Origin: Advenella sp. S44
GTDB lineage: Bacteria; Pseudomonadota; Gammaproteobacteria; Burkholderiales; Burkholderiaceae_B
Length of the DNA stretch: 44,262 nucleotides
Assembly (NCBI RefSeq): GCF_002810445.1
Contig: NZ_NEXS01000001.1
Coordinates: 795,837 to 840,098, forward strand
Reading direction: 5' to 3'
The notes beneath the pieces were generated by a model. That model saw only the letters and a program-made list of their open reading frames with translations. It was not told the origin of the DNA and did not search any database. The number at the start of each line of letters is the position of its first letter. Within the stretch, counting starts at the first letter, position 1. This document shows positions 1 through 44,262 of this stretch, piece after piece. The translations under genes were made by a program, and so were the position numbers.

Positions 1-807
1 TGCCGGCGTGTGCAACAGCGGGATGGCAAATGGGTAGAGCTGTCCGTTATTGATGAAGCGGCCTATGATATAGGCACCCTTGTTACGGAAAAATAGACTG
101 CGCAACACATGGATCTGGCAGTCGGGCGCAATGCGTGAGCCGCCGGTTTTGATGATTTCTTTTCGCAGCACGCTGACGGCGCGGCGGGCCAGCAGGCGGG
201 CGTCCGCCGGCAGGTCGTGATAAGGCAGGGCCAGTCCGAAATCAGCCACCAGGTCTATGACAGTCGACACGATACCGTGAGTATGCGGGTAGTAAACGCG
301 ATAGGAGCTGCCCTGGGCATCAATGTAATCAGTGGCAACGGCGGGGCGCACAAACAGAAAATCGTTGTGGAAATAGTCGCGATGCATGATGCGGCTGCAG
401 ACCGAATTGAAGAACGTCTCGGCACATTCCGGCTGGCTATGCTCCAGCAGCAGTTGGGTATAGGCCTGCTTGATATCCTGCCAGTATTGGCTTTGTGCTT
501 CGGTAAAAGAGCCGCCCAGCTTCGGATCCTGCATGGCCATGCAGGTCCTGGCCAGCAACTGGGTAATTTGACGAGTACATTCGCGCACCCGCGTGTCGTA
601 GTAATCGATCCGCTCGCGGTTGACGCGCTGCATGCCATGCCAGTCATGCGACTCGAACAGGGCTTTGGCGCGTTGCGCCACAAAGCGGAACAACGAGTAG
701 TGCCGATTGAACCCGGCCAGGATTTCTTCGGCCAGCGCAGCAGGTTCCGGCACTTGCGGATCGACTTGTCGGACTTGCTGGTGATCTGCGGTAAGCGGCA
801 TCGTCAT
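1..807 (-). CDS. aceK: Isocitrate dehydrogenase kinase/phosphatase, N-terminal part (cut by window edge)
   Basis: AceK reversibly phosphorylates isocitrate dehydrogenase in the cytoplasm and so sets the flux between the TCA cycle and the glyoxylate shunt. Reading the minus strand from 807 gives about 269 codons that stay open to base 1. The protein shows family stretches: a helix with LAEEILAGFNRHYSLFR near residues 25-40, DWHGMQR and RIDYYD soon after, then NSVCSRIMHRDYFHNDFLFV and RPAVATDYID, and near the window edge AYIIGRFINNG followed by PFAIPLLH. The family is usually about 570-600 residues, so roughly the first half is here and the kinase domain lies outside. The start is uncertain: ATG at 807 and ATG at 801 are in frame (MTMPLT) and neither has a good ribosome site. 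It follows liuA by 51 bases on the same strand and may be co-transcribed with it. Confidence 0.93.
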   Translation of the reverse strand, partial: MTMPLTADHQQVRQVDPQVPEPAALAEEILAGFNRHYSLFRFVAQRAKALFESHDWHGMQRVNRERIDYYDTRVRECTRQITQLLARTCMAMQDPKLGGSFTEAQSQYWQDIKQAYTQLLLEHSQPECAETFFNSVCSRIMHRDYFHNDFLFVRPAVATDYIDAQGSSYRVYYPHTHGIVSTVIDLVADFGLALPYHDLPADARLLARRAVSVLRKEIIKTGGSRIAPDCQIHVLRSLFFRNKGAYIIGRFINNGQLYPFAIPLLHTPA

Positions 808-858
808 ATGTCTTGTGTCTTGCGGCAAATGGCTCGGTTCGCCAACCGGGCCGAAACG

Positions 859-2037
859 TTATTGTGTTTCGTTGAACAATTCGCGCCCAATGAGCATGCG
901 GCGGATTTCGCTGGTGCCGGCACCAATCTCATATAGTTTGGCATCGCGCCACAGGCGCCCGGTCGGGTATTCATTGATGTAACCGTTGCCGCCCAGAATC
1001 TGGATACCTTCGCCTGCCATCCAGGTGGCTTTTTCCGCGCAATACAGGATGACGGCGGCGCAGTCTTTGCGCACCTCGCGCACGTGGCCGGTGCCGAGCC
1101 GATCCAGATGCTTGCCCACGGTATAGCAAAATGCCCGGCTGGCCTGCAGCGTGGTGTACAGATCGGCCATTTTTCCCTGGATAAGCTGGAACTGGCCGAT
1201 AGACTGGCCAAATTGCTTGCGGTCATGCACATAGGGCACGGTAATGTCCATGACGGCCTGCATGATGCCCAGCGGGCCGCCGGCCAGCACGGCGCGCTCG
1301 TAATCGAGCCCGCTCATCAGCACCTTGACGCCACCATTGAGCTGCCCCAGGATATTTTCTTCCGGCACTTCGCAGTTCTCAAATACCAGCTCGCCGGTAT
1401 GGCTGCCACGCATGCCAAGTTTGTCCAGCTTTTGTGCGACGGAAAACCCCTTGAAGTCTTTTTCAATAATGAAAGCGGTAATGCCCTTGGCGTTGGCTTG
1501 CGGGTCGGTTTTGGCGTAGACGACCAAGGTATCGGCGTCGGGGCCATTGGTGATCCACATTTTGGTGCCATTGAGCACATAGCGGTCGCCTTTTTTCTCG
1601 GCGCGCAATTTCATGCTGACTACATCGGAACCGGCGCCGGGCTCGCTCATGGCCAGCGCACCGATATGCTCGCCGCTTATAAGCTTGGGCAAGTATTTTT
1701 TCTTTTGCGCTTCGGTGCCGTTGCGATGCAACTGATTGACGCACAGGTTGGAGTGGGCGCCGTAAGACAGGGCCACCGAGGCACTGGCGCGCGAGAGTTC
1801 TTCCATGACTATCATGTGGGCCAGATACCCAAGATTGGCGCCACCATATTCTTCACTGACTGTCATGCCAAGGACACCCAGATCGCCGAATTTTTTCCAC
1901 AGATCCATGGGAAACTGGTCATCGCGGTCCAGCTGGGCTGCACGCGGAGCTATCTCTGCCTTGGCAAAATCTGCTACGGCATCGCGCAGCATGTCCAGAT
2001 CTTGGCCCAAGTCAAAATTCAAACCGGGAAGCGTCAT
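859..2037 (-). CDS. liuA: Isovaleryl-CoA dehydrogenase
   Basis: FAD-dependent acyl-CoA dehydrogenase that oxidises isovaleryl-CoA to 3-methylcrotonyl-CoA in leucine breakdown; electrons pass to electron-transfer flavoprotein. The 392-residue length is normal for the family. Visible landmarks are MSEPGAGSD (about 130-138), [11 protein letters not shown] (159-169), the region [15 protein letters not shown] (243-257) and [13 protein letters not shown] near the C-terminus. The glutamate in DYER (residue 247) is where isovaleryl-CoA dehydrogenases carry the catalytic base, unlike medium- and short-chain enzymes, which supports this specific assignment. The ATG is preceded by GGAGATC. The adjacent liuR gene and a LiuR-type palindrome upstream agree. 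No carboxylase genes (liuB/liuD) are present in the window, so the rest of the pathway must be encoded elsewhere. Confidence 0.9.
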
Positions 2038-2214
2038 GAAAGATCTCCGTCGAGGTGGTGCGTAAGTGAGTGAGGGTCTGAGTGGAACTCACCAACAACT
2101 ATAAGTTTACGTGAACCGGATCGCGGCTTGATGACCGAAGGGTGCAAACAAGGGTAATCGCCAGTGTGGAAATTGCGATTGCTCGCATTTCTCCCGGGTC
2201 CGGGACTGGCGCTT

Positions 2215-2244
2215 AATATATCATTACGTTTACGTAAACGTCAA
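2215..2244 (-). promoter_or_regulatory. liuA promoter with LiuR operator in the spacer
   Basis: Reading the minus strand there is a -35 TTGACG (2244-2239), an 18-base spacer and a -10 TATATT (2220-2215). The perfect 16-bp palindrome ACGTTTACGTAAACGT (2226-2241) sits over the spacer and the edge of the -35 box. A long spacer occupied by a palindrome is the classic MerR-family layout, and the sequence resembles the published LiuR motif as I remember it. A weaker half-site, GTTTACGTGAAC, lies at 2105-2116 in the long (about 170 base) leader of liuA. The remainder of 2038-2411 holds no gene; 2285-2360 is low-complexity GT/CG-rich DNA with a loose six-base rhythm. Confidence 0.7.
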
Positions 2245-2411
2245 TAATGATTGGCTCAGGAAAAACCCGTACGCGGAAAATGACATTGGGTGTGGGTCGT
2301 GGAGCCAGCGTCCGTGCCTGGATCCGTGTCGGTGTGTGCGTGCCGGTGTCCGTGTCGCCAGGCGAGCGCGTGACGCTTATTGGGTTTGCATGAACCTGGG
2401 GCTGGGACAAT

Positions 2412-2810
2412 TTATCCTGATGTCGCCGTGTCGCCCACTTCGCTTAGCAGTTTCAGGCAGTTTTTTTCCTGTTCATCGATTTCAGCCAGGGTCTGGTCCA
2501 GGTCCTGCTTTTGCTGCATGAGTTGCTGCTTGTGCCGGGTCAGAATTGCCAGGTAACTTTGCAATTGCGGCTGGGTGCTGCCAGGCCCTTCGTACATGCC
2601 GATAAGCGAGCAGATCTCGGATAGTTGCAGCCCTAGTCTTTTACCACGCAATGCCAGTTTGAGGCGTGTGCGATCCCGATGCGTATAGATCCGCTTTTGC
2701 CCGTCGCGGGTCGGATTGACGATGCGGTGATCTTCGTAGAAACGAAGCGTGCGCGGCGTGATATTGAATTCTTCCGCAAGTTCGGAAATAGACCAGGTGC
2801 GTGGGTTCAT
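2412..2810 (-). CDS. liuR: MerR-family regulator of leucine/isovalerate catabolism (LiuR-like)
   Basis: Transcription factor of 132 residues. The N-terminal winged helix-turn-helix begins TWSISELAEEFNITPRTLRF followed by YEDHRIVNP, a typical MerR recognition region, and the C-terminal part (about 85-125) is a long heptad-like helix suited to dimerisation (LTRHKQQLMQQKQDLDQTLA). There are no cysteines in metal-sensing positions, as expected for LiuR rather than a metal sensor. It stands between its likely targets: liuA on one side and a divergent hydrolase gene on the other. The intergenic palindrome at 2849-2866 could serve both divergent genes, giving autoregulation. The ribosome site is weak (TTTGGCCCC before ATG). 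The LiuR assignment rests on family resemblance plus the operator sequences and neighbours. Confidence 0.85.
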   Translation of the reverse strand: MNPRTWSISELAEEFNITPRTLRFYEDHRIVNPTRDGQKRIYTHRDRTRLKLALRGKRLGLQLSEICSLIGMYEGPGSTQPQLQSYLAILTRHKQQLMQQKQDLDQTLAEIDEQEKNCLKLLSEVGDTATSG

Positions 2811-2842
2811 GGGGCCAAAGCAGTCCGCAAGAGGATTCGGAC

Positions 2843-2872
2843 TTGCATGTTTACGTTAACGTAAACTATGAT
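2843..2872 (+). promoter_or_regulatory. Promoter of the MBL-fold hydrolase with an 18-bp LiuR-type palindrome as its spacer
   Basis: A -35 TTGCAT (2843-2848) and a -10 TATGAT (2867-2872) are separated by exactly 18 bases, which are the perfect palindrome GTTTACGTTAACGTAAAC (2849-2866). MerR-type regulators bind such over-long spacers and twist the DNA to align the two boxes. The expected transcript start is about 2879, 33 bases before the start codon at 2912. The same palindrome lies 38 bases before the liuR start codon on the other strand. Confidence 0.75.
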
Positions 2873-2911
2873 CTATGAATTAAAACTAATTGTCAATGAG
2901 GAGAGGTACGC

Positions 2912-3979
2912 ATGAATGAGCTGGAAGCAAGACTGGATTATCCCTTCGGTGAACAGTTGCCGCAACCGGGCGAGGCCCAGGAAATTGCGCCTGGCATCAA
3001 GTGGATTCGCATGCCCCTGCCTTTTGCGCTGGATCATATCAACCTGTGGCTGCTCAGGGACGAAGTGGATGGGCGCCAGGGCTGGACGGTGGTCGATACC
3101 GGAATTGCCAAACCGGAAGTCAAGGCGCTGTGGGAAACGATTTTCGACAATGCGCTCGAAGGCCTGCCCGTCTTGCGGCTGGTTGTCACGCACATGCATC
3201 CGGATCATACGGGCCTGGCAGCGTGGATTTGCGAGCGCTGGAATGCGCCGCTGCATATGAGCATGACCGATTTCTACGTTGCATCGCTGTGGTCGTCGCG
3301 ATCGGCTGGCGGAGCCGGCACCGGTGGCGATGTGGCGGTTGCGCACTTTGCGCGTCACGGTCTGACAGATGCGGATGCGCAGGAGCAGATCCGCCAACGG
3401 GCCAGCTACTATCCGTCATTGGTTGAAGGCATGCCGCGGCGTTTCGTGCGGATGCTGGGTGGCGAGCGCCTGCGCATCGGCGACCGCCAGTGGGAATTCA
3501 TTGCTGGCTACGGTCACGCGCCGGAACATATCAGCCTGTCCTGTCCGCAAATCAAGATACTGATTTCAGGTGACATGGTATTGCCGCGCATTTCCACCAA
3601 TGTGAGTGTCTTCGATCATGAGCCCGACGCCGATCCGTTAAAGCTGTATCTGCAGTCGCTGGCTAGCTACGAACCGCTGGACGCGGACACGCTGGTGCTG
3701 CCTTCGCATGGCAGACCCTTCAAGGGATTGCACGAGCGGTTGCGTCAGCAGCACGCGCATCATGCCGAACGCCTTAGCGAAGTGTTGCAGTGGTGTAGTG
3801 AAAAGCCGATGTCGGCGTCTGATGTGGTGCCACTGATGTTCAAACGCAAGCTGGATTTGCATCAGATGACATTTGCCATGGGGGAAGCCCTCGCACATTT
3901 GCACACGCTGTACCATGAGGGCAAGCTGACTCGCAAGGAGGATGACAAGGGCGTGTTGCGATTCTCCGCAGCGTCCTAA
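2912..3979 (+). CDS. Metallo-beta-lactamase-fold hydrolase, LACTB2/glyoxalase II-like
   Basis: A 355-residue hydrolase of the metallo-beta-lactamase fold. The metal-binding signature THMHPDHTG is at residues 93-101; later ligands are probably the Asp of ISGDMV and the His of LPSHGRPF. The C-terminal 70 residues (EVLQWCSEKPMSASDVVPLM onward) look like the winged-helix extension found in the LACTB2 branch. The start is fixed by a strong AGGAGAGG. Substrate is unknown; relatives hydrolyse thioesters, nucleic acids or lactones. Its promoter carries the same palindrome class as the liuA promoter, so it is probably a LiuR target and may act on a CoA thioester of branched-chain or terpenoid acid breakdown. 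That role is inference from the operator only. Confidence 0.8.
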   Translation: MNELEARLDYPFGEQLPQPGEAQEIAPGIKWIRMPLPFALDHINLWLLRDEVDGRQGWTVVDTGIAKPEVKALWETIFDNALEGLPVLRLVVTHMHPDHTGLAAWICERWNAPLHMSMTDFYVASLWSSRSAGGAGTGGDVAVAHFARHGLTDADAQEQIRQRASYYPSLVEGMPRRFVRMLGGERLRIGDRQWEFIAGYGHAPEHISLSCPQIKILISGDMVLPRISTNVSVFDHEPDADPLKLYLQSLASYEPLDADTLVLPSHGRPFKGLHERLRQQHAHHAERLSEVLQWCSEKPMSASDVVPLMFKRKLDLHQMTFAMGEALAHLHTLYHEGKLTRKEDDKGVLRFSAAS

Positions 3980-4097
3980 TTTCGTACTTTCGGGCTGCCG
4001 GTCTGGCGCGATGTCGTGGTGCAAGTTACGCATCCTGCGCGCCCTTGAATTTCCGACACGCCTTTCGTTTTTTCCATCTTCTATTGCCGCTCAAAAC

Positions 4098-4126
4098 TTG
4101 TCCAGGCGGTGGAATAATGGTATATT
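4098..4126 (+). promoter_or_regulatory. Probable sigma-70 promoter for the catabolic series from 4224
   Basis: TTGTCC (4098-4103), a 17-base spacer and TATATT (4121-4126). It would start transcription near 4133, giving a leader of about 90 bases before the flavin reductase gene. It is the best promoter-like match in the 244-base gap after the hydrolase gene. Confidence 0.5.
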
Positions 4127-4223
4127 TAAAAGGTCATAAGTATGGCTTTTTCGCCTTTACTCACGGAAAATGCGCCCTGGAAAGCAGGCAAGGCCATAAC
4201 ACGGACACTGACGGAGACAATTT

Positions 4224-4847
4224 ATGTATTTCGATATGCAGGCACTGGAAGGAAAGAGTACCTACAAACTGATGGGCAGTGTCGTGATGCCACGCCCGAT
4301 TGCCTGGGTGGTTACTCAGTCCGAAGACGGCGCCTACAACGCTGCGCCGTTTTCCTTTTTTAATGTGCTCTCGGGCGACCCGCCCGTGGTGGCGCTTGGC
4401 ATCGGCCACCATGGTGATGAAAAGAAAGACAGTCTGCGCAATATTGAACGCACCGGCGAGTTTGTCATCAACCTCGTGCCGGCATCACTGATGGACGCCA
4501 TGAATATTACCGCGACTGAATACCCCTATGATGTTGACGAATTGCGCGAAGCCGGACTTGCCACGCTGCCTTCGGAAAAGGTAAAGCCGGGCCGGATTGC
4601 GGCCAGCCCTGTCGCGCTGGAGTGCCGGCTGTGGAAAGAAATTGATGTCGATAGCAAGCGCATTATTCTGCTTGCTCGCGTCGAAGGCCTGCACGTGGAC
4701 GATGCCGCCGTGATCGATGCAGAAAAATGCTACATCGACGGCAACAAATTGGATCTGGTCGGACGCATGCACGGCGCCGGCTGGTATTCGCATACGCGCC
4801 AGTCCTTCAAGCTGCCGCGTATTCCCTATAAACCGAAAGCGTCATAA
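4224..4847 (+). CDS. Flavin reductase-like FMN-binding split-barrel protein
   Basis: A 207-residue protein of the DIM6/NTAB flavin reductase family. It begins with MYFDMQALEGKSTYKLMGSV, then MPRPIAWVVT, and contains AAPFSFFNVLSGDPP and FVINLVP, the usual FMN-contact segments of the split barrel. Members supply reduced flavin to monooxygenases or act directly as NAD(P)H:flavin oxidoreductases in the cytoplasm. No partner oxygenase is seen in the window. ACGGAG lies eight bases before the ATG. It is the first gene of a tightly spaced plus-strand run (45 bases to the GST gene). Confidence 0.85.
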   Translation: MYFDMQALEGKSTYKLMGSVVMPRPIAWVVTQSEDGAYNAAPFSFFNVLSGDPPVVALGIGHHGDEKKDSLRNIERTGEFVINLVPASLMDAMNITATEYPYDVDELREAGLATLPSEKVKPGRIAASPVALECRLWKEIDVDSKRIILLARVEGLHVDDAAVIDAEKCYIDGNKLDLVGRMHGAGWYSHTRQSFKLPRIPYKPKAS

Positions 4848-4895
4848 GCATCTGCGACGCGCTTGATATTCGAAACTTAACTACCCAGAGGCATG

Positions 4896-5522
4896 ATGAA
4901 ACTGCATTGGTCACCCCGTTCGCCGTTCGTGCGAAAAGTCATGATCGTTCTTCACGAAACCGGCCAGACCGACTCGGTCGAACTTGTTCGCACGCCGGTT
5001 GCCATGGCAGAGCCGAACCTGACATTGCTGCCGGACAATCCGCTGATCAAGTTGCCGACTCTGGTGCTTGACGATGGCTATAGCCTGTTCGACTCGCGCG
5101 TCATTTGCGAGTATCTGGCCGGGCGCTCGGGGCAGCAGGGGGCAGCACTGTTTCCTGACGACCCGCAAAAGCGCATTCGTGTACTGCGCCAGCAGGCGCT
5201 AGGCGATGGCTTCATGGATGCCTTGCTGCTGTTTCGTCAGGAGCGCAACAAGGCGGCAGAAAAACAGACCGAAGCCTGGTTAAGCGCGTTTGCGCTCAAA
5301 ACCGAAGCGACGCTTAACTTCTTGCAGGAAAACAAGGCCGACATTGAGCAAGCCGGGTTTGATATGGGTGCCATTACCATCGGCTGCGCGTTGTCTTATC
5401 TTGACTACCGATTTGCCGATCTGGGCTGGCGCCAGCGTGCGCCCGATCTGGCGCGCTGGCACGCCGATGTATTCATGCGCCGTCCCTCTGTTGTCGCCAC
5501 TGAACCGGCAGAAACGCCCTGA
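4896..5522 (+). CDS. Glutathione S-transferase family protein
   Basis: A 208-residue protein with a thioredoxin-like N-terminal domain (LHWSPRSPFVRKVMIVLHE; PLIKLPTLVLDDG with the cis-proline; SLFDSRVICEYL binding the gamma-glutamyl group) and an all-helical C-terminal domain. Two adjacent ATG codons exist; the second (4896) is better placed behind AGAGG. In catabolic clusters such proteins serve as isomerases, thiol transferases or ether-cleaving enzymes; the substrate here cannot be told from sequence. It sits between the flavin reductase and carboxymuconolactone-decarboxylase-like genes and is probably part of the same transcript. Confidence 0.85.
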   Translation: MKLHWSPRSPFVRKVMIVLHETGQTDSVELVRTPVAMAEPNLTLLPDNPLIKLPTLVLDDGYSLFDSRVICEYLAGRSGQQGAALFPDDPQKRIRVLRQQALGDGFMDALLLFRQERNKAAEKQTEAWLSAFALKTEATLNFLQENKADIEQAGFDMGAITIGCALSYLDYRFADLGWRQRAPDLARWHADVFMRRPSVVATEPAETP

Positions 5523-5586
5523 TCGGTGTCAGACTTAGCATTTTTATTTATCCCAAGCCACTACTGCAATAATTCCAGGAAAATCT

Positions 5587-6204
5587 ATGAGTCGTATCCC
5601 GTTTCCCACCGTCGAGACCATGAACGAGGCCCAGCGTGCTGTTTATGACGATATTGTCAGTGGCCCGCGCGGCCGGCTGGTCGGTCCCTTGCGCGCGGTG
5701 CTGCATAACCCGGAGCTGGCGCAGCGCTGGCAGAAACTGGGTGAAATGCTGCGCTTCGGTACCAGTTTGCCGCCGCGCCTGAACGAATTGGCGATTCTGG
5801 TCACGGCGCGCCACTGGAACAGCCAGATCGAATGGTTCATCCACGAGCAGGCGGCGCTATCTGCGGGTCTGCCTCAAGCCATTGCAGATGAAATCAAAAA
5901 CTGCGAAGCCCCGGGTTTTACCGATCCGCAGGATGCCGCCGTCTATGAGTTTGCCCGGCAGTTGCTGGCGCATGGTACCGTTGCTCCGCCCGTCTATGAG
6001 CGCATTCGCAGCTGGTTCGATGTGACTGGTGTGGTCGAGCTGACCGCCGTCGTGGGTTATTACACCATGGTGTCCATGACGCTCAATGCCCACGAAATTC
6101 CATTGCCCGATGGCGCGGCGAACCCGCTGGTGCCACCACAGCGCGACGGCATGCAGGCCGTCAGTAAGCTGGCGGCAATCTCTCTGGAGGGCATCACGGC
6201 GTGA
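5587..6204 (+). CDS. Carboxymuconolactone decarboxylase / AhpD-like family protein
   Basis: A 205-residue, mostly helical protein of the CMD/AhpD superfamily. The core is LPPRLNELAILVTARHW followed by NSQIEWFIHEQAALSAGLP (about residues 60-97), where family members with peroxidase activity carry a CxxC motif. That motif is absent, so a thiol-disulfide reductase role is unlikely; a decarboxylase, lactonase or isomerase-like role, or a structural role, is possible. AGGA precedes the ATG by seven bases. It overlaps the next gene by four bases (GTGA), which implies translational coupling with the amidohydrolase. Confidence 0.82.
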   Translation: MSRIPFPTVETMNEAQRAVYDDIVSGPRGRLVGPLRAVLHNPELAQRWQKLGEMLRFGTSLPPRLNELAILVTARHWNSQIEWFIHEQAALSAGLPQAIADEIKNCEAPGFTDPQDAAVYEFARQLLAHGTVAPPVYERIRSWFDVTGVVELTAVVGYYTMVSMTLNAHEIPLPDGAANPLVPPQRDGMQAVSKLAAISLEGITA

Positions 6205-7109
6205 CCGAAAATTACATTCCCGATAGCGTGGAAATGCCGCGCATGCCCACCGCGCCCGCAGTCACTTTGCCTGATGGCAGTTGTGATACCCATTGTCATG
6301 TCTTCGGACCCTATAGCACTTTTCCCTTGCATTTGCGTTCGACCTACGCACCGCCGGATGCGCCTGCCGCGCGTTACCTGAGCATGCTCGATACCGTCGG
6401 CATGCAGCGCGGCGTGCTGGTTCAGCCGGCGCCTTACGGCACCGATGTATCGGCGATCATGGATGCGATTGCACAGCGTCCCGAAACATTGCGCGGCATT
6501 GGCGTGGCAACCCCGGACACAGACGCACAACAGTTAATGCAATGGCGCGCCGCCGGCATTTGTGGTTTGCGCTTTATTGAAGCACGCGACCCGCAAGGCA
6601 ATTTGTTTCCGGGCAGCGTCGGTTTTGACAGCATCGAAATCCTGGCGCCCGCTATGCGGGCAGCGGGCATGCACGTCCAGATGTGGGGCCCGTATGATCG
6701 TTATAAGCCGTGGCTGGAGCGGGTGACAGACCTGGGGCTGCCAGTAGTGATTGATCATATGGCCAGTGTTGTGCTCGACCGAGGCATGCAGGATCCGCTG
6801 TTCCAACTGGTGTGCCGACTGCTGCGTGAAAACCGGTTGTGGATCAAGCTGTCGGTATGCCGAGTATCGACGCAGGCGCCTGACTACACCGATGTTCGTC
6901 CCTTCCATGATGCATTACTTGAGGCCAACGTCAATCGCGTCTTGTGGGGATCGGACTGGCCGTATGTCCGCATGGGCGAGCGTGCCCCCGACGTCGGTCG
7001 ACTGATTGACCTGGCATGGGATTGGTTCGGCAACGATACGGTCCGCCAGCAGATATGGGTAGACAACCCATCGACACTCTATGAATTCGTTGAAGGAGCA
7101 GAACAGTAA
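6201..7109 (+). CDS. Amidohydrolase of the 2-pyrone-4,6-dicarboxylate hydrolase (LigI-like, COG3618) family
   Basis: A 302-residue TIM-barrel metal hydrolase. The first metal motif is DTHCHVFGP (about residues 29-37), with IDHMAS near 184 and the C-terminal WGSDWPYV carrying the catalytic aspartate. This set is typical of the COG3618/LigI group, which opens lactone or pyrone rings in aromatic acid catabolism. The start is GTG at 6201 inside the previous gene's stop (GTGA overlap). The gene stops immediately before the start of the fused acyl-CoA dehydrogenase. True substrate unknown; other COG3618 members act on sugar lactones. Ring-opening of a lactone intermediate is the simplest reading in this catabolic context. 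Confidence 0.83.
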   Translation: MTENYIPDSVEMPRMPTAPAVTLPDGSCDTHCHVFGPYSTFPLHLRSTYAPPDAPAARYLSMLDTVGMQRGVLVQPAPYGTDVSAIMDAIAQRPETLRGIGVATPDTDAQQLMQWRAAGICGLRFIEARDPQGNLFPGSVGFDSIEILAPAMRAAGMHVQMWGPYDRYKPWLERVTDLGLPVVIDHMASVVLDRGMQDPLFQLVCRLLRENRLWIKLSVCRVSTQAPDYTDVRPFHDALLEANVNRVLWGSDWPYVRMGERAPDVGRLIDLAWDWFGNDTVRQQIWVDNPSTLYEFVEGAEQ

Positions 7110-9509
7110 ATGGCCCTGGATAAGGAACAAATTGACGCCTTCCGGGATAGTGCCCGGGATCTTTTGTCACGAACCAACCATGCCGAGCGTATCCGTGAGC
7201 GGGTGTCGCAGTTGCCTGCGCTGGATAGCGATTTCTGGCGGCAAATGGCCGATGCCGGCTGGCTGGCGGTGCTGGTTCCCGAAGAGCAGGGTGGACTGGG
7301 CCTGGGTCTGGGCGAAATGAACGCCATTGCCCAGGAACTGGGCGCCGCCTTGCCGGCAGAACCCCTGGTTGCTGTTGCCGTGCAGACCGTGACACTACTG
7401 AATGCGCTTGAGCCCGGCGCTTTGCGCGATCGGTTGCTCGCCGGTATTGCGGATGGATCGCTGGTCGTTGGCACCGCCTGGCAGCAGACCGCAGATCAAA
7501 CCGAAGCGCACCGGGGCCCGGCTATTGTGGTCGATGGCGACATGCAAGCGGTGTCGGCGCGCTTTGTCAACGTGTCACCCGCCACCGGCGCAAGCGGCTG
7601 GCTCGTTGTCGCAAGCGAACAGAATGAAGATGTCCTGCTGTGGATCGAAGCGAACGCCCACGGCATGCAAATGACTGACTTGCCGCGCGTCGATGGCGGC
7701 AGCCTGGGCTCGTTGCAGTTGCAGGCAACTCGCGTGGACCAGACACAAGTGCTTGCACGTGGACCGGCAGTGCTGGCGGCACTGAACAAGGCCGTTGATT
7801 ATGCTCGCATTGCCGTATCGGCACAATTGCTGGGCTGCGCAAGGCGCGCCTTTGACACGACGCTGGAGTACATGAAGGTGCGCGTGCAATTTGGCAAGCC
7901 GATAGGCGCATTCCAGAGTTTGCAGCACCGAATGGTAGACAGTTATATCCAGTTGCAGATGCTTGAGTTTGCTTTGTGGGACGTGACCGCAAGGCCCGCA
8001 GAGCAGCCAGCAGCGCTGGCCATGCAGGCTTCACGCCTGAAGGCCCGGGGCGAAGTGGCCGCCGGCCAGATTACGCGCCTGGCGGTGCAGATGCATGGCG
8101 GCATGGGTTATTCTGACGAGTCTGATGTCGGCTTGATGCTCAAGCGCGCCATTGCGTTGTCCAGCGAACTGGGTAACCGCCGCGCGAATCTGACGCGCTA
8201 TGTGAAGTCACTGCAACTGCAGCCTGCCGCAACGGCGGGCGATACAACTGAGATAGATGCATCGGAAGACACCTGGACTTCATTTCCCACTGATGGCGAT
8301 TGGGACCAGATGCCCGAAGACCAGTTCCGGCAGATGTTGCGCGCTTTCTATCGCAAATACTATCCCGAGCATTTGCGGCATCGCACCCGTCGCCTGCACT
8401 GGCATGAAATTGGCGACTGGTATCGCACATTGGCGCGCCAGAAGTGGATCGCTCCTTCCTGGCCGAAGCAATATGGCGGCATGGCATTGTCAGCGGAAAA
8501 AATGATTGCTTATATCGAAGAGCAGGAGCGTTATGGCGTGGGTCGTCCGCCCGATCAGGGACTGGTCATGCTGGGGCCGATCCTAATTCGCTATGGCACG
8601 CCGGAACAACAGGAAAAGTACCTGCCGGCGATTTTGTCAGGCGAACATGTCTGGGCGCAGGGCTACTCGGAGCCCAATGCCGGATCCGACCTGGCGTCAC
8701 TGCGTTGCGAGGCGGTGGCGCAAGGTGATCACTTCGTTGTCAATGGCCAGAAAACCTGGTCCACGCTGGCTCAGGATGCTACGCATATGTTCATGCTGGT
8801 GCGTACGGACAAAGACGTCAAGAAGCAGGCCGGCATCAGTTTTTTGATGGTGGATTTGAAAACACCGGGCATTACGGTCAGGCCGATCCGCACTATTGCG
8901 GGTGACGAAGAGTATTGCGAAATTTTCTTTGACGATGTGAAAGTGCCCAAAGAGAATCTGGTTGGACAACTGAATCAGGGATGGACGATTTCCAAGGCGC
9001 TACTTGGCTTTGAGCGCCTGTTTAGCGGTAATCCCAAACATTCGCAGAGTACGCTGGCCATGATCGACAAGGTCATCGCCGCAAGCGGGTTGGACCAGGA
9101 TCCGGCCTTCATGGCCGAATATGCCCAGCTGCATATGGATATTGCTGATCTGTCTTCCGCTTACGCTGCATTCTCCGATATTGTTCGACGCAATGAACCG
9201 CTGCCGGCTAATGTGTCGTTGTTAAAAATATGGGCGACGGAAACGCACGAGAAAGCCTCGCTTCTGTTGCTGGACGCAGCCGGCGAACAGGCAGGCACCA
9301 CAGGCGCAGCCGTTTTTGGAGAAGGAGCAAGCGCCTTTAGGGATACTGCTGACGACGACCAGTCCAATGGACAAAGTCATGGGGCCGTGACCGTGGACGA
9401 TTTGCAGATGCCGCTATACAACGCTGCGGCCGCAAAAATATTTAGCGGAACCAACGAGATTCAAAGAAATATCCTGGCAAAAGTGGTGCTGGCGCTGCCG
9501 ACGTCATAG
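7110..9509 (+). CDS. Fused double acyl-CoA dehydrogenase
   Basis: A 799-residue protein containing two complete acyl-CoA dehydrogenase domains joined by a linker around residues 370-395; ordinary family members are about 380-400 residues. The N-terminal half has VRVQFGKPIGAFQ (FAD contact) and MHGGMGYSDE, but the position equivalent to the catalytic glutamate of isovaleryl-type enzymes is Ala232 (DYARIA), and no GT-type C-terminal glutamate is visible. The C-terminal half has YSEPNAGSDLAS, KTWSTLAQDATHMF and FERLFSG with Glu635 at the isovaleryl-type catalytic position, and ends with IFSGTNEIQRNI where serine replaces the medium-chain-type glutamate. This resembles, in one chain, the heterodimeric steroid dehydrogenases in which one subunit is inactive. 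AAGGAG lies upstream. The alpha,beta-desaturation role is well supported; the substrate is not known. Confidence 0.88.
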   Translation: MALDKEQIDAFRDSARDLLSRTNHAERIRERVSQLPALDSDFWRQMADAGWLAVLVPEEQGGLGLGLGEMNAIAQELGAALPAEPLVAVAVQTVTLLNALEPGALRDRLLAGIADGSLVVGTAWQQTADQTEAHRGPAIVVDGDMQAVSARFVNVSPATGASGWLVVASEQNEDVLLWIEANAHGMQMTDLPRVDGGSLGSLQLQATRVDQTQVLARGPAVLAALNKAVDYARIAVSAQLLGCARRAFDTTLEYMKVRVQFGKPIGAFQSLQHRMVDSYIQLQMLEFALWDVTARPAEQPAALAMQASRLKARGEVAAGQITRLAVQMHGGMGYSDESDVGLMLKRAIALSSELGNRRANLTRYVKSLQLQPAATAGDTTEIDASEDTWTSFPTDGDWDQMPEDQFRQMLRAFYRKYYPEHLRHRTRRLHWHEIGDWYRTLARQKWIAPSWPKQYGGMALSAEKMIAYIEEQERYGVGRPPDQGLVMLGPILIRYGTPEQQEKYLPAILSGEHVWAQGYSEPNAGSDLASLRCEAVAQGDHFVVNGQKTWSTLAQDATHMFMLVRTDKDVKKQAGISFLMVDLKTPGITVRPIRTIAGDEEYCEIFFDDVKVPKENLVGQLNQGWTISKALLGFERLFSGNPKHSQSTLAMIDKVIAASGLDQDPAFMAEYAQLHMDIADLSSAYAAFSDIVRRNEPLPANVSLLKIWATETHEKASLLLLDAAGEQAGTTGAAVFGEGASAFRDTADDDQSNGQSHGAVTVDDLQMPLYNAAAAKIFSGTNEIQRNILAKVVLALPTS

Positions 9510-9532
9510 CCGGATGAGCCGATAGCAGTACT

Positions 9533-9644
9533 GCAATTGAACTAACGCAATTGAACACTGTAATCGGCAACTGAACACTGCAATTGATTAGCGCAATTGA
9601 GCACAGTCGCTGAGCAAAGCAACCGAATATAGCAACTGAAATGA
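9533..9644. repeat. Degenerate 13-bp tandem repeat, consensus GCAAYTGAACACT
   Basis: In the 148-base gap between the fused dehydrogenase and the CoA-transferase gene, related units begin at 9533, 9547, 9567, 9580, 9593, 9606, 9619 and 9632. From 9567 onward the spacing is exactly 13 bases for six units. Examples are GCAACTGAACACT, GCAATTGATTAGC and GCAATTGAGCACA. The last unit runs into the ribosome site (GGAG) of the next gene. Confidence 0.75.
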
Positions 9645-9657
9645 AATTGGAGTAGAC

Positions 9658-10881
9658 ATGGCACAAACGCTTTCGCATATCCGGGTATTGGACCTGGGAC
9701 GGGTATTTTCGGGGCCGTGGACCGGCCAGATGCTGGCGGATCTGGGCGCCGACGTGATCAAGGTAGAGCGGCCCGGCCGTGGCGATGATGTCCGGCAGCA
9801 GGGCTACCGGGCCAAGGACGAAGCCGGCAACGAAACAGCCGAGACCTCGTCATTCCTGGCCATGAATCGGGGCAAGCGCTCTGTCACGGTCAATATATCC
9901 AGTCCCGAAGGACAAGAGGTGATACGGCAACTGGTCCGGCATTGCGATGTGCTGATCGAGAACTTCAAGGCTGGTGATCTGGCCCGTTATGGCCTCGATT
10001 ACGACTCGCTCAAAGCCATCAACCCGCGTCTGGTGTATTGCTCCATTAGCGGATTTGGTCAGTCGGGGCCTTACAGCCATCGTCCGGGTTACGATCCGAT
10101 TTTCCAGTCCATGAGTGGACTGATGAGCCTGACCGGCAATCCCGAAGAAGAACCTGGAGGCGGTCCGCAAAAAGTCGGTTATGCGGTGTCGGATCTGACA
10201 GCCGGATTTTATGCCATCATCGGCATTCTTGCCGCGCTGAACCATCGCGATGCCGTGTCCGGAGAGGGCCAGTATATCGATATCGCCCTGTTCGACGCGC
10301 AGGTGGCCTCTATTGGTCATATCGCCATGAACTATCTGGTATCGGGCATCGTTCCCAAACGCATGGGCACAGCGTCGCCCATTACGTGCCCGTACCAGGC
10401 GTTTGAATGCAGCGATGGACACCTGATGATAGCTGTCGGCAATGATTCGCAGTTTCGCCAGTTTGTGCAACTGCTCGGCCTGCCCGAGCTGGCTGATGAT
10501 CCCCGCTTTGTCTTGAACCGGTTGCGTGCACAGAACCAGAAGGAGCTTATCCCGATGTTGCAGGCCGTGATGATCAAGCATCCGATCCGGCACTGGCAGG
10601 ATCAACTGGACGCCATGAACGTGCCTTGCGGACCGATCAACGATCTCAGTCAGGTATTTGAAGATCCCCAACTGCAGCACCGCGATATGCTGATGCATAT
10701 GCAGCACTCGACAGCGGGCCGTATTCCGCAGATTGCCAATCCGCTGAAGCTGTCAGCCACGCCCGTTGATTACCGACGCCCGCCACCGACTCTGAGCGAG
10801 CATACCGACGAGGTGTTAAATGAGTTGCTGGGGATGGACCAGGCAGCCATTTCCGCATTGCGCGAGAAGAAGGTTATTTAA
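9658..10881 (+). CDS. CaiB/BaiF family (class III) CoA-transferase
   Basis: A 407-residue enzyme that moves CoA between carboxylic acids in the cytoplasm. It shows the N-terminal Rossmann-like nucleotide region (RVLDLGRVFSGPWTGQMLAD, then LGADVIKVE), NRGKRSVTVN near 70-79, LIENFKAG near 99-106, and GYDPIFQSMSG in which Asp146 is the expected catalytic aspartate forming the acyl anhydride. The C-terminal CGPINDLSQVFEDPQ block is also typical. GGAG precedes the ATG. It closes the plus-strand series and is followed by a strong terminator. It is a clear relative of the CoA-transferase at 13224 but from a separate module. Substrate acids cannot be assigned from sequence. Confidence 0.9.
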   Translation: MAQTLSHIRVLDLGRVFSGPWTGQMLADLGADVIKVERPGRGDDVRQQGYRAKDEAGNETAETSSFLAMNRGKRSVTVNISSPEGQEVIRQLVRHCDVLIENFKAGDLARYGLDYDSLKAINPRLVYCSISGFGQSGPYSHRPGYDPIFQSMSGLMSLTGNPEEEPGGGPQKVGYAVSDLTAGFYAIIGILAALNHRDAVSGEGQYIDIALFDAQVASIGHIAMNYLVSGIVPKRMGTASPITCPYQAFECSDGHLMIAVGNDSQFRQFVQLLGLPELADDPRFVLNRLRAQNQKELIPMLQAVMIKHPIRHWQDQLDAMNVPCGPINDLSQVFEDPQLQHRDMLMHMQHSTAGRIPQIANPLKLSATPVDYRRPPPTLSEHTDEVLNELLGMDQAAISALREKKVI

Positions 10882-10945
10882 CGCGCCGCTGCTTGTTAAC
10901 AGGCCATTACGCCGATGCACAACAGTGTCGGCCAATCGGTGTCCG

Positions 10946-10992
10946 AAAATATGCCGTCGCGAAGAATCTAAGCGGCGGCATATTTTTTATTT
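10946..10992 (+). terminator. Rho-independent terminator after the CoA-transferase gene
   Basis: Perfect 11-bp stem AAAATATGCCG (10946-10956) pairing with CGGCATATTTT (10976-10986), a 19-base loop, then a run of T (TTATTTTC). It ends the plus-strand catabolic series. Confidence 0.85.
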
Positions 10993-11322
10993 TCGATTAA
11001 ATAACGGCTCGGGGGCATGTGAACCGGGTTTGACGTGGGCCGGATGCTGTGCTGGTTACGGCCAGAGCCAGAAGAGGCAGAAGAGCCAGAATCACAGCCA
11101 GAACTCAATCGCCAATAGTCGGCAAGTGTTCGTGTCAGTGTGATGCAACCATGCCAGGATTCTGGGCCGCGTGTTTCGTGTTAATGTTCTATACCGGTTG
11201 CGGGTGTAGAGAAAGTCGAGGACGTTAAGGCGCTTGCCGCCGGAAAAAGCTGGCGATGTCAGGGAGCGACTGTCACCACGTTCCGGTTTTGAGTATGTCC
11301 CGGGACTGTGAGCAATGCTATT
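10993..11322. other. Gene-free stretch with irregular GCCAGA-like repeats
   Basis: No credible gene was found here. Positions 11061-11120 contain six irregular copies of GCCAGA or GCCAGAA spaced 6 to 14 bases apart. The rest, up to the MaoC gene stop, shows no recognised promoter, repeat or RNA. Confidence 0.5.
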
Positions 11323-11781
11323 TCACTTGTCATAAATTAGCAACAGCATGGTGGCCACCAATGCTGGGCGCGCTTCTCCCTCTATTTCAAATTTATTTTC
11401 AAACGTAAATAGCGTGCCGCCATTTTTCGGTTGTGCGTCAAGCAGCGACTGCTGCAACCTGACTTTGGAACCCACAGGTACCGGGCTCACAAAACGCAGG
11501 TGATTTAGTCCGTAATTGAGTCCCTTGCCGCGGTTTTCAATCTTGAAAATATCCCGGGCCAGCAGGGGAATCAGAGACAGAATAAAAAAGCCATGCGCAA
11601 TCGTTTTGCCATCGGGCATATCGGACTGAGCACGTGCGACGTCAACATGTACCCAGTGATCATCGCCGGTCAGGCGCGCATAGTGGTCAATCTGATCCTG
11701 CGTAACGGTAAACCACTGGCTTGTGCCAAGAGACTGTCCACAATACGTAGCCAGATCGGCAGGGGTATCTACAAGCAACAT
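11323..11781 (-). CDS. MaoC-like (R)-specific enoyl-CoA hydratase
   Basis: A 152-residue hot-dog-fold protein. The hydratase-2 signature is present as TGDDHWVHVD (residues 38-47, catalytic pair Asp40 and His45) followed by GKTIAHGFFILSL. Such enzymes hydrate trans-enoyl-CoA to the (R)-3-hydroxyacyl-CoA or act on branched or dicarboxylic enoyl-CoAs. TGGAG lies about nine bases before the ATG. It lies 122 bases downstream of the Bug receptor gene on the same strand, so the two may share a transcript; with the nearby CoA-transferases and crotonase it suggests acid breakdown through CoA esters. Confidence 0.87.
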   Translation of the reverse strand: MLLVDTPADLATYCGQSLGTSQWFTVTQDQIDHYARLTGDDHWVHVDVARAQSDMPDGKTIAHGFFILSLIPLLARDIFKIENRGKGLNYGLNHLRFVSPVPVGSKVRLQQSLLDAQPKNGGTLFTFENKFEIEGEARPALVATMLLLIYDK

Positions 11782-11903
11782 TCACAGACTCCATCAGAAT
11801 TGTCCGCACTGCAGGAGGCGGACGGTAGAAAGGGCCGCTGGCTAAGGCGACCCGGCCGGGCAATCGGGCCCGCTGGCCCGCTACTTGCCGCGGTATTCGC
11901 TGT

Positions 11904-12929
11904 TTACTGCCCGATTGTGACGCCGGTCGTTTTTACAATGGTTTCCCATTTCTTGCGATCGGTTTCGACAAACTCGCGGGCTTGCTCCAGCGACATAGAT
12001 ACCGGTGGCAGATAACCCTGCGCTTCCAGGCGTGATATCGTGTTCTGCTCTTTCAGTACCGAATTCATAGACGTGTTCAGACTGGTCAATATGGCGGGAT
12101 CGGTTTTGGCCGGTGCGATCAACAGGTTCCAAATCTCGATATTCAGATCTGGATAACCGCTTTCAACCAGGGTCGGGACCTCGTCCATTTGCGGATAACG
12201 CTCGGCACTGCTGACGGCAAGAAATTTCAGTTTGGGATTTTCCAGCTGCGCTTTTGCTGCGGGCCCGGTCAGAATGCCGATAGGTACCTGACCGCCGATA
12301 AGATCGCTGGTCAGCGGCGAATCTCCTTTGTAGGGAATATGTACGGGGTCGATGTCGGTGATTTTTTTGAAGTATTCAAATACCAGATGACCGGGTGTGC
12401 CGGCACCCGAGGTGCCGTAAGACAGGCTACCGGGCTTGGATTTTGCCAGCGCCACCAATTCCTTGATATTGTTTACCGGCAGATCCTTGTTGACGGCAAT
12501 GACCAAAGGCAGCGAGCCGATGTTGGCGATGGGGACCACGTCGTCTGATTGGTAGGGCACTTTCATGCCGATCAGACGGGCAATAATTGTGCCCCCTACC
12601 GGACCCACGCCCAGGTTATAGCCGTCCGGATGTGCACGTACCACCGAGGCGACGCCTATGGTGCCGGCAGCGCCCGCGCGGTTTTCCACCACCATGGTCT
12701 GCTTCATCTGTTTGGACATGCCTTCGGCCAGTATACGTGCGGCGGTATCGCTGGATCCGCCTGGCGGAAACGGTACAGTCAATTTAACGGGTTTTGAGGG
12801 ATAGTCTTTGGCTGCCAGCGCCGGCGTGGGCGAAACCAGCGCGGCACAGAGTGTCAGCGTAGCTGCCACGACAGCCTGCAAGCGCAGGCCCGTACGTGGG
12901 GCAAATGATGAAATGGGGGACAGTCTCAT
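11904..12929 (-). CDS. Tripartite tricarboxylate transporter receptor, Bug family
   Basis: Periplasmic solute-binding protein of 341 residues. A signal peptide covers about residues 1-40 (Arg in the n-region, hydrophobic VVAATLTLCAALV, cleavage near PALAAKDYPSK). Family marks are KPVKLTVPFPPGGSSDTAAR, VVENRAGAAGTIG and SYGTSGAGTPGHL. AGGAAC precedes the ATG. The membrane partners TctA/TctB are not in the window, as is common for the large Bug families of Alcaligenaceae. It is divergent from the CoA-transferase/crotonase operon, so it probably captures the acid that this module degrades; ligand unknown. Confidence 0.9.
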   Translation of the reverse strand: MRLSPISSFAPRTGLRLQAVVAATLTLCAALVSPTPALAAKDYPSKPVKLTVPFPPGGSSDTAARILAEGMSKQMKQTMVVENRAGAAGTIGVASVVRAHPDGYNLGVGPVGGTIIARLIGMKVPYQSDDVVPIANIGSLPLVIAVNKDLPVNNIKELVALAKSKPGSLSYGTSGAGTPGHLVFEYFKKITDIDPVHIPYKGDSPLTSDLIGGQVPIGILTGPAAKAQLENPKLKFLAVSSAERYPQMDEVPTLVESGYPDLNIEIWNLLIAPAKTDPAILTSLNTSMNSVLKEQNTISRLEAQGYLPPVSMSLEQAREFVETDRKKWETIVKTTGVTIGQ

Positions 12930-13067
12930 GGAGTTCCTCGTTGATTATGAAAGGCGCCCGTTGTTCTTATCGATAAGGCTGTGGCGGGCAACGCAGCACT
13001 GGATACTGGACATGCTAGGGTATTCTGTTTGTAATGTCAATAGGTCGTATTATTGAACTATATAGGC

Positions 13068-13094
13068 TATAATTATGTCCTATTGGGATAGGAC
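13068..13094 (+). promoter_or_regulatory. Promoter -10 and adjacent inverted repeat before the second CoA-transferase operon
   Basis: A consensus TATAAT (13068-13073) is followed directly by the inverted repeat GTCCTAT-TGGG-ATAGGAC (13077-13094), which would cover the transcript start. Related half-sites, ATAGGTC and ATAGGCT, occur at 13040-13046 and 13062-13068. No good -35 was found. The layout suits a repressor; the GntR protein encoded at 15360 is the obvious candidate but this is inference. The leader to the start at 13224 is about 145 bases and holds nothing else recognised. Confidence 0.5.
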
Positions 13095-13223
13095 ACTGAA
13101 TAGCCCCGCTGGTACAGTGGTGTGGCTGGTGCCAGCGCCGGAGAACGCAAAATGATGAAGCGTCGTGACCGATTACGCATTTCCCACCAGAAAGCATGCA
13201 CATCAGATCAAGGAGATGGAAAA

Positions 13224-14453
13224 ATGAGTCAGAAAAGCGGACCGCTCTCGCACGTACGGGTGCTGGATCTGAGCCGGATCATGGCTGCCCCGTGGGCCAG
13301 CCAGTTGCTGGCCGATATGGGCGCGACGGTTATCAAGGTGGAAAGACCCGGCCAGGGGGATGATACGCGAGCCTGGGGGCCGCCGTTTCTGAAGGATAGC
13401 GAAGGAAACAATACCGGCGAAGCGGGTTATTATCTGTCGGTCAATCGTGGCAAGCAGTCCATCACCATTGCCCTGGATACGCCGGAAGGGCAGCAGATCG
13501 TGCGCGAGCTGGCGGCCGATTGCGATATTGTGCTGGAAAATTTCAAAACCGGTGCGCTGGCCAAGTATGGGCTGGATTATGCCAGCCTGAAAAAAGTGAA
13601 TCCGCGGCTGATCTATTGCTCGGTCACCGGCTTCGGTCAGGATGGCCCACGCAAGAACGAGGCGGCCTACGATTTCCTCATCCAGGCCATGGGTGGACTG
13701 ATGAGCGTGACAGGCGAGCGGGACGACAAACCCGGCGGCGGTCCGCAAAAGGTCGGCATTCCCATTGTTGACCTGATGACGGGTATGTATACGGCCGTAG
13801 CGGTTCTGGCTGCGCTGGCCAACCGCGAGCAGACCGGCGAAGGCGAATATATCGACCTTGCCATGCTCGACGTCCAGACGGCCGTGTTGTCCAACCAGGC
13901 CATGAACCATCTGCTGTCTGGCAATACGCCCAAACGCGGCGGCAATGCGCATCCGAATATTCAGCCCCAGGATGTCTATGCTTGCCAGGACGGCGCAGTG
14001 ATTCTGGCTGTCGGTAACGATCGGCAATTTGTCAAATTGTGTGATGCCTTGAAGCGGCCTGAACTGGTCAGCGACGAGCGGTTCAGTGTCAATGCCCAGC
14101 GGGCGCGCAACGTGGCCGAACTGACACGACTGCTGCAGCAAGAGTTTGCCCGCTGGCCTCGTGCCGATCTGGTGGCGGCCCTTAGCGCGGCGGGCGTGCC
14201 TTGCGGTCCGATCAATAGTGTTGCCGAAGTCTTTCAGGAGCCGCAGATCCAGCATCGCAAAATGCTGCGCAATGTGCCTCATCCATTGGGGGTTTCGGTC
14301 CCGCAGGTAGTTTGCCCGATCAACTTTACCAACCGGCCGCTGGCGTTTGACGCCGCACCGCCGTTACTGGGCGAGCATACCGAAAAAGTGCTTACTGATC
14401 TGGGCTACAACGCCACGCAGCTTAGCGAGTTGCGCGAATCCGGCATAGTCTGA
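13224..14453 (+). CDS. CaiB/BaiF family (class III) CoA-transferase
   Basis: A 409-residue CoA-transferase with the same layout as the enzyme at 9658: RVLDLSRIMAAPWASQLLAD, then VIKVERPGQGDD, NRGKQSITI, ENFKTG and AAYDFLIQAMGG with the likely catalytic Asp150. The chosen ATG at 13224 has AAGGAG nine bases upstream; the open frame extends further upstream but without a start of equal quality and without family similarity. It is 17 bases from the crotonase gene and presumably co-transcribed. It probably activates the acid taken up via the divergent Bug receptor. Confidence 0.9.
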   Translation: MSQKSGPLSHVRVLDLSRIMAAPWASQLLADMGATVIKVERPGQGDDTRAWGPPFLKDSEGNNTGEAGYYLSVNRGKQSITIALDTPEGQQIVRELAADCDIVLENFKTGALAKYGLDYASLKKVNPRLIYCSVTGFGQDGPRKNEAAYDFLIQAMGGLMSVTGERDDKPGGGPQKVGIPIVDLMTGMYTAVAVLAALANREQTGEGEYIDLAMLDVQTAVLSNQAMNHLLSGNTPKRGGNAHPNIQPQDVYACQDGAVILAVGNDRQFVKLCDALKRPELVSDERFSVNAQRARNVAELTRLLQQEFARWPRADLVAALSAAGVPCGPINSVAEVFQEPQIQHRKMLRNVPHPLGVSVPQVVCPINFTNRPLAFDAAPPLLGEHTEKVLTDLGYNATQLSELRESGIV

Positions 14454-14470
14454 AGCTAAGGAAAATCAAT

Positions 14471-15235
14471 ATGAACGAAATTGCACTGGAAAAGCAGGGA
14501 AAAATAGCGATTGTCACACTGGACAGCCCACCGGTCAACGCCCTGACCCTGGCCCGTTACGAGGCGATCACCCGGGTTTTTGAATCGATCAACACCATGG
14601 ACGATATTAATGTCGTTGTCTTTACGGCCAAAGGCACCAAAGCCTTTTGCGCCGGGCTGGAGCTCAAGGAGTTCCTGGCGGCCACGCCTGAAGAAGATCC
14701 CATGCGGGCCAAAGTGGTGCGCGCGACTTTTCATGCCATTCGTCATTGCGTTGTACCCGTCATTGCCGCGGTCAATGGTCCCGCGCTGGGCGCGGGCAGC
14801 GTACTGGCCAGCAGCAGCGATATTCGCGTCGCGTCGGAAAAGGCGACCTTTTCCATGCCGGAGATCAATGTTGGACGCTGTGGTGGTGGCGCACATACCG
14901 GTCGCCTGGTGCCGCAAGGCAGCTTGCGATACATGGCCTTTACTGGCGAGCAGATCAGCGCCTGGGAGGCGCATCGCGTTGGTTTTGTCGAACGGGTGGT
15001 CGTACCGCGACTGCTGATGTCAACAGCCATGGATATGGCGCAGGTTATTGCATCAAAAAGCCGAATCGGACTGGTGACCATGAAAGAAGCCCTGAACCGG
15101 ATCGAAACCATGCCGGTGGATGAGGGCTATGAGCTGGAACAGCAGTACAGCACCAAACTGATGCAGTCGGAAGATGCGCGCGAGGCTGTGCGTGCAGTCG
15201 TGGAAAAACGAGCGCCGGCGTTCAAGGGACGATAG
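14471..15235 (+). CDS. Enoyl-CoA hydratase/isomerase family protein (crotonase fold)
   Basis: A 254-residue crotonase. The oxyanion-hole segments are CAGLELKEF (about 59-67) and NGPALGAGSVLASSSDIR (about 102-119); MPEINVGRCGGG follows, with one glutamate in the usual second catalytic loop. Crotonases hydrate, isomerise or cleave acyl-CoAs, so the reaction is open. AAGGA is well spaced before the ATG. It sits 17 bases after the CoA-transferase and 124 bases before the GntR regulator gene. Confidence 0.88.
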   Translation: MNEIALEKQGKIAIVTLDSPPVNALTLARYEAITRVFESINTMDDINVVVFTAKGTKAFCAGLELKEFLAATPEEDPMRAKVVRATFHAIRHCVVPVIAAVNGPALGAGSVLASSSDIRVASEKATFSMPEINVGRCGGGAHTGRLVPQGSLRYMAFTGEQISAWEAHRVGFVERVVVPRLLMSTAMDMAQVIASKSRIGLVTMKEALNRIETMPVDEGYELEQQYSTKLMQSEDAREAVRAVVEKRAPAFKGR

Positions 15236-15262
15236 TCTGGTTGATACGCCTTTGGATACACG

Positions 15263-15286
15263 GTGATCAGCATCACTGGCTATAAT
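15263..15286 (+). promoter_or_regulatory. Possible promoter/operator of the GntR regulator gene
   Basis: TATAAT at 15281-15286 is preceded by the inverted repeat GTGAT-CAGC-ATCAC (15263-15276), which would overlap the -35 region. The repeat could be an operator for autoregulation. It is unrelated to the GTCCTAT/ATAGGAC element upstream of the CoA-transferase. Confidence 0.4.
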
Positions 15287-15359
15287 GCACTAGTTAATGG
15301 CATTGCCGCAGGCGGAAGCATAGACATACATCCCGTTTTCGGCAAAGTCCCGCCACACA

Positions 15360-16127
15360 ATGGACAGGAAAATGACGCAAGCGCAGAACAGGAACAGCAT
15401 TGCCCCGATTGACTTCAGCCGTAGCGCTGCAGCCCGTTACGTACAACTGGCCAGCTTGTTCCGGCGCAGGGTCGAATCCGGGCAGTGGCCCGTCGGCTCG
15501 CAAATACCAACAGTGGACGAACTGGCTGAAGAGTGCCAGGTCGCCCGCGCCACGGTGCGCCAGGCCCTGGACTTGCTGGAGGACGAGAAGCTGATTGCGC
15601 GTTATCGCGCAAAAGGCACGTTTGTTACCGGCAAGCCGCAAGAGCAATTCTGGTGTGAGGTGGCTTCCAACTGGGATGGCCAGCTTATTGCGCCTGAAGG
15701 CGTCAGTATTGAAATCCTGTCTGCCAGGGACCGGCGCATGCCATCTTCGGCAGACCTGTCGCTGGGCAAGCTGGCCGACAGTTACCAGTACTGGCATCGC
15801 CGTCACTGGCGCAACGGGCGACCCTATTATCTTGGCGAAGTCTTTATCGATGAGAAAGTGTGCCGGCGGATTCCGGCCAAGGCCTTCGAAACCAAAACTT
15901 CGATGCGCATCCTGCGCGATCTGCCGGGCCTGGAAATCGTTGAGGCGCATCAGACGCTGACATTGGGTTCAGCCGATCCGGAATTGGCCGACCTGCTGCA
16001 ATTGCCGCTAAACGCCCCCGTGGCGCATGTGCATCGCAGCGCCGTTGATCAGAACGGCACAATCGTTTTTATCGGTGATGGCATCTATCGTGGCGATGTT
16101 GTCCGGCTGGATATCAGACTGAAGTAA
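15360..16127 (+). CDS. GntR-family transcriptional regulator, HutC/UTRA type
   Basis: A 255-residue regulator. The N-terminal winged helix-turn-helix includes SQIPTVDELAEECQVARATV and RQALDLLEDE (about residues 47-76), followed by the wing ARYRAKGTFVT. The C-terminal ligand-binding UTRA domain (about 95-250) includes YWHRRHWRNGRPYYLGEVFI and ends with the strand IFIGDGIYRGD-like VFIGDGIYRGDVVRLDIRL. The start is uncertain: ATG at 15360 has no clear ribosome site, while ATG at 15372 follows AGGA closely. Its position after the CoA-transferase/crotonase genes suggests it senses an acyl intermediate and controls that operon and perhaps the divergent Bug gene. Confidence 0.87.
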   Translation: MDRKMTQAQNRNSIAPIDFSRSAAARYVQLASLFRRRVESGQWPVGSQIPTVDELAEECQVARATVRQALDLLEDEKLIARYRAKGTFVTGKPQEQFWCEVASNWDGQLIAPEGVSIEILSARDRRMPSSADLSLGKLADSYQYWHRRHWRNGRPYYLGEVFIDEKVCRRIPAKAFETKTSMRILRDLPGLEIVEAHQTLTLGSADPELADLLQLPLNAPVAHVHRSAVDQNGTIVFIGDGIYRGDVVRLDIRLK

Positions 16128-16184
16128 ATGGCTGCTTGAACCTCGAAACACAATCCTTGAATCTCAAATTATTTCATTTGAAAT

Positions 16185-16814
16185 TTATTTGCTGCTGGTG
16201 GCCAGTTTGACTGCCAGGCCGACAAACACCACGGCAGCCAGGCGGTTCACTATATGCTGGGCAAGTGCCGATTGCTTCAGATAGCGTCCTGCCAAGCTGG
16301 AAAATGCCGCGAGCAGATTGAACATCAACAGCGCACACACAATGAAAATTGCACTTAGCGCAAGTAGCTGCAACGTGACCGAGCCAGCTTCGGGGCGCGC
16401 AAATTGCGGCAGGAAAGCCAGAAAGAAAATACTCAGTTTGGGATTGGTGGCACTCATCAGGATGCCACGCCTGTAGAACTGCAGGTCGCTGCGGCGTGAT
16501 GGCGCGGCCTCGCTTGAGGCAAAGACGGGCGGCGCGCGCCATGCCTGCCAGGCCATGTACAGCAGGTACGCGGCGCCAATCAGCCGCAGCACCAGAAACG
16601 CCGTTTGCGAGGCGGCAATCAGTGCAGCAACCCCGATGGTCACAATAAAGGTATGCCACAGCAGCCCCGTACATAGACCCAGCGTGATCATGACTCCGGC
16701 ACGCCAGCCCCACAGCATGGATTGAAACAGCACAAACAGGTTGTCCGGCCCTGGCGAGAGGGCCAGCAGGCAGGCAATGCCCGCGAAAACGAATGCGGTG
16801 TCGGCGCTGATCAT
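16185..16814 (-). CDS. LysE/RhtB family amino acid exporter
   Basis: A 209-residue inner-membrane protein with about six hydrophobic segments. It begins with FVFAGIACLLALSPGPDNLF, the family signature, followed by GWRAGVMITLGLCTGLLWHT, and has SATNPKLSIFFLAFLPQF near residue 120-137. Members export amino acids such as homoserine, threonine or lysine. It is divergently oriented to metC with 67 bases between the start codons, so the two may share a control region. Substrate not predictable. Confidence 0.88.
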   Translation of the reverse strand: MISADTAFVFAGIACLLALSPGPDNLFVLFQSMLWGWRAGVMITLGLCTGLLWHTFIVTIGVAALIAASQTAFLVLRLIGAAYLLYMAWQAWRAPPVFASSEAAPSRRSDLQFYRRGILMSATNPKLSIFFLAFLPQFARPEAGSVTLQLLALSAIFIVCALLMFNLLAAFSSLAGRYLKQSALAQHIVNRLAAVVFVGLAVKLATSSK

Positions 16815-16881
16815 GATGTCTCCGAACCAGAGGTGGTTATAATTGTTGGCTGTAATGAATCATAAACCACAGGGTTGCAAC

Positions 16882-18090
16882 ATGTCATCTGAATCTTCCA
16901 TTCATACCCGTTTACAGCATCTGGGCATGGCGCCGTGTGACGCGCAGCATCCGGTTGCGCCAGTGGGTCTGCCGGCTGTGCGTACCAGTACGGTCAAATT
17001 CAATACTGTCGAAGATCTGGAGGACACCTATAAACGCAAAAGCCGCGGCGAGCGCCTGGTCACTTATGGTCGTATGGGTATGGAAACCCATGCCGCCCTG
17101 GAAGATATATTCTGCGCGCTCGAAGGCGGACGGCGTGCCTTTCTGGCTTCATCCGGCCTGGGCGCCATCAGCATGACGCTGCTCTCGCTGCTGAGCGCGG
17201 GAGACCACCTGCTGGCTGCCGATTGCGTGTACGGACCAGTCGGTCATCTGGCCGATACGGTGCTGCGACGCCTGGATATTGATGCCACCTTTACCTCAGC
17301 CAAAGATCCGCAGGCGCTGGAGCAGCATCTGAAGCCCAACACCAAAATATTGTATGTGGAAGCGCCGGGGTCCCTGCTCATGCAGATGCTGGACATGCCG
17401 GCGCTGGCTGAATTTGCCAGACGACACGAATTGATTCTTGTGACGGACAATACGTGGGGGTCGGGCTATGCCTATCGGCCGCTTGCGCTGGGGGCAGACG
17501 TCAGCATTGTGGCTGGCACCAAATATGTGGCCGGACACTCTGACCTCATGTTGGGGGCGGTGATCGCCAAGGATCCAGCGTTGATCAAAACCATTGACAC
17601 CAATCAATATGCGATGGGATTTTCCATCAGCGCCGACGATGCCTGGCTGGCCATCCGCGGTGTGCGCACCTTGCCGGTACGCATGGAGCAGCATGCGCGC
17701 AATGCCTTGGCCGTGTGTCAGTGGCTGGCGCGGCAAGCGGCAGTGAAAAAGATTTTCCATCCCGCCTGGCGCGATGATGCCGGCCATCAATTATGGAAAC
17801 GCGATTGCACGGGTTCCAACGGTCTGTTGTCGGTTGCGCTTGATATGTCGAAAGAGCAGGTGCGCACTTTTGTCAATGCACTGGAACTATTTGGCATCGG
17901 CTACTCCTGGGGCGGGTACGAAAGCTTGGTACAGTGGGTCGATAGTGGCTCGCTGCGCAGCCATGCGTACTTTGACGCTCATGCGCGAGAAAATGTGCAG
18001 GTGGTCCGCCTGCATATCGGCCTGGAGTCGGTTGATGACATCATTGCCGATCTGCATCAAGCCTTGCAAAAAGCGGGTGCGTTATCCTGA
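16882..18090 (+). CDS. metC: Cystathionine beta-lyase, PLP-dependent
   Basis: A 402-residue PLP enzyme of the Cys/Met metabolism family. It cleaves cystathionine to homocysteine, pyruvate and ammonia in the cytoplasm. Visible marks are YGRMGMETHAALE, SSGLGAISMTLLSLLSAGDH, YVEAPGSLLMQMLDMP, VTDNTWGSGY and the PLP-lysine segment VAGTKYVAGHSDLMLG. The C-terminal GIGYSWGGYESL is typical of MetC rather than gamma-synthases. The start at 16882 is chosen because AGGG lies ten bases upstream; earlier in-frame TTG/ATG codons lack this. Its 3' end overlaps the convergent pdxY gene by nine bases. Cysteine desulfhydration is a known side activity of such enzymes. Confidence 0.87.
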   Translation: MSSESSIHTRLQHLGMAPCDAQHPVAPVGLPAVRTSTVKFNTVEDLEDTYKRKSRGERLVTYGRMGMETHAALEDIFCALEGGRRAFLASSGLGAISMTLLSLLSAGDHLLAADCVYGPVGHLADTVLRRLDIDATFTSAKDPQALEQHLKPNTKILYVEAPGSLLMQMLDMPALAEFARRHELILVTDNTWGSGYAYRPLALGADVSIVAGTKYVAGHSDLMLGAVIAKDPALIKTIDTNQYAMGFSISADDAWLAIRGVRTLPVRMEQHARNALAVCQWLARQAAVKKIFHPAWRDDAGHQLWKRDCTGSNGLLSVALDMSKEQVRTFVNALELFGIGYSWGGYESLVQWVDSGSLRSHAYFDAHARENVQVVRLHIGLESVDDIIADLHQALQKAGALS

Positions 18091-18957
18091 TCCCATGTCC
18101 GGTGGCAACAGCAGCTCTGCCGATTGCATCTGATAAGTCAGTTGCAGCGCGGATATCAGCTGATCACAAGCGTAGCTTGCCGCCTCAAATATTGACGCGC
18201 CGGCCAGCAGCCGACCTGTGAGCGTTGCGCCAAAAAGGTCGCCGGTGCCTTTGGGCGTCGCGTCAATGCGGGCATGGCTCAGGATTTTTTGTTCATCGCG
18301 GGTTACCACGGCGACCAGCATCTGGTTGTCAGGCCATTCGGCGGGCGCGGCACTTGTTACCACCACCCATTGTGTGCGACCCACCAGCAGGTGGCGCGCC
18401 GCACTGACCACGCTGTCAATATCCGTTGCAGATAAACCGGTTAGCTGTTGTAATTCAAAGCCATTGGGCGTCAGGCCGTTGGCCAGCGGTAGCAGGTAGC
18501 GCTGGTAGGCTTGCGCCATATCCGGACTGACATACTGCCCGGTGTCGTGATCGCCCAGTACAGGATCCATAACCACTTGCAGGGTGGGGCGTAACGCGAT
18601 GACCTTGACAATCCAGTCGGCCAGCAACCGGATTTGTTGCGGGTCGCCCATGTAGCCGGTAATGACTGCCTGAAGCGCGCTTAGCGCATCGCGCGCAAAC
18701 AGGTCACTCAGATATCCGCCAAACCATTCGGCGGGTATGGCCCCGCCGTGAAACGTCGAGTAGTGCGGGGTGTTGCTGAACATGACGGTGGGCACGGTGG
18801 CGACCGTGAGGCCCTGCGCCTGGAGCGCGGGTACCGCCACATTATTGCCTACCCGGCCGTAGACGACTTGGGATTGGACCGAGATTACGTCAATGGCCAG
18901 TGGGCGCAGCGCCGATTGCGACCGGGAGTATGCGCCAGGGTCAACCGGATTGCTCAA
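18082..18957 (-). CDS. pdxY: Pyridoxal kinase (PdxY type)
   Basis: A 291-residue ribokinase-fold kinase that phosphorylates pyridoxal to PLP in vitamin B6 salvage. The N-terminal DVISVQSQVVYGRVGNNVA with AVPALQAQG, the block VVMDPVLGDHDTG and the C-terminal KGTGDLFGA (catalytic Asp in GTGD) are typical. The start is an unusual TTG at 18957, supported by AAGGAGAG six bases upstream and by a four-base overlap (TTGA) with the end of yggS. It is translationally coupled to yggS, so two PLP-handling proteins are made together next to the PLP enzyme MetC. Confidence 0.87.
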   Translation of the reverse strand: MSNPVDPGAYSRSQSALRPLAIDVISVQSQVVYGRVGNNVAVPALQAQGLTVATVPTVMFSNTPHYSTFHGGAIPAEWFGGYLSDLFARDALSALQAVITGYMGDPQQIRLLADWIVKVIALRPTLQVVMDPVLGDHDTGQYVSPDMAQAYQRYLLPLANGLTPNGFELQQLTGLSATDIDSVVSAARHLLVGRTQWVVVTSAAPAEWPDNQMLVAVVTRDEQKILSHARIDATPKGTGDLFGATLTGRLLAGASIFEAASYACDQLISALQLTYQMQSAELLLPPDMGSG

Positions 18958-19769
18958 TCCGTCTCTCCTTTCTGCGTTGACGGCCAGTAATGGGCGTCGG
19001 GCGTTGCCCTCGCGCCGAAAATCGCCTGTCCGACACGGACAACGGTAGCCCCTTCTTCAATCGCGATTTCGAAGTCGCCCGACATGCCCATCGATAGCTC
19101 TTCCAGTCCGATGCCGTCGGGAGCGTCCTGGCGCAGCCGGTCGCGCAATTGGCGCAGCAATATAAAGCAGCGACGCACGCGCGAGGCTTCTGCCGACAGC
19201 GCCGCCAGGGTCATGAAACCTCGTACGCGCAAGGCAGAAAACGCCGGCAACTCCCGCAGGAAGGCGGCCACCTCGTCTGGCGGCAGGCCATACTTGCTGG
19301 CTTCTCCGGACGTGTTTACCTGTACAAAGACATCCAGGCCACGGCCTTCAGCCTGAAGGCGACGCTCCAGAGCAACGGCAACGCGCAGGCTGTCCAGCGC
19401 CTGGAATTCCGTGGCAAAACGGGCTACCAGCTTGGCCTTGTTGGTTTGCAAATGGCCGATGACCGACCACTGCAGATCAGTCAGGTCAGCCATTTCTTCC
19501 CACTTGCGATAGGCTTCTTGCGGTTTGTTCTCGCCAAACATGCGGCATCCGGCTGCATAAGCCTGACGCAGGTTTGTCTGGGGTTTGGTTTTACTGACCG
19601 GCAATAGGCGCACGCTTGCCGGATCGCGGCCGACCCGCTGGCATGATGCCTTGATGCGCGCCTGAACTGCTGCCAGGTTATGACGGAAGTCGTCGACCGT
19701 TTCAGCTTGCGGCCATTGGCCGTGCTGATCGTGCCGGGTAGGCGTATTCAAAGGAGTTTCTGTGCTCAT
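18954..19769 (-). CDS. yggS: YggS/PROSC-type PLP homeostasis protein
   Basis: A PLP-binding TIM-barrel protein that buffers free PLP; no enzymatic activity is established for the family. PVSKTKP holds the PLP lysine, followed by FGENKPQEAYRKWEEM, WSVIGHLQTNKAKLV, VQVNTSGEASKYGL and ELSMGMSGDFEIAI for phosphate binding. From the ATG at 19769 the protein has 271 residues, about 40 longer than typical because of an N-terminal extension rich in polar residues; an open frame continues upstream but looks non-coding. GAGAAG lies before the ATG. It overlaps pdxY by four bases. Confidence 0.88.
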   Translation of the reverse strand: MSTETPLNTPTRHDQHGQWPQAETVDDFRHNLAAVQARIKASCQRVGRDPASVRLLPVSKTKPQTNLRQAYAAGCRMFGENKPQEAYRKWEEMADLTDLQWSVIGHLQTNKAKLVARFATEFQALDSLRVAVALERRLQAEGRGLDVFVQVNTSGEASKYGLPPDEVAAFLRELPAFSALRVRGFMTLAALSAEASRVRRCFILLRQLRDRLRQDAPDGIGLEELSMGMSGDFEIAIEEGATVVRVGQAIFGARATPDAHYWPSTQKGETD

Positions 19770-19999
19770 GTATCTTCTCGCTGTCATCAGGCCTGGGGCA
19801 TTCCATGATGCGTATGCACCGTTGTCGTCAGCGTGGTGGCCGACACGCGCACGCCGGACGGCGTGGCAGCAGGCGACCGAGTTCGTTTTCGGCGGTAGCA
19901 ATGTAGCGTTATCGCAAGATTGGAAAGGAAATCAGGCAAGCTATCAGTATAAGCCTTAAAACGGCAGCCTTAAAGCTTGGTGCTGATGCTGATGTGCGG

Positions 20000-20051
20000 T
20001 CAACGGGCAATCAACGGGCAATCAACGGGCAATCAACGGGCAATCAACGGG
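20000..20051. repeat. Four perfect 11-bp tandem repeats of TCAACGGGCAA plus a partial fifth
   Basis: Perfect copies begin at 20000, 20011, 20022 and 20033, followed by the partial copy TCAACGGG at 20044-20051. Perfect identity suggests recent expansion. The array lies in the 378-base gap between yggS and dsbA, 97 bases beyond the dsbA stop codon. The remainder of 19770-19999 shows no gene or recognised element. Confidence 0.9.
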
Positions 20052-20103
20052 GTATGCGCACCCCGCAGAGCATCAGCGGTGCAGAAGCGGTGTCGCATAC
20101 CCC
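20049..20103. repeat. Long inverted repeat downstream of dsbA
   Basis: GGGGTATGCG (20049-20058) plus CACC (20059-20062) pairs with GGTG (20089-20092) and CGCATACCCC (20094-20103), a 14-bp stem with one bulged T. The loop holds a smaller stem, CCGC (20063-20066) with GCGG (20076-20079). No T-run follows on either strand, so it is not a standard terminator; it may stabilise or terminate the dsbA message or be an interspersed palindromic element. Confidence 0.7.
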
Positions 20104-20147
20104 CGGCATGCGACTGGAATCACTGATACGTTTGCCGCTTGTGCTCT

Positions 20148-20783
20148 TTATTTTTTCTCGGCCAGTACTTGGTCAAGCAGTTTTTGTGCCTGCGTAATGC
20201 TGGATGCGTAATCACCGGTCATGCCGGGCGAGGTGACGTACTTGCCGCCAATCGCAAAAGACGGCGTACCTTCAATTGCGTACGTGTCTGTGACTTCCCC
20301 GGCGCGCTTGACCTTGGCGGTCACACTGAACGAATCGAAAGCAGAGGTAAAGGCAGCTTTGTCTATGCCCTGGGATTTGACCCAGTCGACAATGGCGTCC
20401 TTAGTGAACAGTTTTTTGCCTTCACGATGAATGGCGTTGAACACCTTCGGATGCAGCTCAAGCTTGTCTAGCGCTTCGAGTGAATAGTACAGTTGCTGCA
20501 TGGGCTGCATGGCGGCATTGAAAGCGACCGGTACCCGCACGAAAGCCACATCAGCCGGCAAGGTTTTTACCCACTTTGCCACCAGCGGCTCCATTTCAGC
20601 GCAATGCGGGCAACTGTAGGCAAAAAACTCAAGGACTTCAACCTTGTCTCCCGAGCCTGAAGGCTGGGCCGTATTCAGCGTTTTGAAGGCCGGGCCGGAC
20701 TGGGCCATGACGGGAACAAAGGCTGCGGCACCGGTAAGCAGGGCAGCAGATACGAAACGGAGCAGGAGAGAGGATGATTTCAT
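20148..20783 (-). CDS. dsbA: Periplasmic thiol:disulfide interchange protein DsbA
   Basis: A 211-residue thioredoxin-fold oxidase that introduces disulfide bonds into exported proteins. A Sec signal peptide (MKSSSLLLRFVSAALLTGAA, cleavage near VMAQS) is followed by the active site FFAYSCPHCAEMEP, with CPHC as in DsbA, and a cis-proline in EGTPSFAIGG. The ATG at 20783 is chosen because it begins the signal peptide; the frame remains open upstream. It follows the SPOR-protein gene by 116 bases, an arrangement I know from related Burkholderiales. Confidence 0.9.
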   Translation of the reverse strand: MKSSSLLLRFVSAALLTGAAAFVPVMAQSGPAFKTLNTAQPSGSGDKVEVLEFFAYSCPHCAEMEPLVAKWVKTLPADVAFVRVPVAFNAAMQPMQQLYYSLEALDKLELHPKVFNAIHREGKKLFTKDAIVDWVKSQGIDKAAFTSAFDSFSVTAKVKRAGEVTDTYAIEGTPSFAIGGKYVTSPGMTGDYASSITQAQKLLDQVLAEKK

Positions 20784-20899
20784 AGTCTGTTTTTGAAGTG
20801 GGTTAATAATCAGGCATGCCCGCAAGCCGCCCGTGAGTTGGCGATACTGCATTAGGACACGCTGTACCCGCTAAAGTTCCCGCTGCGGCGTGCCCTGGC

Positions 20900-21691
20900 C
20901 TAGCGTACGATGGTAGAGTTGATTTTCGCCCCTGACAGCTGGGCACGGGACTCGCTCAGTTCCTTGTCGCTGTCGAACGGACCGATGCGTACGCGATTGA
21001 CGTTCATATTGTTCACTCTGGCTTTCTGGATCTGAACGTTAAATCCCATCATGATCATGCGGGCGCGAAAGGCGTCGGCTTCTTTTTCATCGCGATATGA
21101 ACCCACCTGCAGGTAACGTGGCCCGTTATTGCCAGTACGCGCAGCCGGCGCGCTGTTTGCCGGTGTCGTGGGTGTAGTTTTGGTGCTGGCGGTTGTCACC
21201 GGCGATTTTGCTGTTGCAGACGGTTTTTTGTCTGCTGGCAAGGTGTTAATAAGCGAGGCAATCTGATCATCGTTTGTGTTTGGCGTGGTCTTGGCCGGTG
21301 GCGTCACGGCGGGCAGCGTGCCGTCAGCCGTAAAAGGCATGTCGTCCGTGCTGTCGGGAATCCCGATCAGTGGCGCTAGTGGCTCGATTTTCGGGCGCAG
21401 CGGCGGCTGTTGTGCAGAGTTGATGCTGCCATCGCTATTCATCCAGGCGTTCGGATCGATCAGCGGTGCACCGGCACCGGGTTGATTCCGGCCGGACAAG
21501 GCACCATTTTGGCCGTTTGCCGGCTGACGGGAATCCTGGATTGGGGACGGAGAACGCATGATCATGAAAGCGGCCACCGCAGCCACGGACAGGCCGATGA
21601 TCAGGCCGAGCAGAACAGAGGAAAATGTCATGCTTTTGCCCGAAGAAGATCGGGAGCTACGGGCGGCGGGGCGTTTCTTGCGTGTTGCCAT
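20900..21691 (-). CDS. SPOR-domain, FtsN-like membrane protein
   Basis: A 263-residue bitopic protein. A basic cytoplasmic tail (MATRKKRPAARSSRSSSGKS) precedes a single membrane helix (about residues 22-45), a proline/threonine-rich flexible periplasmic region (50-185) and a C-terminal SPOR domain (about 188-263: RYLQVGSYRDEKEADAFR, VRIGPFDSDKELSESRAQL). SPOR domains bind denuded septal peptidoglycan, so a role in cell division or septal wall remodelling is likely. The gene starts 16 bases after the argS stop codon and is probably in the argS transcript. FtsN identity is suggested by layout, not proven. Confidence 0.85.
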   Translation of the reverse strand: MATRKKRPAARSSRSSSGKSMTFSSVLLGLIIGLSVAAVAAFMIMRSPSPIQDSRQPANGQNGALSGRNQPGAGAPLIDPNAWMNSDGSINSAQQPPLRPKIEPLAPLIGIPDSTDDMPFTADGTLPAVTPPAKTTPNTNDDQIASLINTLPADKKPSATAKSPVTTASTKTTPTTPANSAPAARTGNNGPRYLQVGSYRDEKEADAFRARMIMMGFNVQIQKARVNNMNVNRVRIGPFDSDKELSESRAQLSGAKINSTIVR

Positions 21692-21707
21692 AGTGGGACT
21701 GTCTCGC

Positions 21708-23390
21708 TTACATTTGCTGGGGCGCGGACACACCCAGTAAGCCCAGGCCATTGGCAATGACCTGGCGGGTGGCATCGGCCAGACGCAGCCGCGCACGTTT
21801 CAGTTCGATATCGTCAAGCATGATACGCTCGGCGTTGTACCATGCATGGAAATCGGCCGCACATTCCTGAAGCCAGAACGCCACCTGATGGGGCGACAGT
21901 TCGTGGCCCGCTGACTGAATCAAGCCGGGCAGTTCTGCCAGGCGCTTGAGCAACGTGATTTCAGTGGGAGCTACCAGCCTGCTGCTGTCGGCCTCGTGCA
22001 GACCGTCTGTGAGGTCGGCCGAGTCACGCAGCAGCTTGCAGATACGCGCATGCGCGTACTGCACATAATATACCGGATTCTCTTCGCCCTTTGCCAGAGC
22101 CAGATCAATATCAAATACAAATTCGGTATCTGCCTTGCGCTGTATGAGAAAGTAACGCACCGCGTCCTGACCTACCCAGTCGATGAGGTCGCGCATGGTG
22201 ACGTAACTGCCGGCACGCTTGGAGATTTTTACCTCCTGTCCGTTACGCATCACCTTGACCATTTTGTGCAGAATATAGGAAGGATAGGTTTTTGGAATGC
22301 CCAGATTCAGCGCCTGCAGTCCTGCGCGCACGCGCGCGATAGTGCCATGGTGGTCAGTACCCTGAATATTGATGGCTTGCGTATAGCCGCGGTTCCACTT
22401 GCCCACGTGGTAGGCCACGTCGGGCACAAAGTAAGTGTAGCCGCCGTCGGATTTACGCATGACCCGGTCTTTGTCGTCGCCTGTGCCCAGTTCGGTAGTT
22501 TTGAGCCACAAGGCATTTTCGTGCTCGTAGGTGTAGCCGCTGGCGATCAATTTGTTGACGGTATCTTCAACTTTGCCGTCGCTATACAACGAACTTTCAA
22601 GATAGTAATTATCAAATTTCAGGCCAAACGCCTGCAAGTCAAGATCCTGTTCGCGACGCAGACAGGCCACGGCAAATTGGCGGATGTCTTCGAGAGAATC
22701 CAGGTTACCCGAAGCCGTGACGCTGCGGCCGTCTGCCTGCACTGTTGTTTTGTTGACGTAGTCGCGGGCAATATCGGCGATATATTGGCCACGATAGCCG
22801 TCTGCAGGATAGGCGTCATCGTCTGGGTTAATACCGCGAGCGCGCGCCTGCGTACTGACCGCCAGGTTGTGGATCTGGTTTCCTGCATCGTTGTAATAGA
22901 ATTCGCGCAGGACATCGTAGCCGCCGGCATCCAGCAGGCGGCAGAGGCAGTCGCCCAGGGCGGCCTGGCGGGCATGGCCCACGTGCAGCGGGCCGGTCGG
23001 ATTGGCCGAGACAAATTCGACGATCACCTTTTCGTTGCGCCTGGCGGCGTTGCCGTATTGGCTGCCCTGTTGTGCGATAACCTGCAACACTTTGTGGTGC
23101 GTTGCCTGCGTGAGCCGCAAGTTGATAAAGCCTGGGCCGGCCACGTCGGCCGATTCGACCACGCCGTCGGCGGCGGGATTGGCCAGCACATGGGCGACAA
23201 TTTCCTGGGCCAGTTCTCGCGGGTTGCGCCGGGCGGGTTTGGCGATTTGCATGGCAACGTTGCTGGCAATATCGCCGTGATCGGCCTGCTTGGGACGCTC
23301 CAGTTTGATAACGGGGCTGGCCTCGGGCAGGAGATGGCGTACGGCTGCCTGAAGCAGCGAAAGTAAGTGTTGTTGCAGCTCGGGGAGCAT
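21708..23390 (-). CDS. argS: Arginyl-tRNA synthetase
   Basis: A 560-residue class I aminoacyl-tRNA synthetase charging tRNA-Arg. The N-terminal additional domain (1-110) is followed by the HIGH-type motif HVGH at 136-139 within [20 protein letters not shown]. The KMSKS loop is replaced by the arginine-type KISKRAG, and DALR-type C-terminal segments ([34 protein letters not shown]) are present. Length is normal. It begins 30 bases after the Rhs gene stop codon, with only a weak ribosome site, and leads into the SPOR and dsbA genes. Confidence 0.95.
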
Positions 23391-23420
23391 GGCGTCCGGG
23401 GGGTGGGAAAAAGGCAGATT

Positions 23421-26400
23421 TTACCATACCTGGCCTGTCTGTAACTCAAAGCCCGCGGTTTCCCGCAGCCACTTGGCGTAGGCCTGGATGTCGGCGCGAC
23501 CGACAATCGGCTGGCTGACCAGCGCTTTTTCCTTGCCCGGCGGCACCGCCATCATATTGCCGTAGAACAGATCGGCGACTGTCAGTGCATGGGCGGTGGG
23601 CAGATCGCGCTCAATAAACTGCTCAATCTGCATGCGGCGGGCCCGGCCGAACTTGACGGACTGATGCTGCCGTATCGTAATGCCGTCCTCGGTCTCCATT
23701 TTGCGGTCCGATGCGAGCCGTTCGCTGGCCGGATTCTCTGGTTCATAGCCCATCAGGTTGTTGTGCACCAGCGGATTGCGGATGCGCAATAGATCCTGGG
23801 GCAGGGGCTTGAAGGCCACGCCCGCCGACAGTCCCTGTTGGTGCATCCATTGCAGCACCACATTGCCCAGATCACCGGGCAATCCGCTGGCATTAGCTAC
23901 CGATGTCGTGTCCGTATCCTGTATGGTGCCACCCATATCCGAGTGATTCCCCATAAAGCCGATCTCATGGAAGTTCTGACGATCGCTGCGGCCAATCGAA
24001 GTGAGCGGGAAAATATTGTTATGTTCGTTCAAAGCCACTGCATGAGCGACCCAGTGCCACGCCGGCGATACCCGGTAATCATGGGCGGCATTATTCGAGC
24101 CCAGCACGCCAAGCTGCGTTACTGTATCGAACAGGCCCATGAAACGAAAATCCAGACACGCGCTGACCGTCATTATTCCGTCCGGCGCTTGGCCATTTTT
24201 TGCGTATGGCGCGTGGATTTTTGCGGTGAACAGACCGTCGCGTGTCTGCTGCATGAGCAAATTGGCAAAAATGCGAGCGGCTGTCGCGCCTCGGGAAAAG
24301 CCAATAATATCAATTGGGATGTGACCACCGGCCGTTCTCAGCGAGGCAGCGTCAGTGAGCAGGGAGTCAATCAGGCGATGCATCTGCGTACGAACAATGC
24401 CAGGAACCGAGTCTGCGAACAAGGTGTCCAGCGGGCGCAGCAACACGCCCAGCGGCCCCAGAATATAAGGCCTTTGCAGAACGCTGGATACCCCATAGAC
24501 GGCCGGTTCAGCCAGCGCGTACACGCCATCGGTGGTGCCCGGACCGCCAATATAGTGCACCGGGCCAGAGTTGTACTGCTTTTGCAGCTTGTATACGTTG
24601 GAATTGCTCTGGCTTCCCTGGTTGCGGGTGCCGTCAAAGGCAAAGAGCAACAGGCCCAGCGGATCAATGTAGCGACGCGGCTGCCCGGCCGCATAACCCA
24701 GCGGATCCGCGCCCGGCAGGGGGCCTGCCGGATCAGGCTCCAGATAGTGACCAAAGGCAGGGTCATAGGTGCGATAGATATTATCGAACCAGCCTGTCGC
24801 TTCGTCTTCATACTGGCCCGGGTAGCGCAAGTGCAGGGTCAGGCGACTGACCATCGGCGTCATTTTGCCTTGTGGCTGTGGGCGGGCCAGCCAGACGGTG
24901 CGGGCCTGGCCGTCGGTGACAGCCAGAGGCAGCCCCAGGGTGTCTGTGTGAATAAAGTGCAGCGTCCCCGCAGGCTTCTTGCCCCGTATGTTGCGCAACG
25001 CGTCCCGTATCGACGTATTTATCGCATGCGCGTGCGGCGCAGCCGGGGCGTTCATGAATGCTGCCGCTGTCGCGTAATCGATAAAGGCGACGGGGATGGC
25101 GCCGGCATAAATGTACCGTCGCGAAATCGCGCCATTGGGCGGTATTCGCAGGGGCGCGCCGGTCTTGACAGACCAGTGGCCGACCACGCGGTTATCCTGG
25201 TAATAAAAGTGAGTCAATGCCTGCTCGTCGTGTCGGACAATACGCAGGCCCTGGCCATTGTGCAGGTTCTGCAGAATACGTTTGCCTTGTCGATAAACAC
25301 GCTCAAGGCGCCGGTTCGCTGCGTAGCGGGTGTGCACGCGATCGACCTGGACCGGCAAGCCGCTGGCGTCCCGCACGATACGGCTGCGATGTATGCGTTG
25401 GCCGTCAGAGCGGGCGATTGCGGCACCGCTGCTGTCCCAGGCATACCAGATGCGCCGCTTTCTGGATGCCACTGGTGCGCGGGCCAGTTGTCCGCCTGGG
25501 TAGCGGTAATGTTGTTCTATCATCCCTGCCAATCGCTGTTGCGGGCCGTACATATAATGTCGCTTAACGGCACTGGCAGCGGCCGGAAAATAATACGATT
25601 CGCCCAGTATCCGTCCGTCGCGCCCGACCTGCCGGTCCAGACCCAGGATTGGACGGATCGTGGCGCCGGCCAAGGCCACTACATGCAACTGCTGGCGACC
25701 GGACATATCGCGCCGGTACTGGGCGCGAACGTGATTGCCGAAGGCAAGCAGGCCATCCTTGTTGATTTGCAATACCGGATGGCGCTGTCCGCCGGCGTCT
25801 TCCCACACAATGGCACGCAATTGCCCTGCAGGCGTATACGTGTATTGCAGGCGACCGCCTTCGGGCAGCAAATGGATCACTTGACGGGCTTGCGGATCGC
25901 TCAGCAGGACATCTTCATAGTGAACCCTGTGCGGATTGTCTGGCGTTGCAGGTCTTGTGACGCCGATGCGCAACACGCCGGTGACCGGATTTGGCGCGTG
26001 GATTCGGGTTTCGTTGGGATGCGTCAGCGAAAAGCCGCCGGCTTGCGGATAACGGATGTGGGTTGTCGCCATCGATCCTGCCGCTGCCACTTCCCTCAAT
26101 AGGCGCAAGCGATACCGCGAATCATATTCGTATGACCAGCGCACCCCGTTTGCAAACGCCTGGGCGGTCGGTTGCCCTTTGCTGTTGTACCGGATGGTCT
26201 GATCACCTGTGAGCGCACTGCGCCAGAACGTGAGCAGACCCTGCGGGTTATAGTGCAACTGCAGGCCCGGCCAGAATCCGTCTGACAGGCTAAGCCGTGA
26301 AGGCATGCCGCCTGGATGGCGGGCAATGTACAGGCCATTGATGGATGACAGCCGCCCGTCTTCATAATACGTGGCCTGAAGGCCTGGGGCAGGGCAGCCA

Positions 26401-27659
26401 AGACAGCCATGCCCCTTGGCCGATTCGAGCAGATAGCGACCGTGTCTTTGTCGCCAGACAAACGTTGTGTCGTGCCCGTTTCCGTCTGCGATGCGCGTGA
26501 TTCCCCGTTGTGCGCCGATCGGCAGATAACTGAACAGTTGCGTTCCGACACCTGCCGGCTCATCGTGCATAACGGCGCGGATGACCCGGCCGCGCTTGTC
26601 ATAGTGCCATGTTCGAAGCCGGTAGAACGCCTGCGAAGGCAATAAAACGTTCTGGTTGCCGTTGACGGCGTGCAAAGCCCAGCCTGGTTTGTCTGTACCG
26701 GCCGCGCGGAACCTGCCTGTGCGCAAGGCAATGATACGCGTTAGCTGCCCTTTGCTGTCGAACACATGATTGGCGTTTTTTTTCTCGGGTGCCGCGACCG
26801 CCAGGCCCGTCAGCTTGAATGGATCTCCCGCCTGGTATGCCGGTTCGTACAGATATCGAGTTTGGCTGCCATCGGAAATGGTGGCAAAGGCCAGACGCGC
26901 CGCGACAGGATCGTAGGTGTATCGAATCGGTCCGTCAGGGGTATCGATTTGCGTCAGACGGATGCGCGCATTAAAGCGGGTGTCCCGATCGTAATGAAAT
27001 ACTAGGGTGTGGCCGGCCTGGCTGGTAACATGCCGGATTTTGTCGGCAAATATCGAGGCACGACTGTAGCGCTGAATTTGCAGGTGGTGGCGATCGACCC
27101 GGATTGACGAGAGCAAGCCTTGATGATCGAAGGTAAGGGTGCTGCCGTTAGGCCAGCGCCAGGTCCAGCCGCTGGCGGCAAGTTGCAGGCGGCCATAGGC
27201 CGGCGCATTGGCTGCTGCGACCTGACCGGCCCGAGGATTAAATGCGATACGCGAGCCGTCGGCCTGCGTGATTTGCAGGCCATTGGGTGTACGTTGCAGA
27301 TAAATGTCGAAATTGTGACGCCAGCCGGATCCCAGACCGAGGTCCGTGCGATCCATTGCGTTGTAGCTGCGAACCAGCAGCAATCCGTCTGCGCGCAAGG
27401 GCACATCCACTGCTTCCTGATATTTATTTCCGGTTGCCAGATTCACCGGATTGCCCGCGCCAATATTGACTACCGGCTCGTTGGCCTGCAAGGTATAAGG
27501 GCTGCTGCCAAGGCAAGGATTGGCGCTGCCAGGCGGACGCGGACATTGCGCATTATTTGCTTGTCCGGCAACGCCCTCTGAGGCAAAATAAAGCATGCCT
27601 GCAATTATTGCAATCCAGTGCGGGCGGACAGGAAATATTGAACGGGGACGGGTTCGCAT
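23421..27659 (-). CDS. Rhs-repeat protein with signal peptide and C-terminal DUF2235 (Tle1-like) lipase domain
   Basis: A 1412-residue polymorphic-toxin-like protein. A Sec-type signal peptide is visible (basic start, then WIAIIAGMLYFASEGVAG), followed by a DUF6531-like start (NIGAGNPVNLATGNKYQ) and long YD/Rhs repeats (about 60-950). The Rhs core ends with GQYEDEATGWFDNIYRTYDP, then DPLGL at 999-1003, the conserved boundary after which Rhs proteins are usually cut. The remaining 409 residues form an alpha/beta hydrolase: FAFDGTRNQ, IIGFSRGATAAR with nucleophile Ser1122, GLFDTV, and GNHSDMGG with likely catalytic His1239. DUF2235 domains occur in type VI phospholipase effectors. No VgrG, PAAR, Eag chaperone or recognisable immunity gene is adjacent. 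ATG at 27659 is preferred to the in-frame TTG at 27665. Confidence 0.88.
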   Translation of the reverse strand: MRTRPRSIFPVRPHWIAIIAGMLYFASEGVAGQANNAQCPRPPGSANPCLGSSPYTLQANEPVVNIGAGNPVNLATGNKYQEAVDVPLRADGLLLVRSYNAMDRTDLGLGSGWRHNFDIYLQRTPNGLQITQADGSRIAFNPRAGQVAAANAPAYGRLQLAASGWTWRWPNGSTLTFDHQGLLSSIRVDRHHLQIQRYSRASIFADKIRHVTSQAGHTLVFHYDRDTRFNARIRLTQIDTPDGPIRYTYDPVAARLAFATISDGSQTRYLYEPAYQAGDPFKLTGLAVAAPEKKNANHVFDSKGQLTRIIALRTGRFRAAGTDKPGWALHAVNGNQNVLLPSQAFYRLRTWHYDKRGRVIRAVMHDEPAGVGTQLFSYLPIGAQRGITRIADGNGHDTTFVWRQRHGRYLLESAKGHGCLGCPAPGLQATYYEDGRLSSINGLYIARHPGGMPSRLSLSDGFWPGLQLHYNPQGLLTFWRSALTGDQTIRYNSKGQPTAQAFANGVRWSYEYDSRYRLRLLREVAAAGSMATTHIRYPQAGGFSLTHPNETRIHAPNPVTGVLRIGVTRPATPDNPHRVHYEDVLLSDPQARQVIHLLPEGGRLQYTYTPAGQLRAIVWEDAGGQRHPVLQINKDGLLAFGNHVRAQYRRDMSGRQQLHVVALAGATIRPILGLDRQVGRDGRILGESYYFPAAASAVKRHYMYGPQQRLAGMIEQHYRYPGGQLARAPVASRKRRIWYAWDSSGAAIARSDGQRIHRSRIVRDASGLPVQVDRVHTRYAANRRLERVYRQGKRILQNLHNGQGLRIVRHDEQALTHFYYQDNRVVGHWSVKTGAPLRIPPNGAISRRYIYAGAIPVAFIDYATAAAFMNAPAAPHAHAINTSIRDALRNIRGKKPAGTLHFIHTDTLGLPLAVTDGQARTVWLARPQPQGKMTPMVSRLTLHLRYPGQYEDEATGWFDNIYRTYDPAFGHYLEPDPAGPLPGADPLGYAAGQPRRYIDPLGLLLFAFDGTRNQGSQSNSNVYKLQKQYNSGPVHYIGGPGTTDGVYALAEPAVYGVSSVLQRPYILGPLGVLLRPLDTLFADSVPGIVRTQMHRLIDSLLTDAASLRTAGGHIPIDIIGFSRGATAARIFANLLMQQTRDGLFTAKIHAPYAKNGQAPDGIMTVSACLDFRFMGLFDTVTQLGVLGSNNAAHDYRVSPAWHWVAHAVALNEHNNIFPLTSIGRSDRQNFHEIGFMGNHSDMGGTIQDTDTTSVANASGLPGDLGNVVLQWMHQQGLSAGVAFKPLPQDLLRIRNPLVHNNLMGYEPENPASERLASDRKMETEDGITIRQHQSVKFGRARRMQIEQFIERDLPTAHALTVADLFYGNMMAVPPGKEKALVSQPIVGRADIQAYAKWLRETAGFELQTGQVW

Positions 27660-27749
27660 GACCAATAACCTGAAAAATGCGTATCATCACCTTTGCAACG
27701 CATTTGCAGTGGGCGCAGTCCAATAAAATATCTAATGAGGAAAACCGTT

Positions 27750-28112
27750 ATGTTGATTACTTTTCGTTCGGATGTGGCCGGAGATGTCCTGATGATGGCC
27801 GAGCAGGCCAGGACTGTATTGCAGGCGGCGGGGCGCGAGTATGAGACCGTGCCTGAAATGGGCGTCTTTACCGTGGCTCAGCTGGAAGAAGCCATTCGCC
27901 ATCTCGAGCAGGCGATCAATGCGGATCCCGATTCGGCACCCGACCATCAGTTTGACGATAAAGACCGTGAAGAAGAGGACGACGAAGTCGCTGTGCATCC
28001 CATTAGTGAGAATGTCAGCTTGCGCCGCCGTGCCTATCCGTTACTGGACATGATGCGCCAGGCCAAAGCGGCCGGCAAGGAAGTGGTTTGGGAAAAAGGC
28101 AGCGCCTGGTAA
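27750..28112 (+). CDS. DUF1840 domain protein
   Basis: A small cytoplasmic protein of 120 residues. It begins MLITFRSDVAGDVLMMAEQA and ends with YPLLDMMRQAKAAGKEVVW, the two conserved ends of the DUF1840 family found mainly in betaproteobacteria. The middle is very acidic (DDKDREEEDDE). No function is established for the family. The ATG at 27750 has GAGGA nine bases upstream. It is divergent from the Rhs gene and is followed by a terminator. Confidence 0.85.
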   Translation: MLITFRSDVAGDVLMMAEQARTVLQAAGREYETVPEMGVFTVAQLEEAIRHLEQAINADPDSAPDHQFDDKDREEEDDEVAVHPISENVSLRRRAYPLLDMMRQAKAAGKEVVWEKGSAW

Positions 28113-28128
28113 AGGGGCGGGACCTGAT

Positions 28129-28209
28129 ACAAAAGACTGGCAAGTTCAAAGACTGACTAAACCGAAGGCCTGCCAAATCAAAGGCTGACTAATGCGATGC
28201 CAGTGCACG
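28129..28209. repeat. Degenerate tandem repeat with a 16-base period
   Basis: Units begin at 28129, 28146, 28162, 28178 and 28194, spaced 17, 16, 16 and 16 bases. The closest pair is TCAAAGACTGACTAA (28146) and TCAAAGGCTGACTAA (28178), one mismatch in 15; intervening units such as CCGAAGGCCTGCCAAA are more diverged. It fills the gap between the DUF1840 gene and the leuA end and overlaps the terminator stem. Confidence 0.6.
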
Positions 28210-28226
28210 CAATAGCCAGCCTTTTT
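28180..28226 (+). terminator. Rho-independent terminator after the DUF1840 gene
   Basis: Stem AAAGGCTG (28180-28187) with CAGCCTTT (28217-28224), extended by CTA/TAG after one mismatch, then T residues. It may also act for leuA, which converges from the other side. Confidence 0.7.
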
Positions 28227-28251
28227 ATATTTCAGCCGTCAAGCTCAGCGG

Positions 28252-29955
28252 TTATGCCACATCGCGCAAGGCGGCGCCTTCTTTTGCCTGCTGGTTCAGA
28301 TGGCGGTTGACCGCACTCAGGACAGCAACAAACGATGCGGTCACGATGTCCTTGTGAATGCCGACCCCGAAGCCCGTTGCCGATTCACCCAAGCGCAGTT
28401 CGACATAGCAGACAGCGGATGTTTTTTCGCCGGAGCCCATGGCATGTTCATGATAATCCATAAACCGAATGGGCAGGTTCAGTGCGTTGATGAAGGCCGA
28501 AATGGCGCCTTCGCCGCTTCCTTCCATCACTTTGAGCTGACCGTCCACTTCCAGTTCGGCGCGGATACTGAACTGGTCGCCGTTCTGGTCATCGCCCTTG
28601 CTGTTGATCTGGTGTCGCAACAGTTTCCACGGCGTTGTCTGCTTCAGGTACTCTTTTTCGAAGATGTCGAACACCGCGTTGCCATTGACTTCAGTGCCGG
28701 TTTCATCGGTGACGCGCTGGATGGCGCGAGAAAATTCGATTTGCAAGCGGCGAGGCAGGTTCAGGCCGCGTTCGTTCTCAAGAAGATAGGACACGCCCCC
28801 TTTTCCAGACTGGCTGTTGACCCGGATGACGGCATCGTAGCTGCGTCCGAGATCGGCCGGATCGATCGGCAGATAAGGCACTTCCCAGACAGCATCGTCT
28901 TTCTGCACGGCAAAGCCTTTTTTGATGGCATCCTGGTGCGAGCCCGAGAATGCGGTAAACACCAGATCGCCAGCATAAGGGTGACGAGGATGGACGGGCA
29001 ATTGATTGCAGTATTCTGCGGTGCGGCGCACATCGTCTATGTCGGAAAAATCCAGACCCGGGTGGACGCCCTGGGTGTACAAATTCAGAGCCAGGGTGAC
29101 AAGACATACGTTGCCCGTGCGCTCGCCACTGCCGAACAGGCAGCCTTCGATACGGTCTGCGCCGGCCATGACAGCCAGTTCGGCGGCGGCCACGGCGGTG
29201 CCACGGTCATTATGGGGGTGAACGCTGACAATGGCGCTTTCGCGATTATTGACATTGTTGCAGAACCATTCGATCTGGTCGGCGTACATATTCGGCGTAG
29301 TGGCCTCAATGGTCGCAGGCAAGTTGAATACGATCGGGTCTGTGGCAGTAGGCTGCCACACATCGGCCACGGCGTTGCATACCTCGACGACAAATTCGGG
29401 CTCGGTCGTGCTGAACACTTCAGGCGAGTATTCGTAGCGCCATTTGGTTTCAGGATGCCGGCTGGTGGCTTGCTTGATCAAGGCAGTGCCGGTCTTGGCG
29501 ATGTTTTTGACTTCGTCCTTGTTCATGTTAAAGACGATTTTGCGAAACGCCGGCGCGCAGGCGTTATACAAGTGCACCATGGCCTGGCGGGCGCCGGCCG
29601 CAGCCTCTACCGTCCGGTTGATCAGATCTTCGCGCGACTGGGTCAGCACAATGATAAGGACGTCATCGGGAATGTGGTTTTCTTCGATTAGAATGCGAAC
29701 AAAATCAAAATCTGTTTGGGACGCGGACGGGAAACCGACCTCGATTTCCTTGAAGCCGATCTTGACCAGATGTTTGAAAAAACGCAGCTTGCGCTCAATA
29801 CTCATGGGTTCGATCAGGGACTGGTTACCATCGCGCAGGTCGGTACTCATCCAGATGGGGGGATGTTCGATTCTCTTGCTGGGCCACGTACGTTCCGAGA
29901 AATCGCGCTCGAACGCCTTGAAAGGAATATATTTGGAAGCGGGGTTGGAAATCAT
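28252..29955 (-). CDS. leuA: 2-isopropylmalate synthase, long (fungal/actinobacterial-type) form
   Basis: First committed enzyme of leucine synthesis: condenses acetyl-CoA with 2-oxoisovalerate to 2-isopropylmalate. The 567-residue length and the start ([20 protein letters not shown], then [16 protein letters not shown]) mark the long LeuA branch. Catalytic barrel motifs are DLRDGNQ (metal and base) and [11 protein letters not shown] with the HxH metal ligands. From about residue 430 the C-terminal regulatory domain follows ([35 protein letters not shown]), which normally gives leucine feedback inhibition. The ribosome site AGGTG lies four bases from the ATG and is part of a possible hairpin. 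A 53-codon leucine leader peptide and competing hairpins precede it. Confidence 0.95.
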
Positions 29956-29958
29956 GAT

Positions 29959-30041
29959 GCACCTATTTTGGGGAGAATCCCGGTGCGAACAGACTGGATT
30001 TAAGCAGCGACGCCGGGATTCAGAATAATAAAACGGAATCC
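29959..30041 (-). promoter_or_regulatory. Competing RNA hairpins between the leucine leader and leuA
   Basis: Reading the minus strand: hairpin A pairs GGATTC (30041-30036) with GAATCC (30021-30016). Hairpin B pairs GAATCCCGG (30021-30013) with CCGGGATTC (29983-29975), a perfect 9-bp stem. Hairpin C pairs GCACC (29986-29982) with GGTGC (29963-29959) and would hide the leuA ribosome site. A and B share bases, and B and C share bases, so each excludes its neighbour. A further pair, TGTCGA with TCGACA (30093-30088 and 30066-30061), lies just after the leucine codons. No U-run follows hairpin B, so control may act on translation rather than by classical termination. Confidence 0.55.
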
Positions 30042-30081
30042 TTGTGGCTTATACACGGGCTGTCGAACTGCCACGAACGCT

Positions 30082-30243
30082 CTAGGCTCGACAACCGGTC
30101 GCTAGCAGTAGCAGCAGAGAAGAAGAAGAAGCAACAGCAGAACGCGTTGCGTTGGACGTAGCGGCAGCCCACAGCTTTCCCGTGGTGCAAACGGATTTGC
30201 GACCGGAAAAAGCGTTGCGAGAAGATGCAGACTGGCTGTTCAT
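30082..30243 (-). CDS. Putative leucine leader peptide controlling leuA (attenuator)
   Basis: A 53-codon frame upstream of leuA in the same direction. It starts MNSQSASSRN and ends SSSSLLLLLATGCRA then stop; codons 43-47 are five successive leucines (CTG CTG CTA CTG CTA), including the CTA codon that is normally rare in GC-rich genomes. A leucine run just before the stop, followed by mutually exclusive hairpins and then leuA, is the hallmark of amino-acid attenuation: ribosomes stalling at these codons when leucyl-tRNA is scarce would change folding of the downstream RNA. There is no ribosome site before the ATG, and the best promoter places the transcript start at or next to the ATG, so the leader may be translated from a leaderless message. 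Serine-rich content before the leucines has no assigned role. Confidence 0.75.
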   Translation of the reverse strand: MNSQSASSRNAFSGRKSVCTTGKLWAAATSNATRSAVASSSSLLLLLATGCRA

Positions 30244-30249
30244 TCTTTA

Positions 30250-30278
30250 ACTATAAGAAAAATTACACCGGCGCGCAA
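30250..30278 (-). promoter_or_regulatory. Probable promoter of the leuA leader transcript
   Basis: On the minus strand, TTGCGC (30278-30273), a 17-base spacer and TATAGT (30255-30250). The transcript start expected seven bases beyond the -10 is 30243, the first base of the leader-peptide ATG. The -35 overlaps the terminator stem of the upstream membrane-protein gene. Confidence 0.55.
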
Positions 30279-30300
30279 GTGTTTTTTCCAATGCGCGCCG
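30256..30300 (-). terminator. Terminator of the membrane-protein gene at 30318
   Basis: On the minus strand, CGGCGCGCA (30300-30292) pairs perfectly with TGCGCGCCG (30277-30269) across a 14-base loop, followed by GTGTAATTTTTCT. It lies 18 bases after the gene's stop codon and separates it from the leuA leader. Confidence 0.65.
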
Positions 30301-30317
30301 ATATCCTGCCCTTTCGA

Positions 30318-31328
30318 TCAGGTAATGGTGTGCTTGACCTCATCGCGCGCGGGCCGAAGATGGGTGTCATCGGACCGTCCGATGGTCGGTTGCGACTGTT
30401 CAGAGGTGGAAACGGTTGGGCGATCCTGCGCTTGATCTTCCGACAGGACCGGCTCATCTTGTGTTGGCGTTACAACGTCCGGCGTTGCCCGGACAGTATG
30501 GACGGGCTCGGTCGCCTGGTCTTGTTCCTTAATGTGGTGGCGGTTCGCGGCAGTTGCAACTTCGCCAGTTTTAGTTTGGGCAGTCGTGGCTTCTGCATCT
30601 GGCGGCTGACCGGACGAACTGACAAATGGAGTATCGCTGGCTGCGGTAGCGGGGACATCGGCCGTCGCGACCGTCGGGTGCGAATCGGCCAATACCGGCT
30701 CGGTTGTGGAAGTCGACTGCACAGCAGACCCACCAAGCGATGGATCCCGCTCTTCTGTTTGTGCCAGTGTTGCGGCGATCCGGCTGTCTGCGGCGGTCAC
30801 GGTGCCCGCGCCCAACAGGCGTTCCTGGTCGCGAATCTGTGCCAGCTTGCTGACCCGGTTATTGTCCAGTTCGTCCTTGGTTGTTTTCAGGTTGCCGATA
30901 TTGATGGGCTCGGAACGATCGCGCCAGACCCAGCCGAGCACATCCCGGCCTTCAGGTGACAGACTCTGGATAAGCTGGCTCGCCGTATCTGCAGGAACTG
31001 TCTTGTAGGCGGCGCGTTCGACACTGCCGCTATACCAGGCGCTCAGAAAAAAGTAGACTATCAGAGTGCCCAGTAACACCACGCCCCACCAAAGGTAGGT
31101 GTTAATGCTCTGTAAGAAGGCGACCAGTTGTTCGTTGAATTTGTTCAGAAAAGCGTAGTCCTGTGCTGCGCCGAATTCGAGAATACTGGCGGCAACCCAG
31201 AGCCAGACGACGATTGTGACAATAATCACGACCGCACGCATTATAATCCTTGGGGTAGCCAGCTTAAGCAGCGTTTTGCTTACCAGTCTGGCATCATTTT
31301 GCTGAACCGCGGCATTGCTGTATTTCAT
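30318..31328 (-). CDS. Hypothetical two-helix membrane protein with a long acidic disordered tail
   Basis: Not recognised as a known family. The 336-residue product has two membrane helices (about residues 30-50, MRAVVIIVTIVVWLWVAASI, and about 78-98, WWGVVLLGTLIVYFFLSAW), a short conserved-looking segment (SPEGRDVLGWVWRDRSEPIN near 130), a possible coiled stretch (KTTKDELDNNRVSKLAQIRD), and then about 165 residues rich in Thr, Ser, Ala, Asp and Gln with low complexity. The ATG at 31328 is preferred; an in-frame ATG at 31355 would overlap the divergent rpoN start. Only 18 bases separate it from the rpoN start codon. Function unknown. Confidence 0.7.
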   Translation of the reverse strand: MKYSNAAVQQNDARLVSKTLLKLATPRIIMRAVVIIVTIVVWLWVAASILEFGAAQDYAFLNKFNEQLVAFLQSINTYLWWGVVLLGTLIVYFFLSAWYSGSVERAAYKTVPADTASQLIQSLSPEGRDVLGWVWRDRSEPINIGNLKTTKDELDNNRVSKLAQIRDQERLLGAGTVTAADSRIAATLAQTEERDPSLGGSAVQSTSTTEPVLADSHPTVATADVPATAASDTPFVSSSGQPPDAEATTAQTKTGEVATAANRHHIKEQDQATEPVHTVRATPDVVTPTQDEPVLSEDQAQDRPTVSTSEQSQPTIGRSDDTHLRPARDEVKHTIT

Positions 31329-31346
31329 AGGTATTCCAAATCCGAT

Positions 31347-32741
31347 ATGCGTCATGCGTTAGAACTTCGAACCGGCCAGCAGTTGGTGCTGACCCCGCAA
31401 CTGCAACAATCCTTGCGCTTGTTACAGTGTTCTGCGCTGGATCTCCAGGCAGAACTGGCACAGGTGCTGCAGGACAACCCCATGCTTGAACTTGTCGATA
31501 ATAACCAAATATCGGAAGATAGTACAAATACAAGCGAAAACGATGCCGAGCTTTTACAACAGGACTGGGCTTCCCAAACCGGGCAGAAGTCGCGCGATGA
31601 CGAATATTTCCAGCCCGAAGCCGCCGTCGGCTTGTCGCTTTCCGAGTATCTGCGAGAGCAGTTGCGATTGACTCATGCTTCCGAACGCGATGTCAGCCTG
31701 GCCGAATATCTGATTGAAGAACTGGACGACAACGGCTACCTGACGTCCAGCTTGCAAGAGATAGCGGCATTGTTTTCGGAAGAGGCCAATGTTACCGAAG
31801 ACGAGCTGGCCGTCGCACTGCGGCTTTTGCAGTCCTGTGATCCGGCCGGCGTGGGGGCGCGCACCCTGTCCGAGTGTCTGCTGTTGCAGCTGAATGTATC
31901 GACGCTGGCCGACCCGCCCACCCCAGAGGTGCTGGCCTGTGCCCGCCTGATTTGCGAACATGGTCTGGAGGCCCTGGGACGCGCCGATATGGCGCAATTG
32001 CGATCCGTCACTGGCGCCGATATTGACCGGATCCGCCAGGCCCATGCGTTGATCCGCCAGCTGGATCCCAGGCCCGGCAAACAGTTCAGTACGCCCACGG
32101 CCGATTATGCGGTGCCCGATGTGTTGGTGCGCAAAATCAATGGCGAATGGGTTCTGGCCATTAATCAGGCAGTCATGCCCTCGTTGCGTATCAGTGAGGG
32201 GTATGAAACGATGATTCGTCGCCTGGGCAAAGACGCCGGATCCGGCATGAGCGAACAACTGGTGGCTGCCAAGGGATTTATCCGTCAGGTCAGTCAGCGC
32301 TTTACAACGATCCTGGACGTCTCGCGGGCCATTATGGACAAGCAGCGCGATTTTCTTGAGTACGGAATGGCGCGTCTGCAGCCGCTCACCTTGCGTGATG
32401 TCGCCGACGCCGTGGGTATGCACGAATCGACAATTTCCAGGGCGACAACGCAAAAATTCATTGCGACCCCCCACGGGGTGTTTGAATTGAAACGTTTTTT
32501 CGGTTCCGGGGTGGCGACCGATAGCGGCGCAAATGCTTCCGCAACGGCGGTGCAGATTCGCATCCGCAATTACATCCAGGCCGAACCTGAGGGCAAACCT
32601 CTGTCTGACAGCCGCCTTACTGATATGCTGGCGCAGGAGGGCATTACAATCGCGCGGCGTACAGTGGCCAAGTATCGCGAAGTCCTGGGTATTCCGTCTG
32701 CATCCCTGCGCAAGGCCCGGGCCAGCCTTAACCAGGAGTAG
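31347..32741 (+). CDS. rpoN: RNA polymerase sigma-54 factor
   Basis: A 464-residue sigma-54. Region I at the N-terminus (LRTGQQLVLTPQLQQSLRLL, then QAELAQVLQDNPMLE) receives activator signals; an acidic region II follows (about 50-100); the core-binding domain covers about 110-260; the helix-turn-helix TLRDVADAVGMHESTISRAT is near 352-371; and the RpoN box ARRTVAKYRE is near the C-terminus. The ATG at 31347 matches the usual family start; the upstream extension of the frame is not family-like. In most proteobacteria rpoN lies with lptB, hpf and ptsN; here its neighbours are a divergent membrane protein and bfd. It may be a relocated or second copy. Confidence 0.93.
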   Translation: MRHALELRTGQQLVLTPQLQQSLRLLQCSALDLQAELAQVLQDNPMLELVDNNQISEDSTNTSENDAELLQQDWASQTGQKSRDDEYFQPEAAVGLSLSEYLREQLRLTHASERDVSLAEYLIEELDDNGYLTSSLQEIAALFSEEANVTEDELAVALRLLQSCDPAGVGARTLSECLLLQLNVSTLADPPTPEVLACARLICEHGLEALGRADMAQLRSVTGADIDRIRQAHALIRQLDPRPGKQFSTPTADYAVPDVLVRKINGEWVLAINQAVMPSLRISEGYETMIRRLGKDAGSGMSEQLVAAKGFIRQVSQRFTTILDVSRAIMDKQRDFLEYGMARLQPLTLRDVADAVGMHESTISRATTQKFIATPHGVFELKRFFGSGVATDSGANASATAVQIRIRNYIQAEPEGKPLSDSRLTDMLAQEGITIARRTVAKYREVLGIPSASLRKARASLNQE

Positions 32742-32917
32742 CGTCAGCCTTGCGGCCACGCTGCGGGCGCGCAATGGCGTTTGGTTGCTATGCTTGCCAG
32801 AAGCACCGGTCGTCGCACACGGCCGTTGACATAGTGTGGCCGATCACGACCAAAGAACGCCGGTAACATACCGAAAGAAAATAGATAGTTGGCTTTTTGC
32901 AAAACAAAGCTAGGCAC

Positions 32918-32946
32918 TTGCAAGTTTTTTTGCGTTAGATGATAAT
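32918..32946 (+). promoter_or_regulatory. Probable bfd promoter, possibly Fur-controlled, predicting a leaderless message
   Basis: TTGCAA (32918-32923), a 17-base spacer and GATAAT (32941-32946). The expected transcript start (about 32953) lies next to the bfd ATG at 32954 and there is no ribosome site. The segment 32935-32953 matches the 19-base Fur consensus at about 11 positions, centred on GATAAT, so iron repression is possible but weakly supported. Confidence 0.45.
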
Positions 32947-32953
32947 ACCTCTC

Positions 32954-33220
32954 ATGTATATTTGCATTTGTAATGCCGTCACCGAAGACGCCGTTGTTCG
33001 CGCCATAGCCCAGGGTGCCAGCACGTTGAGTGACCTGCAGGATGAATTGGGTGTCGCCACCAATTGTGGGTGCTGCGCACAAATGGCTTGTAGCTATTTG
33101 GAGCGCGCATCGTGCACGGGCGCGCCTGTCGTCCACGACGGCGTCAATGACCATTGCGGCAAGGAAAAATGCGATGTGCTGGCCACAGAGTCTGTGGTGC
33201 TCTGGCGCTCGGCGGCCTGA
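32954..33220 (+). CDS. bfd: Bacterioferritin-associated ferredoxin
   Basis: An 88-residue [2Fe-2S] protein that docks on bacterioferritin and reduces the stored iron core for release. Cys4 and Cys6 (YICICNAVTE) and Cys38 and Cys41 (NCGCCAQMAC) match the cluster ligands of characterised Bfd; Cys40 and Cys46 are extra. The C-terminal tail after residue 55 is longer than usual for the family. The ATG at 32954 is preferred by homology over the in-frame ATG at 32939. It is followed by a strong terminator and, 619 bases downstream, by bfr. Confidence 0.9.
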   Translation: MYICICNAVTEDAVVRAIAQGASTLSDLQDELGVATNCGCCAQMACSYLERASCTGAPVVHDGVNDHCGKEKCDVLATESVVLWRSAA

Positions 33221-33245
33221 CTCCTCGGGCTTTTTCAAGACACCT

Positions 33246-33268
33246 GACGGCGCCGCCGTCTTTTTTTT
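33246..33268 (+). terminator. Rho-independent terminator of bfd
   Basis: GACGGC (33246-33251), loop GCC, GCCGTC (33255-33260), then eight T residues (33261-33268). It begins 25 bases after the bfd stop codon. Confidence 0.9.
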
Positions 33269-33379
33269 CGCTTCGCCGTTGTTGCGGCAATCTGCGGTTT
33301 CCCGTCTCACCCACGACACATTAATGCCACGTCCACGGCATTTTCATGCCTCATACTCATCATCATTTTTTCGTCAGTT

Positions 33380-33653
33380 TCGCGATACCTCCAACGCACT
33401 TACACAGTACTTTCACGGCATTGCACGACATTTCCAAGGGGTTTTTACATCACTTTGGCGACACGTTGACGTAACTGTGACGCGATTTTGACGTGATTTT
33501 CACGAAACCTCCATAGGACTTCCTTGGAACGTTGACGGCACCTTGACCGGGCTTTCTCCAGACTTTCGTGAGACGTTCACCGGACTTTGACGGATCTGTA
33601 GGCCCGTTTCAACCCATTTTTTTGGCCATTTCACGTCCGTTTCATCATGCGTT
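33380..33653. repeat. Degenerate 11-bp tandem array between bfd and bfr
   Basis: About 25 related units with consensus near T(G/C)ACGGNACTT. From 33456 to 33609 the register is exact for 14 units of 11 bases with no insertion or deletion: for instance TGACGTAACTG, TGACGCGATTT, TGACGTGATTT, TCACGAAACCT start at 33467, 33478, 33489 and 33500, and TGACGGCACCT, TGACCGGGCTT at 33533 and 33544. Flanking units (33380-33455 and 33610-33653) are more diverged and include units of 10 and 12 bases. Units tend to end in CTT or TTT, giving short T-tracts spaced about one helical turn apart. The minus-strand translation shows an 11-residue rhythm (SPVNV, SPVKV, SPMEV), a by-product of 3 x 11 bases, not a gene. 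The rest of 33221-33839 holds no gene. Confidence 0.8.
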
Positions 33654-33753
33654 GACCGCCGCTGATTGCTGAACAAAAACGCTTTCATTTCCATTCTCAT
33701 TTACCACCTGCAAGGCTTTTGCGGCAAACCGGAGTAAAGCGCGTGTCTTCCCT

Positions 33754-33759
33754 TATAAT
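33754..33759 (+). promoter_or_regulatory. Probable -10 element of bfr
   Basis: Consensus TATAAT at 33754-33759, giving a leader of about 75 bases before the bfr ATG at 33840. No good -35 was found at the right distance. The 11-bp array ends about 100 bases upstream. Confidence 0.4.
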
Positions 33760-33839
33760 TTCTCTTATTGCACCACCGGGCTGCTTTCGCAGCCAATCAG
33801 CCGCTACTGACGGTGCCTCTCACAGCAAAGGAAACTATC

Positions 33840-34316
33840 ATGAAAGGCGACAAGGACGTTCTCAGATTGCTAAATAAGCAACTGACTAATGAATTGACTT
33901 CAATTAACCAGTATTTTCTGCATGCCCGCATGGCCAAGAACTGGGGATTGAATCGCTACAATAAAAGCGAATACCATATTTCCATCAAGAAAATGAAAAA
34001 TGCCGATGCCATCATCGAGCGCATTTTCCTGCTTGAGGGCCTGCCGAATCTGCAGGATCTGCACAAGCTGCATATTGGTGAAAACGTGCCGGAAATTCTC
34101 AAGTGCGATCTGAAGATCGAGATTGACAATCACCGCACACTGACCGAAGCAATCGCGCACTGTGAAAGCGTGCGTGACTATGTCACGCGCGACCTGCTCC
34201 AGGAAAACCTGGAAGACGTCGAAGAACAGATCGACTGGCTGGAGACCAATATTGAACTGATCGGCAAAATCGGCCTGGAGAACTATCTGCAAAGCCAGAT
34301 AGGAGACGATGACTGA
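33840..34316 (+). CDS. bfr: Bacterioferritin, haem-binding type with a degenerate ferroxidase centre
   Basis: A 158-residue ferritin-fold subunit, the same length as E. coli Bfr and alignable to it without gaps. Met52 in IKKMKNAD, the haem ligand, is present, as are Glu18, Tyr25 and Glu94. However, four of the six residues that bind the di-iron ferroxidase centre are replaced: Glu51 is Lys, His54 is Asn, Glu127 is Val and His130 is Gln (VEEQIDWLE). Such a subunit should bind haem but not oxidise iron itself, and in other bacteria works in mixed shells with a ferroxidase-active partner; no partner gene is in this window. AAAGGA-type ribosome site (CAAAGGAAACTATC) precedes the ATG. A terminator follows. 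Confidence 0.92.
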
Positions 34317-34325
34317 TTGCAGTAA

Positions 34326-34353
34326 CAAAGGGGCCGGAAAGGCCCTTTTGTTT
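34326..34353 (+). terminator. Rho-independent terminator of bfr
   Basis: CAAAGGGGCC (34326-34335) pairs with GGCCCTTTTG (34341-34350), a 10-bp stem with one G-U pair and loop GGAAA, followed by TTT. Confidence 0.85.
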
Positions 34354-34427
34354 ATTGCGAGTTACGCATCCTATTCTGGCCAGGCGCCGTCGCTGCACGG
34401 GCACCGTCAGCTATTATTCATTATTGA

Positions 34428-34994
34428 CTAGCGTGACGGGCAGTCCGATACATTACCCCAGGCATTATTCGCGCCGCAATACTGATTGCGTACCCGCGAC
34501 AGGCAGGCTGGACGATCGAAAAAGCCCAGTGCGCGACATTCGCTCATTGCCTGACGAAAGGCCGGCTCCCAGTCGCCCGCTTGTGCAGCGCGACCTGCGT
34601 CTCGCGAGCGGCGAATAGGTTGCATGCCTTGCTCGTTGTCACCGGTATGGCCACCGTCAAGGGTGTCGGTAGCGTCGCCGACGGTAATTTCACTATTGTT
34701 TGTCGTGACGGCCTGTTCAATGGCCTGCTCGCCTTCCTCGGCATCAACCTGCCATTGCACCGGATCGGGCTGTTTGGGTACGCCCTGCGCGCCGCTCATC
34801 AGCGGCTGCTGGGGCTGCAGCTGGATCGGGCGGCCATCTGCATCCACCATGGGGTTGGGGTCAGACTCCATGACGTTAGGTACATTGGCAGAAACCGGCG
34901 CGTGCTCAATGAGCCAGTCGCCGGCCTGCAGGCCGCCCCAAGTGGCCACACCGGCCACAATGAGAAGGGACAAAAATAATAAACGCCAGGACAT
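34428..34994 (-). CDS. Hypothetical exported or membrane-anchored protein with a Cys-rich C-terminus
   Basis: Not recognised as a characterised family. The 188-residue product has one N-terminal hydrophobic segment (WRLLFLSLLIVAGVATWGGL) that could be an uncleaved anchor or signal peptide, a variable acidic middle (about 35-130), and a compact C-terminus (about 145-188) with four cysteines in CRALGFFDRPACLSRVRNQY then CGANNAWGNVSDC. I recall similar Cys/Arg tails in hypothetical exported proteins of Bordetella and Burkholderia; two disulfides are plausible. GAGG seven bases upstream favours the ATG at 34994 over the one at 35000. It follows prfC (minus strand) after 30 bases and may be in its transcript. 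Confidence 0.7.
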   Translation of the reverse strand: MSWRLLFLSLLIVAGVATWGGLQAGDWLIEHAPVSANVPNVMESDPNPMVDADGRPIQLQPQQPLMSGAQGVPKQPDPVQWQVDAEEGEQAIEQAVTTNNSEITVGDATDTLDGGHTGDNEQGMQPIRRSRDAGRAAQAGDWEPAFRQAMSECRALGFFDRPACLSRVRNQYCGANNAWGNVSDCPSR

Positions 34995-35024
34995 CTGCAT
35001 ACCTCGGTTGTAATTCGGCCAATT

Positions 35025-36641
35025 TTAGCCGTTTTCCCCAAATACTTTGCCGCCATGTTCACGCATCGCGTGAAAATTAATCTCCGGATTCAGCTCTTGC
35101 GCGACCCGCAATTGGGCCGGTGAAGTAATCAGGAACGCCAGCGCATCCACCACGTCGTACGCAATATGCGCCGCGTTGCTGTCCATGAACTTCTTGAGCG
35201 CTTTCGGGTTCTCGCTAGTGACCCATCGCGCCATGGTATAGCGTGAGGGAATCATGCGGGCATCGGCACCATATTCCGTTTTCAGGCGGTGCGCCACGAC
35301 CTCAAACTGCAACTGCCCGACCGCGCCCAGCAGTAACGCGCCGCCGGCAGCCTGGGGACGGAATACCTGAATCGCGCCTTCTTCGCCTAATTGTGTCAGG
35401 CCGGTGCGCAATTGCTTGGTGCGCAGCGGATCCTTGACTTCAACGGCCTGGAACAGCTCAGGCGCAAAAAACGGCAAGCCGGTAAACTGCAAGGTTTCGC
35501 CTTCGGTCAGGACATCGCCCAGCTGGAGTACGCCATGATTCGGAATCCCAATCACGTCGCCGGCATAGGCTTCATCAAGCAGATCGCGTCGTTGGGAAAG
35601 GAACGACACGACGTTATTGGGGCGAATTTCCTTACCGGTGCGACTCACTTTCAGTCGCATGCCGCGCTCAAAACGACCGGAACTGACGCGAACAAATGCG
35701 ACCCGGTCCCGATGCGCAGGGTCCATATTAGCCTGAACTTTGAATACGACCCCTGAAAATTTGGTTTCATCCGGTTGCACCACACGCTGCAGTGCCTGGC
35801 GCGCCCCCGGTTTGGGCGCCCATTCGACCAGTGTATCCAGCACTTCCTGCACGCCAAAGTTGTTGACGGCCGAGCCGAAAAACACAGGGGTCTGTCTGCC
35901 ACCCAGATAGGCTTCGTGCTCGAAGCCAGGCGCGGCTTCCTGAAGCAAATCGATTTCTTCTTTGGCCTTCACGAAGGCGCTGCCGAACCGGCGGCTGATT
36001 TCCGGGTTGTCCAGCCGCTCGATGATGTCCTCATCGTTATTGCGGCGTTGCTGCCCGGCGCGGAACACCCGCATGCGATTGCGGCGGATATCGAATACGC
36101 CGCCAAATGACTTGCCCATGCCAACCGGCCAGGAAAACGGCACGGCGTCCATGCCCAAATGCGATTCGATTTCGGCCAGCAGATCCAGCGGTTCCTGAAC
36201 TTCCCGGTCCATTTTGTTGATGAATGTAATAATCGGCGTGTTGCGTGCGCGACACACCTGCAGCAGGCGAATCGTTTGCGCTTCAATACCGTTGGCGGCG
36301 TCGATTACCATCAGCGCCGCATCCACCGCAGTCAATACCCGGTAGGTATCTTCAGAGAAATCCTGGTGGCCTGGCGTGTCCAGCAAATTGATAATGCAGT
36401 CGCGATATTCCATTTGCATGACCGAAGAGGCCACCGAAATTCCGCGCTGCTTTTCTATTTCCATCCAGTCGGACGATGCGTGGCGACTGGCCTTGCGTGC
36501 CTTGACGCTCCCGGCAATCTGAATCGCGCCCGCGAACAGCAGCAATTTTTCAGTGAGCGTGGTTTTCCCGGCATCGGGATGGGAAATAATCGCAAAAGTC
36601 CGGCGACGGGCGACTTCCTGCGCAATGGAAAGGTTTGACAT
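35025..36641 (-). CDS. prfC: Peptide chain release factor 3
   Basis: A 538-residue translational GTPase that removes RF1/RF2 from ribosomes after termination. G-motifs: SHPDAGKTTLTEKLL (P-loop), KQRGISVASSVMQ (switch I), DTPGHQDFSEDTYR (G3) and NKMDRE (G4). The length and the insertion VFDIRRNRMRVFR are typical of RF3 rather than EF-G. The ATG at 36641 is chosen over an upstream TTG; the ribosome site is poor. Domain II (about 310-400) and the C-terminal domain are complete. Confidence 0.95.
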   Translation of the reverse strand: MSNLSIAQEVARRRTFAIISHPDAGKTTLTEKLLLFAGAIQIAGSVKARKASRHASSDWMEIEKQRGISVASSVMQMEYRDCIINLLDTPGHQDFSEDTYRVLTAVDAALMVIDAANGIEAQTIRLLQVCRARNTPIITFINKMDREVQEPLDLLAEIESHLGMDAVPFSWPVGMGKSFGGVFDIRRNRMRVFRAGQQRRNNDEDIIERLDNPEISRRFGSAFVKAKEEIDLLQEAAPGFEHEAYLGGRQTPVFFGSAVNNFGVQEVLDTLVEWAPKPGARQALQRVVQPDETKFSGVVFKVQANMDPAHRDRVAFVRVSSGRFERGMRLKVSRTGKEIRPNNVVSFLSQRRDLLDEAYAGDVIGIPNHGVLQLGDVLTEGETLQFTGLPFFAPELFQAVEVKDPLRTKQLRTGLTQLGEEGAIQVFRPQAAGGALLLGAVGQLQFEVVAHRLKTEYGADARMIPSRYTMARWVTSENPKALKKFMDSNAAHIAYDVVDALAFLITSPAQLRVAQELNPEINFHAMREHGGKVFGENG

Positions 36642-37049
36642 TGATAGCAATAATCTGGATGGTATGCAGAGGATGAGCCAGGCACATCGCTAGAGCGAGT
36701 ATGTGCGCACAGCAAACCCGACATGTTAATCGTTATTCGCGATTAATTGGGGGGTTGGCAAGGACTGCCAACGACAAAATCACATAAGTTCAGCATTTTA
36801 CCGTGTCCGACGCGGCCCATGTTGGTATCGGCGTGTGGCGGTGGAGACTGGGTGGAGTATGGCATGGAGCTGGGGTCACTGGCCGTGACCATCGGGCGTG
36901 CGGAACTGGTTGCCATGGACGGAATCCATGATGGCGCCTGGAGCGCAACCGCGGCCGAAAGCGCCAAATTCTGACGCGCATATCGCTAACGCGTTGCACC
37001 GCCTGTGCTGTCGGTAAGGGCATACAATAGTCGCTGTTGACGATCATTT
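36642..37049. other. Divergent prfC/amidase intergenic region with two hairpins
   Basis: No credible gene in this 408-base gap. Two inverted repeats stand close together: TTAATCG-TTATTCG-CGATTAA (36726-36746) and GTTGGCA-AGGAC-TGCCAAC (36754-36772). Neither is followed by a T-run, so they are candidate operators or mRNA hairpins rather than terminators. Small open frames on both strands at about 36743-36974 look like chance. Confidence 0.5.
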
Positions 37050-38495
37050 ATGGCGGCCATAGCAATGACAATCCTTCATACCCTTTCTGCGACCGAACTG
37101 ATGGCGCTGATTCACGCCAGGAAAATTTCGCCGGTGGAGCTGGTCAGGACCAGCCTGGAGCGCGCCGAAGCGCTCAATCCTGCACTGAACTGTTTTATTA
37201 CGATGTGCGGCGACAAAGCCATGCAACAGGCGCACGAGGCCGAGCGGGCCATGATGGCCGGCAAACCGCTGGGGCGCCTGCATGGCATTCCGTATACTGT
37301 CAAGGATCTCGTTCATACGGCCGGCGTGCGCACGACATTCGGTACCGTGCTGTATAAGGATAACGTGCCGGTGGAAGACGCGCCGGCTGTGGCCAGGCTT
37401 AACGCCGAAGGTGCCATTTTACTGGGCAAGACAACGACACCGGAGTTTGGCTCACAGCCTTTTACACGGTCGCCGTTATTCGGGCAGACATGCAACGCCT
37501 GGGATGCCAAACGCACAAGCGGGGGCTCCAGCGGGGGTGCTGCCGTGGCCACCGCCGTTGGCATCACTCCGCTGGCCATTGCCACTGATGGCGGCGGCTC
37601 CACCCGGATCCCGGCTGCCTGTAATGGCGTCGTGGGAATCAAACAAAGCAATGGCGTCATTCCGCATAGCCAGGCCCAAGACTTGTTCGGCAACCAGACC
37701 TATGTTACTCCGACAACGCGCAACGTTGCCGATACCGGTCTGATGATGGATATCATGGCCGGAGACTACGATCTGGACCCTTGGTCTATCGGACGGCAAC
37801 CAGTCGATTACGAGAAGGCGGCGCGCCATGAGGGCGATCTGCGCGGCAAACGCATCCGATATTGTTATGCACCGCAGGGCAGGACAATATCCAGGGACGT
37901 GCAGGAAAAATTCGACGAAGCATTGCGTGTGCTTGAAGGCCTGGGCGCCGTGCTCGAACCCTTTGATGCACCGGATTTTATTGTCGAGCCCACTTGGCGC
38001 ACCATCAATCACACCGTCTGGCGTGCACGCTTTTTGCCTTTGGTGGAACAGCACGCAGACACTTTCAGTGAAACCTTCCGTCGCCAGGTTTTATCGGCAG
38101 GAGAGTTTTCCGCCATGGACTACCAGGAAGCCATGTTTACGCGCACTGTGCTATTTAAACGGCTGCAGGCGCTGTTTACTTCTGCCGACCTGCTGGTGGT
38201 CCCGACGCTGACAAGGACAGCGCTGCCGCTGGATATGGATTTGTTCGACCCGTTCGAGATGGATGGCCGCAGCTACGAGGGCATTCGCAGCCACTGGTAC
38301 CCGTGGACAATGGTGTTCAATATGACCGGGCATCCTGCCGTAACCCTGCCTTGCGGTCTGGCGCGCGACGGGTTGCCGACGGGCATTCAGTTTGTCACGC
38401 GCTGGGGCAGCGATGCGCAATTGCTTCAGTTCGCATCCGTCTTTGAGCGGGCCAGGGGCGTTGCTGATATTCCTCCTTTGGCCCGCCAGCCGTGA
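37050..38495 (+). CDS. Amidase signature family hydrolase
   Basis: A 481-residue amidase. The Ser-cisSer-Lys triad is complete: Lys85 (IPYTVKDLVHT), Ser160 in TSGGSSGGAA and nucleophile Ser184 in ATDGGGSTRIPAACNG, with the usual 24-residue spacing between the serines. Such enzymes release ammonia from amides, including aryl- and acyl-amides. It is not the GatA subunit, since gatB/gatC are absent and the C-terminal region differs. The start is uncertain between ATG at 37050 and 37065, neither with a good ribosome site. The next gene, convergent, encodes a Bug receptor, so uptake of the amide or its acid is a reasonable guess. Confidence 0.88.
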   Translation: MAAIAMTILHTLSATELMALIHARKISPVELVRTSLERAEALNPALNCFITMCGDKAMQQAHEAERAMMAGKPLGRLHGIPYTVKDLVHTAGVRTTFGTVLYKDNVPVEDAPAVARLNAEGAILLGKTTTPEFGSQPFTRSPLFGQTCNAWDAKRTSGGSSGGAAVATAVGITPLAIATDGGGSTRIPAACNGVVGIKQSNGVIPHSQAQDLFGNQTYVTPTTRNVADTGLMMDIMAGDYDLDPWSIGRQPVDYEKAARHEGDLRGKRIRYCYAPQGRTISRDVQEKFDEALRVLEGLGAVLEPFDAPDFIVEPTWRTINHTVWRARFLPLVEQHADTFSETFRRQVLSAGEFSAMDYQEAMFTRTVLFKRLQALFTSADLLVVPTLTRTALPLDMDLFDPFEMDGRSYEGIRSHWYPWTMVFNMTGHPAVTLPCGLARDGLPTGIQFVTRWGSDAQLLQFASVFERARGVADIPPLARQP

Positions 38496-38615
38496 TGTTG
38501 CGATAGCCCCGATCTGGGCGCTCATTATGGACGGTTGCGTGGATATGTGGCCTGGGTAACAGATCTGGAGATAATCAGACGCTGTCGATCCTGCTCAGCC
38601 GTGGCAAGGGTGTTT

Positions 38616-39620
38616 CTACTCCATGCTGATGCCGGTGCGTTGTACCACCGGGCGCCAGGTTTCCAGCTCTTCGCGTATCCGTTTTGAGGTTTGTGCTGCG
38701 TCCTGCGGCGATGTAATCAGGCCTCGTGTGGCAAGTTGTTGTTTCAGGTCGGCCGCACCAGCCGCTTTTATAAAGGCGGCCTCCAGGTTCTTGATTGTGT
38801 CGTCGGGCGTGCCGGCAGGCACGACGATGCCATAAAAACTGGTCGCCGCCTTAAATTCAGGAAATCCCTGTTCCGCCAGCGTGGTTACGTTGGGAAGCGC
38901 CTCGAGCTTTTGCGTACCGCTTATCCCCAGAAACTTGATTTTCCCGGCGCTATACAAAGGCATCATGCTGGCGACGGCATCCCAGCCGATCGGAACAACG
39001 CCGCTGGATACATCAACCAGCATGGGCGAGGCGCCGCGATAGGCAACCGGTTCGATTTTCGTGTTCTGGCTTTCGTTGAGGGCCAGAATGCCTAGATGCC
39101 CTGAGCTGCCGAGTGTCGCGACGCCTAGGCTGGCGCCGGCTTTCGGGTTCTTTTTAGCCCACTCGACAAAACCCTTCATATCATTGAAGGGCTGGGATGC
39201 CCCCGTTACGATGGCAGTGGGAATGTTGACGAGCGTGACGACCGCGCGCAGGTCTTTTTCTATGTCGTATCCCGGATCTTTATAAGTCAGCGGAAAAATC
39301 GTCAACAGCGGCGACGGAGCCAGATAGACCGTTTTGCCATCCGGTTTTGCATTCAGTACATGTTTGAGGCCAATGCGTCCCGAGGCGCCCGGTCGGTTTT
39401 CCACAATCACAGTGCCTGCGCCATCTTTGCGTAGTTGTTCTGCGAACGTGCGCGCTGTCGTATCGGCGGCCCCGCCCGGCGCGTAACCCACCACGATGGT
39501 CATTGGATCAGGCAGTAGGTTGGCGCTGTCCTGGGCATGGGCAGGCATGCCCGCAGCCGCCACAGCGCAGCAGGCAAGCAATAGAAAAAAGCGACGGCGA
39601 ATGGGCAAGACAAAGGGCAT
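38616..39620 (-). CDS. Tripartite tricarboxylate transporter receptor, Bug family
   Basis: Periplasmic binding protein of 334 residues. The signal peptide has RRR before a hydrophobic core (FFLLLACCAVAAAGM) and likely cleavage at AHAQDS. Family marks: PMTIVVGYAPGGAADTTAR, VIVENRPGASGRIGL and ATLGSSGHLGIL. The ATG at 39620 is chosen because GGGA lies about eight bases before it; upstream in-frame ATG codons lack a ribosome site. No TctA/TctB partner is nearby. It is only distantly similar to the Bug protein at 11904, so ligands probably differ. Confidence 0.9.
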   Translation of the reverse strand: MPFVLPIRRRFFLLLACCAVAAAGMPAHAQDSANLLPDPMTIVVGYAPGGAADTTARTFAEQLRKDGAGTVIVENRPGASGRIGLKHVLNAKPDGKTVYLAPSPLLTIFPLTYKDPGYDIEKDLRAVVTLVNIPTAIVTGASQPFNDMKGFVEWAKKNPKAGASLGVATLGSSGHLGILALNESQNTKIEPVAYRGASPMLVDVSSGVVPIGWDAVASMMPLYSAGKIKFLGISGTQKLEALPNVTTLAEQGFPEFKAATSFYGIVVPAGTPDDTIKNLEAAFIKAAGAADLKQQLATRGLITSPQDAAQTSKRIREELETWRPVVQRTGISME

Positions 39621-39700
39621 TGGCTGGTTTCCCGTAAAACTGGTCATAATCAAATGAATGGATATATTAATAATACGGGAAAATCGGGTGTGATGACCCG

Positions 39701-40858
39701 CTACGGTTTCTGTTTGGCGCTGAAAAACAGAATAAAGTAGCCGAGAACGGCCGCAAGTACCGAGCCGGCAAATACGCCGATCTTGGCCAGAGCCTGCACC
39801 GCCGGGTCAGTAAACGCCAAGGCACCGATGAACAGGCTCATGGTAAAGCCGATACCGCACAGCATGGCCACGCCATAGATCTGCGGCCAGCTGGCCCGTT
39901 CCGGTTTGTTGACCAGGCCAAATTTGACCGTCAGCCAGACCAGGCCGAAAATGCCCAGTTGCTTGCCTAGGAACAGGCCTGCAGCAATGCCCAGCACGAC
40001 CGGGTGTCCCAACTGGCTCCAGGAAAGTCCCGCGAACGAGACCCCGGCGTTGGCAAAGCCGAAAATGGGCACGATCAAAAATGCCACCCACGGCGACAGA
40101 CCGTGTTCCCATTTAAGCAGGGGGCCGGCGTTCGTCGCCTGGTTTTTGCCAGCCATGGGCAGCGTCAGCGCCAGCGCGACGCCGGCCAGTGTGGCGTGGA
40201 CTCCGGACTTGAGCACGAACCACCACATGAACACGCCCAGGATGGCGTAGGGCAGGGTGCGCATAACGTTGCTGCGGTTTAGCAATACCAGCGCGATAAG
40301 GGTGCCTGCAGCCAGTGCAAGATACAGGCTTTGTATTTGTGCCGTGTAAAACAGGGCGATCACGATAATGGCGATGAGATCATCAATAATTGCCAGCGCA
40401 GTCAGAAACACCTTCAGCGAGGCAGGCACGCGGGAACCAAGTAATGCCAGCACGCCAAGCGCAAAGGCGATATCGGTTGCCGCCGGGACAGCCCAGCCGC
40501 GGATTTGTTGCGGATCGTGATAGTTGAAGGCAACGTAGATCAGGGCCGGGGCAACCACACCTGCAATAGCGGCCAGGCAGGGGAGCAGCCGCTTCTGATT
40601 GCTGGATAGTTCTCCGGTCAGCAATTCCCGTTTGACTTCCAGACCCACATATAGAAAAAACAGGGCCATCAGCCCGTCATTGATCCAGTGCAGAACCGAC
40701 AGACCCGCGACATAGCTCGACAGGGTCGAGAAATAGGCATCAGCCATGGTGGAGTTGGCGAGCCAGATTCCCAGCACGGCCGTCACCATCAGAATGATGC
40801 CTGAGGCTGGCTCGCTATTGAAAAAATGGACGACTTTTTGCGCAAGGTAGCGGTTCAT
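39701..40858 (-). CDS. nhaA: Na+/H+ antiporter NhaA
   Basis: A 385-residue inner-membrane antiporter with about 12 helices that exports Na+ or Li+ in exchange for protons. The paired aspartates of the ion site are Asp159-Asp160 (LTALAIIDDLIAI), and the pore aspartate equivalent to E. coli Asp133 is Asp129 (AATDIAFALG). Length and order are normal. A linked nhaR gene is not seen. The 209-base region upstream to the RES toxin gene shows no recognised element. Confidence 0.94.
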   Translation of the reverse strand: MNRYLAQKVVHFFNSEPASGIILMVTAVLGIWLANSTMADAYFSTLSSYVAGLSVLHWINDGLMALFFLYVGLEVKRELLTGELSSNQKRLLPCLAAIAGVVAPALIYVAFNYHDPQQIRGWAVPAATDIAFALGVLALLGSRVPASLKVFLTALAIIDDLIAIIVIALFYTAQIQSLYLALAAGTLIALVLLNRSNVMRTLPYAILGVFMWWFVLKSGVHATLAGVALALTLPMAGKNQATNAGPLLKWEHGLSPWVAFLIVPIFGFANAGVSFAGLSWSQLGHPVVLGIAAGLFLGKQLGIFGLVWLTVKFGLVNKPERASWPQIYGVAMLCGIGFTMSLFIGALAFTDPAVQALAKIGVFAGSVLAAVLGYFILFFSAKQKP

Positions 40859-41067
40859 GGATAAGAGAATTGGATACTGCGGTAAACGTAGAAGGCTAAC
40901 ATAAATTCAGCTTAATGTAAATTTTCTGAGGCAAGATGAGGCCGGTATTTGGGGCGCGGCTTGTGGGTGGGCAATCATGGTACACGGGCTTCCGGTATAT
41001 GGGCTCATCGGCATATGAATTTGCCGTCTGGGGCGGGCCATCTGGTAAAGGGATATCAACAGGAATA

Positions 41068-41814
41068 TCAGGCCGGCATGGGCAGGACACCATTGACCAG
41101 AAAAAAGCCGATGCCGTAGGTCATGACTTTGCCAGAGCGTAGTTGCGTGAACGATACCTGGTCCGCGCTGATTTCACCAAACCACTGGTTGGTCTCTTGT
41201 GGTTTTTTTTGTCTGAATGCCGCGGGAGAAAAGAGGGCAACGCACAGGCCGTGTTCAGGATCGCGGGCCGAGCAGTATTCGAAGGCTTGCACGTTGGCGG
41301 CGCGCATGGCGCTGCCTATCTGCTGCGCCGCCTGGTAATTGACCGGATCCGTCAAATCGGCCTGATACTGATTAAATGGCGGTTCCTGAAGCTGTATCCC
41401 TTTTTCTGTGCCGTAGCGCACCGAAAAAAGCGTATGTTCGCTGCGGATCCTGTCTTTGACCGGCGTGCCATCCATTGAGTGCCAGAACACGAAACGATAG
41501 AAAGCGCTTTCGGCCAACACCGCGCCGATATTCTTGCCCCCATAAAACAGGCTGCGCTCGTGCACGCGACCGAAGCGCGAACCCCATTTGAGCGGCGGGT
41601 AGCGGAACGGCGTTTTGAGCAGATAATGCAGGGGTTCGCAGTCTGGTTGCGAAACGGGTTTGGCCTGGTCCAGCATCTGTTCCAGCAGGGCCTGTTCGTC
41701 CAGCGTGTCGACATAGCCAAGTGTGGCAATCTGCTCCTGACTTTCTACAAGCCGGTACAGCTTGCCGTCAATAGACCGGATATGGTCGGGACCGTTACAG
41801 GCTTGCCAGATCAT
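41068..41814 (-). CDS. RES-domain toxin
   Basis: A 248-residue toxin of the RES family; characterised members degrade NAD+. The Arg-Glu-Ser residues are likely in KLYRLVES (Arg), SLFYGGKNIGAVLAESAFYR (Glu) and FEYCSARDPEHGLCVALFSP (Ser). It overlaps the antitoxin stop by one base (TAATG), the normal gene order with antitoxin first. The pair is complete and the toxin shows no frameshift, so it may be active. Toxin action on this host's NAD pool is inferred from the family. Confidence 0.88.
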   Translation of the reverse strand: MIWQACNGPDHIRSIDGKLYRLVESQEQIATLGYVDTLDEQALLEQMLDQAKPVSQPDCEPLHYLLKTPFRYPPLKWGSRFGRVHERSLFYGGKNIGAVLAESAFYRFVFWHSMDGTPVKDRIRSEHTLFSVRYGTEKGIQLQEPPFNQYQADLTDPVNYQAAQQIGSAMRAANVQAFEYCSARDPEHGLCVALFSPAAFRQKKPQETNQWFGEISADQVSFTQLRSGKVMTYGIGFFLVNGVLPMPA

Positions 41815-42185
41815 TACACTTTACCGCGGATGGCATCAACAAACTGCAGCACCGTGGTCATTCCCTGGATGGTTTCAATTTGGGTGGCAGGGATGCCACC
41901 GGTGATTTTGTTTGGGGTGCGCATGAAGTGGCGAATCCATTCCTGATCGCCGCCCGTGAGGGCGAAGAGGGCGCGGGCTAGACGCAACAACAGCAAGGCC
42001 AGCTCACCCTGTTTGCTGTCAGGGTCCAGCGATGCGGTGGTTTTGAGGCGGCTGATTGCGGTGCGGTGCATGCCCAGCACCGCGGCCAGCTCTGCCTGCT
42101 TCAGGCCGAGTTGTTCGGCAGCGCGCAGCACTGCCTTGGCCAGAACGGCTTCAGGCGCAGGTTTGGGTTGTTGCAGGGCGGTCAT
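41814..42185 (-). CDS. Xre/MbcA/ParS-type antitoxin with DUF2384 domain
   Basis: A 123-residue antitoxin paired with the RES toxin. The N-terminal helix-turn-helix (about 15-55: LGLKQAELAAVLGMHRTAIS) binds DNA; the C-terminal DUF2384 region (about 60-123: LLLLRLARALFALTGGDQE, WIRHFMRTPNKITGGIPATQ) binds and blocks the toxin. GGAGG lies seven bases before the ATG at 42185; the frame is open further upstream but without a start of that quality. A promoter-overlapping palindrome upstream suggests self-repression by the complex. Confidence 0.88.
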   Translation of the reverse strand: MTALQQPKPAPEAVLAKAVLRAAEQLGLKQAELAAVLGMHRTAISRLKTTASLDPDSKQGELALLLLRLARALFALTGGDQEWIRHFMRTPNKITGGIPATQIETIQGMTTVLQFVDAIRGKV

Positions 42186-42218
42186 GGCTGGCCTCCGATG
42201 GGATGAGACGTTAGTGCA

Positions 42219-42249
42219 AGTATAGCTTATTTGTGCATTATGCACAAAT
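42219..42249 (-). promoter_or_regulatory. Toxin-antitoxin promoter with overlapping palindromic operator
   Basis: On the minus strand: TTGTGC (42247-42242), a 17-base spacer and TATACT (42224-42219). The inverted repeat ATTTGTGCA-TTA-TGCACAAAT (42229-42249) covers the -35 and most of the spacer, an arrangement expected for autorepression by the antitoxin. A further half-site, GTGCAA, lies at 42214-42219. Confidence 0.7.
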
Positions 42250-42685
42250 TATTATAAAAAGTGATATTTGAACATACCGGAAAACATTGCCGAAGATGCG
42301 CCGCCTGCCGTCGACTGCTGCTGCAGTTTGCCAACTGCCTATTCACGTTTCACCTCTATATCGGTATCAGCGACCTGAAGCGTATGCGCCACCGCGAAAA
42401 CGACCACTGAAGCCGTTGCCGCTACTAATCGTCAACCATCGACCATCAACCATCGGTTACCCGATGGCCGTTTAACGCTGTCCGGTGAAGAGCGCACAAG
42501 CGAGACTGCCGAATTATCGCAACAGACCGCCATTGTGGGTTGCACGTCACGCCAAACTCCTCAATTTAATGAAATTAACACTCTGCAACGGGTTTGTAGC
42601 GCTTCAATTGCATCGGCCTGCAAAAAAAACGGCTATGATTAGGGCATCCTTTTTCCGATTCACTACCTTACGGGTTGCTACCAAC
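42250..42685. other. Gene-free region between the toxin-antitoxin promoter and lemA
   Basis: No credible gene. Three heptamer units CAACCAT, CGACCAT, CAACCAT run head to tail at 42433-42453. A TATGAT at 42633-42638 might be a -10 for lemA but its -35 is not convincing. Confidence 0.45.
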
Positions 42686-43348
42686 ATGAAACGATTTTTC
42701 GGGATGATCGGCGCATTGATGCTGGCCGTGTTTTTGTCCGGTTGCGGCTATAACCAGATCCAGACGCTGGATGAGCAGGTCAAGGCGGCCTGGTCTGAGA
42801 CTCTTAACCAGTATCAACGTCGGGCAGACCTGGTTCCCAAGATTGTCGCCAGTGTAAATGCCTATATGGTCAACGAGCGCGAAGTGCTCACACAGGTCAC
42901 CGAGGCGCGATCCAAAGTGGGCAGCGTACAGATTTCTGCCGATACGATTCCCTCACAGGAACAGTTGCAACAGTTTCAGGCCGCCCAGAACCAATTGGGT
43001 TCTGCCCTGTCCCGCCTGATCGCCGTATCGGAAAACTATCCGCAACTGAAGGCCGACGCCCTGTTTCGTGACCTGAATGCGCAACTGGAAGGGACCGAAA
43101 ACCGGATCGCTACTGCACGTGGCCGTTACATCAAGGACGTCCAGGCATATAACACGCTGATCCGCCAGTTCCCGACGCTGATCACCGCGAAAATAATGGG
43201 TTATCAGGTCAAGCCCAATTTCGGCACCGATAATCAGGACGAAATCATGCGCAATCCCGAGGTCAAATTTGATACGGGCGCCCGCGCTCCGGCGGGTAAT
43301 GCCGCCCCGGCCCAGCCTGCGCCAGCTCAGCCCGCACCCGCCCAGTGA
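42686..43348 (+). CDS. lemA: LemA family lipoprotein
   Basis: A 220-residue protein of the LemA family (role unknown). The start MKRFFGMIGALMLAVFLSGC ends in the lipobox LSGC, so it is probably lipidated and anchored in an envelope membrane rather than by the usual transmembrane helix. The core AAWSETLNQYQRRADLVPKI, VTEARSKVG and LSRLIAVSENYPQLKA is the standard all-helical LemA domain. The C-terminus carries a short proline-rich repeat (PAQPAPAQPAPAQPAPAQ). The stop overlaps the ATG of a frame leading into the TPM-domain gene (TGATG), suggesting coupling. Confidence 0.9.
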   Translation: MKRFFGMIGALMLAVFLSGCGYNQIQTLDEQVKAAWSETLNQYQRRADLVPKIVASVNAYMVNEREVLTQVTEARSKVGSVQISADTIPSQEQLQQFQAAQNQLGSALSRLIAVSENYPQLKADALFRDLNAQLEGTENRIATARGRYIKDVQAYNTLIRQFPTLITAKIMGYQVKPNFGTDNQDEIMRNPEVKFDTGARAPAGNAAPAQPAPAQPAPAQ

Positions 43349-43389
43349 TGCTACTGCCTGTCGCTTTTCAATCCTGCGGATCGATTGTT

Positions 43390-44262
43390 ATGTGTCGTTT
43401 GCAATCGCTGCTTCGCCTCCTGATTCTGCTGGTTGCGGTGGCTGGTTTCGCGCCGGCTGTGGCGCAGCAGGAAGTACCGGTGCCACAACTGACTGCGAGA
43501 GTAACCGATACCTCTGGTACGCTGGACCAGGGGCAGAAGGAGGCGCTTGAAGCCAAGCTCAAGGCCCTGGAAGAAAACAAAGGCGCGCAGGTATTTGTAC
43601 TGATGGTCCCCACCGTACAGCCCGATACCGTCGAGAGTTATGCGCGCCGCGTATTCGATCAATGGAAAGTGGGTCGCGCCAATGTGGATGACGGTATTCT
43701 GTTTCTGATCGCCAAGGATGACAGGCGTATGCGACTGGAGGTTGGCTACGGGCTGGAAGGGGCAGTGCCGGATGCACTGGCCTCGCGCATTATCAACGAT
43801 TACGTTGCCCCGCATTTCAAGACAAATGACTATGCCGGTGGCGTTAACGCCGGCGTTACGGCCCTGGTTTCGCTGATTGAGAACGAAGCGCTTCCCGCGC
43901 CTGAGAAACGTGCCGCGGCTGGCAGCGATGAATTTGACGAGGGCCTGTTTGGTGCGCTGGGCCCCATGCTTATGTTTGGCTTTTTTCTGATCGCCTTTTT
44001 TCCGCCGATTATCAGCGCGGTGGCAGCGGGCGTCATGCTGTTTGCGATCACCGGCAGTATTATCCTGGCAGGGCTGGCTGCCATCGCCGCGCTGGTCATC
44101 AGCGGCATTGCCCGAAAAGTCGTCCCCCGTGGCGCTGTGCGTGGAGCACGGCGTAACGGCACCATTCTTGGCGGTGGCCTGGGCGGCCTGGGTGGCGGTT
44201 TTGGCGCTGGGCGCGGTGGGCGTGGCGGTGGTGGCTTCGGAGGCGGCGGCTTCGGTGGGGGA
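43390..44262 (+). CDS. TPM-domain (YgcG-like) membrane protein, cut by the window end
   Basis: The visible 291 residues show a signal peptide (MCRLQSLLRLLILLVAVAGF, cleavage near AVAQ), a TPM domain (about 35-165: VTDTSGTLDQGQKEALEAKL, QVFVLMVPT, GILFLIAKDDRRMRLEVGYG, LEGAVPDALASRIINDYVAP), two membrane segments (about 195-245) and a glycine/arginine-rich tail (GGFGAGRGGRGGGGFGGGGF) that continues past the window. The same frame can also start at 43348, overlapping the lemA stop; 43390 gives the better signal peptide. LemA plus TPM proteins form a common pair in betaproteobacteria; function is not established. Confidence 0.88.
   Translation, partial: MCRLQSLLRLLILLVAVAGFAPAVAQQEVPVPQLTARVTDTSGTLDQGQKEALEAKLKALEENKGAQVFVLMVPTVQPDTVESYARRVFDQWKVGRANVDDGILFLIAKDDRRMRLEVGYGLEGAVPDALASRIINDYVAPHFKTNDYAGGVNAGVTALVSLIENEALPAPEKRAAAGSDEFDEGLFGALGPMLMFGFFLIAFFPPIISAVAAGVMLFAITGSIILAGLAAIAALVISGIARKVVPRGAVRGARRNGTILGGGLGGLGGGFGAGRGGRGGGGFGGGGFGGG

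Follow-up and report, generated by a model that had tools for sequence, protein, structure and literature searches.

A conserved leucine-codon leader with two covarying stems precedes leuA in Advenella and other Betaproteobacteria

Results

A leader rich in leucine codons lies upstream of leuA

We analyzed a window of 44,262 nucleotides from Advenella sp. S44 (contig NZ_NEXS01000001.1). On its minus strand the window encodes a 2-isopropylmalate synthase, whose nearest named relatives are the enzymes of A. incenata, Advenella sp. FME57 and A. kashmirensis (94-96%). The gene is preceded by a short open reading frame and a candidate promoter, as follows.

28252..29955, minus strand: leuA, 2-isopropylmalate synthase, 567 aa, TIGR00970 type (open reading frame and family match)
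30082..30243, minus strand: leader ORF, 53 codons, MNSQ...SLLLLLATGCRA, stop TAG at 30084-30082 (open reading frame; similar ends at 78 of the 99 distinct loci)
30103..30117, minus strand: five leucine codons, CTG CTG CTA CTG CTA, the last CTA at 30105-30103
30250..30255, minus strand: -10 hexamer TATAGT, 17 nt after the -35 and 6 nt from the leader ATG at 30243
30273..30278, minus strand: -35 hexamer TTGCGC (61 of 77 loci have TTGNNN 16-18 nt further up than the -10 register)

The first-pass annotation of this DNA had described a 53-codon leader with five consecutive leucine codons six codons ahead of its stop, and these features are found where it placed them, on the minus strand. Six sense codons separate the leucine run from TAG, and the leader peptide of the window ends in SSSSLLLLLATGCRA. 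When the window was scanned with Rfam release 15, nothing matched at the gathering score; up to E 5, the sole match in the leader region was to a snoRNA, well below threshold (E 0.85). Taken alone, the complete leader has an unremarkable MFE (z -1.35).

Two neighboring genes were noted. A 345-aa ORF upstream of the leader (30318-31355, minus strand) had no match in a Pfam search. One ORF away from leuA, a 1414-aa RHS-repeat protein (23421-27665, minus strand) has a C-terminus that matches a T6SS Tle1-like phospholipase domain (Pfam PF09994, E 7e-20).

The leader end and its codon choice are conserved

We collected 110 leuA loci, which contain 99 distinct upstream regions. The same leader end is found in 78 of the 99, in agreement with the first-pass proposal that a leucine leader precedes leuA. 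Sixteen of the 21 regions without it are Pseudomonas, other gamma, Curvibacter or actinobacterial loci. The five others are Taylorella (L028) and a near relative (L093), where no such leader was seen upstream of leuA, and the variants L055 (Massilia), L100 and L107, which still carry the RNA core S1/S2 described below.

The last codon of the leucine run, at position -8, is CTA in all 78 motif-bearing loci. The glycine codon is GGT and the stop codon TAG in 78 of 78, and the alanine codon is GCC in 77 of 78. At the isoleucine position, seven codons for six residues occur across the same loci. Synonymous sites are as fixed as coding sites, so what is constrained is the RNA and the choice of codons, not the peptide.

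Across 72 distinct leaders, CTA makes up 215 of the 398 leucine codons (54%) that fall within the final 19 sense codons. It accounts for 5 of 2805 leucine codons (0.2%) in the leuA genes behind these leaders and for 36 of 1137 in 28 long ORFs of the window. Rare leucine control codons near the leader end, as expected of a classical leu transcription attenuator, are found here. In several divergent members the leucine run is shortened, and some have few leucine codons. The stop codon is also shifted in divergent members, lying before S1 in L157, within S1 in L154, and past the UAG site in L100, L151, L153, L155 and others.

Other leaders were seen upstream of leuA. In Pseudomonas (L059, L061, L064-L066, L068-L072 and L075), 9 of 11 loci carry another conserved short ORF, approximately MKTAHTLILLRQHACLRLVSPRLRG, and the covariance model of the S1/S2 core (R1, below) had no match in the seven Pseudomonas loci searched. 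By eye, yet another leucine-rich ORF end, roughly LLLxGLLRLAR, precedes leuA in L180, L184, L186, L187 and L189, which come from other genomes of the order, so several unlike leaders precede leuA genes of the TIGR00970 type.

Two covarying stems form the conserved core

Two stems, S1 and S2, are encoded at the end of the leader ORF and beyond it.

30086..30096, minus strand: S1 5' arm GGUUGUCGAGC, 6 nt past the last leucine codon
30070..30074, minus strand: S2 5' arm GUGGC, within the S1 loop
30058..30068, minus strand: S1 3' arm GUUCGACAGCC, with a C-G pair replaced by U-A in the Advenella group
30044..30048, minus strand: S2 3' arm GCCAC, beyond S1

S1 comprises 11 bp and S2 5 bp. Their arms follow the order of an H-type pseudoknot, with the S2 5' arm one base ahead of the S1 3' arm. 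These stems were absent from the first-pass annotation, and they are conserved far more widely than the hairpins A, B and C that it proposed. In an alignment of 63 close sequences (A1), S1/S2 is 99.1% paired, two pairs show double changes, and the CCUAGNG loop positions are invariant. In a second alignment (A3) of 41 chosen sequences that include divergent members, 98.3% of the S1 and S2 cells are paired. Double changes occur there at 7 of 16 pairs, in 20 cells, compared to 1.6 pairs and 1.9 cells in shuffles, none of 500 being as high. When the partner was slid by 1-3 columns, pairing was 24-60% and only 1-4 pairs had double changes. Both stems are compensated in L154, where S1 reads GGUUAACUGGC:GUCAGUUAACC and S2 reads CUGGC:GCCAG. 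Across 82 distinct sequences, every one retains 10 or 11 of the 11 S1 pairs.

Two helices in pseudoknot order at the leader end is a criterion that we took from the actinobacterial LEU element (see Discussion), and both helices covary. Judged by this conservation, the conserved device is S1/S2 and not the A-B-C series. The last leucine codon lies 5-6 nt from S1 in 60 of 71 beta loci. L3, which separates S1 from S2, measures 4-9 nt in most of the 82 distinct sequences; in four from Bordetella it is 31-34 nt. With the 9-nt L3 of the window, both S1 and S2 may form. At the 4-5 nt of Cupriavidus a full pseudoknot is sterically doubtful, so S1 and S2 may alternate there.

The core is found upstream of LeuA in a subset of genomes

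We searched 300 genomes of the window's order with R1, accepting matches at E <= 0.001 that also passed stricter filters. Matches were found at 21 places in 20 genomes, and a LeuA-coding stretch follows in 21 of 21. In an equal number of genomes drawn from the order, 102 have a LeuA match at 1e-100 or better, so most LeuA genes of the order are without a recognizable element. The Advenella genome itself has one good R1 match; a second, at E 0.36, does not lie near LeuA. In Gilvimarinus (L073, 1348-1418) the match was weak (E 0.96).

We also placed the element on a LeuA tree of 72 rows, where the label "no element" stands for no R1 match in the loci or genomes searched, or no motif. The element label needs 6 changes on this tree, compared to 23.6 in shuffles. 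Its distribution is mostly one clade with losses (the Taylorella group and L172), and the element is also found in a second clade (L155, L158 and L162) and on a long branch (L160). We conclude that the Advenella leuA leader is a real, conserved leucine-linked RNA element; its leader ORF, codon choice, covarying stems, promoter geometry and SD complementarities are visible in the sequences themselves.

Two further loci differ in their arrangement. In one Alcaligenaceae genome a second leuA-like gene (L163, G347:C6; match to residues 1-328) has S1/S2 and hardly any leucine codons. In Neptuniibacter (L063), a GC-rich hairpin and U-tract resembling a classical terminator were seen by eye before leuA.

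Promoter geometry points to a leaderless start

The first-pass annotation proposed that the promoter TTGCGC-17-TATAGT starts RNA at the leader ATG. The sequence and spacing are present as described, and the predicted RNA start in the window is the A of this ATG; a stricter promoter scan of the window found nothing and did not report the pair. In 60 of 62 loci outside the Cupriavidus group, a hexamer in the -10 register ends 6-9 nt from the ATG, with TTGNNN 16-18 nt further up, which puts the predicted RNA start about 0-3 nt ahead of the leader ATG (the exceptions are L042 and L103). This count is descriptive and not blind, since the patterns were drawn from the same sequences and the ATG was chosen by its nearness to them. 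Among the 15 Cupriavidus-group loci, 12 have no -10-register hexamer and 3 have one 14-16 nt away.

The window's group has TATAGT as its -10 hexamer, a second Advenella group has CATAAT and Pelistega has TAATAA. Most other loci have TTGACT or TCGACT after TATG, a poor -10 by itself; should TATGTT be the actual -10, RNA would start about 6 nt ahead of the leader ATG. A start at 0-3 nt or at about 6 nt leaves little room for a Shine-Dalgarno (SD) site of the leader, and a good SD match was found for 3 of 77 leaders compared to 37 of 77 leuA genes. The constant promoter-ATG spacing across diverged genera speaks for a leaderless start, and the Advenella ORF is thus predicted to be a leaderless reader ORF, which we regard as probable. 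The first-pass suggestion of a leaderless ORF finds its sole support in this geometry. Read-through from the upstream ORF (30318-31355) into the leader is possible. For comparison, leaderless mRNAs are reported to make up 4.67% of primary starts in Cupriavidus metallidurans (PMC7563307).

In many Alcaligenaceae loci, TATGTTTGACTA upstream of the leader ATG is conserved beyond the usual -10 element, and some of these bases may have a different role.

Hairpins A, B and C are largely confined to Advenella

Between S2 and leuA, the window can form three hairpins that had been proposed to exclude one another in series.

30016..30041, minus strand: hairpin A, GGAUUC:GAAUCC, arms 30041-30036 with 30021-30016
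29975..30021, minus strand: hairpin B, GAAUCCCGG:CCGGGAUUC, 9 bp (DNA arms GAATCCCGG at 30021-30013 and CCGGGATTC at 29983-29975)
29959..29986, minus strand: hairpin C, GCACC:GGUGC, arms 29986-29982 with 29963-29959, over the leuA SD AGG at 29964-29962

This description holds for the window. A and B share bases 30016-30021, B and C share 29982-29983, hairpin C spans the AGG of the leuA ribosome site, and hairpin B is directly followed by TCCCC and not by a U-tract. Because B and C are mutually exclusive, B could free the leuA ribosome site.

Conservation of the three hairpins is mixed. Among 10 Advenella and Pelistega sequences, C is kept in all ten (with one G-U). Hairpin B retains 9 pairs in six of them and 7 in three; Pelistega has 6, one of which is kept by a compensatory change. 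Hairpin A has one mismatch in each of four. GAAUCC/GGAUUC-like arms resembling hairpin B were seen by eye in Achromobacter and Bordetella. As a general switch the A-B-C series was rejected, since the full set is found in Advenella alone, with weaker pairing in Pelistega.

The leucine run can pair with the leuA ribosome site in some genera

Perfect complements between the leucine run and the leuA ribosome binding site are 7-11 nt long in 15 of 15 Cupriavidus-group loci (shuffled mean 4.7). They are 8 nt, and longer with a bulge, in 8 of 8 Achromobacter-group loci (shuffled mean 4.4), and 4-7 nt in the Bordetella group. A complement of at least 8 nt was found in 0 of 10 Advenella-group loci (0-5 nt) and 0 of 37 other loci (0-6 nt). 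This exact-complement test, on a longer slice of the ribosome binding site, was added after a duplex energy test had given no signal in Cupriavidus (mean z -0.12); the remaining groups gave none either. By energy, the Achromobacter-group duplexes range from -24.9 to -32.2 kcal/mol, with 0 of 200 shuffles as low in all 8 loci, and four of the eight Bordetella-group loci rank at 3-5 of 200 shuffles. Pairing between the leucine run and the SD was rejected for the window, where it is absent by both tests. Two other partners for the SD, the 3' arm of S2 and the region of the stop codon, were inspected by eye in the sequences; such pairing was inconsistent and was dropped.

We also calculated the cost of opening the leuA SD with pseudoknot-free folding. 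In the window this cost is 5.7 kcal/mol when the leader is free, 5.4 with a ribosome on the leucine run and 5.9 with one at the stop. In Achromobacter (mean of 8), the cost falls from 10.7 to 7.6 kcal/mol with a footprint on the leucine run and to 7.5 with one on the stop codon. Since the stop-codon footprint lowers the cost equally, this folding effect does not single out stalling. With the leucine-run footprint the cost rises in the second Advenella group, from 3.7 to 5.1 kcal/mol, and in other groups it is nearly unchanged. The first-pass idea that the leader acts on translation is therefore supported in part: the SD can be sequestered, and the shortest variants leave little room for a terminator, but constrained folding of the window gave no coupling.

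Discussion

A proposed ribosome-read leucine switch

We lean toward the interpretation that this element is a cis-acting leucine switch for leuA that is read by the ribosome. Leucine sensing by a stalled ribosome is likely, and action on translation is the output that we infer. RNA would start at or a few bases from the leader AUG, and the ribosome would load without an SD site. It would then encounter a run of leucine codons that closes with the rare CUA. The position of mRNA entry relative to the A-site is known from ribosome footprint sizes, and with CUA in the A-site, S1 would begin 6 nt ahead, at approximately this entry point. When charged Leu-tRNA is scarce, the ribosome would stall at CUA, hold the leucine run and keep the S1/S2 region from its resting state. 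When leucine is ample, it would run through the leader and leave.

The state of the S1/S2 region would in turn govern access to the leuA ribosome site, so that translation rather than termination would be regulated. In Cupriavidus and Achromobacter, the uncovered leucine run could pair straight with this site. In Advenella, hairpin C would cover the site and hairpin B would compete with C, with S1/S2 presumed to act through the choice between them.

Alternative explanations

Classical transcription attenuation would make S2 or a later hairpin an intrinsic terminator, with S1 as its competitor. S1 and S2 do overlap in one stretch, and a T-rich tail follows S2 in 7 of 15 Cupriavidus-group loci. 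These seven are among 19 terminator-like sites found between leader and leuA in 76 loci, where 13.8 were expected. Overall the sites are slightly above chance and not clearly enriched, and an intrinsic terminator was rejected as the general output. The terminator scan of the window found none after S2 or B; its one match, at 30150-30131, falls within the leader. In the four shortest variants (L155, L160, L161 and L162), 62-68 nt separate the UAG position from leuA, S2 ends 28-33 nt before the leuA ATG (the L161 start is extrapolated), and no U-tract was seen by eye after S2. We consider classical attenuation unlikely. The first-pass view that this is not a textbook E. coli leu terminator is borne out by the terminator scan and by the Rfam scan of the window at the gathering score.

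Alternatively, attenuation could be Rho-dependent, with Rho binding the C-rich RNA that separates S2 from leuA whenever it is left unshielded by a ribosome. C exceeds G in this stretch in 71 of 76 loci (mean 0.319 vs 0.219). However, composition is weak evidence, and the four shortest variants offer only their 28-33 nt; we find this explanation rather improbable. We would say much the same of a trans-acting factor, protein or ligand, that binds S1/S2, in the manner suggested for the actinobacterial LEU element, and makes the leucine codons incidental. The invariant CCUAGNG loop positions of the 63 sequences would suit such a factor, and mutations in the Streptomyces leuA leader are described as a misfit to classical attenuation (Seliverstov et al. 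2005, PMC1262725). The extreme preference for CUA at a fixed distance from S1, however, would have no role if a factor were responsible.

Finally, although the end of the leader peptide is strikingly conserved, we rejected stalling by its C-terminus (IGCRA) as very improbable, since synonymous positions are frozen (GGT, TAG and GCC), the isoleucine position varies in residue, and divergent members change both stop and peptide while compensatory changes keep S1/S2.

Comparison with known leaders

The ribosome-read switch that we favor can be compared with the actinobacterial LEU element, a leuA leader with a leucine run, a pseudoknot and a base stem between leucine run and SD (Seliverstov et al. 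2005, PMC1262725). The mechanism was unclear to those who described it; they suggested a binding protein and doubted a role of the codons (PMC1262725). Both elements precede leuA of the same enzyme type and have a leader ORF with a leucine run. In both, S1 is about 11 bp and lies mostly 5-6 nt past the last leucine codon, the S2 5' arm is 0-3 nt from the S1 3' arm, and the S2 3' arm is downstream. Of 31 actinobacterial loci that were fetched, we compared 29. We found this order of stems in 27 of the 29 (shuffled 2.9) and in 65 of 71 beta loci (shuffled 2.4). The spacer between leucine codon and S1 is 5 nt in 21 actinobacterial loci and 5 or 6 nt in 60 beta loci. The Cupriavidus and Achromobacter groups also share the complementarity of leucine run and leuA SD.

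In contrast, Advenella is without a stem between leucine run and SD (longest complement 5 nt, 10 loci), and the last leucine codon is CUA here but the anti-SD-like CUU in 25 of 29 actinobacterial loci. R1 had no match in the 29 actinobacterial loci, L078 giving only E 3.1 elsewhere in the locus, and sequence homology with the actinobacterial elements was rejected because R1 found none. Exchange with Actinobacteria was also rejected, as the actinobacterial enzymes form their own group in the LeuA tree. Since the window has no base stem and no sequence match, we do not assign it to the LEU element. The layout of the window element resembles that of the LEU element, and the two may act in a similar way.

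The leu attenuator of E. coli and Salmonella is the Rfam family Leu_leader. It too has a leucine leader with rare CUA control codons; unlike it, the element described here has no clear U-tract terminator and no Rfam match. CUA is the control codon in Salmonella leu, where according to work cited in PMC1183508 a change to CUG weakens control and lowers sensitivity. The Shewanella leuA attenuator as described in PMC2659441 also has a leader with leucine codons and competing stems before leuA, but it works by terminator and antiterminator, whereas the Advenella window has no terminator.

A leaderless attenuator ORF is reported for S. meliloti, where rnTrpL begins with the ATG of trpL (PMC7298713). 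For C. glutamicum, a title cited in PMC4046766 reports formation of the ilvBNC leader without a ribosome site. These leaders concern other amino acids or phyla, and the trpL start is reported while that of Advenella is only predicted. In the literature that we searched, which covered few subscription papers, no betaproteobacterial leuA leader of the S1/S2 kind was described.

Significance

A broader reading, which we offer tentatively and think less probable than not, is that the LEU element is one form of a cross-phylum device that arose at least twice or is very old. Such a device would consist of a leaderless leader, a rare leucine codon at the foot of a pseudoknot, and a stalled ribosome that acts as a plug to keep the leucine run or the fold from hiding the leuA site, on platforms that differ by genus. 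If true, one sensor would be joined to platforms that vary by genus (a stem between leucine run and SD, or a B/C switch), as in riboswitches. An element with the same layout, a different sequence, and CUA in place of CUU helps to separate codon sensing from pairing, and its presence in easily handled betaproteobacteria makes the question testable. The element is also a candidate for a conserved leaderless leader in beta-proteobacteria, and it represents an RNA family without a match in Rfam release 15.
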